From SAR92 bacterium BACL16 MAG-120619-bin48 (lineage in GTDB: Bacteria; Pseudomonadota; Gammaproteobacteria; Pseudomonadales; Porticoccaceae): 64,000 nt of DNA. Where the stretch lies: NCBI GenBank assembly GCA_001438605.1, contig LIDE01000018.1:1-64000 (forward strand). The letters are read 5' to 3'. Of this stretch, positions 1 to 64,000 are shown one piece after another. The position numbers and the translations under genes are program-made. The notes under the pieces are model-generated. The model saw only the letters and a list, made by a program, of their open reading frames with translations, was not told the DNA's origin and searched no databases. Numbering within the stretch: position 1 is the stretch's first letter; each line of letters begins with the position of its first letter.

Positions 1-101
1 CCGAAGACTGCTCCGTCTGTTGCCGCCCTATCCTCATACAGACCCAGATTGACGGCGAAGACATCAGCGTCCAAGTGACGCAAGAAGATCTCGGTTTTTA
101 G
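1..101 (+). CDS. CPXCG motif-containing cysteine-rich protein, C-terminal end (partial)
   Basis: Only the last 32 codons are in the window, read in the third frame and ending at TAG 99-101. The visible peptide begins EDCSVCCRPI and continues with a hydrophilic stretch that ends DLGF. The C-x-x-C-C-R-P-I block is the second half of the zinc-ribbon-like CPXCG family of very small proteins; the first cysteine pair would lie upstream, outside the window. The family has no established function that I know of. yaeQ follows on the same strand 69 bp later. The call rests on one short motif, so it is fairly but not fully secure. Confidence 0.7.
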   Translation, partial: EDCSVCCRPILIQTQIDGEDISVQVTQEDLGF

Positions 102-170
102 CCAGCACCCGCCGCCTCAACTACGCTACACTGTCGCGCTCAAAATCCACCTTAAATAGGGCACCCTGTC

Positions 171-710
171 ATGGCACTTAGCGCGCGCATCTGCAAAGCA
201 GACCTCAATGTCGTCGACATGGATCGCCACTACTACCAACAACACAGCCTCACCATCGCGCAACACCCCTCCGAAACAAACGAGCGCCTTATGCTGCGGC
301 TTTTGGCTTTCGCCCTGCACGCGAGCGATATGCTCAGCTTCTGTAAAGGCATTAGCACCGAAGACGAACCCGATCTTTGGCAAAAAAGCCTGAGCGACGA
401 AATAGAACTGTGGATTGAACTCGGCCTGCCCAGCGAAAAACGCCTCAAGAAAGCCTGCGGCCGCGCCAAAAAAGTTATTGTCTACACCTACGGCACCGGC
501 TCCGCCGACCAATGGTGGAAACAGATGCAAAGCCAAGTCGAGCGCTTCGACAACCTCTGCATCAAACACATTGACCACACCACCAGCCAAGTACTTGCCG
601 CCGCGCTCGGTCGCACCATGGATATCCAAGTCAGTATTCAGGACGAAGAAGTCACCTGGAATTGCGCTGAGCAAACCCTTAGTTTTGTGCCTGCGCTGCT
701 CTATATTTAA
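171..710 (+). CDS. yaeQ: YaeQ family protein
   Basis: A 179-residue cytoplasmic protein, the usual length of the YaeQ family. The N-terminus (KADLNVVDMDRHYY, then HPSETNERLMLRLLAFALHA) is the family signature, and the C-terminus ends in the typical short hydrophobic tail. YaeQ proteins have a compact fold related to PD-(D/E)XK nucleases, but no enzymatic role is settled; the E. coli protein was once linked to suppression of rfaH defects. The ATG at 171 has only a weak upstream purine tract. It lies between the CPXCG gene and rbgA on the same strand. Identification is strong, function is not. Confidence 0.92.
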   Translation: MALSARICKADLNVVDMDRHYYQQHSLTIAQHPSETNERLMLRLLAFALHASDMLSFCKGISTEDEPDLWQKSLSDEIELWIELGLPSEKRLKKACGRAKKVIVYTYGTGSADQWWKQMQSQVERFDNLCIKHIDHTTSQVLAAALGRTMDIQVSIQDEEVTWNCAEQTLSFVPALLYI

Positions 711-785
711 CCCCACTGAATACAGGCACAGGTTTGCAGGTATACTACTGCCACATTTTTGATTGCCCGAATAAAGAGTCGCGAC

Positions 786-1724
786 ATGTCCCTAAATTGG
801 TATCCAGGCCATATGCACAAGGCCAGCAAAGAGATGATCGAAGTCTTGCCGATGGTCAATTTGGTGGTTGAGGTTCTCGATGCGCGTATTCCATTCAGCA
901 GCTCAAATCCGTTTATTCAAAATTTATGCACCGATAAGCCGCGCATTAAAATTCTTAACAAGTGTGATCTTGCCGATCCTGCTATAACCAAGATCTGGCA
1001 GGATTATTACGAGCAGCAGGACAATACCAAGACGATGGCTTTGGATTTGCAGCACTCCGATCCGAGCAAGCAGGTTATTGATCTCATCAATAACCTGGTG
1101 CCGCAAAAAGAGGGGCGCAACACACTGGTCATGGTGACGGGTATTCCCAATGTGGGTAAATCTTCACTGATCAATAGCTTGGCGGGACGGCACATTGCCA
1201 AGACCGGCAACGAACCGGCCATTACCAAGGGTCAACAGCGCATCAATCTGCGCAACGGTATTATGTTATTGGATACGCCGGGCATTCTGTGGCCAAAAAT
1301 TGAAAACCCTAACAGCAGCTATCGACTCGGCACGACCGGGGCGATCAAAAATACCGCCGTTTCCTATGAGGACATTGCCTACTTCGCGGCTGATTTTTTG
1401 CTGCAGCAATACCCTGACTTGCTGCGTGAGCGCTTTAATGTCAGTCAGCTGCCGACTACAGAAATAGAATTGCTGGAGATTATTGGCGCTCAGCGCGGCT
1501 GTCTACGCAGTGGAGGGCAGGTTGATTTAGAGCGCGTCTCGACCATCTTTATCAATGAGCTGCGAGCCGGCACTCTGGGTACGATTAGCTTTGAAACTCC
1601 CGAGGTGATTGACACTGAACTGCAGCACGTTGAAGTGTTAAAAGCGGAGAAGGCTGAGCGGGAAAAAGCGCGGTTGGAAAAAGCGGCTGCCCGTCGCAAG
1701 AAGGCCAAGGCCAACCGCAAGTAG
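786..1724 (+). CDS. rbgA: Ribosome biogenesis GTPase YlqF/RbgA
   Basis: A 312-residue circularly permuted GTPase involved in late assembly of the large ribosomal subunit. The G motifs appear in permuted order: NKCD (G4) near residues 58-61, the P-loop GIPNVGKS near 119-126, and DTPG (G3) near 163-166. The N-terminal NWYPGHMHKA block is typical of YlqF. The C-terminus is a lysine/arginine/alanine-rich helix (about residues 275-312), as expected for an RNA-binding tail. I chose ATG 786 because the conserved N-terminus starts there; an in-frame TTG at 759 would add nine unconserved residues. It converges on the baiN-type gene with 10 bp between stop codons. Confidence 0.93.
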   Translation: MSLNWYPGHMHKASKEMIEVLPMVNLVVEVLDARIPFSSSNPFIQNLCTDKPRIKILNKCDLADPAITKIWQDYYEQQDNTKTMALDLQHSDPSKQVIDLINNLVPQKEGRNTLVMVTGIPNVGKSSLINSLAGRHIAKTGNEPAITKGQQRINLRNGIMLLDTPGILWPKIENPNSSYRLGTTGAIKNTAVSYEDIAYFAADFLLQQYPDLLRERFNVSQLPTTEIELLEIIGAQRGCLRSGGQVDLERVSTIFINELRAGTLGTISFETPEVIDTELQHVEVLKAEKAEREKARLEKAAARRKKAKANRK

Positions 1725-1734
1725 CTTTGGGCGT

Positions 1735-2934
1735 TTAGACAAACTGCCCAGCGGCATAGCCCGACGCCCACGCCCACTGAAAGTTGTAGCCGCCGAGATG
1801 ACCGGTAACATCCATTACCTCTCCCACAAAAAACAGCCCTGGCTGGGTTTTGCATTCCATTGTTTTTGACGACAAATGATCAGTGTCTACCCCGCACAAC
1901 GTGACTTCAGCGGTGCGATAACCCTCCGTTCCCGACGGTTTTAACTGCCACGCCGACAAGTGCTGCGCCACTAACATCAGTGTCGCATCGGGTATTTCTG
2001 CCATCGGTGTATCGGCATAGGCAGGCCAAAAGAGCGGCTGCAGCGCCAGCACCAGACTTTTCGGTAAATGCTGTGCCAGCAGGTTGCGCAACAGGCTTTT
2101 CGCGCTGGTCTTTTTGTACTCCAGCAATAGATGCTCTGAATCGAGGTCGGGCAGTAAATTAACCTGAATACTCTGGCCGGGCTTCCAGTAACTTGACAGC
2201 TGCAGGGCTGCAGGGCCGCTGATACCGCGGTGGGTAAACAATAAATTTTCGCGAAAACTCACGCCATTGACCGACATATCCACGTCCACGGCCAACCCTG
2301 AAAGTGACTCGGCGATCTGTTTGATGTGGTCACTGAACGTGAACGGCACGAGTCCTGCACTGCGCGGCAAGAGCGTTAGGCCGAACTGCTCGGCTAGCTG
2401 GTAGCCATAGCCAGTCGCACCCATCGTGGGAATCGAAAGCCCGCCCGTGGCGACAACAAGGGAGTCGCATTGATAATCGCCAAGATCGGTATGCAGGTTA
2501 AAGCCGCCGGCATCGCGGGTGACAACCGTTTCAATGGTGCAATTAGTTTTGATGGTGACCTTTGCCTGCTGACACTCATCGAGAAGCATGGCGAGAATAT
2601 CTTTCGCCGAGTCGTCGCAGAACAGTTCACCGTGCTTGCGTTCATGATAGGCGATGCCGTGACGTTCGACGAGATCGATAAATTGCCACTGGTTGTAGCG
2701 GTTGAGTGCTGAAATACAAAAATGCGGGTTATTGCAGAGGTAATTTTCTGGCGTGATATCGAGGTTAGTAAAATTGCAGCGGCCACCCCCAGACATCAGA
2801 ATTTTTTTGCCTACTTTGTTGCTGCTGTCGAGCACCAACACCGACCGACCCCGCTGACCGGCGGTAAATGCACAAAACAGGCCAGCGGCACCGCCGCCAA
2901 TCACAATAACATCAACAGATTTTACGTTTTTCAC
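1735..2934 (-). CDS. BaiN/HI0933 family NAD(P)/FAD-dependent oxidoreductase
   Basis: A 399-residue flavoprotein. It opens with a Rossmann dinucleotide motif (VIVIGGGAAGL, about residues 9-19), then the family-specific GKKILMSGGGRCNFTN block near residue 42, and ends with a second FAD-contacting GGYNFQWAWASG stretch. The family includes HI0933/YhiN and clostridial BaiN, a bile-acid pathway reductase; in most bacteria the substrate is unknown. The start is a GTG whose last bases overlap the TGA of the DUF1415 gene upstream (GTGA at 2934-2931 on the minus strand), so the two are translationally coupled. Identity of the family is firm, substrate unknown. Confidence 0.9.
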   Translation of the reverse strand: MKNVKSVDVIVIGGGAAGLFCAFTAGQRGRSVLVLDSSNKVGKKILMSGGGRCNFTNLDITPENYLCNNPHFCISALNRYNQWQFIDLVERHGIAYHERKHGELFCDDSAKDILAMLLDECQQAKVTIKTNCTIETVVTRDAGGFNLHTDLGDYQCDSLVVATGGLSIPTMGATGYGYQLAEQFGLTLLPRSAGLVPFTFSDHIKQIAESLSGLAVDVDMSVNGVSFRENLLFTHRGISGPAALQLSSYWKPGQSIQVNLLPDLDSEHLLLEYKKTSAKSLLRNLLAQHLPKSLVLALQPLFWPAYADTPMAEIPDATLMLVAQHLSAWQLKPSGTEGYRTAEVTLCGVDTDHLSSKTMECKTQPGLFFVGEVMDVTGHLGGYNFQWAWASGYAAGQFV

Positions 2935-3497
2935 CGACAGTTCTCGGGCTCGGCACTGCGCAGATTTTTCCAGCGCCGCTCAATTTCGGCGCGGCCAATA
3001 GCTTCCAGAGTGCTGATATTGCGCTGCGGGATAGTCTCCGGCTGCGGAAAATGATCGAGCGCGTCGCTGACCATCGCCTCCCGCAGGAAATGGATAACAG
3101 GATAGGGTGAACGATTGCTGAAATGGCTGGCGCTGTCTGCCGCCTCACCGTCGAACAAGTAGCGCGGATGAAAGCTGGCTAACTGAATTGTCCCGTCGAG
3201 ACCGAGCTCTTCCAGCAGGTCTTCGGCGAGCTGCAAGAAATCTAAGTAGTCGTCAAAATCCTCAAGCGCATTGGGCATCACCAGCAGCGACGTGGCAATT
3301 TCGCCCTCAGTGCTCCCCTGAATGACATCTAACTCGCGGAGAAACGTGTTGATCAACACTTGGCGGTCGTCTGACTCACTCACGGTAATACGCAACGTAT
3401 CACTGCCCACAAAAGGGCGGGCAAAGGGGCAGAGGTTTAAGCCGACAATAAACTGCTGTAACCATGCGCGAGTATGCTGTTCTGCGGTGGTAATCAT
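2931..3497 (-). CDS. DUF1415 domain-containing protein
   Basis: A 188-residue cytoplasmic protein. The GLNLCPFARP motif about 20 residues in, followed by a regular alpha/beta pattern (LLVMPNALEDFDDYLDFLQLAEDLL, LASFHPRYLF, SPYPVIHFLREA), is the hallmark of DUF1415, a family of unknown function widespread in proteobacteria. ATG at 3497. Its stop overlaps the GTG start of the downstream flavoprotein gene, so the two form a tight operon; this is the only functional hint. Confidence 0.88.
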   Translation of the reverse strand: MITTAEQHTRAWLQQFIVGLNLCPFARPFVGSDTLRITVSESDDRQVLINTFLRELDVIQGSTEGEIATSLLVMPNALEDFDDYLDFLQLAEDLLEELGLDGTIQLASFHPRYLFDGEAADSASHFSNRSPYPVIHFLREAMVSDALDHFPQPETIPQRNISTLEAIGRAEIERRWKNLRSAEPENCR

Positions 3498-3689
3498 AAA
3501 TAGGTCTGGGCGGGATAGTCAGCGCGCAGGATAACCAGCTCGACCGGCAACGTCCAGCAGACGATTGGGGCTTGCTCAGCCAATGATCTGCAAATCCAAC
3601 CCATAAAACTTTGCTCGAAGGGTAAATCACGCTTTGAGTTTGCGCTCACCGAGGTTACCCTAGGACAAATTCAATATCGAAGCCCCCCT

Positions 3690-4946
3690 ATGCCTGTAAG
3701 AACTGTTATGCGCCTCTGGCCACTTTTTGCCGGTCTCGCCTTGATTGGCCTGGCTATTGGCGTACAGGGCAGCCTTCTCGGTATTCGAGCTGAACTCGAA
3801 GAATTTAATGATTACTTAATTGGCCTGTTGATGTCCTGCTATTACGCGGGTTTTCTGGCGGGATCGCGGCTTGCGCCAGGCATGATTGAGCGGGTTGGTC
3901 ATATTCGTATCTTTGCGGCACTGTCAGCTGTCGCCTCGGTCACTATTTTAATTCACTCGCTGTATGTCGAGCCTTGGGCGTGGGCGCTGATGCGCTTGTT
4001 CACCGGCTTTGCCTTTTCAACGATTTATGTCGTCTCTGAAAGTTGGCTGAGCCAAGCCTCCACCAATGAAAATCGCGGCCAAATATTGGCGATTTACACA
4101 GCCATTCTGCTCGCCGGCATCTGCGCGGGTCAGTTTATGTTGAAACTGGCCGATCCTATGGATTTCACCCTATTTATTCTTATCTCGGTGATGGTCAGCG
4201 TCGCTGCGGTACCGGTTCTGCTCTCTGTCATTACGACGCCGCCAGCAGAGACCACCGAGAGTGTGAGTATCCGCCATCTTTGGCACCGCGCACCGATGGG
4301 CGTGATCGGTATTGTTTTGTCGCAGTGGGTATCGAGCATCGTCTTTACCCTTGGCGCCGTGTACGCCACAAAGATCGGTTTCACGTTCCCTGAAGTAGCC
4401 AATTTTATGGGCTGCATGATGGCCGGCGGCATGATTTTCCCTTATTCCCTCGGAAAGCTCTCCGACACCATGGATCGTCGCTGGGTTATCGGATTTTCCA
4501 GTCTGGCTGCCATGGCGGTCGCGGTCGTGATTAGCTTTGAAACGGTCGCCTCGGCAAAACTGTATGTGCTTATTTTTCTGTTTGGTGGCTTTTCCCTGTC
4601 ACTTTACTCTCTGGTTGTCGCACTCACCAATGACCACCTTCGACCGAGGGAAATTGTGCCCGCCAGCGGGACCATTATTTTATTGGCTGGGCTAACATCG
4701 ATCAGCGGCCCAATTACCGGTGTTTTTTGGCTGCACACCTTTGGCTTACAATCGTTCTTTTTGCTGCTGGCGCTATCGCTACTGTTGCTTGCCATCATCA
4801 GTATTTGGCGGGTATTGACAGTTCCTGCACTGCCGAAAAAATACAAAGTTCAAAGTACATTGCAAGCGGCCACCGTACCGGTGGGTATCGTGCTGCATGC
4901 CGAGGGAGACACGGTGCAGAAAACCACAGAGCCTGACTCGAAATAA
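3690..4946 (+). CDS. MFS transporter, YcaD-like
   Basis: A 418-residue polytopic inner-membrane protein with about 12 hydrophobic helices. Helix 1 (LWPLFAGLALIGLAIGVQGSLLGI) and the MSCYYAGFLAGSR loop resemble the YcaD branch of the major facilitator superfamily. A central polar loop (about residues 185-205) separates the two six-helix halves. The C-terminal 40 residues are hydrophilic and cytoplasmic. No substrate is assigned for this branch. The preceding 192 bp separate it from the divergent DUF1415 gene and should contain both promoters, although no strong consensus stands out. Confidence 0.85.
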   Translation: MPVRTVMRLWPLFAGLALIGLAIGVQGSLLGIRAELEEFNDYLIGLLMSCYYAGFLAGSRLAPGMIERVGHIRIFAALSAVASVTILIHSLYVEPWAWALMRLFTGFAFSTIYVVSESWLSQASTNENRGQILAIYTAILLAGICAGQFMLKLADPMDFTLFILISVMVSVAAVPVLLSVITTPPAETTESVSIRHLWHRAPMGVIGIVLSQWVSSIVFTLGAVYATKIGFTFPEVANFMGCMMAGGMIFPYSLGKLSDTMDRRWVIGFSSLAAMAVAVVISFETVASAKLYVLIFLFGGFSLSLYSLVVALTNDHLRPREIVPASGTIILLAGLTSISGPITGVFWLHTFGLQSFFLLLALSLLLLAIISIWRVLTVPALPKKYKVQSTLQAATVPVGIVLHAEGDTVQKTTEPDSK

Positions 4947-5059
4947 CCAAAAAAAGACAGCTAGAAAAATAATACTGCGGTACAGCAACGTTTGACCCGT
5001 TACAGAACAACGCTGCGTACAATCGGCCAATAATAAAAATAATCAGGGGAATCACTCGC

Positions 5060-7183
5060 ATGTTCAGAAACCGTATCGCATACCAAACACTCAGTCTGCT
5101 TGTCGCTGTAACACTTGTCAGCGGTTGCGGTGAAACAATAAACACCGCTGACTATGCCGCGCTGGGCGACAAATACAGCGTGGTGATTGAACGAGATAAC
5201 CGAGGCGTCCCGCACGTTATCGGTGAGCGCGATGTCGATGCCGCCTTTGGTTTTGCCTATGCTCAGGCGGAAGACAACTGGACACTGGTCTACGACAGTA
5301 TTGCCTTTTACCGTGGCAACGCGGCAAAAACCAAGGGACAAGACTCTGCGCCAACGGATTTTTTAGTCCAATGGCTCGGTATTTGGGACGACATTGACGC
5401 CCACTATGAGACAGAATTGTCGCCCGATATGCGCGCTTACATCGAGGCCTATGCCGACGGTTTAAACTACTATGCGGCAAAAAATCCCCAGCGCGCCGGA
5501 CAGGCTGAATTGCCCGTGACCGGCAAAGACATTGTTGCGGGCTATATGTTCCGCCATATTTTATTTTATGGTTTCGATGCGGTGCTCACTGAAATCATGA
5601 GCAGCGAGCGCCAGCGGCCCATCAGTCAGGCGCAGGGTGTCTCCATGAATAATCTGCCCATTGGCTCCAATGCCATTGCCGTGGCGCCCAGCAACAGCAC
5701 CGACGGCGCGACCCGCTTGGCCATTAACTCACACCAGCCCACCACCGGACCGGTGGCGTGGTACGAAGCGCATATTCAGAGCAATGAGGGACTCAACGTC
5801 ATGGGCGGTCTATTCCCCGGCAGCGCAACCATTGGTGTTGGCTTCAATGAAAACATCGCTTGGGGCGCAACCGTCAACAAGCCCGACCTTACCGATGTCT
5901 ATGTGCTCGATATAGATCCAGAAAATCCTCTGCGCTATCGCCTCGACGGCGAGTGGCACGATTTGGACGCGCGCGACATCACTATAGAGGTCAAACTCTT
6001 TGGCTTTTTACCCTGGAGCGTGACCAAGCAGGGGCTGCGCTCAGTTCACGGCCCCGTGCTGCAAACAGAGCATGGCACCTATGCTGTGCGCTATGCCGGC
6101 ATGGGAAAAATGCGCCAAGTCGAACAGTGGTTTGCCATGAACAAGGCGCAAAATCTTGAGGAGTGGCGCGACGCACTGCGCATTCATGCCTTCGCCAGCT
6201 TCAACCTGGTCTATGCCGATCGCGCAGGCAATATTATGTTTGTCCACAACTCCCTGACGCCTGAGCGCGCATCAGGATACGACTGGCAGCAGTATTTGCC
6301 GGGGGATGACAGCAGCCTTATCTGGCAAAACTATATGCCATTCGATCAACTGCCGCAGGTGATCAACCCTAAATCTGGCTTTGTCCACAGCGCCAACCAA
6401 AGTCCCTTTTTTGTGACAGCGCCTGAAGACAATCCAAAATTTAGTGACTATCGCATTGAAGACGGCTTCCCCACCCGCATGACAAATCGTGCAGTGCGCG
6501 GACTAGAGATGTTTGCTGAACTCAGCCCTATTTCGGAAGAAGAATTTTCAGCCATCAAACACGATAAGAAATTCAGCCCGAACTCACGCGCCGTACATTA
6601 TTTGCAGGGCGCAATTGACCTCGCGCTAGATACGGACAAAGACCCCATCTATAGTAAAGCGCAGGAGCTACTGAGCGACTGGGATTTGGACACCACTATT
6701 GAAAACCGCGGCGCTGCACTGGCAACCTGTGTGATTGGCGCAGAATGGCTAGCCGAACAAAAAGGTCAGCCAGTCCCTGATGTTGAAAAAACCTTTTTCG
6801 ACTGCACCGACAAACTGGTTAAAGCCACCGGCCGTATTGATCCTCTCTGGGGCGATGTCAATCGCCATGTCCGCGGCACGCTCAACCTACCTGTTGGTGG
6901 CGGCCCAGACACTTTGCGCGCCATTTATGCCCGAGGTTTGGAAGAAGATGGATTCCAGACCAATATTGCCGGTGACGGCCTTTATTACTTAGTCTCATGG
7001 GACAGTGAAGGGCAACAAAAGATACGCGGAGTGCATCAGTTTGGCGCGGCGACCCTCGACGAAAGCTCGCCGCATTACAGCGATCAAACCGCCGACTATG
7101 CCAACGAAGTGCTCCACGACCCACTGTACGACCCAGCGCTTCGTGCAGGCAATATCGAACGACGCTACAAACCCGGAGAGTAA
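5060..7183 (+). CDS. Penicillin acylase family protein (exported Ntn amidase), lipoprotein
   Basis: A 707-residue N-terminal-nucleophile hydrolase precursor. It begins with a lipoprotein signal ending in VSGC (Cys23), followed by an alpha chain, a spacer, and a beta chain starting at the GSNAIAV motif; Ser203 would be the nucleophile exposed by autoproteolysis. Conserved beta-chain segments follow (HQPTTGPVAWYEAHI, GFNENIAWGAT). Family members cleave amide-linked acyl groups, including penicillins and N-acyl-homoserine lactones (PvdQ/QuiP/AHL acylases); the sequence alone does not decide the substrate. The lipobox suggests an outer-membrane anchor rather than a free periplasmic enzyme. A pirin gene starts 5 bp after the stop. 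Confidence 0.9.
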   Translation: MFRNRIAYQTLSLLVAVTLVSGCGETINTADYAALGDKYSVVIERDNRGVPHVIGERDVDAAFGFAYAQAEDNWTLVYDSIAFYRGNAAKTKGQDSAPTDFLVQWLGIWDDIDAHYETELSPDMRAYIEAYADGLNYYAAKNPQRAGQAELPVTGKDIVAGYMFRHILFYGFDAVLTEIMSSERQRPISQAQGVSMNNLPIGSNAIAVAPSNSTDGATRLAINSHQPTTGPVAWYEAHIQSNEGLNVMGGLFPGSATIGVGFNENIAWGATVNKPDLTDVYVLDIDPENPLRYRLDGEWHDLDARDITIEVKLFGFLPWSVTKQGLRSVHGPVLQTEHGTYAVRYAGMGKMRQVEQWFAMNKAQNLEEWRDALRIHAFASFNLVYADRAGNIMFVHNSLTPERASGYDWQQYLPGDDSSLIWQNYMPFDQLPQVINPKSGFVHSANQSPFFVTAPEDNPKFSDYRIEDGFPTRMTNRAVRGLEMFAELSPISEEEFSAIKHDKKFSPNSRAVHYLQGAIDLALDTDKDPIYSKAQELLSDWDLDTTIENRGAALATCVIGAEWLAEQKGQPVPDVEKTFFDCTDKLVKATGRIDPLWGDVNRHVRGTLNLPVGGGPDTLRAIYARGLEEDGFQTNIAGDGLYYLVSWDSEGQQKIRGVHQFGAATLDESSPHYSDQTADYANEVLHDPLYDPALRAGNIERRYKPGE

Positions 7184-7188
7184 GTTTT

Positions 7189-8217
7189 ATGGGCGACGCC
7201 ATTCAGCAAATATTCCCCCTCGGCCTGCACTGGCCGACTGCGGATCCTTTTCTGTTTTGCGCGCACCATCGAGATCTCTACCCAAAAGGCAACTCAGCGT
7301 TTGGGCCTGACGCGCCCCTCAGTGGGCGCCAAATCGGCAGCGACTTCACCCTAAAAGACGGCTGGCGCATGTATCACGGTGATCGTGTTCCAGGCTTCCC
7401 GAGCCATCCCCATCGCGGCTTTGAAACCATTACCGCAGTGCAAGAAGGGTTTGTTGACCATGCCGACTCCATGCGCGCAGCGGGTCGCTACAGCGCTGGC
7501 GACACGCAATGGATGACCGCAGGCTCAGGTGTGCAGCACGCCGAAATGTTTCCTCTTCTAAACCGCGACAGCAACAATACCACCGAGCTTTTTCAAATTT
7601 GGCTGAACCTGCCGCGCAAATCAAAGATGGTTGAGCCCTTTTTTAAAATGTTTTGGCGTGAAACAACACCCACTGTAGACGTCCCCGACAGTCATGGGCG
7701 AGTGACCGCGGTGCGGATAATCGCAGGTCAATACAACGGTGTCGCAGCACTGACACCGCCGCCAAACTCGTGGGCCGCAGACGCCAACAATCACGTCTCA
7801 GTCTGGACTATCAAAGTGGCCGCCCATGGCCAGTGGCAACTGCCAGCCCACGTACCCGGCTTAAGCCGCACACTCTATTTCTACCGCGGAGAGTCACTGC
7901 AGCTGAACAGCCAACGTCTGAGCGCAAGTCAGGGCGTGGCGCTTGCATCGGACAGCGTCATCAGCGTGAAAAATGGTGCCGCCGATGCCTACCTGCTCCT
8001 CCTCGAAGGCCGCCCGATTGCCGAGCCAGTAGCGCAACATGGGCCCTTTGTGATGAACAGCCAAGAAGAATTGCACGCCACATTTAATGACTATCGGCGC
8101 ACTCAATTTGGCGGTTGGTCCTGGCCCGCTCAAGATCAGGTGCACGGCGGCGACAAAATCCGCTTTGCCCGCCACGCCGATGGCCGCGAAGAATTTCCCG
8201 ACAGCGCTCACTCTTAA
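7189..8217 (+). CDS. Pirin family protein
   Basis: A 342-residue bicupin. The N-terminal cupin holds the metal-site residues in SHPHRGFET (His73, His75) and in QHAEM (His117, Glu119), matching the His/His/His/Glu iron site of human pirin and E. coli YhhW. At 342 residues it is longer than the roughly 230-290 of many bacterial pirins, with an extended C-terminal cupin. Pirins have been reported as quercetinases or redox-sensing regulators; neither role can be chosen here. The start lies 5 bp after the acylase stop, implying co-transcription, and an Old Yellow Enzyme gene follows after 31 bp. Confidence 0.88.
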   Translation: MGDAIQQIFPLGLHWPTADPFLFCAHHRDLYPKGNSAFGPDAPLSGRQIGSDFTLKDGWRMYHGDRVPGFPSHPHRGFETITAVQEGFVDHADSMRAAGRYSAGDTQWMTAGSGVQHAEMFPLLNRDSNNTTELFQIWLNLPRKSKMVEPFFKMFWRETTPTVDVPDSHGRVTAVRIIAGQYNGVAALTPPPNSWAADANNHVSVWTIKVAAHGQWQLPAHVPGLSRTLYFYRGESLQLNSQRLSASQGVALASDSVISVKNGAADAYLLLLEGRPIAEPVAQHGPFVMNSQEELHATFNDYRRTQFGGWSWPAQDQVHGGDKIRFARHADGREEFPDSAHS

Positions 8218-8248
8218 CGCCACTATTTCCTCACTAAGAAGCCCTTCT

Positions 8249-9325
8249 ATGACTGATATCTACCAACCGCTGCGCCTTAATTGCGGTGCAGAACTCAAAA
8301 ATCGCTTTGTTTTGGCACCTTTAACTAACCTGCAGAGCAACACCGACGGCACCCTCTCCGACGACGAATACCGTTGGTTGACCCTGCGCGCCAAAGGCGG
8401 ATTTTCCCTCACTATGACCTGCGCAGCCCATGTGCAGCAGTGCGGCCAAGGCTTTCCGCGACAGCTGGGTATTTTCTCAGACAGCCATCTCGAGGGCCTG
8501 ACCCGTCTGGCAAGCGGCATTAAACAGCACAACAGCCTCGCGCTGGTGCAACTTCACCATGCCGGTATGCGCTCACCAGCTGACCTCATTGGCACTCGCC
8601 CCGTGTGCCCGTCAGACCATGCAGAGACCAACGCTGTTGGCCTCACGCTCGAGGAAGTGGAACAGGTTAAAGAAGACTTTATTGTGGCCGCCCAGCGCGC
8701 GGAAAACGCGGGTTTTGATGGCGTTGAAATTCACGGCGCCCACGGCTATCTGCTCGGTCAATTTTTAAGTGCCACTGTAAATCAACGTAACGACCAATAC
8801 GGCGGCTCGCTCGACAATCGCGGGCGCATTGTGCGCGATATTATTGATGGCGTTCGCGCGCGCTGCGGCGCGGACTTTATTGTGGGACTGCGTCTGTCAC
8901 CTGAGCGCTTCGATCTACAACTAGCTGATATGCGTGACTTCGCCCAGCAGGTGCTCAACGAGGGCAAGATCGATTTTCTCGATATGTCGCTTTGGGATAT
9001 CTTCAAAGAGCCCGAAGAAGAACAGCACAAAGGGCGCACACTCTTGTCCTACTTCACCGAGCTAAATCGAGGCTCTGTCGCGCTCGGCGTCGCAGGGAAA
9101 CTGCGCACGCCGGACGATATCAACCGCGCGATGGCGATGGATATCGACTTTGTTCTGCTCGGACGCGCCGCCATTTTGCATCACGGCTACCCGCAAAAAA
9201 TGCAGGCTGACCCCAACTTCGTTCCTGTCGCCAACCCTGTTACTTCGAAGTATTTACGCAGCGAGGGTTTAGGTGAAAAATTTATCGCCTACATGGCCTC
9301 TTGGGCGGGGTTTGTGCAAGATTAA
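8249..9325 (+). CDS. NADH:flavin oxidoreductase, Old Yellow Enzyme family
   Basis: A 358-residue TIM-barrel FMN enzyme. Diagnostic blocks are NRFVLAPLTN near residue 20, VQLHHAGMRSP in the middle strand, and the HGAHGYLLGQFLS segment followed by NQRNDQYGGSLDNR, the classic OYE phosphate-binding and substrate region. The family reduces activated alkenes such as enones with NAD(P)H. The ATG at 8249 starts exactly at the conserved domain; an upstream in-frame ATG inside the pirin gene would add 54 unrelated residues and is rejected. Same-strand position after the acylase and pirin genes suggests one operon of about 4.3 kb. Confidence 0.9.
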   Translation: MTDIYQPLRLNCGAELKNRFVLAPLTNLQSNTDGTLSDDEYRWLTLRAKGGFSLTMTCAAHVQQCGQGFPRQLGIFSDSHLEGLTRLASGIKQHNSLALVQLHHAGMRSPADLIGTRPVCPSDHAETNAVGLTLEEVEQVKEDFIVAAQRAENAGFDGVEIHGAHGYLLGQFLSATVNQRNDQYGGSLDNRGRIVRDIIDGVRARCGADFIVGLRLSPERFDLQLADMRDFAQQVLNEGKIDFLDMSLWDIFKEPEEEQHKGRTLLSYFTELNRGSVALGVAGKLRTPDDINRAMAMDIDFVLLGRAAILHHGYPQKMQADPNFVPVANPVTSKYLRSEGLGEKFIAYMASWAGFVQD

Positions 9326-9397
9326 AATGGCTGCGTGTTTTGGATTATTGTTCGTCTAAGAACAACGCCCCTTAAAATTATAACGATAAGGTTTACT

Positions 9398-10804
9398 ATG
9401 AAACGACTCTTGCCCGCCAGTCTCGCACTGGCAGTAGCGCTATGCATTACAGGCTGTGACAGCAACAAGCCAACGACTACTGGCCCGCTGCTACCCAACA
9501 AAAACCCCTTCCCATCCACTTACCAAATTCCGTCCGCAGCAGTTCTGGTGATCCAGAACGCGAACCTGCTTACAGGTGCGAATGAGCAACTCGACAGCAC
9601 GGATTTGATCGTTGAGAATGGCAAAATTACCGCCATCGGTGCAGATCTTGCCGTGCCTGAGAACGCGCAAGTAGTTGATGCCTCAGGCAAATGGTTAACC
9701 CCAGGTCTTATTGATGTGCACTCGCATATGGGTGTCTATCCAGCGCCGGAAACATCGAACCATTCGGACGGCAACGAAATGACTTCACCCGTCACCGCGC
9801 AGGTGTGGGCCGAACATTCCGTCTGGCCAGAAGATCCACAGTTTGAAAAAGCCCTTGCGGGCGGTGTCACAACCGTGCAAATTCTGCCTGGTTCCGGCAA
9901 TTTGATTGGCGGCCGCGGCGTGACCCTGAAAAACGTCCCTTCAATCACCGTTCAAGGCATGAAGTTCCCCGACGCACCCTACAGCCTGAAAATGGCGTGC
10001 GGCGAGAACCCCAAGCGTGTCTATGGCAGCAAAGGCATTCTTCCCTCCACACGCATGGGCAATATGGCCGGCTATCGCAGCGCTTGGATCGAAGCAAAGG
10101 CTTACAAAAAGACATGGGACGATTATGTTAGCGACTTTAACGCCGGGCTCGACGTTGACCCACCGCTGCGCGATCTGCGTCTAGAGACTCTGACTGGTGT
10201 GCTGGAGGGCGATATCCGCGTCCACAACCACTGCTATAAAGTTGATGAAATGGCACAGATGGTCGATATGGCAAAAGAGTTCGGCTACAGCATTGCTGCC
10301 TTCCATCACGCAGTCGAAGGCTACAAAGCTGCGCCAATGTTAGCCGCTGAAAATATCTGTGGTGTGATGTGGGCCGACTGGTGGGGTTTCAAGCAAGAAG
10401 CCTTCGATATGGTGCGAGAGAACCTTGCCTTGGTCGATCACGCGCAGGCCTGCGCGATTATTCACTCCGATGATCCCATTCAAGTACAGCGTTTGAACCA
10501 AGAAATTGCCAAAGCGATGAGTGCGGGCAACCGTATGGGGCTGAATATTAGTCATGCCAAAGCCATCGGCTGGGGCACGCTCAATGCAGCGAAATCGCTC
10601 GGCTTGGACGATCGTATTGGCTCCCTTGAAGTGGGAAAAAATGCCGACCTCGTACTGTGGTCAGGCGAACCATTAAGTGTTTACAGCCATGCCGAAAAAG
10701 TCTGGATCGACGGCGCGCTGCGCTTTGATCGCGCCGATGCATCGGTACAACCGACCAGTGATTTTAATCTTGGCATTTTGACTGAAGGGGAGGCCCGTCC
10801 ATGA
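9398..10804 (+). CDS. Amidohydrolase family lipoprotein with complete metal ligands
   Basis: A 468-residue imidazolonepropionase-like amidohydrolase. It has a lipoprotein signal with Cys20 in ITGC, a TPGLIDVHSH metal motif (His108, His110), further candidate ligands in VHNH (His278) and the HH pair at 303-304, and a HSDD segment with Asp358. The C-terminal small beta domain (VGKNADLVLWSGEP) is standard. Such enzymes hydrolyse amide or peptide bonds in small molecules, here in the periplasm. ATG 9398 is preferred over an upstream GTG-type extension because it opens the signal peptide and has an AAGG-like site before it. Its TGA overlaps the start of the next gene (ATGA). Confidence 0.88.
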   Translation: MKRLLPASLALAVALCITGCDSNKPTTTGPLLPNKNPFPSTYQIPSAAVLVIQNANLLTGANEQLDSTDLIVENGKITAIGADLAVPENAQVVDASGKWLTPGLIDVHSHMGVYPAPETSNHSDGNEMTSPVTAQVWAEHSVWPEDPQFEKALAGGVTTVQILPGSGNLIGGRGVTLKNVPSITVQGMKFPDAPYSLKMACGENPKRVYGSKGILPSTRMGNMAGYRSAWIEAKAYKKTWDDYVSDFNAGLDVDPPLRDLRLETLTGVLEGDIRVHNHCYKVDEMAQMVDMAKEFGYSIAAFHHAVEGYKAAPMLAAENICGVMWADWWGFKQEAFDMVRENLALVDHAQACAIIHSDDPIQVQRLNQEIAKAMSAGNRMGLNISHAKAIGWGTLNAAKSLGLDDRIGSLEVGKNADLVLWSGEPLSVYSHAEKVWIDGALRFDRADASVQPTSDFNLGILTEGEARP

Positions 10805-12042
10805 AAAATTTAATCGCGCCACTAGTATTAAGCCTGTTGGCCACCACGGTCGCCGCTGAGTCACTGTTGATAAAAGGTGCTGATATCTATACCGCCAAAG
10901 CAGTATTGCCGGCAACCGATCTGTATATCGACAACGGCCGCATTACCGCCATAGGCAACACAGCGCCAAGCACGGCTGATCGCATTATCGATGGCAATGG
11001 TAAAAGTATTTCGCCGGGCCTGTTTAACGCCGACACTCACTTAGGGGTCGTCGAAGTGGGTGCAATTGATGCCACCGTCGATTTCTATTCCGAGCTGAGT
11101 TCAATCACTGCTTCATTCAAGGTGGCTGACGCGTTCAATCCTAAGTCAACGCTTTTCCCCCACAACCGCGTGCACGGCTTAACCCATGCCCTCACGGTAC
11201 CGGAAGCTGGCGCAGGGCTATTTGCAGGCCAAGTTGCATTGATTGAGCTGGGCCAACCTGCCAAAGTCATTAACGACAGCGTTGCGATAGCCGTCGACTT
11301 TACCGAGTCGGGTGTTAGCCATGCAGGCAATTCACGGGCCTCTGCGCTGGCCGTGTTGCGCCAGAACCTCGATGACGCTATTGCATTTTCGGCCAACAAA
11401 GCGGCTGCAATGCGCGGCGATAGTCGCGACTATTCGCTATCACTGGCAGACCTGCAAGCCCTTGAGCCAGTGATCAACGGACGCACACCGCTGTTGGTAA
11501 AAACACACCGCGCCAGTGATATCCGCACCATTCTTAAAGTTGCCAAAGACTACCGCCTGAAGCTTATTCTCAGTGGCGCGGTTGAAGGCTGGTTGGTGGC
11601 CGACGAAATTGCAGCCGCTAAAGTGCCGGTAATTATGGATCCGATTATCAACTTGCCACAGAGCTACGAAAAGCTCGGCGCGCGACTCGACAACGCAAAA
11701 CTGTTGGCCGACGCTGGCGTCACACTGGTATTCACTGGCATGGATGGACAAAGCACGCACAACGCCTATCTAGTACGTCAGTCAGCGGGCAACGCCGTGG
11801 CCAACGGACTCGATAAAACAACGGCCATCGCAGCTATGACATTAAACCCAGCGACGTTGTTTGGCGCTAATGTCAAAGGTGAAATTGCCACGGGTGCAGT
11901 GGCCGATTTGGTACTGTGGAGTGGCGATCCCCTTGATGTCACCAGCGAAGCAGAACTGGTGTTAATCGATGGCGTGCCTGCCGCCATGGTCAGTCGCGCA
12001 CTGCAATTGCGCGATCGCTATTACGAAGCTGCAACAAAGTAA
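10801..12042 (+). CDS. Exported amidohydrolase-like protein lacking the HxH motif
   Basis: A 413-residue paralogue of the preceding protein, with a cleavable signal peptide (LVLSLLATTVAAES, residues 8-21) rather than a lipobox. The fold markers remain (SPGLFNADTHLG; GAVADLVLWSGDP at the end), but the position of the HxH motif reads Asp78-Thr-His80, and the later histidine pair of its neighbour (HHAVEGY) is replaced by SGAVEGW. It may be a non-catalytic partner, or use one metal. The 4-bp ATGA overlap with the upstream gene implies coupled translation and probably a physical complex. A terminator follows at 12085. Confidence 0.82.
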   Translation: MKNLIAPLVLSLLATTVAAESLLIKGADIYTAKAVLPATDLYIDNGRITAIGNTAPSTADRIIDGNGKSISPGLFNADTHLGVVEVGAIDATVDFYSELSSITASFKVADAFNPKSTLFPHNRVHGLTHALTVPEAGAGLFAGQVALIELGQPAKVINDSVAIAVDFTESGVSHAGNSRASALAVLRQNLDDAIAFSANKAAAMRGDSRDYSLSLADLQALEPVINGRTPLLVKTHRASDIRTILKVAKDYRLKLILSGAVEGWLVADEIAAAKVPVIMDPIINLPQSYEKLGARLDNAKLLADAGVTLVFTGMDGQSTHNAYLVRQSAGNAVANGLDKTTAIAAMTLNPATLFGANVKGEIATGAVADLVLWSGDPLDVTSEAELVLIDGVPAAMVSRALQLRDRYYEAATK

Positions 12043-12084
12043 AAACGCCGCGTCTCTCTGCGGGCCGCGACAGCCTATGATAAC

Positions 12085-12112
12085 GGTCGGGGAGTAATTC
12101 CCGACCATTTTT
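12085..12112 (+). terminator. Rho-independent terminator after the amidohydrolase pair
   Basis: The arms GGTCGGG (12085-12091) and CCCGACC (12100-12106) form a 7-bp perfect stem around an 8-nt loop, followed by ATTTTTA. It lies 43 bp after the stop of the second amidohydrolase gene and before the divergent features of the sulfur operon. Confidence 0.75.
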
Positions 12113-12278
12113 AGAATCGCTAGCAACCAGAAAAAACGTGCCGAACACGCTTTGGCTAGTATCACCACGCTAATTCTGTCTTCCTCCCCTCGATCTCTCA
12201 GGCACAGGCCTCCGCCAACCGTGAGACTCAGACCGTCCAGTGGTTTTCCTTCGCCGTTAAAGAGGACTCTTTTTTAGC

Positions 12279-12307
12279 TTGTATATTAGATATTTCTAAA
12301 TTAGAAT
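12279..12307 (+). promoter_or_regulatory. Promoter with interleaved ArsR-type operator for the persulfide operon
   Basis: TTGTAT (12279-12284) and TAGAAT (12302-12307) are separated by exactly 17 bp, a good sigma-70 layout, 48 bp before the regulator ATG. The spacer holds an inverted repeat TTAGA-TATT-TCTAA (12286-12299), and its right half pairs again with TTAGA at 12301-12305. BigR/SqrR/YgaV-type repressors bind AT-rich inverted repeats over the promoters of their own operons, so a repressor bound here would block RNA polymerase. The promoter is directly readable; the operator role is inferred. Confidence 0.65.
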
Positions 12308-12355
12308 CACCTAAATTAATTTCACCAAGCAGTCTCAAACGAGCGAAACCTAGCG

Positions 12356-12682
12356 ATGACATCAACTGCAACCATCAGCAACACCGACATTCAGGCGCTG
12401 GAAAAACATGCACAGCAGGCGGCTGACTTGCTTAAGCAACTCGGTAATGTTCATCGCCTGATGATCCTTTGCACTCTGGTGAACGGTGAGCGGTCTGTCG
12501 GCGAGCTGCACAGTCTGACTCACCTCAGCCAATCTGCCCTTTCACAGCACTTAGCCTCTCTGCGCAACGCAGGGCTGGTGCAAACGCGCCGCGAGGCGCA
12601 AAGTATTTTTTACAGTCTCTTGGGCAGCGAATCGATTCAGATTATTAGCGTGCTCAAAACTATCTACTGTCCAACTCTCTAA
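12356..12682 (+). CDS. ArsR-family persulfide-responsive repressor (YgaV/BigR-like)
   Basis: A 108-residue winged-helix repressor. The recognition helix region is LSQSALSQHLASLRNAGLV (about residues 57-75). Two cysteines, Cys39 in MILCTL and Cys105 in the terminal IYCP, sit where BigR, SqrR and E. coli YgaV carry the dithiol that forms a di- or tetrasulfide bridge with persulfides and releases DNA. The ending YCP and the following rhodanese gene match the E. coli ygaV-ygaP arrangement. It is first in a three-gene operon and probably represses itself via the inverted repeat at 12286-12305. Arsenic sensing is unlikely because the metal-site cysteines of ArsR are absent. Confidence 0.88.
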   Translation: MTSTATISNTDIQALEKHAQQAADLLKQLGNVHRLMILCTLVNGERSVGELHSLTHLSQSALSQHLASLRNAGLVQTRREAQSIFYSLLGSESIQIISVLKTIYCPTL

Positions 12683-12694
12683 CGGAGCCCTATT

Positions 12695-13255
12695 ATGAAC
12701 CAGCCAACTAAAACCATTTCTGCAACTGATTTTAAACAACTTGCGCAGGGCCAGGCGCTGCCGCGGGTTATTGATGTGCGCACCCCTGTTGAAGTTAGCG
12801 CGCAGGCACTGGCCGGCAGCGCGCACTTTCCCTTACAGGAACTGAACTGTGCTGCGGTCAAAAGTTATCTTGCTGAGCAGGGCCACGATCCCGCGCACCC
12901 CGTCTACCTGCTCTGCGCCAGTGGTCAGCGTGCGACGCGCGCGGCGGAGCAGCTGAAGGGTGATCTCGATTGCCAACTGGTGGTGATTGAGGGCGGTATC
13001 AACGCGTTAAACAGTGCCGGTGTTGCCATCGAGAAGGGCAGCAGCAATGTCATTTCCCTTGAGCGCCAAGTGCGGATCGCTGCGGGCTCGCTGGTGGTGG
13101 TTGGCGTAGTCCTTGGCACCGTTCTCAACCCATGGTTTTACGCTCTCGCTGGTTTTGTCGGCGCAGGTTTGGTGTTTGCTGGCGTCACAGATACCTGCGG
13201 CATGGGCATGATGCTCGCGCGTATGCCGTGGAACAATGTTTCAGCGCAAAAGTAA
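12695..13255 (+). CDS. Membrane-anchored rhodanese with DUF2892 domain (YgaP-like)
   Basis: A 186-residue protein: a rhodanese domain (about residues 1-110) with Cys74 in the catalytic loop CASGQR, then two membrane helices (about 128-145 and 148-165) followed by a GMGMMLARMPWN tail typical of DUF2892. This matches E. coli YgaP, an inner-membrane sulfurtransferase. It probably moves sulfane sulfur between thiols or from polysulfide to glutathione, feeding the dioxygenase encoded next. It starts 12 bp after the regulator gene, with GGAG before the ATG. Confidence 0.88.
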   Translation: MNQPTKTISATDFKQLAQGQALPRVIDVRTPVEVSAQALAGSAHFPLQELNCAAVKSYLAEQGHDPAHPVYLLCASGQRATRAAEQLKGDLDCQLVVIEGGINALNSAGVAIEKGSSNVISLERQVRIAAGSLVVVGVVLGTVLNPWFYALAGFVGAGLVFAGVTDTCGMGMMLARMPWNNVSAQK

Positions 13256-13288
13256 GTCAAACCATAACCGACTAGGGAGTGTTGCAGG

Positions 13289-13981
13289 ATGATTTTTAGA
13301 CAACTGTTTGATGCCGAGTCATCGACCTATAGCTATTTGATCGGCGATGAAAAGAGCCGCGAAGCACTGCTGATTGACCCGGTTGTGGACAAAACGGCAC
13401 AAAACTTAGACCTGCTAGCACAGCTTGATTTAAAGCTGGTACTGGCGGTGGATACACACACCCACGCCGACCATATCACGGGCTTAGGGGCACTGCGCGA
13501 CGCCACAGGTTGCATCACGATGATGGGCAACCAAGCGGTGGCAAAGTGCCTGTCAGCGACGTTTTCAGACGGTGATCAGCTGTCCGTGGGCGCCCTGCGG
13601 ATTGAGGTTATCTACAGCCCCGGGCACACTGACGACTCCTACAGTTTTTATTTGCCGGGCCCAGAGCCTATGTTGTTCAGCGGAGACACACTGCTGATTC
13701 GCGGGACGGGCCGCACCGATTTCCAAAACGGTAGCGCTCGCCAACAGTACCAAAGTCTGAACAGATTGCTGCAGTTGGCGGACAATACCTTGGTGTATCC
13801 GGGTCATGATTACAAAGGGTGGACTGTCAGCACGATCGGCGAGGAGCGGAAACACAATCCGCGGCTGCAAGCGAACAGCTGTGACGATTATATTAAGATG
13901 ATGGCCGGCCTGCGCCTGCCCAGCCCGAAAATGATGGATATCGCTGTGCCCGCCAACCAATCCTGTGGCAACCTGACCTAA
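13289..13981 (+). CDS. Persulfide dioxygenase, ETHE1-like MBL-fold protein
   Basis: A 230-residue metallo-beta-lactamase-fold protein. Iron/zinc ligands are visible in THTHADH (His57, His59, Asp61, His62), SPGHT (His113), SGD (Asp133) and PGHDY (His173). The RGTGRTDFQNG segment after the Asp ligand marks the ETHE1-type persulfide dioxygenases, which oxidise glutathione persulfide to sulfite. With the persulfide-sensing repressor and the rhodanese it makes a complete sulfide/persulfide detoxification operon. Convergent with an OYE gene 25 bp away; no clear terminator between them. Confidence 0.9.
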   Translation: MIFRQLFDAESSTYSYLIGDEKSREALLIDPVVDKTAQNLDLLAQLDLKLVLAVDTHTHADHITGLGALRDATGCITMMGNQAVAKCLSATFSDGDQLSVGALRIEVIYSPGHTDDSYSFYLPGPEPMLFSGDTLLIRGTGRTDFQNGSARQQYQSLNRLLQLADNTLVYPGHDYKGWTVSTIGEERKHNPRLQANSCDDYIKMMAGLRLPSPKMMDIAVPANQSCGNLT

Positions 13982-14006
13982 GCGTTGTTGCAGCTTGCTC
14001 GCGGGA

Positions 14007-15284
14007 CTATTTTGCCGTGAGCTTTTTTTGTAAAGCCATGGTCTGTTTGGTGGCGGCAAAGACGGATAGATCTGGATCGGCTTTGCCACTGCGACCAAGG
14101 GCATCAATCTGGCTGTAATACCAATACTGTGTGGCAAATCCAGCAATGGCGCGCAGAGCTTTGAGATTGCCTAAAAATGACAGCCAGCGTGGAAATAGCG
14201 AAAGGTTGTTCTCATAGCGTGGCAGCTCGGTTAATCCTGCCAGCAGCTGGTTTGGGGCATCGGTCAGAACACACATGGGACGGCCCAATCCAATCAAGTC
14301 GGCACTGCCGCTCGCCAGCGCCTGCTCCATTGCCGCTCGCTGTCGAAAACCGCCAGTGACCATCAATGGAATCGTAACTTTAGCCTGCATCGCCAGCGCA
14401 AAATCAACAAAATAGGCTTCGCGCAGCTGAGTTGATTGCGCCACCGCTTGCGGCTCTTCATCCTCTATACCGGCAATACCCAACAACTTTGGCTGCTCGT
14501 ATGTACCGCCGGAAATTTCAATTAAATCCACGCCAGCCGCTTGCAGCCATTCAGCCACTTGTAGACTTTCGGAGAATGCAAAACCGCCCTTTTGAAAGTC
14601 AGCGCTGTTGAGTTTGACGGCAACGGGGAAGCCCGTGCCCACAGCCTTGCGCACGGCGGCCACACAATCAAGCAGTGCTCTCGCTCGATTCTCCAGCGAT
14701 CCGCCATAACTATCTGTGCGCTGATTACTGCGCGGACTGAGAAACTGGGACAGCAAATAGCCATGGGCGGCGTGAACTTGCACCCCTGTGAATCCCGCCT
14801 TTTTTACAGCAGCAGCACAGACGCCAAAACGCCGCACAATATCCTCGATTTCATCGATCGTTAGCGCCACTGGCTGGCCAAACTGACCGCCGGGCAATCC
14901 TAACTTCACGGCAGAGGGCGCTTTAGGGTGGGGATTAATATTTTTTTGCGTCTGTCGCCCAGCGTGGCTAATTTGCGCCCAAAAGTGATTGCCATTGCGA
15001 GTCGCTGCCGCTGCCCAGCGGGCCAGTGCCGACTGCATTTCAGGACTTGGCGGACTGTCGATAATTACGTTGCCGGGACGCTCTAAATGATCGCGATCGA
15101 CTTGAATATTCCCCGACAACAACATGCCAGCGCCACCGTCACTCCACAAACCATACAGCCGCTCAAGCTCCGGCGTTGGCAGGCCCGCGGGTGTTGCAAG
15201 CCCCTCTGTCATGGCTGCTTTAGCAATTCGATTGGGAGTCACTGCGCCACAGGGCAAGGTTAAGGTGTTTGCTAGTAATGTCAT
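14007..15284 (-). CDS. NADH:flavin oxidoreductase, Old Yellow Enzyme family (long form)
   Basis: A 425-residue FMN TIM-barrel protein, a distant paralogue of the enzyme at 8249-9325. Markers are NRIAKAAMTEGLA near the N-terminus, AQISHAGRQT, VQVHAAHGYLLSQFLSPRSNQRTDSYGGSLENR and the glycine-rich MVTGGFRQRAAM phosphate-binding strand. The AAMTEG start is typical of a subgroup of NADH oxidase/OYE-like proteins in fatty-acid and steroid degraders. About 60 extra C-terminal residues after the barrel are basic and amphipathic. ATG 15284. Activity on enones is a family property; the substrate is unknown. Confidence 0.88.
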   Translation of the reverse strand: MTLLANTLTLPCGAVTPNRIAKAAMTEGLATPAGLPTPELERLYGLWSDGGAGMLLSGNIQVDRDHLERPGNVIIDSPPSPEMQSALARWAAAATRNGNHFWAQISHAGRQTQKNINPHPKAPSAVKLGLPGGQFGQPVALTIDEIEDIVRRFGVCAAAVKKAGFTGVQVHAAHGYLLSQFLSPRSNQRTDSYGGSLENRARALLDCVAAVRKAVGTGFPVAVKLNSADFQKGGFAFSESLQVAEWLQAAGVDLIEISGGTYEQPKLLGIAGIEDEEPQAVAQSTQLREAYFVDFALAMQAKVTIPLMVTGGFRQRAAMEQALASGSADLIGLGRPMCVLTDAPNQLLAGLTELPRYENNLSLFPRWLSFLGNLKALRAIAGFATQYWYYSQIDALGRSGKADPDLSVFAATKQTMALQKKLTAK

Positions 15285-15507
15285 GGTGCTTGTCCTGTGA
15301 TGCCGGTTAGCGGCTTATTTTGATGTTATCTGCGCTCATAATACGCTGTATAACAGGCTTAAAACCAGCGCGCATATTTAACCCGCCCAGCGCCGGTGTT
15401 ATAGTCACCAGTGACAGTCCGATCACGAAAATCGCTGCTCGCCATGTGAATGTACGGCCTCGGCAACCTGTTGTTTCTACCACCACATCAACTCTCTAAG
15501 GTTCTCC

Positions 15508-16308
15508 ATGGATTACGCCTATTACGAACAACTTGCCAAAACCGCCAGCGATTTTTCAATCGATAAAAGCTGGACTCAGGGACGCAGTATTTTTGGCGGG
15601 TTGACCACTGCAGTGGTGCTGACCTATATCGAAGCGCAGACAGGATTGTCCGACACGGACTTACGCACCATTAATATTCACTTCTGCGGCCCCACCGCCG
15701 AGGATGTCCCCTGCCAGCTGCGCTGCAATATTCTCTCGCAGGGAAAATCTGTTATTCAGGTGGAAGGGGAGCTGCTACAAGACAATCAGGTAAAAACCAA
15801 AATCGTTGCCTGCTTTAGCCGCCAGAGAAAATCCAATATTCAGGTGACAGCGCCACAGATGACCTTTGCCAAAACCGTGGATGAGCTGCCAAAGATGCCC
15901 TTTAGAGAAGGCCGCGTGCCCGAATTTGTCCGTTACTTGGATACACGCTTTACCAGCACCGCTCTCCCCTACAGCGGCAGCAGCGAATCCACGGTCAGCG
16001 GTTGGATGCGCTTCAACGACTACCCCGCCGTATTTTCCGACAGCGCTATTTTAGCCCTCGTCGATGCCTGGCCGCCCGCCATGATGCCGATGCTGAAAGA
16101 GCATGCGCCCACCAGCACAGTGACGTGGAATGTGGAATTTATGCAACCGCGGACGCCACTCAGCGCGGCCGACTTCCTTTATTATCACTGCGATGTGGCG
16201 CAAGCTGACAGGGGCTATGCCCACACCGAAGGGAAAATCTACCATCCTAATGGTCAGCTACTTGCTCTGAGCAGACAGCTCGTCGCAATTTACGATAAAG
16301 TCGAGTGA
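15508..16308 (+). CDS. Acyl-CoA thioesterase, TesB-like double hot-dog
   Basis: A 266-residue protein with two hot-dog halves. The N-terminal part has QGRSIFGGLTTAVVLTYIE and INIHFCGPT, the C-terminal part has a WNVEFMQPRTPLSAADFLYYHCD segment with the motif order of TesB/PaaI-type acyl-CoA thioesterase family proteins. Such enzymes release free fatty acids from acyl-CoA. ATG 15508 follows AAGG at about 7 nt. The glutaredoxin-like gene follows on the same strand after 69 bp. Confidence 0.82.
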   Translation: MDYAYYEQLAKTASDFSIDKSWTQGRSIFGGLTTAVVLTYIEAQTGLSDTDLRTINIHFCGPTAEDVPCQLRCNILSQGKSVIQVEGELLQDNQVKTKIVACFSRQRKSNIQVTAPQMTFAKTVDELPKMPFREGRVPEFVRYLDTRFTSTALPYSGSSESTVSGWMRFNDYPAVFSDSAILALVDAWPPAMMPMLKEHAPTSTVTWNVEFMQPRTPLSAADFLYYHCDVAQADRGYAHTEGKIYHPNGQLLALSRQLVAIYDKVE

Positions 16309-16377
16309 CAGCCCGAATTCAGTCGCAAGGCGGCTAAAAAAACACAACTAAAACAACAATAAAAACAAGGATATATC

Positions 16378-16743
16378 ATGACCCGCCACATTCTCGACGC
16401 CGCACATATTCACCCTGCGATACAGCAGACGATTGCCGACAGCAATGTCGATATCATATTGGAAGTTCAGGACGCAATTGCCAAAAATGCTGTTGTCGTG
16501 GTGGGGATGGCGCAAAATCCAGTGCCGAAAAAGGCCCGCAAAACCCTCGACGGGCTGGGCGTTAACTACGCCTATTTAGAGTACGGAAGCTATTTCAAAC
16601 TCTGGTATCGCCGCAATGCCCTCAAGATGTGGACCGGCTGGCCTTCATTTCCCATGATTTTTGTAAAAGGCACGCTGATTGGCGGCGCTGCAGATTTAAA
16701 TAAGCTGGTTGAGAGTGGTGAGTTTAAAAAAATGCTCGACTAG
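16378..16743 (+). CDS. Glutaredoxin-like protein without any cysteine
   Basis: A 121-residue thioredoxin-fold protein resembling monothiol glutaredoxins: AVVVVGMAQNPVPKKARKTL in place of the CGFS/CPYC active-site helix, WPSFPMIFVKGTLIGG with the conserved cis-proline and glutathione-binding GG region, and a C-terminal DLNKLVESGEFKKML. The active-site cysteine position is in NPVPKK, and there is no cysteine anywhere in the protein, so it cannot do thiol chemistry. It may be a binding or scaffold protein. An AAGGA site precedes ATG 16378. It ends in the bidirectional terminator at 16788. Confidence 0.82.
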   Translation: MTRHILDAAHIHPAIQQTIADSNVDIILEVQDAIAKNAVVVVGMAQNPVPKKARKTLDGLGVNYAYLEYGSYFKLWYRRNALKMWTGWPSFPMIFVKGTLIGGAADLNKLVESGEFKKMLD

Positions 16744-16787
16744 TTCGTGGCCCGCTTAATCCTGTATTGAACCTATTTTAAGCGCAT

Positions 16788-16822
16788 AAAAAAACCGAGC
16801 CGCTATTAGCTCGGTTTTTTTT
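16788..16822. terminator. Bidirectional Rho-independent terminator
   Basis: A perfect stem of ACCGAGC (16794-16800) and GCTCGGT (16809-16815), flanked by an A-run on the left and a T-run on the right, closes an 8-nt loop. It lies between the convergent glutaredoxin-like gene (plus) and DUF4399 gene (minus) and can serve both. Confidence 0.9.
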
Positions 16823-16865
16823 CGCGCATCCACTCGCTCACCGCAGATCACTGAACAGAGGCGCT

Positions 16866-17348
16866 TTACTCAGCGATAACCTCGATTTCAATCACCTCTG
16901 ACAGCACGGGCGGATTGTGTGGCACGTGGGAATAATTACCCAACAGCAGCTGCAAGCGATGAACGCCGGGCGCTAATGTTAGCTGGGTTTCCGTTTGCGC
17001 TTTGCCGAAGTGAATAACCTGATCAGAGGCAGGTAAAGGCGCGTTCATGTCCGGCAACTGATCGAGATCAATCAACAGATGGTGGTGACCCGTGTTTGCG
17101 AGGTCTGTGCCCGCAGGGGCAACACCCATTCCTTCCAAACCAAACACCACTTTGACAGTACCCGATGTCAGCACCTGGCCATCAGACGGCTGAATAAAAT
17201 AGACCCGCGCATTGTCTGGCGCGGACGAGCGCGGCATACCGCCATGGTCGTGGGCTGCGACCTGACTGCTGGCCACAACAGCAAAGGCTAACCCAATGGC
17301 CATAGCAACACTGTTTTGACGGGTAAAAAAGCGACTTTTGTGCAGCAT
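16866..17348 (-). CDS. DUF4399 domain-containing exported protein
   Basis: A 160-residue periplasmic protein. A signal peptide (about residues 10-30, ending in SQVAAHD) is followed by HDHGGMPR and a beta-rich domain with the family signature NTGHHHLLIDLD and, near the end, a GVHRLQLLLGNYSHVPHNPP segment. The histidine clusters could bind a metal, but no function is established for DUF4399. ATG 17348 has AAAGGA 7-8 nt upstream; a longer reading to 17462 adds 38 residues without a signal-like profile and is rejected. It is divergent from the di-heme peroxidase gene with about 170 bp between, so the two may share control. Confidence 0.85.
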   Translation of the reverse strand: MLHKSRFFTRQNSVAMAIGLAFAVVASSQVAAHDHGGMPRSSAPDNARVYFIQPSDGQVLTSGTVKVVFGLEGMGVAPAGTDLANTGHHHLLIDLDQLPDMNAPLPASDQVIHFGKAQTETQLTLAPGVHRLQLLLGNYSHVPHNPPVLSEVIEIEVIAE

Positions 17349-17522
17349 TTTGTGAATCCTTTTTGGTTGTGTAAATCTGTGCTCAGGGACAATTAACACC
17401 TTCCCACTTATCCGACACCTTCGCCATGGAAGAGAGCAGCCATAGAGAAAAGCCTGTGCCATAATAGCCTAAGGCATTAGGGTTATACTAATCGCTGGCC
17501 GCCCTAATAAAAATAATAAAGC

Positions 17523-18806
17523 ATGGGTCTAACCATGAGTATTTCAGCTCTCGTTTCAGCCGTCAGAGATCGTTGGAGATGTCAATGGAGATGTCAATGG
17601 AGATGTCAATGGAGAGGCGCGCTCAGTCGTGTCGCCAGCACCGTCGCGCTCGTCGGCTGGGGGCTTCACGCCATCAGCAGTGAGACTGGAAGCCCAGTAG
17701 ATCAGTTTGTTCTCAATCAAGAATGCCCGCCCAGTTTCGCCCTTAATCAGCGCGGACAATGTATTTTGCATCACCGCTATCAGGCCTATGACTCCCTGCA
17801 AAACAGTGGTGTGGGCGGTCTGAAAACAGCACTGCCCGAGGCGCGCGACGGATTTAGCCCCAAACAGATCGATTTGGGGCGGCTACTCTTTTTTGACCCC
17901 ATTTTGTCTGCGGATAAAACCATGGCCTGCGCCAGCTGCCACAATCCAGCCCGCGGATTTAGCGATGGCCTTGGGCGCAGTGTCGGATTGGGGGGTAGCC
18001 CGCTCACTCGCTCTGCACCCAGCCTTTGGAACAGTGCATTTTTAAATGTCTTTTTTTGGGATGCCCGCGCCCACAACCTTGAAGAACAAGCGGTCGGTCC
18101 GCTATTTTCAGCAGTTGAAATGGGTAATACACCGGCGCAATTGATTCGCGACCTCAACGCCACTGACGCCTACCCCAAACTGTTTAAACAAGCATTTCCC
18201 AAAAGTGAAAACGCACTGGAGGTGAACAGTATCATCACCGCCTTAAGTGCCTTTCAGAGTTCGCTGATATCCCTCAATAGTCGCTACGATCAATACGCTC
18301 TCGGTTATCACAACGCCTTGAGCGCCAACGAAATTGCAGGACTCAACATCTTTCGCTCGTTTGTCGGGCGCTGCTCGCAGTGCCATACACCACCGCTCTT
18401 TACCAATCAGCAAATCGCTGTGATCGGCGTGCCTGAGCCCGCGGGCATGCCCCGCGATATCGGCGCCGAGTCAACCTTTGGCTCACCCATCCTGCGCGCC
18501 GGCTTCAAGGTGCCAACCCTGCGCAATATTGCGCAAACAGCTCCCTATATGCACTCAGGCACATTCTCTACCCTGAAGGAAGTCGCACAGTTCTACAACG
18601 GCGGCCGCGGTCACGCGGTGCCAGAGGGCGAGGATCTTCTGCTGCATTGGCATATGTCTGAACCCGACCTTACCGACACCGAACTGGATCGTTTGGTGGA
18701 CTTTTTACACAGCCTCAGCGATGAGCAATTTATGCCCACGATACCCGCCAGCGTCCCCTCTGGGCTAAATCCAATCCAATCGGAGAATCTCCATGCACAA
18801 GAGTAA
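17523..18806 (+). CDS. Exported di-heme cytochrome c peroxidase/MauG family protein
   Basis: A 427-residue protein with two c-type heme sites, CASCH at about 136-140 and CSQCH at about 284-288, in the arrangement of bacterial cytochrome c peroxidase/MauG proteins. Conserved surroundings are LGRLLFFDPILS before heme 1 and RNIAQTAPYMHSGTFSTLKEVAQFYNGG near the C-terminus, with a likely distal ligand. A CPP...RGQC cysteine pair (68, 80) precedes the first domain. The N-terminus is odd: three copies of Arg-Cys-Gln-Trp from a 12-bp repeat, then one hydrophobic helix; the start (ATG 17523 or 17535) is uncertain. The next gene overlaps it by 14 bp. It may reduce peroxide or oxidise a protein or organic substrate. 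Confidence 0.88.
   Translation: MGLTMSISALVSAVRDRWRCQWRCQWRCQWRGALSRVASTVALVGWGLHAISSETGSPVDQFVLNQECPPSFALNQRGQCILHHRYQAYDSLQNSGVGGLKTALPEARDGFSPKQIDLGRLLFFDPILSADKTMACASCHNPARGFSDGLGRSVGLGGSPLTRSAPSLWNSAFLNVFFWDARAHNLEEQAVGPLFSAVEMGNTPAQLIRDLNATDAYPKLFKQAFPKSENALEVNSIITALSAFQSSLISLNSRYDQYALGYHNALSANEIAGLNIFRSFVGRCSQCHTPPLFTNQQIAVIGVPEPAGMPRDIGAESTFGSPILRAGFKVPTLRNIAQTAPYMHSGTFSTLKEVAQFYNGGRGHAVPEGEDLLLHWHMSEPDLTDTELDRLVDFLHSLSDEQFMPTIPASVPSGLNPIQSENLHAQE
17577..17612 (+). repeat. Three perfect 12-bp tandem repeats inside the peroxidase gene
   Basis: The unit AGATGTCAATGG occurs at 17577-17588, 17589-17600 and 17601-17612 with no mismatch. In frame it encodes Arg-Cys-Gln-Trp three times near the N-terminus of the di-heme protein. 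A perfect multiple-of-three repeat can change copy number without a frameshift. Confidence 0.95.
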
Positions 18807-20319
18807 ACTTTGGCTTATCACAATCGGCGTCGTCGCCTTTGCGCTCGGCTGGTACGGTGGAATCAACGGCAACGAGCCCGTTATGACCAGCAGTGTTGGC
18901 GGCGCCAGCTACGGCGGAGGCTATGGCGCAGAGGCTGGTGAGTCGAGTAAAAATGCGGTTAAGGCGCGCACCAAGCAGGGCGAGACCCTCGTGGTGAATC
19001 CCGGCGAGTCGATCCAAGCGGCTGTTGAGAGAGCGCAGCCCGGAGACAGCATTCGTGTGATGCCCGGAGTCTATTCTGAAACTGTTTATATCGACAAAGA
19101 TGATATTCACCTGAGTGGCTTTATTGCTGCAGGTGAACGAGCCACTCTCGATGGACAGGGCAAACTCAACGACGCCATCCTCTACTCGGGGAACAATATT
19201 GTTATCGAAAACTTCAAAATTGTTCACTACAAGGGCAATGGCATAATGAGCCAAGCTGGCAATAATTTTGAGATCCGCAACAACATCATTATTGATACCG
19301 GTATTTACGGTATTTTCCCACAGCTCGGAACCAACGGGTTAATCGAGCACAACACCGTTTCCGGAATCGCCGATGCCGCCATCTATGTAGGTATGAGTGA
19401 CAATATTCACGTCGCCCACAACGAGGTTTTCGACAGCGTCGCCGGTATCGAAATTGAGAACAGTCGCCATGCGATTGTTGAGAACAATTACACCCACCAC
19501 AATACCGGCGGCATTTTGACCTTTATCACCCCGGGACTACCGATCAAAACCACCTACGATGTGATTATTCGCAACAACTTTATTCTCGACAACAACACCC
19601 CCAACTTTGGCGCACCGGGGTCAACCGTCGCCGGTATTCCCGCCGGTACGGGCATTTTAGTGATGGCTGCTGATGATGTAATTATTGAAGGCAACTTTAT
19701 TAGCAACCATAAAACCGCCGGTATTTTGATTAACGATCACGCCAACGCCGCAGGTTTAACCCTCGACCCCGGCGCCGACCCCAATCCCGATCGCATGATG
19801 ATTCTCGATAATGTAATGAGCAATAACGGCTACGACACCATCGCAGAAGTCAAAGCGTTTGCCCTCACCGAACTGCACACGGGTAATATCGATATCTTCC
19901 ATATCGGCCCAAGCCAAGACAGCTGCATTATTAACCGGCATCGTTACAACACCGTGGGCATCGGCAGCTACAGCGAATGCGGGTTTAACAATACCGACAA
20001 CATTGATACCTACTTGCTCGCAGGCGGTGCAGAGCCCCGAGTGATTCAGCCATCCGAGCGCGGCGAAATTGCCTATTTGGGGGTCTGCACTGGCTGTCAT
20101 TCCTACCGTGGCGTCTTAATCGGCCCAGCGGTGGAAGAAATACAGGCCAGATATGCGGGTAATCCAGAGGGCATTGTCAGCTATATTAATGCGCCCTTTA
20201 AAATTCGCCCCGAGTATCCCGAAATGCCTGCGCAAAATTACCTTGATGCGGAAACACAAATGGCCGTGGCAGACTATATGCTCAACATCAAGCCCCACGC
20301 CCAAACAGAGGCAGAGTGA
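18793..20319 (+). CDS. Parallel beta-helix protein fused to a cytochrome c domain
   Basis: A 508-residue exported protein. Residues 7-22 form a signal or anchor helix, 35-50 are a Gly/Ser/Tyr-rich linker, and about 65-375 are right-handed parallel beta-helix coils with repeated NNI/ENN/NNF-type turns, as in NosD and carbohydrate-active beta-helices. The C-terminus (about 420-508) is a class I cytochrome c: CTGCH at 432-436 and a likely axial methionine in YPEMPAQ (Met478). The gene overlaps the di-heme peroxidase gene by 14 bp and has GGAG before its ATG, so both are made together. The beta-helix probably binds a polymer or surface while the heme exchanges electrons with the peroxidase; this is inference. 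Confidence 0.87.
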   Translation: MHKSKLWLITIGVVAFALGWYGGINGNEPVMTSSVGGASYGGGYGAEAGESSKNAVKARTKQGETLVVNPGESIQAAVERAQPGDSIRVMPGVYSETVYIDKDDIHLSGFIAAGERATLDGQGKLNDAILYSGNNIVIENFKIVHYKGNGIMSQAGNNFEIRNNIIIDTGIYGIFPQLGTNGLIEHNTVSGIADAAIYVGMSDNIHVAHNEVFDSVAGIEIENSRHAIVENNYTHHNTGGILTFITPGLPIKTTYDVIIRNNFILDNNTPNFGAPGSTVAGIPAGTGILVMAADDVIIEGNFISNHKTAGILINDHANAAGLTLDPGADPNPDRMMILDNVMSNNGYDTIAEVKAFALTELHTGNIDIFHIGPSQDSCIINRHRYNTVGIGSYSECGFNNTDNIDTYLLAGGAEPRVIQPSERGEIAYLGVCTGCHSYRGVLIGPAVEEIQARYAGNPEGIVSYINAPFKIRPEYPEMPAQNYLDAETQMAVADYMLNIKPHAQTEAE

Positions 20320-20325
20320 TGTAGC

Positions 20326-21213
20326 TCAAGCACCCTCCTCCTGCAGCAGCGCCAACATTTGCTTGGCCGCTGCTGACAGCGGGTGGCGGCGGCGGGTAAA
20401 CACCCCCACCTGACGTTCAATCACCGGCCCCACCAATGGCCGACACACAGCGCCCAACGCAGTCATTTGTTCAGCGCAGAGCGCAGGCACCAGCGCCACA
20501 CCCATACCCGCAGCCACCAGAGCACCTACGGTCGTCAGCTGAAAAGCTTCAAAGGTCTGCGGTGGCTCAATGCCCGACGCCCTTACAGCACGATCAAGCC
20601 AGCCCCGCGTCGCCGAGCCTCGATTTAAGGCCACTAGGGTTTCACTGAGCAAATCGCGAAAGGTCAGCTCGGGCTTGTCCAACAAATGATGCTGGGGGGG
20701 TAAAATTGCGATAAAGCAGTCGTTGAACAGCGGCTTAAAATCGATGCCCTCCATGCTGTCCGACTCAAAGGTAATGCCCAAATCAACCCGACCCGACTGC
20801 ACGGCGGCAATCACGTCTTCCATCACCACATCGTGGACGCTAATACTGATATTCGAAAACCGCTGGCCATATTTGACCAACAACTGTGGCAGTCGATTAC
20901 TGGCGTAGGACGGCATCGCAGCAATGGTTAACTTGCCGCGCTGCAGGGCAAACATCTGCCGCAAGTCCTCAAAGCCCTCCGTCCAGTCTGCCAGCAGACG
21001 CTTCGCCACGGGCAAAAATTGCTGCCCCTCGGGCGTCAGCGTCACAGATCGCGTTGAACGAGCAAATAGAGGCCCACCAGTCGCCCTCTCGAGGTTTCTT
21101 ATCGCCACGCTCAGTGCGGGCTGTGATAGGTGTAAGCGCTCACATGCCTCGGCAAAACTGCCGGTCTCGGCAACCGCAACAAATCCGCGCAATTGTTTTA
21201 AAGTGATAGTCAT
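20326..21213 (-). CDS. LysR-family transcriptional regulator
   Basis: A 295-residue LysR regulator, normal length. The N-terminal winged helix (MTITLKQLRGFVAVAETGSF, then LHLSQPALSVAIRNLERATG) covers residues 1-60; the rest is a two-lobed effector domain. It is divergent from the acetoacetyl-CoA synthetase gene with 109 bp between coding starts, the classic layout for LysR control of the neighbour. A T-N11-A inverted repeat at 21228-21242 is a good candidate binding site. The effector might be acetoacetate or a related ketone body, which is inference from position only. It converges on the beta-helix gene, with 6 bp between stops. Confidence 0.9.
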   Translation of the reverse strand: MTITLKQLRGFVAVAETGSFAEACERLHLSQPALSVAIRNLERATGGPLFARSTRSVTLTPEGQQFLPVAKRLLADWTEGFEDLRQMFALQRGKLTIAAMPSYASNRLPQLLVKYGQRFSNISISVHDVVMEDVIAAVQSGRVDLGITFESDSMEGIDFKPLFNDCFIAILPPQHHLLDKPELTFRDLLSETLVALNRGSATRGWLDRAVRASGIEPPQTFEAFQLTTVGALVAAGMGVALVPALCAEQMTALGAVCRPLVGPVIERQVGVFTRRRHPLSAAAKQMLALLQEEGA

Positions 21214-21227
21214 AGCGATATTTATTC

Positions 21228-21242
21228 ATAGATCTTATCTAT
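21228..21242. promoter_or_regulatory. Candidate LysR operator (T-N11-A)
   Basis: ATAGAT-CTT-ATCTAT is a perfect 6-bp inverted repeat around 3 bp, holding a T-N11-A core from 21229 to 21241. It lies 15 bp upstream of the LysR start and 80 bp upstream of the synthetase start, in an AT-rich shared promoter region. Confidence 0.6.
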
Positions 21243-21322
21243 TAATCAATCGTTTATTACAATTTGTATTATTTATAGGAGTCGGGCACCCTGCATCACG
21301 ACTCCCTTTCAAGGCCGACCCC

Positions 21323-23287
21323 ATGCACAGTGCGACAAACAGCGCCCCCCTATGGCAACCGAGCAACCAACGCATCAATGAATCCAATATGATGGCTTTT
21401 GCACGGCAGGTGCAGTCTGAACTTGGCCTCAGTTTTACCAACTACGACGAGCTACAGCAGTGGTCAATCACAGAGCCCGAACAGTTTTGGCGCCAGGTTT
21501 GGCAGTTTACGGATATTCGAGCAACACAACCTTGGCAGCAGGTACTCGATCAGGCCACGCAATTTCCCGGCGCAAAATGGTTCACTGGGGCAAAGTTGAA
21601 CTTTGCAGAAAATTTACTGCGCAACCGCAGCGACAAAACGGCGCTTATTTGTCGTCTGGAAAATGGCAGCCGCACGACCCTTAGTTACGCTCAGCTCTAC
21701 CAGCAGGTCAGTGCCTGTGCTGCGGCGCTGCGGATCAAGGGCGTTAAAACCGGTGACAGAGTGGCAGGGTTTATGCCCAACATCGCCGAAACCGTGGTCG
21801 CTATGCTGGCAACCACCAGCATTGGCGCGATCTGGTCTTCCTGCTCGCCAGATTTTGGCATTAATGGCGTGATGGATCGCTTTGGGCAGATTGAGCCAAA
21901 GGTGTTATTCGGCTGTGACGGCTATTTTTATAACGGCAAAACCATTGACTCGCTGCCGCGACTGCGCGAGATCTGCAACAATATCGCCAGTATCGAAACA
22001 TTGGTTGTAGTCCCCGTTAGCTGCGCGGACCCTTCCATTGAAGCCTTCCCAAAAGAGATTTTGTGGTCGGACTTTCTAGTTCCAGACAGCCCAGAGCTGT
22101 GCTTCGAGCAACTGCCATTCGATCACCCGCTCTACATCATGTACTCGTCAGGCACCACTGGGGTGCCGAAATGTATTGTCCACAGCGCTGGCGGCAGCTT
22201 AATCCAACACCTTAAGGAACAACAATTACACGTTGATCTAAAACCCGACGATTGCCTTTTTTTCTACAGCACCTGCGGCTGGATGATGTGGAACTGGTTG
22301 GTGAGCGGCTTGGCCTCTCAAGCGACTTTGCTGCTCTACGATGGCTCACCGTTTTACCCTGACGCCAAAGCCTTAATCGATATCGCGGAGCAAGAGAGCG
22401 TCAGTATATTTGGCACCAGCGCCAAGTACATCAGCGCACTGGAAAAGGCCGGTGTCGCGCCACGCAAGACCCATAACCTCTCCCATTTAAAAACCTTACT
22501 CTCGACAGGATCACCCCTGTCACAGGAAAGTTTCCGCTATGTGTACCGCGAGATAAAAGGCGATTTATGCTTAGCCTCTATTTCCGGCGGTACTGATATT
22601 CTCTCCTGCTTTGTGCTGGGCAACCCATGCCTGCCCGTCTGGGAGGGCGAAATTCAATGTCGCGGCCTCGGCATGGCTGTGGAAATCTGGGATGACCAAG
22701 GAACCCCCGTCACAGAACAAAAAGGCGAACTGGTGTGTACCAAGCCCTTCCCAAGCGCACCCATTTATTTCTGGAATGATCCCAATAACAAGAAATACCT
22801 CGCCGCCTATTTTGCCACCTACCCCGGCATTTGGGCGCAAGGGGATTACGGTGAAATCACCGCCCACAATGGCGTCATTATTCACGGCCGTTCCGATGCG
22901 GTGCTAAACCCAGGCGGTGTGAGAATTGGCACAGCTGAGATTTATCGCCAAGTTGAAAAACTGCCCGAGGTCGTTGATAGCCTCTGTATTGGGCAGACAT
23001 GGGAAGATGATGTGCGGGTCGTCTTGTTTGTGGTGCTGCGAGAGGGTATCGCGCTCACCGAGTCGTTGCAGCAAACGATTCGCAGCACCATCCGCCAAGA
23101 GACCACACCGCGCCATGTGCCCGCCAAAATTGTTGCCGTAAAGGATATTCCGCGCACCATCAGCGGAAAAATTGTCGAGCTAGCGGTGCGCAAAGTTGTT
23201 CATGGCGAGACTGTGACCAACACCGACGCGCTGGCCAATCCACAGGCGCTAGAGCTCTTCAAAGATCTTCCAGAACTGCAGATATGA
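21323..23287 (+). CDS. aacS: Acetoacetyl-CoA synthetase (acetoacetate-CoA ligase)
   Basis: A 654-residue ANL-superfamily ligase that activates acetoacetate with ATP and CoA. The N-terminal cap ([18 protein letters not shown]) is specific to this enzyme; the AMP-binding P-loop is [18 protein letters not shown], and the catalytic lysine region near the C-terminus reads [14 protein letters not shown]. Length fits the family (about 650). ATG 21323 is chosen because the conserved cap starts there; upstream in-frame codons run into the divergent LysR gene. The enzyme lets the cell use acetoacetate, or ketone bodies from PHB or leucine breakdown, via the thiolase encoded at 45.4 kb. A short TauD-like remnant starts in the ATGA overlap with its stop. 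Confidence 0.93.
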
Positions 23288-23397
23288 AACTCCAAATAGA
23301 GCCACCAGACGGACTGGGAGTGACACTCACTGGCGTCTAAGGCAAGGGGTTTAGTCGGCAAATTTATTTATTGTTTAGTCATTGCGTAAAGCGCTGA
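23284..23397 (+). pseudogene. Probable remnant of a TauD/TfdA-type dioxygenase 5' end
   Basis: An ATG overlaps the aacS stop (ATGA at 23284) and opens an 18-codon frame, [18 protein letters not shown], closed by TAA at 23338. The peptide resembles the N-terminus of TauD/TfdA dioxygenases (I-x-P...LGAE-x-TG-x-DL), and the same frame after the stop reads GFSRQIYLLFSHCVK, like the next helix of that family. Nothing of the remaining ~250 residues follows. I infer a coupled downstream gene that was deleted. The evidence is about 35 residues of resemblance, so this is tentative. Confidence 0.4.
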
Positions 23398-23509
23398 TGT
23401 ACCCTAAAGTCAGCGCGCATCCCGCAGCACTGTCGGCTTAAATCCGCGCTAAGATCCGCGCTAAACTGGCAGCGACTATAAGTTTCTGACGCACACTCAA
23501 GGATCACAA

Positions 23510-24220
23510 TTGAGCGCACATGTTCTCGATCAAAACGTCCTATTCACTGACGGCAATCACGGTGGCCAAGATCTTTTGTTCGAGTCAATCGCCAGCGACC
23601 TTTTACAAAAAGGCTTTAGCATCAATCACAATGCCCTGCCCATCGATTTGGCTGAAATCCTACTGCAGCAAGCGCAAAGTCTCTCTCCGCAACAATTGAC
23701 ACCGGCCAGCACAGGACGCAAACAACAGCGCACACTCAATACCTTTGTTCGCAGTGATAATATTTGCTGGATCGAGGGCGAGTCCTCCGCTGAGGCTGAG
23801 TGGCTAGTTTGGGCTGAGCAACTACAGGTGTTTCTCAATAGACGTCTGTTTTTAGGTTTGTTCTCTTTTGAAAGTCACTTTGCGCAGTACGAGCCTGGCG
23901 ATTTTTATAAAAAACATTTCGACGCATTCAAGGCAGACCCGCTGGATAAGCAAGCACAGCAACTGACCAATCGGGTTTTGTCGATTGTCTTTTATCTCAA
24001 TCCGGGATGGCTGCCAACTGATGGCGGAGAGCTGCTGATGTATACGGGTGACGACAAGCAAGAAGAAGTTAAAATAACACCAAGCTTCAACACCTTAGTC
24101 GCCTTTCTCAGCGAAGAATTTCCCCACGAAGTGCTGAAAACTCAACGTACCCGAAATTCGATTGCCGGTTGGTACAGAGTCAATTGCTCGCGACTCGATC
24201 GCGTGGATCCGCCGCTGTAG
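23510..24220 (+). CDS. 2OG-Fe(II) oxygenase (prolyl 4-hydroxylase-like)
   Basis: A 236-residue double-stranded beta-helix dioxygenase. The iron ligands are visible as HFD in YKKHFDAF and the histidine of EEFPHEVL, with the 2-oxoglutarate-binding arginine in RTRNSIAGWYR. Arrangement and length match the P4Hc family of prolyl-hydroxylase-like oxygenases. The best start is a TTG at 23510 with AAGGA 7 nt before it; no ATG precedes the domain. Its TAG abuts the stop of the convergent bax-like gene. The target could be a protein or a small molecule. Confidence 0.85.
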   Translation: MSAHVLDQNVLFTDGNHGGQDLLFESIASDLLQKGFSINHNALPIDLAEILLQQAQSLSPQQLTPASTGRKQQRTLNTFVRSDNICWIEGESSAEAEWLVWAEQLQVFLNRRLFLGLFSFESHFAQYEPGDFYKKHFDAFKADPLDKQAQQLTNRVLSIVFYLNPGWLPTDGGELLMYTGDDKQEEVKITPSFNTLVAFLSEEFPHEVLKTQRTRNSIAGWYRVNCSRLDRVDPPL

Positions 24221-24988
24221 CTAGAGCTCTTGGCTGTCGTGATCGTCGAGATCGTTAGCGCGAATAAGCGTCTGCACATCTGACACGTAGCGTTCCCCTA
24301 ACTCTGAATAATGCAGTAAATTTTCTGCCAATTCTTCACCGCGAAGATCGGCATCTTCTGCTCGCAGGCGAGCCCGATTGACGCGCAGCGCACGGTATGC
24401 GCGATTGGTATTGATATTGCGGATATAGGACTTAACCGAATCAGCAACGCTACTGAATTTAGCCACCTGATGGTCAGCATCATCGTCTCTATCGCGGGGC
24501 ACCAACCCGCAATTTTCACTAAAGCACCATTGACCAAACAGATTGTTGCCCTGGCGGGCAAAGCGCGATGTTCCCCAACCCGACTCAATTGCGGCCTGAG
24601 CCAAAGCGAGTGAAGGCGGAATAATATCGACACGCAGGACGAGAAGCTGCTTGGTTTGATCATCCTCTAGCATGTTGTGATCAACCCGATACTCTTCTGC
24701 GAGACTGAGAATAAAGTTTTTTTCTGAATAGGAGAGCGACTCAAAATCTTTGCCCACCAACTGCAAAAGCCTACTGCGCTGTTTTTCGATAACCTGATTG
24801 TGTTCATTAATCAACGGTAAAAGATAATCGAAGAAGGCACTTTTCTTTTCACCCACATTATCAAAGTTGGTGAAATCGGGCAGCGAGTCCTGTTTGTACT
24901 GAAGCAGTGGCGACCCAACACCTATACTACTGCTGAGGGCTATGGCGGCAATAAGGACAAGTTTTTTCTTATTATTATTTTTGAACAT
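24221..24988 (-). CDS. Bax-like glucosaminidase domain protein
   Basis: A 255-residue protein of the Bax/FlgJ glucosaminidase family. An N-terminal membrane/signal helix (KKLVLIAAIALSSSIGVG) is followed by a helical region and the catalytic fold: PPSLALAQAAIESGWGTSRFARQGNNLFGQWC, with the glutamate in AAIESGWG. It ends in a DYS-like YRALRVNRARLR repair. Such enzymes cut peptidoglycan between GlcNAc and MurNAc. ATG 24988 is chosen since it directly precedes the signal helix; a longer form reaching 25048 adds 20 residues. The stop codon touches the stop of the convergent oxygenase gene. Confidence 0.87.
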   Translation of the reverse strand: MFKNNNKKKLVLIAAIALSSSIGVGSPLLQYKQDSLPDFTNFDNVGEKKSAFFDYLLPLINEHNQVIEKQRSRLLQLVGKDFESLSYSEKNFILSLAEEYRVDHNMLEDDQTKQLLVLRVDIIPPSLALAQAAIESGWGTSRFARQGNNLFGQWCFSENCGLVPRDRDDDADHQVAKFSSVADSVKSYIRNINTNRAYRALRVNRARLRAEDADLRGEELAENLLHYSELGERYVSDVQTLIRANDLDDHDSQEL

Positions 24989-25097
24989 AGGCTTTAAACC
25001 TAAATGATTCAATCTTGTTTCGCTTAATTGTGAGCGAAGAATAACCAACTTATCCTCAAAATGCGATACTTTTCAACTTACATAAAATTCGTACACA

Positions 25098-26387
25098 CTA
25101 GCTATTAAGCTTTAAATCAGCAATGAGCTTGCGTGCCGCTAGTGCAAAAAATACCGCTGCGGCTATATTAATGAAGGACATAACTGCCATCGCATAGCGC
25201 AGCGATTCAGAGCCAAAACTCGGCGCAAAGGCGTCACTCAACAGGCCAACACAGAGCGGACCCATGCCCAACCCAATCAAATTAAGAATTAAAAAGAGCA
25301 CTGCCGATGCCATTGCGCGCATACTCGGGCGCACCAATGCGTGAGCCATCGCGATAACAGGGCCAAGATAAAAGCCGCCGATCATCACGCCAAAAAACAG
25401 ACAAACTAGCGCCATGTTCGGGTCGGGTAGCATCACTGCAGCCAGTATTAACGGCACATTGATCGCTGAGGGAATCGACGCTATCCACATATACCAGCGC
25501 TTGTCATTGCGCGCTAATCGATCGGCAAAGAAACCTCCCGCAAAGGTTCCTATGGCACCACCGATGCCGGAAATCAGCGCTAGACTGGTTCCCACTTCAA
25601 GCGGACCAAACCCATGGGAGCGAATTAAAAACGATGGCATAAAATTGCCAATACCGTAACTACTGAAGGCATTTAAACCTGCACCAATGGCAAATAGCCG
25701 AAAGGAGGGCAAGCTTCGCAAGGTATCCAGCGTTTCGCGAAAAGACGCAGGCACTTCCCCTGCACGTCCATCAAGGCCGCCACGCAGCGGTTCACGGATG
25801 GTAAAACGAACCAGTAGCGCGACTAAAAATCCCGGAACGCCAACAACAAAAAATGCCACGCGCCAGCCGAACTCGCTGTTAATCCAGCCACCAATCAAAA
25901 AACCAAATAGAACACCAAGGTAGACACCTGTGGAATAAAAAGAGAGCGCACTAGCGCGCCTCTCTGGGGGGTAATAGTCTGAAATAATAGAGTGTGCGGG
26001 CGGACTGCCTCCAGCCTCACCGACACCGACACCAATTCGTGCGAGCAGTAACTGCCAATAATTTTGCGTCAGGCCCGACAGTGCGGTCATGCCGCTCCAG
26101 ACGGTAATGGCCAGCGAGATAATATTGCGGCGGTTGCCAAGGTCCGCCCAGCGCGCAATCGGAATGCCCACACTGACATAAAAAATAGCGAAGGCAAAGC
26201 CGGTTAACAGCCCTAGCTGGGAATCGGACAACCCCATATCAATCTTGATCGACTCCTGCAAAATAACCAATATTTGCCGGTCGATAAAATTGAGTGCGTA
26301 AACTAACGTGAGCAAAACCAACACGTAGCGACGATAGTTTTTGGATGGCGCGGGATTAGATGGTGCGTTAACAGCCGAATCAGACAT
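25098..26387 (-). CDS. Spinster-like MFS transporter
   Basis: A 429-residue, 12-helix carrier. Helix 1 (YVLVLLTLVYALNFIDRQILVILQESIK) with the NFIDRQ motif, followed by GLLTGFAFAIFYVSVGIPIARWADLGNRR and the helix-4 GVGVGEAGGSPPAHSIISDYYPPERRA, is diagnostic of the Spns (Spinster homologue) branch, whose animal members move lysolipids and sphingosine-1-phosphate. In bacteria the substrates are mostly unknown; organic acids or aromatic acids are common guesses. Minus strand, separate from its neighbours by 109 and 168 bp. Confidence 0.87.
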   Translation of the reverse strand: MSDSAVNAPSNPAPSKNYRRYVLVLLTLVYALNFIDRQILVILQESIKIDMGLSDSQLGLLTGFAFAIFYVSVGIPIARWADLGNRRNIISLAITVWSGMTALSGLTQNYWQLLLARIGVGVGEAGGSPPAHSIISDYYPPERRASALSFYSTGVYLGVLFGFLIGGWINSEFGWRVAFFVVGVPGFLVALLVRFTIREPLRGGLDGRAGEVPASFRETLDTLRSLPSFRLFAIGAGLNAFSSYGIGNFMPSFLIRSHGFGPLEVGTSLALISGIGGAIGTFAGGFFADRLARNDKRWYMWIASIPSAINVPLILAAVMLPDPNMALVCLFFGVMIGGFYLGPVIAMAHALVRPSMRAMASAVLFLILNLIGLGMGPLCVGLLSDAFAPSFGSESLRYAMAVMSFINIAAAVFFALAARKLIADLKLNS

Positions 26388-26555
26388 AAAACTCTCTTCT
26401 TATAATTTTTGAGTCTCTCTTCGCCCTCTTTTGAAGCAAGGGCCTGTGACAAAAGGTACAGCAAACTCTAATAAATAACTGTGGCAAACTAGCGCCTAAC
26501 AAACGCGCCTACCGCTTAAATACCGATAGGTCGCACTCGCCATTAACACTCACCG

Positions 26556-28109
26556 CTATCTTAAAATAAGCCCTGGCACTTCAGGCGCCGTTAGTTCATC
26601 TGCATCGACAACGGGCAATAACACACTTCGCGCACCTACTTTCAACGTCGACACTGCAGCTGTCGGACAACTGCCATCTTTAATGTAGCCAATTGCGGCC
26701 GCTAAGCGCGCTTCGAGCGGATCACCCAACGCGTGAGAAAAATCATCGGCGACCACACAACCACGCACATTGGCACCGAACAGATCATCGGTGTCGGAGG
26801 GAATAAATCCGTCGGCATAATCACCAAAACCTTTCGCATTTTCACCGCGGAACTGAATAGTGAAATAAGTCGTACCGCAGTTATCAATACCGTAAAAACC
26901 GTAGGGTTTCCCGCGTGTGGTCTGACCAACAATAACCACTTCCACATCGATACCGCGCAAGCCATTAATAAATGCTTCACTCGCCGACGCCGTGCCGCCA
27001 CCTGTCAACACAAATACCCTCGGCAGATTTAGTGTTGGTAGCTGGGTACCCTCGCTTACGGAGAAGCCCGAGGCTTTAGACAAAAAATTGGTCGGGGCTA
27101 GCAAGCGACCAGTAATCGGGTTGTACACCGTGTACTTGTCGTTGAAAACAGTCTCTTGGAAGACTTTGCCAATTGACGCGTCGCCAACCACCATGTAGCC
27201 CAATTCAGCGGCAATATCTAAATAACCGCCGCCGTTGTACCGCATATCAATCACCAACTCATCGATCGACGTTGATGCCAATTGAATAACGGCTTCGCGC
27301 AGAAGCCGCTCAGATTCACCCAGATAATCGTTGAACGTCATATAGCCAATGCGCTTGTTGCCAACTGTCAGCGTCTTGGTATTTTGCACAGCGACAGAGG
27401 TGATCTCACTGCTCACTAACGTTACAGTGCGCGGAGTCGAAGACCCTAAATCGCGTATCACAAATGTATGCTGTTCGCCGAGCGCCTGAGGGAAAAGGCC
27501 TGCATTGAGAATATTCGCATCACCGCTTTCGACAAGTGCGCCATCCACTTCGATCAGTTCTGCGCCGCGGCTGATGCCATTTTCTGATGCAGGTGAGTTT
27601 GGCTCGGTAAAAGCCACCAAAATACTGCGCGGGCGCGCTGACTTTAAAACCGCCAATTCCATCCCATAGCCCGCAGAAATCCCGGACTGCGACAAGCGCT
27701 TCCACTCTTCAGTGTCGTAGGTGAAATGGAAGGCATCTTTGGGGTTCCCTGAAGGCGTGACAGCATCGGTTTTAAGCAATGCAAAATACTCTAAATTACC
27801 GTCAACCGTATTGGGGTCAATGTCGGCCAGTTCGCGATACCAAAGATAGGTATCATGGCTAAAAGAGCGAATCCAGAAATTCTCGTCGACAACGGAACCC
27901 GGCGTGTCTTGATACTCACTATTTGAGCGTGGATTGGCGCAAATATTTTCATAGTTGGACGCCGGTTCATATTGACCTGGAACCCACTCAGAGGGCGGCG
28001 GCACTGGCGTAGGGGGAACAACCACCACGGGGTCTGGGCCACTTGAACCACCGCCACCACCACAGGCTACTAAAAGAAGACATCCAACAAGAACAACATA
28101 TTTATTCAT
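26556..28109 (-). CDS. S41 family peptidase, lipoprotein
   Basis: A 517-residue exported protease. The lipobox is LVAC with Cys16, followed by a Gly/Ser and proline-rich linker (17-45). A PDZ-like segment (about 140-230, SGISAGYGMELAV...SPASENGI) precedes the S41 domain (about 250-480), with the GGGTASASEAF serine region (Ser375/Ser377) and the partner lysine in TTRGKPYG (Lys401). These features match the tail-specific protease family, which degrades periplasmic proteins with unstructured C-termini. The lipid anchor and proline linker suggest it faces the periplasm from the outer membrane. Divergent from the copper module. Confidence 0.9.
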   Translation of the reverse strand: MNKYVVLVGCLLLVACGGGGGSSGPDPVVVVPPTPVPPPSEWVPGQYEPASNYENICANPRSNSEYQDTPGSVVDENFWIRSFSHDTYLWYRELADIDPNTVDGNLEYFALLKTDAVTPSGNPKDAFHFTYDTEEWKRLSQSGISAGYGMELAVLKSARPRSILVAFTEPNSPASENGISRGAELIEVDGALVESGDANILNAGLFPQALGEQHTFVIRDLGSSTPRTVTLVSSEITSVAVQNTKTLTVGNKRIGYMTFNDYLGESERLLREAVIQLASTSIDELVIDMRYNGGGYLDIAAELGYMVVGDASIGKVFQETVFNDKYTVYNPITGRLLAPTNFLSKASGFSVSEGTQLPTLNLPRVFVLTGGGTASASEAFINGLRGIDVEVVIVGQTTRGKPYGFYGIDNCGTTYFTIQFRGENAKGFGDYADGFIPSDTDDLFGANVRGCVVADDFSHALGDPLEARLAAAIGYIKDGSCPTAAVSTLKVGARSVLLPVVDADELTAPEVPGLILR

Positions 28110-28304
28110 TTATACAGTTCCAACCGACAGGCACGATTTGTAATTATTATTGGTATCCTTTTCGATGCAGCGAAATCCCTATCGGACCAGCGTCCTACAC
28201 TACCGCTGAAGTCTGGCGTATGCAATGCCGCAAAGAGATACGGCTCGCTAAAGGCCCCCGTTTAGCATCAATAATATGACACAATAAGCATAAAAACGCA
28301 GCGC

Positions 28305-28332
28305 TTGAAGTTTTGCCGACTTGCTGTATCTT
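28305..28332 (+). promoter_or_regulatory. Possible sigma-70 promoter for the copper module
   Basis: TTGAAG (28305-28310) and TATCTT (28327-28332) are spaced by 16 bp and lie 48 bp before the ATG at 28381. No CueR-type symmetric element with a 19-bp spacer is evident, so copper control, if present, probably acts through another regulator. Confidence 0.35.
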
Positions 28333-28380
28333 ATAAACCTTGCAACCAACGGCTTACAACGCCAGAGACACTGTTAACCC

Positions 28381-28848
28381 ATGAGCTTCGCCCTTTTGAA
28401 AAAGTTTACCGCGCTCTGTCTGACATTGGCATTTCTCTGCCAAAATGTCGCCAGCGCGGCACCCTGCTCAATGTACGCGAACAACTCCGCGCCCGAGGCC
28501 TTATCAACTGCGACAATAGATACAGCACCGATAGATCACTCAATGCATCACTCCTCGGGTCACTCCATGAGTAACTCGATCAATAACTCCCTTGATAGCG
28601 GGGCAACCACAACTGCCGATACCCCAAATGCTCATGCAACAGCGCATGAAGAGATGCTTGGTGCTGCTGAGCATAACTGTTGCGATACCAACCTATGCTC
28701 CACCATGAGCTGCAGCAGCGCCGCAATACCGACAACTATCCTACAGACCATTGCAGCGCAGCGTCCGTCAGTGCATCACGACAGCTATCACTTTTCCTCC
28801 TTTTCTTTTCGAGAAATTTTTCCGCACAAACCTCCGATTCTCGGCTAG
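28381..28848 (+). CDS. His/Cys/Met-rich secreted protein upstream of copper efflux genes
   Basis: A 155-residue protein with a signal peptide (residues 7-26, ending NVASAAPC). The mature part is rich in possible metal ligands: IDHSMHHSSGHSM near 51-63, then HNCCDTNLCSTMSC in the centre-right, and a HHDSYHFSSF tail. No catalytic domain is visible. Small His/Met/Cys-rich exported proteins ahead of cus or cop genes usually bind copper or silver and deliver it to efflux, as CusF does, but this has no clear CusF fold. It is the first gene of the module, followed by 167 bp containing a 14-bp direct repeat. Confidence 0.7.
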   Translation: MSFALLKKFTALCLTLAFLCQNVASAAPCSMYANNSAPEALSTATIDTAPIDHSMHHSSGHSMSNSINNSLDSGATTTADTPNAHATAHEEMLGAAEHNCCDTNLCSTMSCSSAAIPTTILQTIAAQRPSVHHDSYHFSSFSFREIFPHKPPILG

Positions 28849-28962
28849 CCCGGGATACCTGCGCCCAAAATTCAGGTTTTAGCGAGAGCTAAGCGGACTG
28901 CGCAACACCTTCAAGCATAGGCTTAACTCTCCGGTTCTCAATTTTTTTAACTGTTTTTACAC

Positions 28963-28990
28963 GGCTGTCTTTACAAGGCTGTCTTTACAA
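28963..28990 (+). repeat. 14-bp perfect tandem repeat ahead of cusB
   Basis: GGCTGTCTTTACAA occurs at 28963-28976 and again at 28977-28990, with a looser third copy just upstream (CTGTTTTTACAC). The array ends 25 bp before the cusB start and could be an activator site or simply replication slippage. Confidence 0.85.
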
Positions 28991-29015
28991 GACGATGCAT
29001 CACTGGAGTAAACCC

Positions 29016-30446
29016 ATGAAACTTTCTCGTTCAACCCTCGCGGGCACTGTACTAGGCGTTGTGCTCGGCGCAGTACTAACTGCCGCCCTGCTGCCTTATT
29101 TGTCCCCAGCACCCGCGGCAGAGACACTGACGAAAGAGCGCAAACCTGACTATTGGGTTGCGCCGATGGATGCCAACTATCGACGCGATAAACCGGGAAA
29201 GTCGCCCATGGGTATGGACCTTATTCCTGTCTACAGCGATGAAAACGCTGCAACAGGCGGGCCGTCACGGAGTGATAAGGGACAAATTTCTATTGCCCCT
29301 GAAATGATTAACAACCTCAGCGTGCGCACCGCCACCGCAGAATGGGGGGCGCTGCAGAGTTCAATTAATAGCGTCGGCTATGTGAAATACGATGAAGACC
29401 GCATGGTGCATATTCACCCGCGCGTCGAGGGCTGGGTGGACAAGCTATACACCAAAGCCGCTGGAGATCCGGTCAAAAAAGGCGACCCACTTTATGCCCT
29501 GTACTCGCCACAACTGGTCAACGCGCAAGAAGAATTTTTACTGGCAGTGCGCAGCGACAACAAACGGTTGATTCAAGCGTCTGCCAATCGATTAAAAGTG
29601 TTTCATATTGATGATGCGTTTATTACTGCATTGCGCAAAACACAGCAGGTCCAGCAGACCGTTAAATTTTATGCCCCACAATCAGGCGTAATCGACAACT
29701 TGCCCATTCGCGAAGGCTTTTACGTCAAGCCCGACACTACCATGATGTCTATCGCCACCCTGGAAGATGTTTGGGTCGAAGTCGAAATCTTCGAACGCCA
29801 AGTCTCCCTTATCGAAACAGGTCTGCCGGTGGCTATCACTATGGATTATCAGCCCAATGAAATCTGGCATGGCGTGATTGACTATATTTACCCCACCCTC
29901 GATCCACAGACCAGAACCCTGCGCGTACGTGTGCGTGTCGCGAACAAAGATGCCGCGCTTAAGCCAAATATGTTTGCCCAAGTCGCAATAGAAACCAAAC
30001 CACGGCCGCGCGCCCTGCTGGTTCCCCGAGACGCAGTCATTCGCACTGGCAGTCAAAATAGAGTTGTCTTGGCGCTTGGTGATGGTCGTTTCAAGTCGGT
30101 GGCGGTTGATCTTGGCAACTCCAATGCGCTTTACAGCGAGATTAAAGGCGGCCTAGAGCCGGACGACCAAGTGGTGGTGTCGGCACAGTTTTTATTGGAC
30201 TCTGAGTCTAGCAAAACCTCTAACTTTGCCCGAATGTCTAGCGACGAGGCGGATCATAGGGGAATGGATCACGGCGCTATGAACCACGGAGCTATGAATC
30301 ATGAAGCTATGAACCACGAAGCTATGAATCATGAAACGATGAATCATGGCGAGATGAATCATGGCGAGATAAATGACGAAGCCATGGATCACAGCAAAAT
30401 GGATCACAGCAAAATGGACCATAGCAAAATGAACCACAGCGAATAA
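29016..30446 (+). CDS. cusB: CusB-type RND periplasmic adaptor with metal-binding tail
   Basis: A 476-residue membrane-fusion subunit of a Cu(I)/Ag(I) efflux pump. An N-terminal anchor helix is followed by a heavy-metal-binding segment (YWVAPMDANYRRDKPGKSPMGMDLIP), then the barrel-sandwich, hairpin and beta-barrel domains typical of CusB. The last 60 residues are 12 consecutive five-residue units of the type Met-Asn/Asp-His-x-x, a methionine/histidine-rich tail absent from E. coli CusB. ATG 29016 has TGGAG 7 nt upstream; ATG 28995 is less well placed. cusA follows after 10 bp. No outer-membrane CusC gene is adjacent, so a TolC-type channel from elsewhere is implied. Confidence 0.9.
   Translation: MKLSRSTLAGTVLGVVLGAVLTAALLPYLSPAPAAETLTKERKPDYWVAPMDANYRRDKPGKSPMGMDLIPVYSDENAATGGPSRSDKGQISIAPEMINNLSVRTATAEWGALQSSINSVGYVKYDEDRMVHIHPRVEGWVDKLYTKAAGDPVKKGDPLYALYSPQLVNAQEEFLLAVRSDNKRLIQASANRLKVFHIDDAFITALRKTQQVQQTVKFYAPQSGVIDNLPIREGFYVKPDTTMMSIATLEDVWVEVEIFERQVSLIETGLPVAITMDYQPNEIWHGVIDYIYPTLDPQTRTLRVRVRVANKDAALKPNMFAQVAIETKPRPRALLVPRDAVIRTGSQNRVVLALGDGRFKSVAVDLGNSNALYSEIKGGLEPDDQVVVSAQFLLDSESSKTSNFARMSSDEADHRGMDHGAMNHGAMNHEAMNHEAMNHETMNHGEMNHGEINDEAMDHSKMDHSKMDHSKMNHSE
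30264..30443 (+). repeat. Twelve 15-bp repeats encoding M-[ND]-H-x-x units
   Basis: Twelve consecutive pentapeptide units (MDHGA, MNHGA, MNHEA, and so on, ending in three MDHSK and one MNHSE) make up the cusB 3' end up to the stop codon. One unit (INDEA) has lost both ligands. Neighbouring copies are more alike than distant ones, as expected from local duplication. Confidence 0.95.
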
Positions 30447-30456
30447 GGAGACTGCC

Positions 30457-33400
30457 ATGATTGCCGCTATTATTCGCTGGTCCATCCATCAGCGCTTTTT
30501 TGTCCTACTTACCAGTTTTATCTTGGTTGGTGCAGGGCTCTTTTCCCTAAAGCAAACCCCCGTCGATGCCATTCCCGACCTCTCCGACGTGCAGGTGATA
30601 ATAAAAACCTCCTACCCCGGCCAAGCGCCCCAGGTGGTTGAAGATCAGGTGACCTACCCGCTCACCAGCGCCATGCTATCGGTACCGGGCGCGGTCAACG
30701 TGCGCGGCTACTCCTTTTTTGGCGACTCCTACGTCTACGTGATCTTCGATGAGAGCACCGATCTCTACTGGGCGCGCAGCCGCGTACTTGAATATTTAAG
30801 TCAGGTCGCACCATCACTTCCCGACAGCGCCAAACCGCAACTTGGCCCCGACGCGACCGGCGTCGGCTGGGTCTATCTCTACGCGTTGGTAGATCGCAGC
30901 GGTAAGCATGACATCAGCCAACTGCGCAGTATGCAAGACTGGTTTTTGAAGTACGAACTGCAAACGGTACCCGGCGTTTCCGAGGTGGCCAGTATGGGCG
31001 GAATGGTCAAGCAGTATCAGGTGACGGTAAATCCAGAAAAATTGCGCGCACTCGGTATTCCACTCGCCCATATTCAGACGGCGATTAAGCGCGGCAATCA
31101 AGAGGTCGGCGCCTCGGTCGTTGAAATGGCCGAAGCTGAATACATGGTGCGCGCCTCCGGTTACATCAAAGATCGCAGCGACCTCGCCAATATCCCATTG
31201 GGTGTCAATCAAAACGGCGCGCCATTACTGTTGCAAGATGTTGCTGAGATCAATGTTGGCCCACAAATGCGCCGCGGCATTACCGAACTCAACGGTGAAG
31301 GCGAAGCCGCCGGGGCAGTGGTTGTGATGCGCTTCGGTGAAAATGCTCAGACAACCATCAAAGCGGTAAAAGAAAAGCTTGAGCAGCTGAAAAAAGGGCT
31401 GCCAGAGGGCGTCGAAATTATCACTGTCTACGACCGCTCAGGATTAATTGACCGAGCGGTTGAAAATCTTTGGTACAAGCTGTTGGAAGAGTTTTTGGTT
31501 GTTGCCGCAGTGTGCCTTGTGTTTTTGTTTCATCTGCGCTCTTCCTTGGTGGCAATTATTAGCTTGCCCGTGGCTATTCTGACTGCCTTTATCGTTATGC
31601 GCCTGCAAGGGATTAACGCCAATATTATGTCCCTCGGTGGTATTGCGATTGCCATCGGTGCCATGATCGACGGCGCCATCGTTATGATCGAAAATATGCA
31701 CAAGCATACGGAAAAAACACCGCTTACTGATGAGAACCGCTGGCAAGTCGTCACCAAAGCAGCCACGGAAGTAGGTCCTGCGCTGTTTTTTAGCTTGCTG
31801 ATTATTACCGTTAGTTTCTTGCCGGTCTTCACTCTAGAAGCGCAGGAGGGGCGTATGTTTTCGCCACTCGCCTTCACTAAAACCTACGCTATGGCTGCCG
31901 CTGCGCTACTGGCGATAACCCTCGTTCCCGTGCTGATGGGCTATTTTATTCGCGGTAAAATTCGCCATGAACAGCAAAATCCAATTAACCGTCTCTTGGT
32001 GGGTGCATACCAACCGATTCTCAAGGGAGTCCTTCAGTTTCCCAAAAGCACTTTGCTGCTTGCCTGCCTGCTGGCGACAACGGCGCTTTATCCTCTCGGC
32101 AAAATAGGCAGTGAATTTATGCCGCCACTGGACGAGGGCGACCTGATGTATATGCCGACGACCTACCCCGGCATTTCGATTGGCAAGGCCCGTGAATTGC
32201 TACAACAGACCGACCGTTTAATCCGCACCCTACCGGAAGTAAAGTCTGTTTTTGGCAAGGTCGGTCGTGCGGAAACAGCCACCGACCCGGCGCCGCTGTC
32301 GATGATTGAAACCTTTATTCAACTCAAAGACCGCAGCGAATGGCGCGAGGGAGTGACACCGGAAAGCTTGCGACAAGAGCTGGATGCTCTGGTGAATATT
32401 CCGGGAGTGACCAATGCCTGGGTCATGCCGATCAAAACACGTATCGACATGCTGGCAACTGGCATAAAGACCCCGGTTGGAATAAAAATCGCCGGCCCTG
32501 ATTTGGCGGTGATCCAAAACATTGGCACTCAGCTTGAAATACTGCTTCAGGATTTACCGGGCACCGCGTCCGTCTACTCGGAGCGTGTCGCTGGTGGCCG
32601 CTATCTGAACGTCGATATCGACCGCAACAAAGCCGCTCGTTTCGGACTCAATATCGCCGACGTGCAGCAAGTGATCAGCTCTGCCATTGGCGGCATGAAT
32701 GTCGCGCAAACCGTGGAGGGCCGCGAGCGCTATCCAATCAATTTGCGCTATGAACAGCGCTACCGCAACTCACCTGAGCAATTAACCTTGCTGCCCATTG
32801 TCACTCCCAATGGCACGCACATTGCGCTAGGCGATGTCGCCTCTGTCACCGTTGAAGATGGCCCGGCAGGTATCAAAAGTGAGAATGCGCGCACCAATGG
32901 CTGGACCTATATTGATATCGACGGCATTGATGTGGGCAGCTATGTCGCCGCGGCTCAGAAGAGGGTGCAGGAGAAATTGGTTGTGCCAGCAGGTTATTCG
33001 ATCACCTGGTCGGGCCAATACCAATATATGCAGCGCGCACAAGCCAAACTCATGTATGTGGTGCCGCTGACGCTGGCGCTGATTGTGCTGCTGTTATTTA
33101 TCCACTTCCGCCGAGCGGATGAGGTGCTGATGATTATGGCAACACTGCCCTTTGCGCTGGTGGGAAGCCTCTGGTTAATGTTTTGGCAAGGTTTTAACTT
33201 TTCGATCCCGGTGGCCGTCGGCTTTATCGCCTTGGCCGGTGTTGCTATCGAGATTAGCGTGTTGATGCTGCTCTATCTCAATCAGGCGTTGGACAGGAAG
33301 CGCGAGCAAGCGGTAAGCGAAGGACGGGCACTGAGTCGCGCGGATATTCGCAGCGCTATCACTGCCGGTGCAGGCCTCCGTGTCCGCCCCATTATTATGA

Positions 33401-33579
33401 CGGCCGCGGCAATTATTATTGGCTTGCTGCCAATACTGTATGGCACGGGGACAGGGTCGGAAGTGATGAGTCGCATCGCGGCCCCAATGGTGGGCGGTAT
33501 GCTCAGCGCGGTGGTTCTGACGCTGCTGGTACTGCCGAGCGTCTATCTACTCTGGCGCGGGAAAGGGCTGCAAAACTAG
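30457..33579 (+). CDS. cusA: CusA-type heavy-metal RND efflux transporter
   Basis: A 1040-residue, 12-helix RND pump of the HME family, the inner-membrane proton-driven part of a copper/silver exporter. The N-terminus (TPVDAIPDLSDVQVIIKTSYPGQAPQVVEDQVTYPL) is the CusA/CzcA signature. Methionines in the periplasmic cleft, in segments such as AWVMPIKTRIDMLATGIKT and DEGDLMYMPTTYPG, fit the CusA methionine relay rather than the CzcA zinc site. Helix 4 has the proton-relay GGIAIAIGAMIDGAIV. The start is 10 bp after cusB. It ends 28 bp before a strong bidirectional terminator. Confidence 0.93.
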   Translation: MIAAIIRWSIHQRFFVLLTSFILVGAGLFSLKQTPVDAIPDLSDVQVIIKTSYPGQAPQVVEDQVTYPLTSAMLSVPGAVNVRGYSFFGDSYVYVIFDESTDLYWARSRVLEYLSQVAPSLPDSAKPQLGPDATGVGWVYLYALVDRSGKHDISQLRSMQDWFLKYELQTVPGVSEVASMGGMVKQYQVTVNPEKLRALGIPLAHIQTAIKRGNQEVGASVVEMAEAEYMVRASGYIKDRSDLANIPLGVNQNGAPLLLQDVAEINVGPQMRRGITELNGEGEAAGAVVVMRFGENAQTTIKAVKEKLEQLKKGLPEGVEIITVYDRSGLIDRAVENLWYKLLEEFLVVAAVCLVFLFHLRSSLVAIISLPVAILTAFIVMRLQGINANIMSLGGIAIAIGAMIDGAIVMIENMHKHTEKTPLTDENRWQVVTKAATEVGPALFFSLLIITVSFLPVFTLEAQEGRMFSPLAFTKTYAMAAAALLAITLVPVLMGYFIRGKIRHEQQNPINRLLVGAYQPILKGVLQFPKSTLLLACLLATTALYPLGKIGSEFMPPLDEGDLMYMPTTYPGISIGKARELLQQTDRLIRTLPEVKSVFGKVGRAETATDPAPLSMIETFIQLKDRSEWREGVTPESLRQELDALVNIPGVTNAWVMPIKTRIDMLATGIKTPVGIKIAGPDLAVIQNIGTQLEILLQDLPGTASVYSERVAGGRYLNVDIDRNKAARFGLNIADVQQVISSAIGGMNVAQTVEGRERYPINLRYEQRYRNSPEQLTLLPIVTPNGTHIALGDVASVTVEDGPAGIKSENARTNGWTYIDIDGIDVGSYVAAAQKRVQEKLVVPAGYSITWSGQYQYMQRAQAKLMYVVPLTLALIVLLLFIHFRRADEVLMIMATLPFALVGSLWLMFWQGFNFSIPVAVGFIALAGVAIEISVLMLLYLNQALDRKREQAVSEGRALSRADIRSAITAGAGLRVRPIIMTAAAIIIGLLPILYGTGTGSEVMSRIAAPMVGGMLSAVVLTLLVLPSVYLLWRGKGLQN

Positions 33580-33607
33580 TGAGATAACCTTGCTATTCGA
33601 GAGGCAC

Positions 33608-33647
33608 AAAAAAACGCTGCGTAAGGTCATCGCGCAGCGTTTTTTTT
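33608..33647. terminator. Bidirectional terminator between cusA and efp
   Basis: ACGCTGCG (33614-33621) pairs perfectly with CGCAGCGT (33633-33640) across an 11-nt loop, with an A-run on the left flank and a T-run on the right. It serves the plus-strand copper operon and the minus-strand efp group. Confidence 0.9.
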
Positions 33648-33696
33648 AAAGGTTTATCGCAGACAGATTACTTACTGCCTGCAACACAGAAAGTGC

Positions 33697-34263
33697 TTAC
33701 AGCTTAACGCGAGACTTGTATTCGTTAGTCGCCGTATCAATCTCAATGGCATCTCCGGTGTCGCAAAACGCAGCAACCTGCAATTCAAAACCGTTCATTA
33801 AGCGCGCAGTCTTCATGACTTTGCCCGATGTATCACCGCGAGCGGCTGGCTCTGAGTACTCAATAACACGAACAACAGTCTTTGGTGGCGTCAGAGAGAT
33901 GGGGCGCTCATTGTAGAAGGTAATCTCACAAACATCCGTCATACCGTCTTCGATGTAATTAATCATGTCGCCAAGATCGTCTTCGGACAGTTCGTACTGG
34001 TTGTACTCCTCGTCAACAAAAACATAGGCTGGGTCGGAAAAATAGGAATAGGTAACGTCCTTTTTCTCTAACACCACAGTGTCAAACTTGTCGTCGGCCT
34101 TGTAGACCGTTTCAGTCAGAACGCCGGTAAGAATATTTTTCAGCTTCATTTTAACGATAGCTGAGTTGCGGCCAGACTTGGTCATATCTGACTTTTGCAG
34201 AACCCAGGGTGAGTCGTTGATCATAATGACATGGCCAGCGCGACATTCTTGAGCGGTTTTCAT
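33697..34263 (-). CDS. efp: Elongation factor P, Arg32 type
   Basis: A 188-residue three-domain tRNA-mimic that relieves ribosome stalling at polyproline. The tip loop of domain I reads [10 protein letters not shown], placing Arg32 where E. coli has the modified Lys34. Arg32 EF-P is activated by rhamnosylation by EarP, whose gene lies directly upstream, so the modification system can be read from the two sequences together. Length and the OB-fold domains ([16 protein letters not shown]...) are normal. It ends next to the terminator at 33608-33647. Confidence 0.95.
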
Positions 34264-34307
34264 AACTAAACTCCAGTGATTTTAAGCCTATCTTTTTAGG
34301 GGAGCGA

Positions 34308-35483
34308 CTATACCAGCTTTGTGCAAAATTGCACCATCTTGGCAGCGAGATCAGTCTTGCCAGACTGCAACAATGCCCAACTGCGGGCCTGTCGTGACAG
34401 TGTGGGCAGTTCGGCCAGTGCCTGTTGCCACGGCTCAACCATCGACGCCTGCGTATTCCACGCCATCCACAATGCCGTGACGGCGGCGGCCTGCTCAGGC
34501 GTTAAACCTTCGGTGTACCGGGTCAAAAAGGCCTGCAGTTTGATCAAATGCTCACCCTCTTGCGGATAGATATGCCACAGAAGCGGTTTGCCCGCCCACA
34601 GTGCACGCACCAAAGAGTCCTCGCCACGAACAATATTAAAATCGCAGCTCCAGAGCAGGTGGTCGTATTCAGCCTGCGCTAAGAAAGGGATTGCCTGAAC
34701 CGTCAATGCACCGCGGGTTATGGCTTGCCCTAAAGGTAAGGATTCACCTAAGTAGCTTTCTATCGACGCTACCACTCGGCCCATGGGCACCAAGACACAG
34801 TGTTTCTGCGAAAACTGTTCCATCGCCCTGAGCAGCTCCGGCAAGGCGCTGTTTTCATAGCTAAAGAGTGAGACTAGACGGGTGTGGTGATCGCACTGAA
34901 CATTGAGTTGTTTGAGAAAAAGACTGCGATAAGTCGAGTGAGATTGCCACTGGTCGCGCCGCTCAATCACATCGCGCTCGCGCAAAATACCGCCGGTGTG
35001 CGCTGAAAATCCGGGCACAAATAGTACTTTTCGAAGGCCGGTCTGGGCATCTATTGAGGGCAGCGAATGGTACTCATCGGCCCAAGGTTCGGCGGTGAGG
35101 TATTCCAAATTAAACCAAATAGGCGCTTCCTCGCGCGCCGCCATAGCTTCGATATAGGCTGCAGGGAGATTACAGGCAAAACCTTCAACCACAACGTCTG
35201 CCGCTCCGTCGCTAGTCTCAGGTGTGCAATTTTCCCCTTGCCAATGGCGAACATCGACACCTTCCAGCCACTGCTGGTCGCACTCTTGCAACGTTGGGCA
35301 CAAGGCCCGAAACGGCGCCAACTGATCAACCCAGAGCCGCACGCTCAGGTTGTATTCCGCAGCAAGTTGGCGTGCGAGGCGCCAACAGACGCCAATGTCG
35401 CCAAAGTTATCGACCACTGCGCAGAAGATATCCCAGCGCGGCACAGCCTTATCAATTGTTACTTGCACGGTTTTGGCATCCAT
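34308..35483 (-). CDS. earP: EF-P arginine rhamnosyltransferase EarP
   Basis: A 391-residue GT-B glycosyltransferase. The N-terminal WDIFCAVVDNFGDIGVCWRLARQLA carries the conserved Asp of DNFGDIG, and the C-terminal lobe has the nucleotide-sugar-binding CDFNIVRGEDSLVRALWAGKPLLWHIYPQ. These are family signatures of EarP, which transfers rhamnose from dTDP-rhamnose to Arg32 of EF-P. The efp gene follows 44 bp downstream and its loop has the required arginine. The isoaspartyl peptidase gene lies just 23 bp upstream on the same strand and may be co-transcribed. Confidence 0.93.
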   Translation of the reverse strand: MDAKTVQVTIDKAVPRWDIFCAVVDNFGDIGVCWRLARQLAAEYNLSVRLWVDQLAPFRALCPTLQECDQQWLEGVDVRHWQGENCTPETSDGAADVVVEGFACNLPAAYIEAMAAREEAPIWFNLEYLTAEPWADEYHSLPSIDAQTGLRKVLFVPGFSAHTGGILRERDVIERRDQWQSHSTYRSLFLKQLNVQCDHHTRLVSLFSYENSALPELLRAMEQFSQKHCVLVPMGRVVASIESYLGESLPLGQAITRGALTVQAIPFLAQAEYDHLLWSCDFNIVRGEDSLVRALWAGKPLLWHIYPQEGEHLIKLQAFLTRYTEGLTPEQAAAVTALWMAWNTQASMVEPWQQALAELPTLSRQARSWALLQSGKTDLAAKMVQFCTKLV

Positions 35484-35506
35484 TGGCCGACAGTGTCAAA
35501 CTAGTC

Positions 35507-36544
35507 TTAATCGTTTTTAAATATTTGCACAACCAGCGTGCCATGCTTGTCGATGGATGCGCGGTACATCCCTGACGAGTTGAAGGAGAAGGCCACATTA
35601 GCCTCTTTATCAACACCGACCACGCCACCGCTTCCGCCCATTTCAACAAGTTTATCCATCACCACTTCGTCCGCCGCCTGCTGCAGTGACAGCCTTTTAT
35701 ACGCCAGTCGTGCACAAATATCGGAGGCCACTGCTGCGCGAATAAAATATTCGCCGTGGCCAGTGGCAGAGATTCCGCAGGAATTGTTGTCAGCATAGGT
35801 GCCGGCACCAATAATCGGGGCATCGCCAATACGACCAAAGCGCTTATTGGTCATTCCGCCAGTAGAGGTTCCCGCGGCAATATCGCCCCGCTGATCAATG
35901 GCTACCGCACCCACTGTGCCAAACTTTTTCTCATCCGCTTGGTATTTTTCAACAACGCGATCACTGGGATCTTCAGACAGTGCCACACCGCCCTCTTCAG
36001 CCAGAACACGCTCTAACTGACGCTGACGGCGCTCGGTTTTGAAATAATCGTTAGTGACAAATGCGAACCCCTGCTGCTCAGCAAATACCTCAGCACCGGC
36101 GCCGGCCAACATCACGTGGGGCGAGTGCTCAAGCACCGCATTGGCTAAGTTAATTGGATTTTTAATTCGCGTCAGCGCAGCGACCGCACCGGCATTTAAT
36201 GTGCGCCCTTCCATAATCGAGGCATCCAGTTCCACATTGCCATCGTGATTGAGCACTGCGCCATGACCAGCATTAAACAGCGGAGAGTCTTCCATAATAT
36301 TAATGGATGCGATGACGGCATCGCGGCTCGAACCGCCGCCAAGCAAAATGCTATGACCCGCACGTATCGCTCGAGCAAGTATCTCGCGGTATTCCGCTTC
36401 AACCTCTGGGGTCATTAATTCGCGCTGAATCGTGCCTGCGCCACCGTGAATAACCATTGCCACAGGATTTTTTTCCGCTGCCAACGTCATATTTGCCACC
36501 CCGACCAGAGCCACTGCCATCATTGCAAAAATTGTCTTCATCAT
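35507..36544 (-). CDS. Exported isoaspartyl peptidase/L-asparaginase (Ntn)
   Basis: A 345-residue precursor of the plant-type asparaginase family, which cleaves isoaspartyl dipeptides and asparagine. A signal peptide (TIFAMMAVALVGVANMTLAAE) shows export to the periplasm. The self-processing site is KFGTVGAVAID, with catalytic Thr210 (numbered from ATG 36544) becoming the N-terminus of the beta chain; GGMTNKRFGRIGDAPIIGAGTYAD gives the substrate-binding region. A GTG at 36553 is an alternative start. Export makes a nutritional role likely, together with the other secreted hydrolases here, rather than repair of cell proteins. Confidence 0.92.
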   Translation of the reverse strand: MMKTIFAMMAVALVGVANMTLAAEKNPVAMVIHGGAGTIQRELMTPEVEAEYREILARAIRAGHSILLGGGSSRDAVIASINIMEDSPLFNAGHGAVLNHDGNVELDASIMEGRTLNAGAVAALTRIKNPINLANAVLEHSPHVMLAGAGAEVFAEQQGFAFVTNDYFKTERRQRQLERVLAEEGGVALSEDPSDRVVEKYQADEKKFGTVGAVAIDQRGDIAAGTSTGGMTNKRFGRIGDAPIIGAGTYADNNSCGISATGHGEYFIRAAVASDICARLAYKRLSLQQAADEVVMDKLVEMGGSGGVVGVDKEANVAFSFNSSGMYRASIDKHGTLVVQIFKND

Positions 36545-36643
36545 GCGTCTCACAAATGCTATTTAAGTCAAGAATAGTAACACCAATCACTGCGCTACCC
36601 TACCGTGTATAAAATCATCGCAGCAGATTTTATTCAGCAAAAA

Positions 36644-37366
36644 TTAATAGTCAGGCTTCCATTTCAACTGAAATCCTTCGATGCCGGAGGCGCCACCTGT
36701 TGAACTTTCAAGGGTTAGGGTGGGCGTCAATTCGATGGTGATATTACCTCGCCATGGCTGCGATGGGTTGGGGGTTCGCTCAAGCTCTAAGTAGACTTTT
36801 TCATTAAGGTATTTACCGACACCCAAATTGACACCGGTGTCGCCATTGACATCTTTTTCAGTGTCGATGGTCAGGGTGTCAACGCCCAATATTTCCCGTG
36901 TGCCTCCCACTGGATCAAAAAAGCCAGCGCCACCAGTGCGCAGAGTTTGCACGGCAGCGGCAAGCTGAACGGCCTCAAAGGGCGTGATATTTTGCAGGGT
37001 TTTACCAAAAATAATAAAGGCGATAATTTCATCTTCTGGCAGGGGAGGAACGGCGGATAATGCTAAGGTAATCGCGTCATCGCGACCGTTAATATCAACG
37101 TTAATTTGCTATCCCGCTTTTTTGTAGACGCCCGATACCGTCATGGCAATTGCATTATTGGCAAAACTCACCTGGCCGTTCTTAAGTTTGAACTTTTTGC
37201 CAAAGAGTTCGAACACCCCGCGCACTGTGGTGAACCGGCCTTGGTAATCCAGCGCTTGTGGCGTGCCTTTGATGGCGATTTGCCCTTTCATTTGCGTCTC
37301 GAGTCCATGCCCACGCAAATAGGCTTTTTGTGTTGCGGCAATCTCAGCACGCATACCTTAGCGAAA
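36644..37366 (-). pseudogene. tamB: 3' fragment of tamB with an in-frame stop
   Basis: The minus strand encodes the C-terminal ~240 residues of TamB, the periplasmic part of the translocation and assembly module: RGHGLETQMKGQIAIKGTPQ, FELFGKKFKLKNGQVSFAN, then after the break LSAVPPLPEDEIIAFIIFGKTL, and the ending VGKYLNEKVYLELE...FQLKWKPDY. The upstream end stops abruptly at a TAA near 37360, beyond which no TamB sequence continues, and a TAG at 37111-37109 interrupts the frame after VSGVYKKAG; both sides are in the same frame. TamB is normally over 1,000 residues, so this is a decaying remnant; an intact copy should exist elsewhere. Confidence 0.85.
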
Positions 37367-37584
37367 ATATTACGCCCTACGCCTTTAGCCTCGGATTGCA
37401 ACAACTCCCTCAGGAACTGAATAATGAGATTGCTTCCGCACTGATGTTGATCGACGCGGAAATCAATCGCCAAGCGGCGACCATTGCCTACGTCAATAAT
37501 TTCAAATTAATGATGTGGGTTATTTTGGCTATTGTGCCTATGGTGTTCCTACTCCGCGGTCCCTCGCGAAGCAAGCCAGCGTAG
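37330..37584 (+). pseudogene. 3' fragment of a DHA2-family (EmrB-like) MFS efflux gene
   Basis: About 80 codons encode the C-terminus of an EmrB/QacA-type 14-helix transporter: HAYLSENITPYAF, ALMLIDAEINRQAATIAYVNNFKLMMWVILAIVPMVFLLRGP, ending at TAG 37582. The INRQA-x-x-IAYVNNFKLMMW segment is typical of the last helix of DHA2 carriers. More than 400 upstream residues are missing; the plus strand before it is occupied by the antisense tamB fragment. It has no plausible start and is a rearrangement remnant. Confidence 0.8.
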
Positions 37585-37613
37585 CAAGCCGCCTAAGCGC
37601 ACACTGCCGCAAG

Positions 37614-38942
37614 TTACAGTGTGCGGGCCAGTTCTCGCGCCGCCTGCAGCTTTGCCCTAAAGTTTAAATTACGCGCAGCACCGGCAACCGGCTGACTAGA
37701 AAACCAGGTCATCACAGTATCGGCTTTGCGATTGATATAAATAATCTGTCCGTGTATCCCGACGGCACAATATTCACCAATGGTCTCATCTAAAATCCAC
37801 CACATATTGTGGTAAGCGGTCCACGGCTCTTCGCCATAGTTTGGATTTTTTGCCATATTGGCACGCAGCGTTGGTGTGATTTCTAAAGAGGCATCGACCC
37901 ACTTTTTGGGAATCACCTGCTGGCCATTAAATCTGCCATGATCACGAATCATCATGCCAAAGCGCGCAGCATCGCGCAAAGTTGTGTTCACACCGCCAGT
38001 CATAACAGGCATAAAGGCTCTATCCACAGCGATGTAGGCGTCGTGTTCAGCGCCAAGCTTTGCCCAAATATTCTTTTGCAAAAACTCTTCAACCGGCTGT
38101 CCGCTAATACGCGCAATAAGCCAGCCCAACAGGTCAGCATTAGTCGAGTTGTAATCGAAGTTGGAGCCTGGCTCGATACTCAAATCAGGCTTGATATAGT
38201 GGGCCAAAAAATCGTGGACGCCCAATATTTTGGTGTTGCTCGGCTGAGCATCCCTGGCGCCTGGCAAATAGCCCATATTCATGGCTGGCGCATACTTGAG
38301 CGCAAAATCTGAGGTGAAGTCGGTATAGGTCTCTTTGAAATCAATGGCTGTCGCATGATCTAGCACGTGCTGAATGGTGACCCGCTCAAAACCACTGCCT
38401 TTCAGCTCTGGAATATAGTCCGCGGGTGACGCATTAAGATCGACCTTACCCTGTGCCACCAGCAAGCCGAAGGCACTGCTGGCCATGGATTTACTCATGG
38501 AAAACCAAATGTGTTGGGCGTCTGCATGAAAGCCATGAAAATACTTTTCGTAGACCAGTCGGTTGCCCTTCATCACCACCACGCCATCGGCATAGTTGCT
38601 TTCAAACAGATCATCGAAGGACTGCTGCTGTCCTTGAGCCGTGGTAAACAGACGCTGGCCTAAGGCTGGCTTTGAGGGACCAGGCAGCGGGAAAATCGTC
38701 CCCGCTCGGGGAATCATCACAATATTCAACGGTGCACCGGCATTGCGAAATGCCCATTTGTTCATGGGGTATTCACGATAATTTTGCATCGTGACTTGTG
38801 ACTCTCGCGCAGGGGGTACGCCTTGCATGGGTTCTTGTGTGACGATAGGGTCAAGAGCACTGGCTGAGAAGCTTAATGCTGCAAGTAACATGGCACTTAA
38901 TAGCCACGACGCGAGTAGCGAACTCAGATTTTGCACAGCCAT
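37614..38942 (-). CDS. Exported serine hydrolase, beta-lactamase/6-aminohexanoate-dimer hydrolase type
   Basis: A 442-residue class C-like serine hydrolase. A signal peptide occupies residues 8-29. The catalytic SxxK is Ser148-Met-Ser-Lys151 (WFSMSKSM), the second motif is YNS in FDYNSTNADLLGWLI, and the third is GIHGQIIYIN. This set resembles nylon-oligomer hydrolases and esterases more than true beta-lactamases, and the surrounding genes suggest ester or amide turnover. Substrate unknown. Same strand as the downstream catabolic run from 39 kb, but 54 bp separate it from its upstream neighbour. Confidence 0.87.
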   Translation of the reverse strand: MAVQNLSSLLASWLLSAMLLAALSFSASALDPIVTQEPMQGVPPARESQVTMQNYREYPMNKWAFRNAGAPLNIVMIPRAGTIFPLPGPSKPALGQRLFTTAQGQQQSFDDLFESNYADGVVVMKGNRLVYEKYFHGFHADAQHIWFSMSKSMASSAFGLLVAQGKVDLNASPADYIPELKGSGFERVTIQHVLDHATAIDFKETYTDFTSDFALKYAPAMNMGYLPGARDAQPSNTKILGVHDFLAHYIKPDLSIEPGSNFDYNSTNADLLGWLIARISGQPVEEFLQKNIWAKLGAEHDAYIAVDRAFMPVMTGGVNTTLRDAARFGMMIRDHGRFNGQQVIPKKWVDASLEITPTLRANMAKNPNYGEEPWTAYHNMWWILDETIGEYCAVGIHGQIIYINRKADTVMTWFSSQPVAGAARNLNFRAKLQAARELARTL

Positions 38943-38996
38943 GCTATTTTCCTTTTGGTTTTCTTATTTTTTTAATCTTAGAACGCAGAATCGCTA

Positions 38997-39869
38997 TTAT
39001 TGCTGTAGCTTCCACTTTTCCAGCAGAGCACTATTGTCTTGCTGCCATGGGTGAAAGCCATCTTGGAAAAACTCACTGTAGGCAGGTCGTCTATCCCGCA
39101 GCAAGCCACCCTCTGCAAAAAGAAACCTGAAGCCTTGCAGCCAAACACCTGCACTCCACAACTTGCCGTCCGCGCGCAACATGTGCCTGAGATTACGAAA
39201 AATATCCAGCGCCAGTAGCAATGTACCGCGACGCAGTGCCGCTTTGCGCATTTTTTCAGTACCGCCCACTGCGCAAAAAACATCAAATGCAACGGCTTTA
39301 TGCTCCATTTCCTCAGCCGCATGCCACAGCCAAAGTTTTGCCATGGCTGGATCAACATCTTGCATAAATTGGTCATCGTCCAATATTTTTTCTGCCAGTA
39401 CTGCGGTGATGTGTTCCATTGCAACTGTTCCCGCAAGCTGTTCTATGGCCGGCACATTTTTCCTGATCCATTTTTGACGTCGGCGGGCAGTGCGCTCAAG
39501 CGCGTTCAAATCATAGCCACGCTGTTCACAGAGCAATTCGTTATAGCGCTGGTGCTCGCGACGGTGGACACCTTCTTGACTGAAGAAATTCATCACTTCT
39601 TGTTTTAATTTTGGGTCACTGATGTCATCGCGAAAATGGCGCACCGATTCGATAAAAAACTGTTCGCCAAGGGGAAACGTGATCGACATGGCGTTAAACC
39701 AAGCGGTGGCAAAAACATTATTATTCATCCACTCGCGGGACAGTGAGGCCGCCAAATCATGTTTGCGGTCGCGGCGGTGAATGGCAACATCAAGCGGCGT
39801 GCTCGACTGCACGCTCATTGCTGAGCTCGACATATCTGATGTGGCTTGTGGTGAGTAACTCTGGCTCAT
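38997..39869 (-). CDS. Predicted metal-dependent hydrolase, PF10118 type (ferritin-like)
   Basis: A 290-residue helical protein of the PF10118 family. Ferritin-like metal residues are visible in the order FPLGEQFFIESVRHF, FFSQEGVHRREHQRYN, AMEHITAVLAE and WHAAEEMEHKAVAFD, consistent with a di-metal four-helix site. The family is annotated as metal-dependent hydrolase, but the ligand pattern also suits an oxygenase; no activity is firmly established. It is common next to acyl-CoA dehydrogenases and desaturases in lipid-degrading gammaproteobacteria, as here. ATG 39869; ~97 bp to the methyltransferase gene. Confidence 0.85.
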   Translation of the reverse strand: MSQSYSPQATSDMSSSAMSVQSSTPLDVAIHRRDRKHDLAASLSREWMNNNVFATAWFNAMSITFPLGEQFFIESVRHFRDDISDPKLKQEVMNFFSQEGVHRREHQRYNELLCEQRGYDLNALERTARRRQKWIRKNVPAIEQLAGTVAMEHITAVLAEKILDDDQFMQDVDPAMAKLWLWHAAEEMEHKAVAFDVFCAVGGTEKMRKAALRRGTLLLALDIFRNLRHMLRADGKLWSAGVWLQGFRFLFAEGGLLRDRRPAYSEFFQDGFHPWQQDNSALLEKWKLQQ

Positions 39870-39966
39870 ATTCGGCTCTTATTATTATGTAATCGAGTAG
39901 AGTATAGGCCGCAAAAAATCCTCGGGCAATCGCTGTGCAATTAAGTGAGGGTTTATGCTTGCCTGA

Positions 39967-40587
39967 TTATTGGGCGATTGCTGTTCCCCAATAATTGTAA
40001 CCGGCAAACTTTGGCGTGCTCGGCAAGTACATTTGCTCCATCGACTGAATCTCAAAACCTGCGGCGCGAATCATCTCAGGAATATCGCGATTAAGGTGGC
40101 AGCCGCCGGCAATTTTTCCCCAGTACGGGTCGATTCGTCCCTGCCATTTGGCAACATTGCTGTCTGGGGCCAAGCCATGCTCACAAAAAATAAGCTTACC
40201 GCCGGGCTTCAGTACTCTAAGAATTTCTTTGCTCGCGGTCAGCGCATCGGGAATGGTGCACAGTGTATAGGTAATTAGGGCTGTATCAACGTGATTGTCT
40301 GGCAGTGAAATTGATTCTGCACCTGCCAATATAAACTCGACCTCCAGCCCTCTATCCACGGCCATCTTTTTAGCCATTGCATTGAGTTCTTCAGACGGAT
40401 CAATTCCGATAATACGGCTGACCTTGCTGGTATCGTAAAAAGGCAGGTTGAGTCCTGAGCCGATGCCAACTTCAAGCACAAGGCCTGACGCCTGCGGAAC
40501 CACTTTGGCACGCTGATAGAGAATGGGTTTTGAACCACAGGCGCAGTTCAAAAAGTGCGGCAAAATATGTTTGTCGTAAAAATTCAT
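39967..40587 (-). CDS. Class I SAM-dependent methyltransferase
   Basis: A 206-residue methyltransferase. Motif I is LVLEVGIGSGLNLPFYD, motif II GAESISLPDNHVDTALITYTLC, and the post-motif is LRVLKPGGKLIFCEHGLAPD. The NRDIPEMIRAAGF...FAGYNYWGTA ending resembles UbiE/thiol methyltransferase-like proteins. The acceptor is unknown. ATG 40587 is chosen for the perfect AAGGAG 8 nt upstream; a longer start at 40617 lacks one. It is 35 bp downstream of the acyl-CoA dehydrogenase gene and probably shares its transcript. Confidence 0.85.
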   Translation of the reverse strand: MNFYDKHILPHFLNCACGSKPILYQRAKVVPQASGLVLEVGIGSGLNLPFYDTSKVSRIIGIDPSEELNAMAKKMAVDRGLEVEFILAGAESISLPDNHVDTALITYTLCTIPDALTASKEILRVLKPGGKLIFCEHGLAPDSNVAKWQGRIDPYWGKIAGGCHLNRDIPEMIRAAGFEIQSMEQMYLPSTPKFAGYNYWGTAIAQ

Positions 40588-40622
40588 TCCGTTATCTCCT
40601 TTAGGCTCATTCGCCAAGCAAA

Positions 40623-42422
40623 CTAGACACCGAGGAATTGTTCTGCGGTTAAGTCATAGCAGGTGCTATCTAGCGCTGCGACCAAGGCTAAATTCGTTGT
40701 TGCTTTCGGCAGCTCGTAGCGGAAGAAGAATGCCGTGGCGGCCAGTTTCCCTTGATAAAATGCAACGTCTGCGGCGACGCCGTTCTGCAAGCCATTGGCG
40801 GCAGCAACTGCCTGCTTTAACCACATCCAGGCGATAACAATGTGTCCAGCAGCGTCGAGAAAGAGTGTGGCATTGGCTAACGCTAATGCTTTATCGTCGC
40901 ACTGAGCCACCGTCGCAATGGTTTGCTCCATAATCCCAAGTGCGCGACTTAAGGCAGTGGAGTATTCGCCAAGTGTGTTGTGGTGCGCTGCAGAGTCGAG
41001 GGTTCTCTGAATATCTTCGCGCAAAATAGCAACGGCTGCGCCATTGTGCATGTGCACCTTGCGACCCAAAATATCAAGCCCTTGAATACCCCATGTCCCC
41101 TCATGAATATGATTCAAACGATTATCTCGGTAGAGTCGCTCGACGGGATATTCTCGAGTGTAGCCGTACCCGCCCAGCACTTGGATGGCGAGCTTGTTGG
41201 CCTCTAGACAGTACTCTGAAGGCCAAGATTTGCAGATGGGTGTCAATAGTTCGAGTAGCAATTGCATGCGTGCAATTTCATCACGATCGCCGCTTATCTT
41301 TTGTTGATCAATAATTTGCGCACTGTAGTACATAAGCATCTGCGCACCTTCTATGAAGGCTTTTTGCGTCATTAGCATGCGCTTGATATCGGCGTGCTCG
41401 CTGATCATCACTTGCGGCAACTGCGGATTTTTGTCGGCTAAATGTCTGCCCTGTGGTCGATTGCGCGCGTAATCTAGCGAGTACAAATACCCGCCAAGCC
41501 CAGTCATAACTGCAGCCATACCTACAGAGATGCGCGCTTCGTTCATCATATGAAACATATTGGCTAAGCCATCATTCTCTTGGCCAACCAAGAAGCCGAT
41601 GCAGTCGCCGTTCTCGCCAAAATTGAGCAAGGTATTGGTCGTACCGCGATTACCCATTTTGTGGTTCAGCCCGACCAGCGCAATGTTATTGCTTTCACCA
41701 AGAGTGCCGTCGCCATTCAAGCGCCGCTTGGGAACTAGGAATAACGAAATGCCTTTAACGCCATCGGGTCCGTTCGGAACCTTTGCCAGCACCATGTGAA
41801 TGATGTTGTCGCTCAGATCCTGTTCGCCGCCAGAAATCCACATTTTGGTGCCGCTAATTTTGTAGCTGCCATCGGCCAATGGCTCAGCCTTACTGCGAAT
41901 ATCCGCCAGTGATGATCCAGCCTGTGGTTCAGATAGACACATAGTGCCGAACCATTCGCCTTCGACAAGCTTATTTAAATATTTCGCTTTGAGCTCGTCT
42001 GAGCCACACACGTTGAGCATGTTGGCCACGCCCTGGGTCAAAAACAGGTAAGTGTGAATCGGATTGTTGGCGCAGACAAACATACCATTGAGCGCCTGAT
42101 CAACCATCCAAGGCAGTTGCATACCGCCAATATCGGCATCGTAACCAGAGGTGCAAAGACCCGCATCGCGATAGGCGTTGATGCCCTGCTTGAGTTCAGG
42201 AATGGTCTTCACCGCGCCATCGATAAACTGTGGTTCGTTGGCGTCGAGCTTGGCTGCGCTGGGTAGAAACTCTTCTTCAGCAATTGATTGGCAAAGGCTT
42301 AACATTGCGTCCAGCGACTCGCGGTCGTGATCGGCATAGCGCTCTGACGCGAGCAGCTTATCCAGGTCGAGGGCTTCATAAAACATAAAGTCCACATCGC
42401 GGCGATTAACAATCATTGACAT
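40623..42422 (-). CDS. Acyl-CoA dehydrogenase, DmdC-like
   Basis: A 599-residue FAD acyl-CoA dehydrogenase with the extra C-terminal domain of the 3-methylmercaptopropionyl-CoA dehydrogenase (DmdC)/AidB-like subgroup. Markers are GTMCLSEPQAGSSLADIRSKA, ISGTKMWISGGEQDL, VGLNHKMGNRGTTNTLLNFGE and AIQVLGGYGYTREYPVERLYRDNRLNHIHEGT, with the catalytic glutamate region in the last. The subgroup acts on diverse acyl-CoAs; a DMSP role cannot be claimed without the rest of the dmd pathway, which is not here. ATG 42422 rather than 42434. Followed closely by a methyltransferase gene. Confidence 0.9.
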   Translation of the reverse strand: MSMIVNRRDVDFMFYEALDLDKLLASERYADHDRESLDAMLSLCQSIAEEEFLPSAAKLDANEPQFIDGAVKTIPELKQGINAYRDAGLCTSGYDADIGGMQLPWMVDQALNGMFVCANNPIHTYLFLTQGVANMLNVCGSDELKAKYLNKLVEGEWFGTMCLSEPQAGSSLADIRSKAEPLADGSYKISGTKMWISGGEQDLSDNIIHMVLAKVPNGPDGVKGISLFLVPKRRLNGDGTLGESNNIALVGLNHKMGNRGTTNTLLNFGENGDCIGFLVGQENDGLANMFHMMNEARISVGMAAVMTGLGGYLYSLDYARNRPQGRHLADKNPQLPQVMISEHADIKRMLMTQKAFIEGAQMLMYYSAQIIDQQKISGDRDEIARMQLLLELLTPICKSWPSEYCLEANKLAIQVLGGYGYTREYPVERLYRDNRLNHIHEGTWGIQGLDILGRKVHMHNGAAVAILREDIQRTLDSAAHHNTLGEYSTALSRALGIMEQTIATVAQCDDKALALANATLFLDAAGHIVIAWMWLKQAVAAANGLQNGVAADVAFYQGKLAATAFFFRYELPKATTNLALVAALDSTCYDLTAEQFLGV

Positions 42423-42526
42423 AATTACTCTCACTTAAAACAGGTTCAGGACAATCTTCATAGATTACAGCATCATGCGCAAATAGCTGTCGCCGAAACG
42501 ACAGCGTCCTTTATTAACGCGGTCAA

Positions 42527-43852
42527 TCAGTCTGCCAGCTGTCTTTCAGTCTGCTTGATGCCATAGTTTAGCCAGCCAGATTCATTGAGATTACCGGACG
42601 CCTTGCGCAGCGCGGTCAATATCTGCAAGCGCATTGTTAACGCCACTTTATTGTTCGGTTCGGCCTCTAGGGCAGCTTCAATCAGTCGCAGCGCTTTTAC
42701 CAACTGCTTATCGTTCATCTGCTGCTGCGCGACGGCGGCGACCGCTTCAGCGCCGCCAGCCAGCCGCACTAGATCACCGTAAACAGACTGCGGTGATTGG
42801 TCGTACATAGTGACGGGTTGGCCGTCAAACCAGCCCATATAGCCCTCGTAAATTCCCCGCACTGACCAAGACACCCAACCGTAGGCCTCGCCGATATCGA
42901 GCTCGGCGGGCAGTTTAATCTCACCCATAAGGGCGTACACATCGCGTCCTGCGTTCATCCCTTTGACGGTTTCATCGTGGACATACTGAATCGCGGCGCG
43001 ATAGCGAATAAGGTCGGCGCGGATAGCAGCCGCACCCATAATCGGCTCGCCGTGGCTGGGAAGGAGTATTTCAGGCTCAAGTGCGAGCACGCGATTGATT
43101 GAGTCAATGTAGTCCAGTGCCCAGCGAGGCTTAGTTCCGCGCAAAGTGTAGATATTGGGAAACGAGCGGTAGAATAGATCGCCCACAAACGCTGCTTTGT
43201 ACTGCGGCATCCACACGGTCAAGGCGTCGTAGGTTTCAGCCGGCGTGTGGATTAACTCAAACTGCTGCGCGCCTAAGGTGAACTGCATACGTTGGTCAAA
43301 AAGCTGGTTGGGCTGAAGATTGGCACCGGTATTTTCTAACTTAACGGCATCAGTGCTGCCCGCCAGATCAAACCCAAACTGCGCGGCATTGCGCTGTATA
43401 AATAAACCGTTGAAGCGTTTTTGATAGGCTAAAAACTCAACCGAGTTCTGCTGCGCAATAACCTGGGTTTGCGCTTCTTGCCATAGAGCAACTCCGCCAG
43501 TGTGGTCACCGTGCCCATGGGTCAGAATAATACTGTGAATGGGAGCGTCGCTCACTGCTGTTAGCAACGCCTTATGGCGCGGGGCCATACTCGGCAGCGA
43601 GGTATCAATGATGACATTGCCCTCTCCGGTCACCACCATAAAGGTGTTACCAAAGCCAGTCGCTTTGTAGATCACATCATTGATCTTTTGCGCTTCACGC
43701 TGATCGCTGCCTTGTTGCAGATGCATGCTAGGATCAGCACGGCCCGACTTCAGGGCCTCAGGATTGTATCCGTCAGCCTGGCCCGCCGTGCTGGCCAGAA
43801 AACTCGCGCCAACCACAGCGCACCCAATCAGTAATTTAACGCTAACAGGCAT
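42527..43852 (-). CDS. Exported MBL-fold hydrolase, alkylsulfatase-like
   Basis: A 441-residue metallo-beta-lactamase-fold protein with a signal peptide (residues 5-26). The metal motif is ILTHGHGDHTGG, followed by LIHTPAETYDALTVWMPQYKAAFVGDLF and LPSHGEPI, which matches the N-terminal half of SdsA-type (class III) alkylsulfatases. The dimerisation helices follow (VSWSVRGIYEGYMGWFDGQP...). The C-terminal SCP-2-like domain of SdsA1, which brings those enzymes to about 650 residues, is missing. It may cleave sulfate or phosphate esters, or be an unrelated esterase. Confidence 0.85.
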   Translation of the reverse strand: MPVSVKLLIGCAVVGASFLASTAGQADGYNPEALKSGRADPSMHLQQGSDQREAQKINDVIYKATGFGNTFMVVTGEGNVIIDTSLPSMAPRHKALLTAVSDAPIHSIILTHGHGDHTGGVALWQEAQTQVIAQQNSVEFLAYQKRFNGLFIQRNAAQFGFDLAGSTDAVKLENTGANLQPNQLFDQRMQFTLGAQQFELIHTPAETYDALTVWMPQYKAAFVGDLFYRSFPNIYTLRGTKPRWALDYIDSINRVLALEPEILLPSHGEPIMGAAAIRADLIRYRAAIQYVHDETVKGMNAGRDVYALMGEIKLPAELDIGEAYGWVSWSVRGIYEGYMGWFDGQPVTMYDQSPQSVYGDLVRLAGGAEAVAAVAQQQMNDKQLVKALRLIEAALEAEPNNKVALTMRLQILTALRKASGNLNESGWLNYGIKQTERQLAD

Positions 43853-43887
43853 GGCTCTTTTCCTTCTTATTATTTTTTAGCTCGCAC

Positions 43888-45300
43888 TCAATTGGCTCTG
43901 AAGTCACCATCGATATTAGCTGACATCCAAATAAAGGCTGCGTAAGCAGCAACGTTTTGCGCCACATCTGCGGGTGCAATTTTATCCAAGGTGTCGTCGG
44001 GAGTATGGTGCAAATCAAAATAGTCCCAACCGTTTTGTTTTAACACGACCACGGGCATGCCAAGCTGTCTGAGCGCTCCAATATCAGGGCCGCCGTTGGC
44101 TGTGTTGGAGCCGCGAGCAATACCCAGCGGTGCCAAAACGCGATGCATTTCATCCGCTTTGCCCAAGTGTTGTTCGGCAAAGCGTGTATCAAACTGCCAA
44201 ATCTTACCGGCACCAAAATCTGATTCCGCGCCCACCACGTGCTTAGCGACCTCTGCTGCATGCTTTTCGGCATAGGCTTTTGCGCCAACCAAACCAATTT
44301 CTTCTGCGCCAAACATGACCACGCGAATGGTGCGTTTGGGCTTTTTCTTCAACTCTAAAATCATTTTTCCAGCACCGACAGTAATGCCAATGCCTGCGCC
44401 ATCATCGACAGCACCTGTGCCTAAATCCCAGCTATCCAAATGTCCACCCATGAGGACAATTTCATCGGTTTCACCGGCGATTTCACCAATCACATTGCCC
44501 GACCAACGCTTGCCGGGAGATTCGACATCGAGAGTTAACCGCAACTGAACATCACCGAGCGCCACGCTGCGTGCAAGCTGATCAGCATCGGGGGCTGAGA
44601 GCGCGGCCGTCGGCACCTTGTTGACGTTATCGGCATAGGTTATTTGGCCTGTGTGAGGAAAGCGATGATGGTCTGTACCCACCGAGCGAATCAGCGCTGC
44701 AATCGCACCGCGCTTGCCCGCTTCGTTGGCTGCACCAGAACGTTTCTGCACCGCCACACCATAACCCGAACCGTCTTGCGTACGGGTCATAAATTCGTCG
44801 ACAAATACAATTTTTCCTTCAAGTCCGGTAAGGGGCGCGTCACGCAAATCTTGCAGCGTTGCAAAGCGCACGACAGACCCAGTAACACCCCCTGCGGCGG
44901 TCGCAACACTTCCGCCAAGAGCGGTGATTACCAGCTTTTGCGGGAATGGCGCAATAATTTCTGCGGTCTCTATATTGCGCTGCCAAAAATTAACTTCAAA
45001 AGGTTCAATGCGCACATTGGTAAATCCCAACTTTTTGAACATCGCAACCCCCCACTCTCTGGCGCGGGCTTCAGCTTCACTGCCTGCGAGGCGCGGGCCC
45101 ACCTCAGTGGTCAAGCTCTCGACAATATCAAATCCGATATTACTTTTGAGGCTGCTATCGATCAGTGCTTTCGCCTCAGCAACAGTCGCCTTATCGAGAT
45201 AATTTTCGCTAACCGCTGGCGCAGAAAGAGCTGTTGTAAAAAGCAGCGCAAAAAGAATCGTCGGCAGTGCATTGGTCTGGCGGGGTTTGGAAAATATCAT
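43888..45300 (-). CDS. M28 family peptidase with PA domain, exported
   Basis: A 470-residue zinc aminopeptidase. Signal peptide at residues 10-31; a protease-associated domain in the centre-left; then the M28 core: MGGHLDSWDLGTGAVDDGAG (first metal ligands), FGAEEIGLVGAKAY (catalytic Glu and ligand), VGAESDFGAG and the last histidine in DYFDLHHTPDDTLDK. The order and spacing fit the carboxypeptidase Q-like branch. It probably releases amino acids from peptides in the periplasm. Minus strand, following the thiolase gene after a weak terminator-like hairpin. Confidence 0.9.
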   Translation of the reverse strand: MIFSKPRQTNALPTILFALLFTTALSAPAVSENYLDKATVAEAKALIDSSLKSNIGFDIVESLTTEVGPRLAGSEAEARAREWGVAMFKKLGFTNVRIEPFEVNFWQRNIETAEIIAPFPQKLVITALGGSVATAAGGVTGSVVRFATLQDLRDAPLTGLEGKIVFVDEFMTRTQDGSGYGVAVQKRSGAANEAGKRGAIAALIRSVGTDHHRFPHTGQITYADNVNKVPTAALSAPDADQLARSVALGDVQLRLTLDVESPGKRWSGNVIGEIAGETDEIVLMGGHLDSWDLGTGAVDDGAGIGITVGAGKMILELKKKPKRTIRVVMFGAEEIGLVGAKAYAEKHAAEVAKHVVGAESDFGAGKIWQFDTRFAEQHLGKADEMHRVLAPLGIARGSNTANGGPDIGALRQLGMPVVVLKQNGWDYFDLHHTPDDTLDKIAPADVAQNVAAYAAFIWMSANIDGDFRAN

Positions 45301-45330
45301 TGTCTTCTCTTCATTAACTTCACTAAATGG

Positions 45331-45351
45331 AAAGGCCCAGCAAGCTGGGCC
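45331..45351 (-). terminator. Hairpin after the thiolase gene, weak terminator or attenuator
   Basis: GGCCCAGC (45334-45341) and GCTGGGCC (45344-45351) form a perfect 8-bp repeat around AA. Read on the minus strand it is followed by TTTCC, a poor T-run, so it may only reduce read-through from the thiolase gene into the peptidase gene. Confidence 0.5.
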
Positions 45352-45361
45352 CTATTTTTAC

Positions 45362-46597
45362 TTAGACTCTTTCAATAATAATCGCAGGAGCCATACCGCC
45401 ACCGGCACACATGGTGATCAAACCACGCTTGAGATTGCGTCGCTCCAGCTCATCAACCATGGTGCCAATGAGCACTGCGCCAGTCGCGCCGATTGGATGA
45501 CCCAGCGCCATTGCGCCACCATTCACATTCACGGTGTCGCGATCTAACTCGAGGTCGCGTATAAATTTTTCTGCAACAACGGCGAATGCTTCGTTAATTT
45601 CCCACAGATCAATATCGTCTTTGGTCAAACCGGCCTTCGCTAAAACACGCTTGGCCGCAGGCACTGGCGCATTCAGCATAAGTGATGGGCAGTCACCCAT
45701 ATTACAAAATGCGACTACCTTCGCTCGGGGCGTCCAGCCTTGCTTGGTCGCGTAATCCGGCGAGGCCAACAGCACTGCGGCAGCACCATCTACAACACCT
45801 GAAGAGTTACCGGCGTGGTGAACATGGTTAATCTTCACGTCGGGATATTTTACCGCCATCAATTTTGCGTAGGTCATACCGTCCTCGTCGAGAGGTATGT
45901 GCGCCAGCTTTTCGAAGGAGGGCTTGAGCTGACTCAACGTTTCCATCGTGGTACCGGGGCGCGGAAATTCATCTTTATCCAACGCCAGAGTACCATCGTC
46001 GTGATAGACCGGTACCAAGCTCTTATCGAAGTGACCGTTGGCAATCGCGTAGGCCGCGCGCTGCTGGCTAACTTCTGCCAGATGATCGAGGTCTTCACGG
46101 GAAATGCCTTCGATGGTGGCAATAGTGTCCGCGCAAATGCCCTGGTGCGATTGCCCATACATGTCACGCAGATGTTTGTTGCCCGAATCGACAAATGGGC
46201 TCAGGTCGCTACTCATGCCACCATAGCCAGACATCATTTCACAGCCACCGGCGACCACAAGATCTTCCATACCCGACATAATTGAAGCAGCCGCCATATT
46301 TACTGTGGTGATACCTGAGCCACAAAAGCGGTCGAGGGTAACGCCGCTAGATGTGATGTCATAACCCGCATCCAATGCTGACATGCGCCCCATGTCATTG
46401 CCGTTCTGACCACGCTGAACATTACAGCCCCAAATCACATCGGCGACATCGGCAGTGTTTACATTGTTGCGCTCAGCCAGAGCTTTGAGCACGGTGGCGC
46501 CCAAGCGCTGCGGGTGAATATCGGTGAGTGCGCCGCGGCCAACTTTGCCAATACCACGGGGCGTGCGGCAGGCGTCAATAATCCATGCTTCAGTCAT
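45362..46597 (-). CDS. Acetyl-CoA acetyltransferase (thiolase)
   Basis: A 411-residue thiolase. The acyl-accepting cysteine is Cys92 in LDRFCGSGITTVNMA; the histidine is in NVNGGAMALGHPIGATG and the second catalytic cysteine in the C-terminal MCAGGGMAPA. It condenses or cleaves acetoacyl-CoA. Together with acetoacetyl-CoA synthetase at 21.3 kb it could channel ketone bodies into acetyl-CoA. ATG 46597 is chosen (AGGAA upstream); a longer frame to 46630 adds 11 residues before the conserved start EAWIIDACRTPRG. Confidence 0.93.
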   Translation of the reverse strand: MTEAWIIDACRTPRGIGKVGRGALTDIHPQRLGATVLKALAERNNVNTADVADVIWGCNVQRGQNGNDMGRMSALDAGYDITSSGVTLDRFCGSGITTVNMAAASIMSGMEDLVVAGGCEMMSGYGGMSSDLSPFVDSGNKHLRDMYGQSHQGICADTIATIEGISREDLDHLAEVSQQRAAYAIANGHFDKSLVPVYHDDGTLALDKDEFPRPGTTMETLSQLKPSFEKLAHIPLDEDGMTYAKLMAVKYPDVKINHVHHAGNSSGVVDGAAAVLLASPDYATKQGWTPRAKVVAFCNMGDCPSLMLNAPVPAAKRVLAKAGLTKDDIDLWEINEAFAVVAEKFIRDLELDRDTVNVNGGAMALGHPIGATGAVLIGTMVDELERRNLKRGLITMCAGGGMAPAIIIERV

Positions 46598-46953
46598 AGT
46601 GTTTTTCCTGTATTTTTGTTTTCTACCCACGCCTGTCCAATACTATTGGCTGATGTTGAGCGTATTTTTTTGTTTGGCATTTTTAGGGACATTTTTTAGG
46701 TGTATTTTTTAAGCACATTGTCGTCCTAATCGAGAACAGTACTTTATTGCTCTCACTTTGGGTATTCAAGTAACGATATAACCACCAACCATGAAAATTA
46801 TACCGAGCATATCTAATCCCACAGGTTAATTTTATACTAGGTCGAAAAGAGCGCAGCATCTATGAACAGAGCCTATACCGCGCAAGGGACAGGTTATAAA
46901 AAATCAAGAACGTCGCACCGCAACAGACTATTCAACTACTGAGAGAACCCCTT
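46598..46953. other. Intergenic region between divergent thiolase and DUF2891 genes
   Basis: About 356 bp, AT-rich near the thiolase start with runs of T on the plus strand. It must hold both divergent promoters. A TATACT box at 46833-46838 is a possible -10 element for the plus-strand gene, but no convincing -35 sits at the right distance. No coding sequence, repeat or RNA structure stands out. Confidence 0.5.
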
Positions 46954-48066
46954 ATGCAAAACGATCGTCAAACGCTGCGTCGCGGACTTTTTTTAGCGCT
47001 ATGTTGTTGTGCTCTTGCTGCTTGCTCCGACATGACCTCTGAACAGGGGCCTGTGCTCAGCGCCCCGTCTCGCCCAGCATTGCTGCAACCACAAGCTGAA
47101 AATTTGCTGCAACTGCCGCTCCACTGTGTCGAAACTGAATATCCCAATAAACTTAGCCAAATGCTGAATAGCGACGCTGACCTCCGGTCGCCACGCAGTT
47201 TGCATCCGGCATTTTATGGCTGCTTTGATTGGCACTCGGCTGTGCATGGCCATTGGTCTATGGTGCGCCTTATCAAAGAATTTCCCACCATGCGCGGCCA
47301 CGAACAGGCCCGAGACATTCTGCAGAGACACATCACTGACGCAAATATTGCCGCCGATATAGCCTATTTTAAAACCGATTCCGCGTGGGAGCGTCCCTAT
47401 GGATGGGCTTGGCTACTAAAGCTCATGGTTGAACTGGAGACATGGGACGACCCCATAGCAGCGCCCCTGGCCGCGACATTAACACCGTTGGCGGAAGACG
47501 TGTCTGCGATGTATATCGCCCACCTGCCAAAACTCGGCTACCCGATTCGCGTCGGGGAACACGCCAATACCGCATTCGGCCTCACTTTTGCGTGGGACTA
47601 TGCACTTCACTCTGGTGACAAGCCGTTGCAATTAGCCATTCAGCAGCGCGCTAACGATTTTTACGCTAATGATAAAAATTGTCCGCTGAGTTGGGAGCCG
47701 AGTGGCTATGATTTTTTATCGCCCTGTTTGGAAGAGGTTGATCTTATGCGCCGCATCTTACCGCAAGCGCAATTCTTGACATGGCTCGATGGGTTTTTGC
47801 CAGAGCTGCGTTCGCCGACGTTTGAGCTCGCCGTGGGTAAAGTGTCAGATCGCAGTGACGGCAAGCTTGTTCATCTGGATGGTCTAAACTTTAGCAGAGC
47901 ATGGGTTTTTTACGGCCTTGCCGAGCAGTACCCAGAATTTTCGCACCTGAAAAAGGTTGCCGATCTGCACATTAACTCTGCCCTGCCCAACGTCGTTGGC
48001 GACAGCTATGAAGGCGGGCACTGGCTTGGATCTTTCGCGATTAATGCGCTACTGATCGATCGATAG
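46954..48066 (+). CDS. DUF2891 domain-containing lipoprotein
   Basis: A 370-residue protein. A lipoprotein signal ends in LAACS (Cys24). The body matches DUF2891: LHPAFYGCFDWHSAVHGHWSMVRL near residue 85, ERPYGWAWLLKLMVEL, HANTAFGL and GLNFSRAWVFYGLAE, with a final EGGHWLGSFAINALL. The alternating helices and aromatic clusters resemble an alpha/alpha barrel of the glycosidase type, but no activity is known. ATG 46954 follows GAGAG. A DUF1993 gene follows on the same strand after 46 bp. Confidence 0.88.
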   Translation: MQNDRQTLRRGLFLALCCCALAACSDMTSEQGPVLSAPSRPALLQPQAENLLQLPLHCVETEYPNKLSQMLNSDADLRSPRSLHPAFYGCFDWHSAVHGHWSMVRLIKEFPTMRGHEQARDILQRHITDANIAADIAYFKTDSAWERPYGWAWLLKLMVELETWDDPIAAPLAATLTPLAEDVSAMYIAHLPKLGYPIRVGEHANTAFGLTFAWDYALHSGDKPLQLAIQQRANDFYANDKNCPLSWEPSGYDFLSPCLEEVDLMRRILPQAQFLTWLDGFLPELRSPTFELAVGKVSDRSDGKLVHLDGLNFSRAWVFYGLAEQYPEFSHLKKVADLHINSALPNVVGDSYEGGHWLGSFAINALLIDR

Positions 48067-48112
48067 CTGCTTAACTTAACATCAACACTTACTAAAAACA
48101 CTGAGGCCATTC

Positions 48113-48631
48113 ATGTCAATTTCCATGTACAACAACTCCATCCCTGTCTTTGTGCGCTATCTTAATAATCTCTCGGGCATTCTTGCGGCAGGCGCCACCT
48201 ACTCAACCGAGCAAGACATTGATGAGTCGGTTTTGATCAACGCGCGATTGTTTCCCAATATGTTACCGCTGTCGCGTCAGGTACAAATTGCCTGCGATAT
48301 GGTTAGGCGTGCTGGCGCTAGACTGTCGGGTGATGAGCCCACATCGACCGAAGACACGGAAACCACTTTTGCCGAACTGAGCGCAAGAATAGAAGCGACA
48401 AAAGCCTATTTACTGACTCTGTCAGAGGAAAAAATTAACGCTTCGTCCGACATAAAGATTGTTATGCCTGCGGGACCTATTGAGCTGACCTTTACTGGTA
48501 TTGAATATTTAAACCTGTGGGCACTTCCCAATATGTTTTTCCACGTCACCACTACCTACAATATTTTGCGCCACAATGGCGTTGCATTGGGCAAAATTGA
48601 TTATCTGGGTGTGGCAGATTTCAGAAGCTAG
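48113..48631 (+). CDS. DUF1993 domain-containing protein
   Basis: A 172-residue cytoplasmic protein. The N-terminus SMYNNSIPVFVRYLNNLSGIL, the central LPLSRQVQIACDMVRRAGARLSG and the C-terminal ALPNMFFHVTTTYNILRHNGV are typical of DUF1993, a DinB-like four-helix family of unknown function. CTGAGG precedes the ATG. It ends at a clear terminator (48664-48689). Confidence 0.87.
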   Translation: MSISMYNNSIPVFVRYLNNLSGILAAGATYSTEQDIDESVLINARLFPNMLPLSRQVQIACDMVRRAGARLSGDEPTSTEDTETTFAELSARIEATKAYLLTLSEEKINASSDIKIVMPAGPIELTFTGIEYLNLWALPNMFFHVTTTYNILRHNGVALGKIDYLGVADFRS

Positions 48632-48663
48632 AGGCGCCTCTTAATGCATTTTCGACAGCGATA

Positions 48664-48689
48664 AAAAAGCCTCCGCAAGGAGGCTTTTT
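48664..48689. terminator. Bidirectional terminator after the DUF1993 gene
   Basis: GCCTCC and GGAGGC form a perfect stem around a GCAA tetraloop, with A-run and T-run flanks (stem plus runs 48664-48689). It separates the convergent DUF1993 gene (plus) and deacylase-like gene (minus). Confidence 0.9.
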
Positions 48690-48727
48690 AACGACACACC
48701 GGTGAGAACTTTTAGAGTCCCGGTTTT

Positions 48728-50620
48728 TTAGCATTTGCTAGCACGCTGACCGCGCAACAGACGACCCATGGGTTTTTGACCAAACTCTGGGCTAAACGCG
48801 TTATTTTCCCATGCCGATTGTCCGGCAATCATCACCAGCTTAACAACATCATCCGAGCGATTAACTAACTGTTCATGGGCGAACTCTTCACGGTAGATGC
48901 GCTGAACATTTTTCTCACCGTCGTAGGCCGCAAGCTTTTTCGGATCAACTAAAATAAGATCGGCGATATCGCCTTCGTTAACCGTGCCCCCTGCAACGCC
49001 GAAAACATCCGCTGCGTCTTTCGTTAAGCGTTTCACCATGTAGCTAACATCCGCATCACCGCCTTGCGCGGCCAATTGCAAGCTGCGCAAGTTAACATCG
49101 TAGAATGCCATGTTGGTTAAATGCGCCCCGCTGTCGTTAAAGCCTGGCAGCAATAGCGGGTGCATTAATAGTTTGCGCACCACGCTTAAATCACGATTAG
49201 CGGTTACGGTACTCCAGGTTAAATCATTATCGAAAGACCTGAGCATTTGCAGCACAAAATCCGCTTCGTCGGCAATCCAAAAAAAGTCACGCTGCACAAG
49301 GCTTCTTTCTTCAGCACTGATATCGTCGCCTTGAAGATTATTTTTTAGCGCTAGCACGCGCTCAAAGACCGCCTGAAAACTCATGCCCTGCCAGTTACTC
49401 TGAGGACAACGCTCTACTTGCATATCGGCGAGATTGCGATTGAACGCATAATCTTCCAAATTAATTTTTCGCTTCAATCGAGCCGCGCTCCAGCCCTGCT
49501 TTCCTTTCATCCACATGGCTTTAAACGCTTTAATATAGGTAGCATCGTTGAGAATCTCACGGCGTCCTGCGCGATCCTCAAGATCGGTTTCATTCAATCG
49601 TCGCAGCTCGGGTATCTCTTCTGCTATAGGGGTCACTGCGCCATCGGCCCAGATTTTGAAGGGAGCGCCGAGCGCTTGGAGATGGAATTCACCGCCCACC
49701 CACTTTGAGTTGAGCGTGCGCGCCAGCACCCGTGTCATCAGAGAAATTTTCCAGTTATTGGCAACATCTAAGGCTGCAACCACGGTTGTCTTTAATGGCT
49801 GACCGTAGAGCTTGCCACTGGTGAGTAAAAACGTTTTCAAGGTGCCAATCACGCTGTCTTTTGGCGGTGTCGCCTGCCACAAACCACCCTCTTCGCGAAC
49901 CACCTGCGCAAGCGCTTTAATTTCGGGGTATTTAGCAAACTGCGTCGGGATAGTCTTCGCGCAATGGGGTTGCGCGGCTAAATAGTGGAATGGCAGTGCA
50001 TCGGTAGAAAAACCGACGTAACCCTGCTTGAGCGCATCGCGCAAAGCGCTTTGCATGGACTCGAGTTCAGCCTGCGTTGGATCGCGGCTAATACTCCCCT
50101 CAAACCCCATCTTTTCAATACGCAACATGGAGTGGGGGAAAAGCACCGCGACATTGGGGCCTAAATTGAGTGTTTCTAAATGGTCTAGATACGCTTGTGG
50201 TGTTTGCCAATCAATGTTGTCGGCGCAGTTTTTTAGCACCGACTTGGGAATATTTTCAACGCGAGCATAGCAGCTAACAATGGGATCATTGGTACCGTCG
50301 CGCTGCGAACCGTAGGCTAAACCCAAACTGCAATTGGCAATCACCACCGAGGTGGTGCCGTGGCGGGTTGACTCTGGCAACCCAGGCGCGACCTCAAGCT
50401 CTAAGTCGTAGTGAGTGTGTATATCGAATAAGCCGGGCATTAACCAGAGACCCTCAGCATCAATGACACGACTGGCCGCTGCGTCGTCTAGGTGCTTGCC
50501 CCGAGCCACAATGCGACCACCGGCAATCGCGATATCTTCGATTATCGCGGAGGCGCCGTTGTTAAAAATCTTGGCATTTTTGATCAGCGTGTCGATCTGT
50601 TCGGGATGAACCTCTGTCAT
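48728..50620 (-). CDS. N-acyl-D-amino-acid deacylase-like amidohydrolase
   Basis: A 630-residue cytoplasmic amidohydrolase, no signal peptide. LWLMPGLFDIHTHYDLELEVAPGLPESTRHGTTSVVIANCSLG is the D-aminoacylase-type metal motif and its GTTS(V/T)V extension, and GFNDSGAHLTNMAFYD holds the conserved aspartate. The C-terminus (EGDIADLILVDPKKL) returns to the small beta domain. The length is close to that of uncharacterised ~600-residue D-aminoacylase homologues in marine gammaproteobacteria, longer than the ~480 of classical enzymes. It probably removes acyl groups from N-acyl-D-amino acids or related N-acyl compounds. AAGAGA precedes the ATG. Confidence 0.85.
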   Translation of the reverse strand: MTEVHPEQIDTLIKNAKIFNNGASAIIEDIAIAGGRIVARGKHLDDAAASRVIDAEGLWLMPGLFDIHTHYDLELEVAPGLPESTRHGTTSVVIANCSLGLAYGSQRDGTNDPIVSCYARVENIPKSVLKNCADNIDWQTPQAYLDHLETLNLGPNVAVLFPHSMLRIEKMGFEGSISRDPTQAELESMQSALRDALKQGYVGFSTDALPFHYLAAQPHCAKTIPTQFAKYPEIKALAQVVREEGGLWQATPPKDSVIGTLKTFLLTSGKLYGQPLKTTVVAALDVANNWKISLMTRVLARTLNSKWVGGEFHLQALGAPFKIWADGAVTPIAEEIPELRRLNETDLEDRAGRREILNDATYIKAFKAMWMKGKQGWSAARLKRKINLEDYAFNRNLADMQVERCPQSNWQGMSFQAVFERVLALKNNLQGDDISAEERSLVQRDFFWIADEADFVLQMLRSFDNDLTWSTVTANRDLSVVRKLLMHPLLLPGFNDSGAHLTNMAFYDVNLRSLQLAAQGGDADVSYMVKRLTKDAADVFGVAGGTVNEGDIADLILVDPKKLAAYDGEKNVQRIYREEFAHEQLVNRSDDVVKLVMIAGQSAWENNAFSPEFGQKPMGRLLRGQRASKC

Positions 50621-50673
50621 TCGGATTCTCTTCTTATTTTTGTAAGTTCTTGGTAATTTTTACGGCGCGGAAA

Positions 50674-50757
50674 AGCGAAGCGATCTCTATAAATAGCGAA
50701 GCGATCTCTATCAATAGCAAAGCGATCTCTATCAATAGCGCAGCGATTTTTTTTGAT
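50674..50757. repeat. Degenerate 21-bp tandem repeats before the hydrolase gene
   Basis: Unit AGCGAAGCGATCTCTATMAAT at 50674-50694, 50695-50715 and 50716-50736, with a partial fourth at 50737-50757. The copies differ by a few bases. They lie about 120 bp before the start of the hydrolase gene at 50878; a longer reading would translate them as AISINSx heptads, which seems accidental. Confidence 0.9.
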
Positions 50758-50877
50758 AGCGTTGACTTGTGCCCCCTGACAACCGAGTATTGCACTAACC
50801 CGAAATTAGCGTCAAGTTACGATTTAAGTCGCTATGCCCGCTCAACTTTTTTTGCCCGCACCGACGAGATAGATGCT

Positions 50878-51801
50878 ATGCCTACCCGCGCGACGCAATC
50901 CATGACCGCCCCCCAACAATGGCACTCACAAGGTGGCTACATAACTCTCTTGGGCCACTCAATATTTGTCGTTGATGAAGGTAGTCCGGCGCAGCCCACA
51001 TTACTGCTTATCCACGGCTTCCCTACCTCCAGCTGGGACTGGCAACCTGTCTGGCAGCAGTTGCGCGCGCATTTCCGAATAATCGCCTTAGATATGCTCG
51101 GCTTTGGTTTTTCAGACAAGCCCAAAAACCATCGATATTCCATTCATGGTCAAGCGGATGTGGTTGAAGCGCTGATTCATGCAAAGCAGCTCAATAGGTT
51201 TCATGTTTTAGCGCATGATTACGGCGACACCGTTGCGCAGGAGTTGTTGGCGCGGCAGTTAGACGGCAACGGCGCGGGACAATGGCTCTCCTGCTGTTTA
51301 CTCAATGGTGGTTTGTTTCCAGAAACCCATCGCGCACTGCTCACGCAAAAACTGCTGTTAAGTCCGTTTGGCGCGCTGATTAATCATTTATCAAATTTTA
51401 ACCAATTTCGCCGCAACTTTAGTTCGGTGTTTGGTGCGGAAACCAAGCCATCGGAACAAGAGCTCAATGACTTTTGGTGGCTGATTAATGTGAACCATGG
51501 CAAACATGTGTTTCACAATCTGATTACCTACATCAATGATCGTAAAAAACACCGCGAACGATGGGTCTCGGCTCTGCAGACATCCTCTGTTCCTCTCGCT
51601 CTGATCAATGGCTCTGTCGACCCTGTCTCGGGCTCACACATGGTGTCGCGCTATCAGGCACTCAGCTGCCGTCTCGATTATTTGGCGGAGCTGCCCTCCA
51701 TTGGCCACTACCCTCAGGTCGAGGCGCCGGCAGAGTTTGTCGGGCACTATGAGGCATTTGTGCGGGCGATTGGCGCATCGTCACCGACGACAAATGTTTG
51801 A
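50878..51801 (+). CDS. Alpha/beta hydrolase, MEST-like
   Basis: A 307-residue alpha/beta hydrolase. LLIHGFPTSSWDWQPVWQQL gives the oxyanion loop; the nucleophile elbow is LAHDYGDTVAQELL with Asp114, and NGSVDPVSG and SIGHYPQVEAP supply the acid and histidine. The HDYGDTVAQELL segment is unusually close to animal MEST/PEG1, and an Asp nucleophile points to epoxide-hydrolase or dehalogenase-type chemistry rather than an esterase. ATG 50878 begins just before the domain; reading from 50650 would translate the tandem repeats. Only ~57 bp separate it from the DUF6122 gene. Confidence 0.85.
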   Translation: MPTRATQSMTAPQQWHSQGGYITLLGHSIFVVDEGSPAQPTLLLIHGFPTSSWDWQPVWQQLRAHFRIIALDMLGFGFSDKPKNHRYSIHGQADVVEALIHAKQLNRFHVLAHDYGDTVAQELLARQLDGNGAGQWLSCCLLNGGLFPETHRALLTQKLLLSPFGALINHLSNFNQFRRNFSSVFGAETKPSEQELNDFWWLINVNHGKHVFHNLITYINDRKKHRERWVSALQTSSVPLALINGSVDPVSGSHMVSRYQALSCRLDYLAELPSIGHYPQVEAPAEFVGHYEAFVRAIGASSPTTNV

Positions 51802-51858
51802 TTTAGTTGGCCTTGTACCCGCACAACCCACAACCCACAACAAGAGTGTAAAAAAAGC

Positions 51859-52173
51859 GTGTTTCATCTAGCCTTACATTTTGTCGTTCCCGCGCTGTTG
51901 GTCGGCCTCTTCTACCGACAGCACTGGCGAGTTGCCTATCTGATTCTGATCGCTACCATGCTGGTGGATGTAGATCATTTACTTGCTGATCCAATCTACG
52001 ATCCAACGCGCTGCAGTATTGGATTTCATCCGCTTCATCAGCTCGGATTTATTGCTTTTTATGGCTTCTTAAGCGCAATACCGCACACCCGTTTGCTCGG
52101 TCTTGGTCTGATAATTCACATGGCGCTGGATGCCATCGACTGTCAGGTGACTAATGGAATCTGGATCAATTAA
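51859..52173 (+). CDS. DUF6122 family small membrane protein
   Basis: A 104-residue protein with about three hydrophobic segments: FHLALHFVVPALLVGLFY, VAYLILIATMLVDVDHLLAD and LLGLGLIIHMALDAIDCQ. The repeated HLALHF/DVDHLLADP/HPLHQL histidine pattern is typical of this family and of the related membrane metal-dependent hydrolases (YdjM-like), though it lacks their full length. The start is a GTG at 51859. Function unknown. Confidence 0.8.
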   Translation: MFHLALHFVVPALLVGLFYRQHWRVAYLILIATMLVDVDHLLADPIYDPTRCSIGFHPLHQLGFIAFYGFLSAIPHTRLLGLGLIIHMALDAIDCQVTNGIWIN

Positions 52174-52227
52174 CGGAGGCGCAAGCAGATGGGAATCACA
52201 CCCATCAATACACATCAATCGCACCAA

Positions 52228-53172
52228 TCAATGTGCCAGCTGGAGATGGTGACGCTCTGTGGGTAGGGTGGTCACGTGGCGCAGCACGTCGGCGTAACTA
52301 GCAAAAATTTTTGTCTCGCGATAAGCGCCGCGCTCTTTAAGTAACCGATGAAACGCTTTTAAACGATAGGCGGGGACCGACGCCATCAAATGATGCTCAA
52401 GGTGGTAATTAACATTATTGGGAGCAACCAAGAGGCGCTCAAAAAAATTGGCGTAAGTGGTACGGGTATTCATCCGAGGGTCAAGATCGAGTGCATTGGG
52501 AACCGCGGCATGCTCGGCAATTTGTCGCACGCGACTAACCAGCATATACAGTGTTAGCGTTGATCCCAACCAAAGCAGATACAACCAAGCACTTAAGGTA
52601 AAATGGAGCAGCGCAATAAACGCTAACTGTGTCAGCCACATGCTGATATACGGCTTGGCCATCCGGCGCTTTTCAGGATCTGCACTAAAAATATCTGCGG
52701 TGGCACGTATTTTTTGCGCGAAAAAACGCACACCGGTTTGACCCGTTAAATCACGTGTTATCTTTCTTTTTAATCCCGCTTGTTCAATCGGATAGGCATT
52801 GTAGTTAGTGCGATCGGTGTCGTGCTCTGTGCCTGCCAAGCGATGATGCTGTTTGTGCCCTTCCGCATAGGGGTGCAGATTATCGAAGACAAGCTTGCCC
52901 GCAAACCATTGGCCAAAAAAGCGATTAACCCGTTTCGTCGCGAAAAAACTATTGTGTCCGCACTCGTGCATAATCACACCGATACCCAATAGCCGACCTG
53001 CAATCAGGCATAGCGCGATCAGTATCGTTAATGGATTGGTCCAATAATACGCGAGTAAAAACGCGCCCCACACGATCAACCAATTGGTCATTAGCATGCG
53101 CGCCGCCAGCCAGTCACTGCGGCGCGTGATTTCCTGACGCTCTGTTTTTGATAAATAGTCGGCCGCTTTCAT
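52228..53172 (-). CDS. Membrane fatty acid desaturase
   Basis: A 314-residue di-iron membrane desaturase. The three histidine boxes are HECGHNS, HKQHH and HLEHH, in order and at normal spacing, between two pairs of membrane helices. The N-terminus is hydrophilic. It introduces or modifies double bonds in acyl chains or, in some relatives, hydroxylates; the sequence does not give regioselectivity. ATG 53172 is chosen because AAAGG lies 4-8 nt upstream; a longer start at 53226 is unsupported. Confidence 0.9.
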   Translation of the reverse strand: MKAADYLSKTERQEITRRSDWLAARMLMTNWLIVWGAFLLAYYWTNPLTILIALCLIAGRLLGIGVIMHECGHNSFFATKRVNRFFGQWFAGKLVFDNLHPYAEGHKQHHRLAGTEHDTDRTNYNAYPIEQAGLKRKITRDLTGQTGVRFFAQKIRATADIFSADPEKRRMAKPYISMWLTQLAFIALLHFTLSAWLYLLWLGSTLTLYMLVSRVRQIAEHAAVPNALDLDPRMNTRTTYANFFERLLVAPNNVNYHLEHHLMASVPAYRLKAFHRLLKERGAYRETKIFASYADVLRHVTTLPTERHHLQLAH

Positions 53173-53270
53173 TACCTTTCTCGTCGTCGCCAATCGGCGC
53201 TTTGATCTAAGACTTCCGGTGAACAATGTGACAGTTTATCGGCGTATTGGCAATATACGGACAAAGCTCA

Positions 53271-54974
53271 CTAATTGGGAATTGAAATACCTGCGGTAGC
53301 AGTTTCATTAATGACATACTGATTACCGTCAGCGATCAAGACAAATAACCGGCTTACCACCCCCGCGGGGCCTTGCAAGCTGCTCGCATTCACTGTGAGA
53401 CTGGTTTGGTTTGCCGGCAAGTTCAGGCTACCATAGGTGGTGGCAATCCACGCGCCGCTGGCATCCATTCCACGCACTTCGTACAACACATCTAAGGCCG
53501 CACTACCAGCACTATTTCTAGACAATGTCACCGTGGCGCCTTGCGCAGCCGCAGTCACCTCGACCAGTTCCGTCAGAATACCCTTGGCCACTTTAAGCTT
53601 TACGGGGTTGATGCCGATCATGTAAACATTGTCGCCGTCGTACATACTGAAACTGGCGATATGAAAATTGCCTCGGCTGTCCCAAGAGTCATAGCCAGTA
53701 ATAAAGTTTTCGTTTGCTGCAACATCGTCGAGATCGCTTATTTTTGCTAACTCGTAGGAACTGCCTGTCGCGATATCATATTCATAAATCGCATTGGGCC
53801 TAGAACCGTCACTCAGCCCTATGTAGATTTTTTTCTCATCAGCCGAAAGCTGGAACACCCATGTCTTTAGCGACGCGGAGAAATCGGGGCGGCCCAAAAA
53901 TTTCCAGCTTGCAGACGCGTCATTAAACCGATAGATGTTCCCCTGATCATCACTGGTGTAGAGATTGGCGTGCGTTCGATCCCACTGACCCACTTCCATG
54001 GCATTCGGACCCTGCAACGCAAAATTAGGCAGTTCACCAAATCCGCTGACGGGATCGTAATACCAGACATGGTTAAATAGCGCTCGGGGCTCGCCTTGAT
54101 TCCACTGCGCTCTTGACGACCCGCCAGTGATATAGACACGCCCGCGAGAGTCAACCCACATAAAGCGATTGGTATAGAAAAAATTCGTCCATGCCGATGG
54201 TTTACCAAGCACCGTTGTCTGGGCCTTGGCGATGTCGTAACGCACGAGTTTGTTTTCAGGAATCGACATGCCATAGAGAAGATTATTACGCGGATCTTTT
54301 TGAATAGTCGCCAATTGCAATGTCGGCGAACCAACGCCATTGGGCTCTGTGGCGCTTAAATCGATAAATCTGTTTTCACTGATAGCGTAACCGTACCAAT
54401 GAAATCCTCTGGTGTTCAGGTAGCTGTTGTTCATGTCTGAACTGTCGAGGGTGGCGACATAAACGTGACCATTGTGGTTTATCGGTCTGGTATGAAACTT
54501 CTGTGCCGTTTCATTGGCCTGCCAATTGTTAGCCTCTTGCGACGCAGTGCGCGCGTCGCCTATCCAGCGCAGGCTGTTGTCCGCTTGGTACAAACGGTAG
54601 AGCATAGAATTGGTTTGATGATCGTGTCCGGATATATAAATTTCTCCCGTGGCATCAGAGCCAACGGCAAGCCAACACTGATCGGGGCGGTCTCCCTCAG
54701 GCGAATCGGGCAATTGCCAAATATGCACACCTTCTATTCGCCCTTCGCGAGGCATGTCATAGGGAACAGTAATGACCTCTGGCTCTTCGACGGGCTCCTC
54801 CACCACGGGCGGCACAGTCCCCGACGTATTCTCCTCCGGCACATCGACCGCTGAAGAGCCGCCTCCGCAGCCAGAGATCACTAAACCGCAGCAAATAATT
54901 AACGCATATTTGCAGGCAGTTTTTGCTTTGCAAAAGAGTGCGCTGCAACGAGAAAACACAGTAACCATTAACAT
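53271..54974 (-). CDS. Large lipoprotein with a probable beta-propeller
   Basis: A 567-residue lipoprotein that I do not recognise as a named family. The lipobox is ISGCG (about Cys36), then a Ser/Glu/Pro-rich linker (37-70). The rest consists of repeated four-stranded units with motifs such as SDATGEIYISGHD, WVDSRGRVYITGG, TSDDQGNIYRFND and SADEKKIYIGLSD, which suggest a seven- or six-bladed beta-propeller of NHL/SMP-30-like type. The C-terminal ~100 residues look like an immunoglobulin-type or fibronectin-like domain. The upstream start is uncertain by ~25 residues. Substrate or partner unknown. Confidence 0.75.
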   Translation of the reverse strand: MLMVTVFSRCSALFCKAKTACKYALIICCGLVISGCGGGSSAVDVPEENTSGTVPPVVEEPVEEPEVITVPYDMPREGRIEGVHIWQLPDSPEGDRPDQCWLAVGSDATGEIYISGHDHQTNSMLYRLYQADNSLRWIGDARTASQEANNWQANETAQKFHTRPINHNGHVYVATLDSSDMNNSYLNTRGFHWYGYAISENRFIDLSATEPNGVGSPTLQLATIQKDPRNNLLYGMSIPENKLVRYDIAKAQTTVLGKPSAWTNFFYTNRFMWVDSRGRVYITGGSSRAQWNQGEPRALFNHVWYYDPVSGFGELPNFALQGPNAMEVGQWDRTHANLYTSDDQGNIYRFNDASASWKFLGRPDFSASLKTWVFQLSADEKKIYIGLSDGSRPNAIYEYDIATGSSYELAKISDLDDVAANENFITGYDSWDSRGNFHIASFSMYDGDNVYMIGINPVKLKVAKGILTELVEVTAAAQGATVTLSRNSAGSAALDVLYEVRGMDASGAWIATTYGSLNLPANQTSLTVNASSLQGPAGVVSRLFVLIADGNQYVINETATAGISIPN

Positions 54975-55117
54975 ATTAATCCTTGAACACCAGAGTGTAT
55001 TGGTTTGAATACCTTACCCATGCAAGACTGCGGCAATCCGCTTACCTAAGCAAAAAGAATGCGTTCAATGGGTTCATGAGCACGCTTAAAAGAAGCGGGT
55101 GACTTCAAAAGAATAAA

Positions 55118-55142
55118 AAAAGCCTCATTTTCATGAGGCCTT
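55118..55142 (-). terminator. Terminator-like hairpin downstream of the ligase remnant
   Basis: GCCTCAT and ATGAGGC (55122-55139) pair around TTTC, with an A-run upstream that becomes a T-run on the minus strand. It follows the stop of the ligase remnant (55185) on the minus strand and probably once terminated that operon. Confidence 0.7.
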
Positions 55143-55184
55143 GGTGGACAGGCTAACTAACAAGCCGAGCAGCCTGTTAATCAT

Positions 55185-55363
55185 CTATACCGCTTGGCTA
55201 AAATCGACGAGCTTAGACTTATAGGTCTCTCGTGGCATAGAACCATAGTTGACCAGTTTAATATCAGAAGTTACTAATAGTCGCTCACGAATTTCACGCT
55301 TGATACTATTCGCTAAATCCGTTGGTGGCAACTCAATGTCGAGATGCGCGCGAGACGCATTTA
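55185..55363 (-). pseudogene. C-terminal remnant of a phenylacetate-CoA ligase-type AMP ligase
   Basis: The minus strand reads ...HLDIELPPTDLANSIKREIRERLLVTSDIKLVNYGSMPRETYKSKLVDFSQAV and then TAG (55187-55185). The pattern I-K-R-x-I-R-E-x-L-x-VTS-x-I-x-LV-x-YGS-x-PR-x-x-x-K-S-K-x-V-D matches the last ~55 residues of PaaK-like CoA ligases. The frame is open only back to a TGA near 55370, inside the end of the adjacent sugar dehydrogenase gene, and there is no upstream ligase sequence. It is a deletion scar. The minus-strand terminator at 55118 fits this gene's old end. Confidence 0.6.
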
Positions 55364-56506
55364 TTGGTCAACTTCACCGGTTGGCACTTCGGGATTTAAG
55401 CCCTTTGCGCTGACCCGTATCAACTTGCCATTCGCACCGTCAGTTGCAAGAATCACGCTACCATCGGGTGCCACTGCAACGTTGCGAATGCGACCAAACT
55501 CATTGAACAAGACCTCTTCGTTCACAGCCTTGTTGTCCTGAATTTCAACACGCCTAACATCGCCGGGAACCATGGCAGCAATCAACAAACTGCCCTTCCA
55601 CTGTGGAAACATATCTGCGTTATAAAGCGTCATGCCAGCGGGCGCGATTGATGGAACCCAGTACTTTATCGGCTGCTCCATACCGGCTTGCTCGGTAAAC
55701 GGCGAAATCATTGCACCGCTATAATCGACACCATAGGTGATGGCCGACCAACCATAGTTGTCTCCCGGCCTAATCACGTTGAGCTCATCGCCGCCCTTGG
55801 GGCCGTGCTCGTGCTCGTACACGGTGCCGTCATCGGCAATCACTAATCCTTGTAAATTTCTGTGGCCGTAAGACCAAATCTCCGGCAGCGCACCGGGCGT
55901 GTTTCTGAAGGGATTATCCTCTGGAACACTGCCATCACTGTTAATCCGCAAAATCTTGCCAAAATGGTTATCTAACGCCTGCGCCATCTCGCGATAATTG
56001 AAACCGTCTCCCGACGTAATCAGCAAGGTCCCATCAGCTAAAAACGCTAACCGAGCACCGTAGTGCGCCGCAGTTTTGCGAGGAGGGTCAGATTGAAAAA
56101 TGGTTTTGTGATCGACAAGCGTATTGTCATCGAGACGCGCTTGAATAACATTCAGGCGGTTGAGTTTTGGCAAATCTGTATCAGCAGCTGAAAATGACAG
56201 ATACAACAATCCATTTTCTGCAAAGTTAGGATCCAACAACACTTCCGACAACCCGCCCTGCCCCGCGTACATTACTGCCGGCACTCCGGCAATAGGCGCA
56301 GGGTTTAAAACGCCGTTAGACAAGCGCCGGAGATTTCCCGACAACTCAGTCAGTAATATTTCCTCATTAGAGATAAATGCCATGCCCCACGGATGGTCTA
56401 ACCCCTCTGCAAGAACGTCAACCTGAATACTGTCGTCACTGCTCGCTGCCAAACCACTGCAAAAAAATAAGCTCGCCCACAAAAATCGCACATTAGTTAA
56501 TTTCAT
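55361..56506 (-). CDS. PQQ-dependent sugar dehydrogenase family protein
   Basis: A 381-residue exported beta-propeller of the soluble aldose dehydrogenase (YliI/Asd) type. Signal peptide ~residues 5-22; then WGMAFISNEEILLTEL, the conserved GDG in LLITSGDGFNYREMAQALDNHFGKILRIN, the EHGPKGGDELNVI calcium/PQQ segment, and NYGWSAITYG. It may oxidise sugars with PQQ and pass electrons to the chain, but no pqq genes are nearby. ATG 56506 has GGAGG 5 nt upstream; it lies inside the end of the preceding gene (14-bp overlap), so both are co-translated. Confidence 0.9.
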   Translation of the reverse strand: MKLTNVRFLWASLFFCSGLAASSDDSIQVDVLAEGLDHPWGMAFISNEEILLTELSGNLRRLSNGVLNPAPIAGVPAVMYAGQGGLSEVLLDPNFAENGLLYLSFSAADTDLPKLNRLNVIQARLDDNTLVDHKTIFQSDPPRKTAAHYGARLAFLADGTLLITSGDGFNYREMAQALDNHFGKILRINSDGSVPEDNPFRNTPGALPEIWSYGHRNLQGLVIADDGTVYEHEHGPKGGDELNVIRPGDNYGWSAITYGVDYSGAMISPFTEQAGMEQPIKYWVPSIAPAGMTLYNADMFPQWKGSLLIAAMVPGDVRRVEIQDNKAVNEEVLFNEFGRIRNVAVAPDGSVILATDGANGKLIRVSAKGLNPEVPTGEVDQ

Positions 56507-56954
56507 TAGAACCTCCACTGCGAGGGTGGCCACCAAAATAGTAGCCAGCAATCATTCCAGCAAAAACAAGATAAGCCTTACCCGCCAATGTGCGAGCGCC
56601 GGCAATTAAATCTAGGTGATAAAAAGCCAAGGGCATTAAAACCACTATGGCGAGCAAAGCGACACCACCAGCCAAGGCGTAAAGATAGGTTTTCTTCATC
56701 CCACTCCAAATGGAAATCACCCGCGCCGTGACAAAAGCGACGAGCAGCCCAACAAAAATCAGGCCAATAGCCGGAAAGGCGCCTCTGAAATTCATGCCGA
56801 CCAAATCAGTGGTAATGCTTGAGACAACAACACCCAAATCCACAGGCATATTAATGCTGTTGAGCCAGATAAGATTGGTTATGGTGGTGTGGGTGACCAG
56901 TAAAAACGTGGCGATCGCCAGTGATGTCAAAAATGCCTGTATCTGTTTTATCAT
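56493..56954 (-). CDS. Four-helix inner-membrane protein of unknown function
   Basis: A 153-residue protein with four clear hydrophobic segments (about residues 8-30, 60-85, 92-113, 125-145) and short polar loops. No catalytic motif is visible. Its stop overlaps the start of the PQQ-type dehydrogenase gene by 14 bp, which suggests a partner role, for instance membrane anchoring or electron transfer. I do not recognise the family. Confidence 0.72.
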   Translation of the reverse strand: MIKQIQAFLTSLAIATFLLVTHTTITNLIWLNSINMPVDLGVVVSSITTDLVGMNFRGAFPAIGLIFVGLLVAFVTARVISIWSGMKKTYLYALAGGVALLAIVVLMPLAFYHLDLIAGARTLAGKAYLVFAGMIAGYYFGGHPRSGGSNEIN

Positions 56955-57061
56955 CGTAGTGTGCCATTGAAGACAAAGTGTGCGCCGATCATCGCCAGTT
57001 TATGCGGCTATTTCAAGGTATAAATTTTCTTTATGAATCTCAGATTATCCCTACAAACGAC

Positions 57062-57101
57062 CTAAACCCGCGGTACTGGAATCTAAACCCGCGGTACTGG
57101 A
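57062..57101 (+). repeat. 19-bp direct repeat upstream of the membrane protein gene
   Basis: CTAAACCCGCGGTACTGGA occurs at 57062-57080 and 57083-57101, 2 bp apart and perfect. It lies between msrQ and the membrane protein gene and includes a CCGCGG palindrome. Possible binding site; no match recognised. Confidence 0.85.
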
Positions 57102-57132
57102 AATAGTTCAACACTTTTTCCGTTGCATCCCG

Positions 57133-57759
57133 CTACGACTTGTTCAGGCTATGCTTTCGTCTTACCCAACTCTGCAGCTTGTGACGGCGCAAGGCCATTA
57201 AAGCAACATAGACCGAAGCGTAAAGTAGCGGCTCGACAATCTCGGATTTCACCGACCAATAAAAGTGAATCACGACCAACAATGCGATCAGATAGCTAAA
57301 GTTGTGCAGCGTCTGCCAGCGCTCTCGCATCTTGCGCCGTATCTTGTGTGTAGAGGTAGCTGCCAGCGCCAAAAGCAACAAAAATGCTGCCATACCCACC
57401 GTGATATAGGGTCGCTTAAACACTTCATCGACAAAGAGCTGCAGATCAAACTGCACTTCAAAAAACAAAAAATTCAGCACATGGCATAACCCGTAGACAA
57501 ACGCATAAAGCCCAATCATACGCCTGAACTGAATCAAAAAAGCCATCTGCAATTTCTTAGCAAGCGGGCTTAAAAGTAGACTTAACAACAATAAATTAAG
57601 CGCACCAATACCAGTAAAATGAATAACCGCCTCTACAGGATCGCCGCCTAAGCGATCTTGGAAAGCCGCGTAATAGAGACTGATGAGGGGATACAGCGCC
57701 GCAAAATGCACTAGCGCCTTGAGAATGGGAATCCACTTTCGTGGGACCTTTATGGCCAT
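57133..57759 (-). CDS. msrQ: Methionine sulfoxide reductase heme-binding subunit MsrQ
   Basis: A 208-residue, six-helix membrane cytochrome b. The FRRMIGLYAFVYGLCHVLNFLFFE segment and the later WQTLHNFSYLIALLVVIHFYW segment hold the histidines expected for heme binding in MsrQ. It draws electrons from the quinone pool to MsrP. It starts 4 bp after the msrP stop, so both are co-translated. Function follows directly from homology and pairing. Confidence 0.92.
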   Translation of the reverse strand: MAIKVPRKWIPILKALVHFAALYPLISLYYAAFQDRLGGDPVEAVIHFTGIGALNLLLLSLLLSPLAKKLQMAFLIQFRRMIGLYAFVYGLCHVLNFLFFEVQFDLQLFVDEVFKRPYITVGMAAFLLLLALAATSTHKIRRKMRERWQTLHNFSYLIALLVVIHFYWSVKSEIVEPLLYASVYVALMALRRHKLQSWVRRKHSLNKS

Positions 57760-57763
57760 GACG

Positions 57764-58774
57764 CTAGTAATATTTTCTCAGGTTCATGCCACGATACATC
57801 TCGGCGACTTGCTCACCGTAGCCGTTAAAAGGCAGCGTAGGAATTCGATTTTGTGCAAAAAGGCCGCCGCTAGTAATGCGCCGTTCACTGGCCTGACTCC
57901 ACCGCGGATGATCGACCGCTGGGTTCACATTGGCGTAAAACCCATACTCGTTCGGCGCTAGAATATTCCACGTCGTTGGGGGCCTTCTCTCGACAAACTT
58001 AATGCCAACAATCGACTTTATACTTTTAAACCCGTATTTCCACGGCACGACTAACCGAACCGGCGCGCCGTTCTGAGGAGGCAAGGTTTTACCGTAGAGA
58101 CCAACGCTCATCAGCGCCAGAGGGTTCATCGCCTCATCGATGCGCAATCCTTCGATATACGGATAATCGATACCGCCGCCCAGACGGCGACTTTTTTGCC
58201 CCGGCATCTGATCGGGGTCATAGAGTGTTTCAAAAGCTAGGTACTTCGCCCGTGATGTTGGCTTTGCCTTTTTTACTAACTCCGCCAAGGAAAACCCAAT
58301 CCAAGGAACCACCATCGACCAAGCCTCAACACAGCGAAGCCGGTAAATACGCTCTTCCAAAGAGAACGTTGTATGAAGGTCGTCATAATCAAGGGTATAA
58401 GGATTTTCCACTTCACCGGAAATCTTTAACTGCCAAGGATTCACTTTAAACGATTGGGCCAGCTCGGCAGGCTGATGCTTTTCAACACCAAATTCGTAAA
58501 AATTATTGTGACCGGTGATCTTAGCTTCTGGCGTCAGTTCCTCCGCAGACGCACCCGCAGGGCTGTAGTCGAGGGCAGACTGTTGAAACAAATTCGATTG
58601 TGGCTGTTCACCAAAGATATCCAAAATCCCCGCACTCGCTGCCGATGATGCCAGCAAACTACCCGCGCCGAAAAAACCCATCGCTTTAATAATTTCGCGT
58701 CGACCGAGATAAATACGCTCATCGGTTACATCAGATTCTTTACAGTCGCTTGGAGAAATTCTCTTAATCAACAT
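57764..58774 (-). CDS. msrP: Periplasmic methionine sulfoxide reductase MsrP
   Basis: A 336-residue molybdopterin enzyme. The twin-arginine signal is [12 protein letters not shown] (Arg25-Arg26), so the folded protein is exported by Tat. The Mo-ligating cysteine is Cys148 in [15 protein letters not shown]. It reduces methionine sulfoxide in periplasmic proteins, repairing oxidative damage, with electrons from MsrQ. The Tat motif, cysteine and neighbouring msrQ make this call firm. Confidence 0.94.
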
Positions 58775-58921
58775 AGTGGCATACCCCTGTGGCTTTGTTC
58801 AGTTAGGTTAACCTCTAACAGGACTAGGCGCTAGGGGGTCAATTTTCACTGCGTAGCCACACACGGATTCGTGAATGATGTAATCACCAAAAAAATAAAC
58901 GAGAAATCATTCAAGGCACTC

Positions 58922-60262
58922 TTACCGTTGCTTGAATACTTCACCGCCCTTCATGACAAAATCTACCGATTCAAGGACACTGATATCGGCCAATGGGTCA
59001 CCGCGAACAGCGACGATATCGGCGTGATATCCAGCGGCAATTCGGCCCAGCTCATCACTGACCCGCAGTAGTTCTGCCGCATTCACAGTAGCCGACTGAA
59101 TAGCGGCCATCGGCGGCATACCTGCCGCAACCATGAAGGTGAACTCTTTGCCGTTTGCACCATGGGGCGAGACCCCCGCATCAGTTCCAAAAGCAATCTT
59201 AACGCCATAGCGATAGGCCCTGCCGAAAGTAGCACTAATTTGCGGCCCAATAGCCGCAGCCTTTGGCCGCACGACCGCAGGCAACTTGCCCTCTTGCGTG
59301 GCTAGCTCAGCAACCCACTCTCCCGCTGAAATAGTCGGCACGTACCATGTGCCCTTGCGTTTCATGAGTTTCATGGCCTCTTCGTCCATGTAGGTGCCAT
59401 GCTCGACTGAATCGACACCAGCTCGGATCGCGCGCTTCATTCCTTCAGCACCGTGAGCGTGCACAGCCACGACATAGTTGTAGTCTTTTGCCGCAGCCAT
59501 CACAGCCTCGAGTTCGTTTTCGGTAAACTGTGGGTTGTCACCACTTTTGGCCAGCGACAGAACACCGCCCGTCACGGTCAGTTTGACTACGTCGCTGCCA
59601 TCTTTGTAACGCTGACGCACGGCCTTGTAGGCCTCCTCTGAACCATTCATGACACCGTCTTTCGGACCCGGATCACCGCGCAAATCTTCTCGAATACCGT
59701 TGGTCGGATCGCCGTGGCCGCCAGTGGTTGCAATAGCTTTACCTGCCGCATAAATACGCGGGCCGACAACATAGCCGCGATTAATCGCATTGCGCAGCGC
59801 AAAGCTCGCCTCAATATCCCCCGAACCCAAGTCACGCACGGTGGTAAAGCCCGCCTCTAATGTGCGTTTGGCATAAACAGTAGACTGCAATGCAACGTCG
59901 GCAGAGTTCATGTAAAAATTAGCGCTGTAGCTTGTGGGCGGGTTTAACTCACCGTCTAGGTGTACATGCATGTCCATAAAACCCGGCATGACAGTAGCGT
60001 CTTTTAAATCAATTACCGTGGCCGATGCTCTCTCGACAAAACCCGATTCGACTGCAGTAATACGACCGTTATCGATAATGATGGACTGTTCATTAAGCAC
60101 TTTCCCCTCGACAACATCGATTAGCTGTCCCGCATGAATCACCGTGGTTGCTTGGCTAACCAAGCTGACGCTGGCAAGTATGGCTGCGGTCAGCAACTGA
60201 ATGTACTTATCCACGAGAGAGATTCTGCTCAGCTTTTTAGATGTGGTATTGGTTGTTTTCAT
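58922..60262 (-). CDS. Exported amidohydrolase, Xaa-Pro/Arg dipeptidase-like
   Basis: A 446-residue amidohydrolase with a hydrophobic signal (about residues 20-39). Metal motifs are complete: [13 protein letters not shown] (His99, His101), the carboxylated lysine region [31 protein letters not shown] and [12 protein letters not shown]. The two-zinc arrangement matches secreted dipeptidase-like amidohydrolases (Sgx9260 type), which hydrolyse Xaa-Arg/Lys/Pro-type dipeptides or N-acyl amino acids. It is a complete counterpart to the degenerate protein at 10801-12042. Confidence 0.88.
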
Positions 60263-60776
60263 AGTTATTAGTCCAATTTAGCTGTTGCTTGTGGAGGGGT
60301 GCGCGATGCTGATTACACGTACTCGTTATTATTAATTTTTAGGGATGTTACTGACGCTGGTCCGACGCGACGTTTATTCAGCGTCAGAATTCGACGCAAA
60401 ATTCATGCTGCCTTTATCTGCATATTGGCTGTATATTGGCTGTATATTGGCTGTATATTTGATCAATAAGCCGCGCCTACCAAACAACCGTCCCGAGATC
60501 CATAGCGCAGGTCATAATATTCGTTTTACTATGAAATATCATTATCGCGGTGGTTGCAACATTGAAGTATTGTCCAGTAGCCAGCGACAGCGGCCCGACA
60601 AAGGAGCCGAAAAAAACATAAAACTGCGCATTGTTTTACCTATTACCCTTATTGCCTATTGGCATTGACGATGCCATTATTTTCAATAATGCCCAGGAAT
60701 CAAGAACACGCTGAAGTTTAGGTGTCTAACCTGTTTTCTAGGGCGAAAGTCCTCCCTTTTTTTGGAAGATGAGTTT
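60263..60776. other. Intergenic region with 11-bp repeats, no gene
   Basis: About 514 bp without a credible gene. A 107-codon frame at 60345 has no family resemblance or ribosome site. ATTGGCTGTAT is repeated three times at 60424-60456. A CATTATT/AATAATG hairpin lies near 60673. A GGGC-GAAA-GTCC hairpin about 30 bp before the hypothetical gene at 60777 might be a structured leader. Confidence 0.7.
60424..60456 (+). repeat. 11-bp repeats x3
   Basis: ATTGGCTGTAT occurs three times in a row without mismatch at 60424-60434, 60435-60445 and 60446-60456, followed by a partial unit. AT-rich and about one helical turn per unit, 320 bp before the next gene. Confidence 0.9.
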
Positions 60777-61472
60777 ATGAAAAAATGGTTACTAAGAATT
60801 TTCACGGTCCTAGCGATACTATTGCTAGCTGCATTTTGGCAGCTGTATTTTTCAGATCGCCCACCACTGATGACAGACCCAACCACATTGGCAGGCGATG
60901 GCACCACCATTAATTATTGTGAATTACCCACACTCGACAATAGCGGAAAAATGGCTGCCGAAATCGCCAAGGGCAACACGCCGGGCTGTGGCTACGATCA
61001 TTTTCCTTTACCTATTTTGGCTGAGTGCACAGAACCGTTACCGGAAGAAGCCGATGATATTCGCGGCTTATGGATTGGCGTTAAAGGCGAGCACACCGGA
61101 CACGTGGAACGAGTAGAACAGTGTGGCTCGCGTGTAGTGATTACGACATCGGGAATTATTCATGACAGCGGCCCTAATCTCAGCGCCGATGTTATCGGTT
61201 TAAATTCTAACGATACCGAGGGTTCTGTGCTCTTTATTGTTGGAGATAAAGAATACTGTGGCCGAACCTCTGCCAGTATGACGTGGAATCAAAAGGTATT
61301 GGATTTCAATGTTTTCGGCTGGGGCCCGGTGGTGGTTAGACGGTATATGGAGGGCGAGCAGTTAGTATGGGAATATGTCGATGGCACGACGACCCATATG
61401 GATCGCATTTGTCAGCTGCCAGAAGAGCATAAAATTCCTGCCAGACGAGGTCGGCATATTCAGATTTTTTAG
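60777..61472 (+). CDS. Membrane-anchored hypothetical protein
   Basis: A 231-residue protein that I do not recognise. An N-terminal anchor (WLLRIFTVLAILLLAAFWQLYF, residues 3-24) is followed by a soluble periplasmic region with six cysteines (in NYCEL, PGCGYD, AECTEP, EQCGSR, KEYCGR and DRICQL), likely forming disulfides, and beta-strand-rich sequence with an RGLWIGVKGEHTGHVERV core. ATG 60777 is preferred because it begins the anchor and has GGAAGA upstream; a TTG at 60762 is possible. Confidence 0.7.
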   Translation: MKKWLLRIFTVLAILLLAAFWQLYFSDRPPLMTDPTTLAGDGTTINYCELPTLDNSGKMAAEIAKGNTPGCGYDHFPLPILAECTEPLPEEADDIRGLWIGVKGEHTGHVERVEQCGSRVVITTSGIIHDSGPNLSADVIGLNSNDTEGSVLFIVGDKEYCGRTSASMTWNQKVLDFNVFGWGPVVVRRYMEGEQLVWEYVDGTTTHMDRICQLPEEHKIPARRGRHIQIF

Positions 61473-61560
61473 TGGCATCTTTTTTTCTGCATGAACCATC
61501 GGATTTCACAATATCTAATGAATTTTACCGCCTTTTGACAACTCTATTATTTTTTATGAA

Positions 61561-61776
61561 ATGCGAGGCTACGATGACGATAATAATGCAGTTGTGGAAA
61601 ACCATGCAGAGCAGGAATTTACCAAAAAGCTGATATCCGTCGAGCGCATTCAATCTATCACTGAAGAATATATTTTAGTCACGTCCTCCCATGATCGCGA
61701 TATGTACTGGGAGTATGACTGTACAATGCAGGAGCTCGCCATCAGATTGTCAAAGTCCGGCATGATCATGGTCTGA
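61561..61776 (+). CDS. Small hypothetical protein
   Basis: A 71-residue acidic protein (MRGYDDDNNAVVENHAEQ... ISVERIQSITEEYILVTSSHDRDMYWEYDCTMQELAIRLSKSG). Codon usage looks coding, but there is no good ribosome site and no family resemblance that I can name. It is 88 bp after the hypothetical membrane protein gene and may be a fragment of something larger. Confidence 0.4.
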   Translation: MRGYDDDNNAVVENHAEQEFTKKLISVERIQSITEEYILVTSSHDRDMYWEYDCTMQELAIRLSKSGMIMV

Positions 61777-61815
61777 CCAGCGAAGTTTGGGGTCGGAGTA
61801 AAAACCCCACCCACA

Positions 61816-62013
61816 TCAAACCGATCGTTGCCGGAACGCCGAAGGCGATTCTCCTGCCCAGCGCCGAAACGCCTTCCTGAAGTTCGATACATCACCATAA
61901 CCACAGCGGGAAGAGATCTCCTCAACAGTTACCTGTGTGTTGACCAGGTAACTGACAGCAATGGAGTAGCGCGTTTCGTCAAGCTGCTGCTTGAAGCTTG
62001 TCTGCTGCGCACT
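61816..62013 (-). pseudogene. C-terminal fragment of an AraC-family regulator
   Basis: The minus strand encodes SFKQQLDETRYSIAVSYLV, TVEEISSRCGYGDVSNFRKAF and RRWAGESPSAFRQRS, ending at TGA 61818-61816. This is the second half of an AraC/XylS DNA-binding domain, with both helices of the last HTH motif. Upstream of ~62013 the frame enters the terminator hairpin at 62016 and no further regulator sequence follows; an AraC protein of this type has ~300 residues. It is a remnant. Confidence 0.8.
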
Positions 62014-62015
62014 GC

Positions 62016-62055
62016 AAAAAAATCCCGTCGGATCTCAATCTGACGGGATTTTTTT
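62016..62055. terminator. Strong 14-bp terminator hairpin at the AraC remnant edge
   Basis: AAAAAAATCCCGTC (62016-62029) pairs perfectly with GACGGGATTTTTTT (62042-62055) across a 12-nt loop. A- and T-runs on both flanks make it functional in both directions. It truncates the AraC remnant sequence exactly, so it came in with the rearrangement. Confidence 0.88.
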
Positions 62056-62186
62056 TGCCTACTCTTTTTTGCCTCCATTTCAGACGGGAGTTAAGTGGCA
62101 TCCTATTCTTCGTATCGCTGAGGTTAGTATTTTAGATTGCATACAGGCCATCTGGACATGGAGTAAGTCATGGCTGTCAATTCACA

Positions 62187-62231
62187 GCGCAGAAAACCAA
62201 TGATCTGTTCTTCAGTGAAACACTTATTCAT
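62187..62231 (-). mobile_element. 5' remnant of an IS3-family transposase orfA
   Basis: From ATG 62231 on the minus strand, the first 15 codons read MNKCFTEEQIIGFLR, matching the conserved start of IS3-family OrfA (FTEEQIIG-x-L). After FLR the family resemblance stops and the frame runs into unrelated sequence. A GGAGATTGG ribosome site and an AT-rich leader lie upstream, as in complete elements. No terminal repeats or OrfB were found. Confidence 0.6.
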
Positions 62232-62334
62232 TTCCAATCTCCTCGGTTATGGAATTGGACTCTAAAGCGGCGTGCTACTCAAATGCGGTGGGACGTCGGT
62301 GCTATTTAGTGCTTCGATAAGCTAAGACTGCTGT

Positions 62335-63216
62335 TTACCCGCTGCGCCGCCAAACGATAAACACGACCCCCATAACCAACTGCCAAGAGCCGTAGAGCAG
62401 CAGCGACAGCAGCACCATGTCGGCCACAGCATTGACCTCTCCGGCAACCAGCGGGAACAGCGAAACCTTGAGTAAAAAGCCAAGGTTTATATTGCGCACT
62501 ACCACTTCCATTTCAATAGCGGTGTTATCTTCTTGCGCCAGCCCAAAGGCCTTGGTTAAGCCGATGCCGATAATGGTCAGGCCGATAATAAACCCAAGCA
62601 AGGTGACAAGATCAGCAGTAGGTGTATTGGCTATATTGAGCCTGCCAGAACCGATGGAGCCGGCGGCGATCATCACAATACCCAGCAGTGAGCCCCTCAC
62701 GCAGACAGTTGAAAAACGTACCGCGCAGGCAGGGAAGCGACGCAGAAACGCCATACCCAGCAACAGTGGTAGCAGCAGGCAGAGGCCAATCTCAAGCGCC
62801 ACTCTCAGGGTCGGCATGGTAAAGCTGTCTGGCATATATTCAGCGATCAAAAAATCTAAAATTAAGGGCGTGGTGGCCAGGCATGCTACCGAGGTTAGCG
62901 CGGTGATACTGATTGATAGGGGCACATTGCCGCGCGCCATAAAGGTAAAGATATTCGATGAAGCGCCGCCAGGTATCGCCGCAATAATGGCGATACCAAT
63001 GATCATTCCGGAGGGCAGGTCGGTGGCGAGAATAAACACCAATCCGGTCAATGGCACGATCACCAACTGCATCAGCAGGCCTGTATTCACTGCTTTTGGC
63101 TGCAGCACTACCTTTTGAAAGTCAGCGACGCGGAGTCCGGCGCCCATGCCGAGCATTGCCAGGACTAACTGCACCACAGCAACCCAATATTCGTAATCTA
63201 AATACCACCCAATCAT
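62335..63216 (-). CDS. Bile acid:sodium symporter (BASS) family transporter
   Basis: A 293-residue, roughly 9-10-helix membrane protein. Markers are GMGAGLRVADFQKVVLQPKAV, PGGASSNIFTFMARGNVPLSISITALTS and the C-terminal AIEMEVVVRNINLGFLL, all typical of BASS transporters (YocS/PanS/ASBT). Members couple sodium to uptake of organic anions such as pantoate, pyruvate or steroids; which one is unknown. AAGGGGA precedes the ATG at 63216. Remnants and short repeats flank the gene, but the gene itself looks intact. Confidence 0.88.
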   Translation of the reverse strand: MIGWYLDYEYWVAVVQLVLAMLGMGAGLRVADFQKVVLQPKAVNTGLLMQLVIVPLTGLVFILATDLPSGMIIGIAIIAAIPGGASSNIFTFMARGNVPLSISITALTSVACLATTPLILDFLIAEYMPDSFTMPTLRVALEIGLCLLLPLLLGMAFLRRFPACAVRFSTVCVRGSLLGIVMIAAGSIGSGRLNIANTPTADLVTLLGFIIGLTIIGIGLTKAFGLAQEDNTAIEMEVVVRNINLGFLLKVSLFPLVAGEVNAVADMVLLSLLLYGSWQLVMGVVFIVWRRSG

Positions 63217-63424
63217 TACATTCCCCTTGGTCTACTGGCCGGTTAAAACTCAGGTCTATTATTGATAGCGGTCGGCCAACATAGTACCTACTTTCGAGGG
63301 CTTCAGTAACAGTAGGCGGGAATCTAAACCTGTCGATTGCATCGACATATTAGTAGGCGGTATAAGGGGTGTTCTGCGAGCGTCGAGGAGTATATCTGTT
63401 AATGCTGAGGTTGGTATTTAAGTG

Positions 63425-63470
63425 CGATCTCTTATCACTATTAGATAAGCCTGATAGTGATAAGAGATCG
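63425..63470. repeat. 17-bp perfect inverted repeat (large hairpin) after the phosphoribosyltransferase gene
   Basis: CGATCTCTTATCACTAT (63425-63441) and ATAGTGATAAGAGATCG (63454-63470) are perfect complements around a 12-nt loop. It lies 10 bp beyond the stop of the minus-strand phosphoribosyltransferase gene. Neither side has a T-run, so this is not a standard terminator; it may protect the mRNA 3' end or be a mobile-type repeat. Confidence 0.9.
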
Positions 63471-63480
63471 GGGATTAGTT

Positions 63481-64000
63481 CTAGCCTTTAATTAAAGGCG
63501 CCATCTTATTGATCAATGCTGATAGCTCAGGCTTGTGTTGACGAATTTCATCGGCACTTAGGCCATGCAGTTCATGGGGGAATACCAACCATTCTTCAGT
63601 CTCGTGGATATAGTAATCCGGTGGTCCGCCGGTCTTGTTGTTATTGGGCTTGTAGTAGGGGGTGGCGATTCTAATCTGTGGCGTGTTTTTCTTGCAGGCG
63701 CTTTTTAAATCGACGATGGCCTTTTGAATTGACAGTCCGGTGTCGTGAACGTCATCGACGATCAGCAGAGAGTCCTCCGCCTCGAGCTGGCGAATAATAT
63801 AGCTCAGCCCATGGACATGAACGGTTTTGCTGCGCTGGCCCTCACGGCTGTAAGAGGAGGTGCGAATGGCAATATGATCTGACTCTATACCCAGCACATC
63901 GAGAAATTCCTGCACCGCGATACCCACGGGTGCGCCACCGCGCCAAACGCCAACAATATAGTTGGGTCTATAGCCGCTTTCGAAAACTTGCCAGGCCAGT
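63481..64000 (-). CDS. Purine phosphoribosyltransferase-type protein (partial)
   Basis: The last 172 residues of a type I phosphoribosyltransferase, running off the window end. The PRPP-binding loop is LLIVDDVHDTGLSIQKAIVDLK, and YIVGVWRGGAPVGIAVQEFL is the upstream pyrophosphate-loop region. The C-terminal PPDYYIHETEEWLVFPHELHGL is long for an Hpt/Gpt enzyme. It is hypoxanthine/xanthine-like by motif order, so a salvage role is likely. Start outside the window. Confidence 0.85.
   Translation of the reverse strand, partial: LAWQVFESGYRPNYIVGVWRGGAPVGIAVQEFLDVLGIESDHIAIRTSSYSREGQRSKTVHVHGLSYIIRQLEAEDSLLIVDDVHDTGLSIQKAIVDLKSACKKNTPQIRIATPYYKPNNNKTGGPPDYYIHETEEWLVFPHELHGLSADEIRQHKPELSALINKMAPLIKG

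Follow-up and report, generated by a model that had tools for sequence, protein, structure and literature searches.

A conserved gene pair for a di-heme CCP_MauG protein and a beta-helix protein fused to cytochrome c in a SAR92 bacterium

Introduction

What does a di-heme protein of the CCP_MauG superfamily do beside a beta-helix protein that carries a cytochrome c domain of its own, and are the two a true unit? This question is raised by a locus of the SAR92 bacterium BACL16 MAG-120619-bin48, found in a stretch of 64,000 nt (GCA_001438605.1, contig LIDE01000018.1, positions 1-64,000, forward strand) that is called the window here.

Results

The locus and its two overlapping genes

The initial annotation had described an overlapping pair of genes for a di-heme MauG/CCP-type protein and a beta-helix-cytochrome c fusion; the open reading frames (Table 1) and the domain profiles both agree with this description. 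An identical overlap is found in several relatives, and short gaps or overlaps in others, when open reading frames are taken from their first start. Promoter-like and terminator-like sites were near shuffled expectation. The divergent neighbour encodes a DUF4399 protein (PF14347, 119.1 bits in the Pfam profile search), for which the inner ATG at 17348 is the more likely start, judging by eye from the signal-peptide-like beginning and the AAGGA box that go with it.

Table 1. Features of the locus, in window coordinates.
Feature	Positions	Strand	Length	Evidence
Di-heme CCP_MauG gene	17523..18806	+	427 aa	PF03150, alignments, counts in 49 homologues
Beta-helix/cytochrome fusion gene	18793..20319	+	508 aa	TIGR03805, AlphaFold, fold matches, homologue counts
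Overlap of the two genes	18793..18806	+	14 nt	ORF coordinates
DUF4399 gene, neighbour outside the unit	16866..17348 (likelier start); longest frame 16866-17462	-		PF14347

The second protein joins a beta-helix to a cytochrome c

The fusion protein consists of an N-terminal hydrophobic helix (residues 3-23), a right-handed beta-helix (about 65-345) and a C-terminal domain (about 420-500). TIGR03805, whose cut-off is 141.5 bits, matches residues 74-349 with 195.0 bits, and with 196.3 bits when the genome was searched. Going by its sequence, the C-terminal domain is a class I cytochrome c, with CTGCH at 432-436 and Met478, and the solved structures closest to it in sequence include cytochromes of the c551/c552 type. 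PF00034 reaches 17.8 bits in the window protein, below the Pfam cut-off of 21.3, and 22.9 bits, above it, in a relative (L117). The CxxCH motif is present in all 49 aligned homologues and Met478 in 48, the remaining one being gapped; the cytochrome domain, whose absence from close homologues had been raised as a sign of an accidental module, thus persists across these homologues.

The AlphaFold model of this protein (mean pLDDT 70.1) was taken for fold only. Its matches include an alginate epimerase/lyase (8ja4, Z 29.6), the RbmB lyase (Z 29.4), AlgE6 and AlgE4 (Z about 29) and NosD (7o0y, Z 26.4, 3.0 angstrom over 266 residues). The beta-helix is similar to alginate epimerases, to polysaccharide lyases and to NosD, and the Foldseek and VIA-align matches point to no single function.

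The first protein has MauG-type residues at its heme sites

PF03150 (CCP_MauG) matches the first protein with 174.7 bits, against a gathering score of 25.6, and a genome search found no other protein of this family. Both CxxCH motifs (residues 136-140 and 284-288) are present in 49/49 homologues, as is Trp179, which occupies the inter-heme Trp position. In the alignment to MauG and to the 6e1c chains, Tyr358 falls on the axial Tyr294 of MauG, and this place is a Tyr in every homologue. The pocket residues are kept almost throughout (Q189 in 49/49, P193 in 47/49, E199 in 48/49 with one X), and the family has residues of its own, namely C68/C80 and H375-W376-H377. MauG uses Trp199 for hole hopping; the homologue alignment has no Trp at this place, where FVAR precedes the second CxxCH. 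Q103 and W199 are MauG numbers, as are W93, P107, E113 and Y294, the last four given in the reference list of PMC6405878. The AlphaFold model (mean pLDDT 47.3) was too poor for use.

With respect to the NCBIfam equivalogs, the protein scores 189.8 bits with TIGR03791 (MauG), below the cut-off of 443.85, and 220.8 bits with TIGR04039 (MbnH), its best match, again below the cut-off of 362.85. In the same genome, neither the MauG substrate (PF02975, methylamine dehydrogenase light chain) nor an MbnP-type partner (TIGR04052) gave a match, in searches to which no control genome responded either. The name peroxidase given to this protein is uncertain, as the axial place has the MauG-type Tyr, although BthA shows that peroxidase activity is compatible with such a Tyr (PMC6405878).

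The two genes recur together

Among 143 relatives, 40 have both genes, three the beta-helix gene alone and one the di-heme gene alone, and in all four single-gene cases the gene lies at a contig end. The di-heme gene stands immediately 5' of the beta-helix gene in each of the 37 related loci from named genomes. ORF prediction yielded out-of-frame ORFs in a number of GC-rich loci (observed in L114, L116, L138, L140, L142 and L143), and L114 and L116 were judged by protein searches. Carried by marine bacteria of the SAR92 group, the pair also occurs in other proteobacteria; it was found in Paraglaciecola, Aestuariibacter and Wenzhouxiangellaceae, and in a single genome that belongs to another class. 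Named carriers include Paraglaciecola hydrolytica S66 and Aestuariibacter halophilus JC2043, and strain HTCC2207 is a further culturable one. It has been lost, with a remnant remaining, from two genomes of the window's genus and is therefore dispensable. These results show that the pair, far from being confined to one strain, is genuinely conserved as a unit, fused cytochrome included; its recurrence across species and the heme motif in 49/49 homologues rule out a chance fusion or a strain-specific artefact.

Outside the window's genus, the pair is often part of a larger gene cluster that also encodes a di-heme cytochrome, an AraC regulator and a TonB-dependent receptor. Of the 19 clustered loci there, 11 have the di-heme cytochrome gene immediately upstream, and in 11 of 15 genomes searched the best match to this cytochrome falls in the locus. 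A homologue of the receptor is in the locus in eight of the 15, and is the genome's best in six. Among solved structures, the linked receptor is nearest to pesticin, colicin I and siderophore receptors, all of them weak matches and mostly in the plug region. Three searched genomes of the window's own genus have no close match to the receptor or to the extra cytochrome, and a link to uptake is therefore no general feature of the pair.

The DUF4399 gene was also considered as a partner, and its distribution speaks against this. It is present in 74 of the 143 relatives, 37 of which do not have the pair; in the 37 pair-bearing genomes that have it, it adjoins the pair in eight, lies 7.5-11 kb away in eight and elsewhere in 21, and it persists where the pair is lost. 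Counted over the 37 loci from named genomes, it adjoins the pair in five (L032, L033, L036, L037, L038), lies some 6-8 kb downstream in five (L034, L035, L041, L044, L045) and was not found in the other 27 within the fetched DNA, some stretches of which are short. We thus reject it as a partner. In one distant case (L077/L127) a DUF4399 gene stands beside a canonical TIGR03805/TIGR03806 pair, which looks like coincidence.

Discussion

What the pair may do

The best reading of these data, which we hold to be possible and somewhat short of probable, is a periplasmic and probably peroxide-driven redox pair that acts on a ligand bound to the beta-helix. The first protein would be a MauG/MbnH-like di-heme enzyme, in which peroxide would react at the N-terminal heme, whose pocket retains the MauG Gln, Pro and Glu, and the oxidising power would be shared, via Trp179, with a Tyr/His-ligated C-terminal heme. 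The beta-helix protein, bearing its own c-type heme and, in many members, an N-terminal helix that may anchor it in the inner membrane, would dock to this enzyme, and electrons would move between the di-heme enzyme, the fused heme and the putative ligand. In the fuller clusters found elsewhere, the di-heme cytochrome could connect the pair to the respiratory chain and the TonB-dependent receptor could import the ligand; the window's genus would have the two-gene core only. In favour of this reading are the strict pairing, the MauG-type Tyr and pocket residues, the heme motif kept in the partner and the clusters with cytochrome and receptor; against it stand the lack of close receptor and cytochrome matches in the window's genus, the loss of the pair from two genomes and the missing Trp at the place of MauG Trp199. 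The initial annotation had proposed an extracytoplasmic oxidation system in which the beta-helix binds a polymer or surface: a role in oxidation or electron transfer agrees with the heme residues and is kept here, the polymer or surface would be a putative ligand, and the DUF4399 protein is no part of the unit.

It is also conceivable, if rather unlikely, that the di-heme enzyme oxidises the beta-helix protein itself post-translationally, at Tyr, Met or Cys, to make a redox cofactor or a metal site, the beta-helix protein then being the enzyme and its electrons leaving via the fused cytochrome. The models are MauG with methylamine dehydrogenase and the proposed action of CorB on CorA, here with a non-Trp target. 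The MauG-type Tyr and the pocket residues would fit such a role, as would the one-to-one pairing, and the residues that are invariant in the fused branch and not in 16 canonical TIGR03805 proteins, which include Y94, Y99, M152, M201, M291, C378 and C396, offer candidate targets. Precedents are CorA/CorB and MopE/SACCP, in each of which a modified protein is paired with a di-heme one (PMC3912023), and mtoX with mauG, a further such pair (PMC5739008). Against it, both the MauG and the MbnH cut-offs are missed, and the beta-helix protein has no conserved Trp past residue 60, with 34 of 49 proteins having no Trp there at all; on these grounds of conservation we reject a Trp-based modification, TTQ and kynurenine products are unlikely, and any protein oxidation here would be new to the family.

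Equally unlikely, in our estimate, is membrane-linked removal of periplasmic peroxide, in which the fused c551-like cytochrome would pass electrons to the di-heme protein for the reduction of H2O2 to water and the beta-helix would merely position the donor. The likeness of the cytochrome domain to c551/c552, the retention of E199 and Q189 at catalytic-pocket places, the finding of no other CCP_MauG protein in the genome and the peroxide reduction by Tyr-ligated BthA (PMC6405878) are all consistent with it. However, a Tyr replaces the Met that, by the same source, classical bacterial cytochrome c peroxidases have on their second (C-terminal, electron-entry) heme, and an electron donor needs neither a strongly conserved beta-helix of 280 residues nor the TonB receptor linked to it elsewhere.

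We consider it improbable that the pair handles copper or another metal, with a NosD-like beta-helix and an MbnH- or CorB-like di-heme protein. NosD models match below cut-off and the NosD structure 7o0y matches the fold model, MbnH fits the di-heme protein best among the NCBIfam profiles and some taxa have a linked TonB receptor, but the NosD profile TIGR04247 gives 61.5 bits against a cut-off of 300, TIGR04039 also falls short, other beta-helix enzymes outscore NosD against the model, and the copper sites of MopE/CorA use a Trp-derived kynurenine (PMC3912023), for which no conserved Trp is available here. A beta-helix that acts as a polysaccharide lyase, epimerase or binding domain, with the heme parts oxidising the glycan or its product, is more improbable still: its top fold matches (8ja4, AlgE6, AlgE4, RbmB) and the invariant basic residues K102, K147, R225, K252 and R260, which could bind an acidic polymer, have to be set against a common fold with many listed matches close in Z, no carbohydrate-enzyme Pfam family matching the 508-aa protein, and no carbohydrate-enzyme gene recognised in the inspected clusters, where a minority of neighbours was scanned.

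To our knowledge, few partners of MauG-class enzymes have been described. With its strict one-to-one pairing, heme in both members and occurrence in a marine clade and in named strains, the pair is a compact, testable system that could address both these partners and the role of TIGR03805. In the boldest form, which we regard as quite unlikely, a MauG-class enzyme would generate a cofactor from Tyr, Met or Cys, distinct from TTQ and kynurenine, in the heme-bearing beta-helix and so give a periplasmic dehydrogenase of a new type, with a TonB-imported ligand and electrons leaving via the fused cytochrome and the di-heme shuttle.

Comparison with known systems

In open-licence PubMed Central papers we recognised no description of a MauG-type protein paired with a beta-helix, and literature searches found no described role for TIGR03805 proteins. 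We know of no fused or dedicated beta-helix partner for BthA or the classical peroxidases, which have the superfamily in common with the window di-heme protein and many solved members of which match it by sequence; the classical enzymes differ from the window family, where the MauG-aligned place is Tyr, not Met, in 49/49 proteins. NosD is likewise a right-handed beta-helix of a periplasmic system, but the window protein is under the NosD cut-off, is fused to a cytochrome domain and is paired with a di-heme protein.

MbnH is a di-heme protein with a dedicated exported partner, MbnP, and an arrangement of this kind, as in CorB/CorA (MopE/SACCP), is shared by the window pair, whose di-heme protein matches 6e1c; here the partner is a heme-bearing beta-helix and not a kynurenine copper protein, and the MbnH cut-off is missed. 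With MauG and methylamine dehydrogenase, the common features are the di-heme fold family, the axial-place Tyr and the pocket residues, whereas the window protein is under the MauG cut-off and its partner is without a conserved Trp.

A close parallel is that of the TIGR03805/TIGR03806 pairs, which have the same beta-helix family and are likewise a two-gene, heme-containing unit. The core residues D194, Y198, E220, E222 and N223 are common to the window beta-helix and canonical TIGR03805 proteins, although the window protein scores 195 bits where two canonical members score 386-403. The statement in the initial annotation that TIGR03805 occurs in gene pairs was right as to family and pairing habit, but the usual partner is not of MauG type: it is TIGR03806, the SO2930 family of di-heme c-type cytochromes, a profile passed by all five canonical partners scanned and not matched by the window di-heme protein at E 1 or better. 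Here its place is taken by a CCP_MauG protein, with a cytochrome on the beta-helix itself, and a tree built from 19 fused and 16 canonical TIGR03805 proteins puts the fused ones on a separate branch.

Results

Domains of the gene pair

The three reading frames described in the initial annotation, and the 14-nt overlap of the di-heme and beta-helix genes, were borne out. The di-heme protein matched CCP_MauG (174.7 bits), and its top NCBIfam matches were MbnH (220.8) and MauG (189.8), both far below their cut-offs. The partner is a TIGR03805 beta-helix protein (195.0 bits against a cut-off of 141.5) with a C-terminal cytochrome domain closest in sequence to c551/c552; an AlphaFold model built from 20 sequences placed a helix at residues 3-23, strands mainly at 65-343 and the helical cytochrome at about 420-498. 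Within the di-heme gene, 3.5 perfect tandem copies of a 12-bp unit give rise to a recurring RCQW-type stretch close to the protein's N-terminus, in a region that relatives do not conserve.

Coordinates of features in the window and in compared loci
Feature	Sequence	Positions	Strand
DUF4399 gene	window	16866-17462	-
Di-heme CCP_MauG gene	window	17523-18806	+
12-bp tandem repeat within di-heme gene	window	17574-17615	
Beta-helix/cytochrome gene	window	18793-20319	+
Beta-helix gene remnant	L125 (genome G022)	9799-10272	
Beta-helix gene remnant	L126 (genome G041)	about 9760-9900	
Region with DUF4399 gene near canonical TIGR03805/TIGR03806 pair	L127	7670-11122	
AraC-type regulator directly before canonical TIGR03805/SO2930 pair	L132	8153-9271	
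HupE/UreJ and PPIC-type isomerase genes directly before canonical TIGR03805/SO2930 pair	L134	6857-8694	

Conservation and spread

The relatives are mostly Porticoccaceae/SAR92, and loci from named genomes also include Wenzhouxiangellaceae (L060), Paraglaciecola (L061) and Aestuariibacter (L063); in all 37 named-genome loci the di-heme gene lies directly upstream of the beta-helix gene. Among 143 relatives, the beta-helix protein was matched in 67 at E 0.001, and 43 were counted as the fused type by a cut that we set at >330 bits. The remaining 24, which were left out, comprised short tails, weaker matches and TIGR03805 proteins of other kinds. A match to the di-heme protein at E 1e-60 was present in 41. 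The beta-helix gene stood alone in three relatives and the di-heme gene in one, and all four exceptions are genes cut by contig ends: two begin at base 1 (G009) and base 3 (G031) of their contigs, in G131 the contig end falls inside the gene, and in G001 the di-heme gene is cut at base 4698. The fused type was rarer in wider samples, with 3 of 369 genomes across the class (L069-L071) besides the window's own, and 6 of 398 across the phylum (L117-L122; one, G810, outside the class), each with the di-heme gene. The pair proposed as a module is thus not confined to one strain, since 40 of the 143 relatives carry both genes, as do the class and phylum carriers, and the cytochrome is kept in homologues of the second gene (CxxCH in 49/49).

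The initial annotation had also noted a divergent DUF4399 gene, which is to be dropped from the module, as an intact DUF4399 gene stays where the pair is lost. The pair is missing from two genomes in the window's genus, which retain beside that gene only a short remnant, the last part of the beta-helix gene with, by eye, scraps of inner segments; these remnants are gene loss in progress, and the pair is therefore dispensable. DUF4399 also lies near a canonical pair in L127, from a genome about 1.3 Mb in size; in G061, which has a close relative of this canonical pair, DUF4399 is on a different contig.

Conserved residues and predicted chemistry

In the di-heme protein, W179, Q189, P193 and E199 correspond by spacing to MauG W93, Q103, P107 and E113. 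W179 and Q189 are conserved in all 49 homologues, P193 in 47 and E199 in 48, the remaining one being an X; the homologues are mostly SAR92 and so not 49 independent cases. Features that mark this family are C68/C80 and H375-W376-H377, present in all 49, and H364, present in 47. Tyr358, a Tyr in every homologue, aligned with position 294 of 373-residue MauG chains, the known Tyr ligand; in classical peroxidases this heme has Met (PMC6405878). Tyr358 thus favours MauG-like chemistry without proving it, because a Tyr-ligated heme does not preclude peroxidase activity in BthA (PMC6405878).

The evidence best supports a predicted dedicated periplasmic redox pair, in which peroxide would be the likely oxidant and the beta-helix may hold the ligand. 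Simple peroxide removal is an alternative of low probability, and gains a little from the genome having yielded no CCP_MauG protein other than the di-heme one.

In the partner, Met478 is conserved in 48 of 49 proteins (one gapped). D194, Y198, E220, E222 and N223 belong to an invariant core common to fused and 16 canonical TIGR03805 proteins; Y94, Y99, M152, M201, M291, C378 and C396 are invariant in the fused branch only. Modification of a protein at Tyr, Met or Cys is, like simple peroxide removal, an alternative of low probability. The sole Trp-rich column falls in the membrane helix, at position 20 (31/49); past residue 60 no column is rich in Trp, and 34 of the 49 proteins lack any Trp there, which argues that TTQ- or kynurenine-type products are not general to the partner. 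Copper handling and polysaccharide cleavage by the pair are less likely than peroxide removal or protein modification. In a FastTree analysis over 280 columns, with 19 selected fused proteins and 16 canonical ones, all 19 fused proteins grouped together on a stem of 1.35, with modest support (0.755).

A larger cluster outside the genus

Neighbour clustering in 19 distant loci, some from related genomes and so not independent, found a di-heme cytochrome of about 210 residues directly upstream of the pair in 11; nine loci had a TonB-dependent receptor and eight an AraC-type regulator. Because TonB receptors are abundant, specificity was checked in 18 genomes, 15 of them from outside the window's genus and three from within it. 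With a Paraglaciecola receptor as query, a homologue lay within the pair's locus in 8 of the 15 and was the genome's best match in 6; in G803 and G095 another copy outscored it. The best cytochrome match lay in the pair's locus in 11 of the 15, including locus cytochromes in G095 and G137 that clustering had missed. G099, from another family, had neither. The three genomes of the window's genus gave no receptor match at E 1e-40, other receptor-like candidates being present, and for the cytochrome no more than a weak match away from the pair (G039); the window therefore holds a two-gene core.

Canonical TIGR03805 relatives

Cytochrome-less TIGR03805 proteins adjoin TIGR03806 (SO2930 family) di-heme proteins, and all five separate partners scanned scored above the TIGR03806 cut-off. 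Among 20 further loci, an SO2930-like gene was picked in 15, a fused frame in one (L130) and none in four, in part because of out-of-frame ORFs. One frame in L080 matched TIGR03805 (239.8 bits) and TIGR03806 (167.7 bits, below cut-off in a sequence cut by the locus end), and L079 resembles it by eye; the canonical pair is thus also fused, the two families sharing one frame in L079, L080 and L130. In G110 and G117 the fused type coexists with another TIGR03805-like protein. The L132 regulator is 34% identical to the AraC-type regulator of MauG-type clusters, and TonB receptor-like genes lie near canonical pairs in L141, L142 and L145; these neighbours hint at a theme common to both clusters.

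Discussion

The pair brings known families together in a conserved combination, and no description of a MauG-class/beta-helix combination was found in the open-licence PubMed Central literature searched. The canonical TIGR03805 system joins a beta-helix to a di-heme cytochrome, whereas in the window a MauG-class protein takes the cytochrome's place; the beta-helix of this branch has its own heme, unlike the canonical one, which is without a cytochrome.
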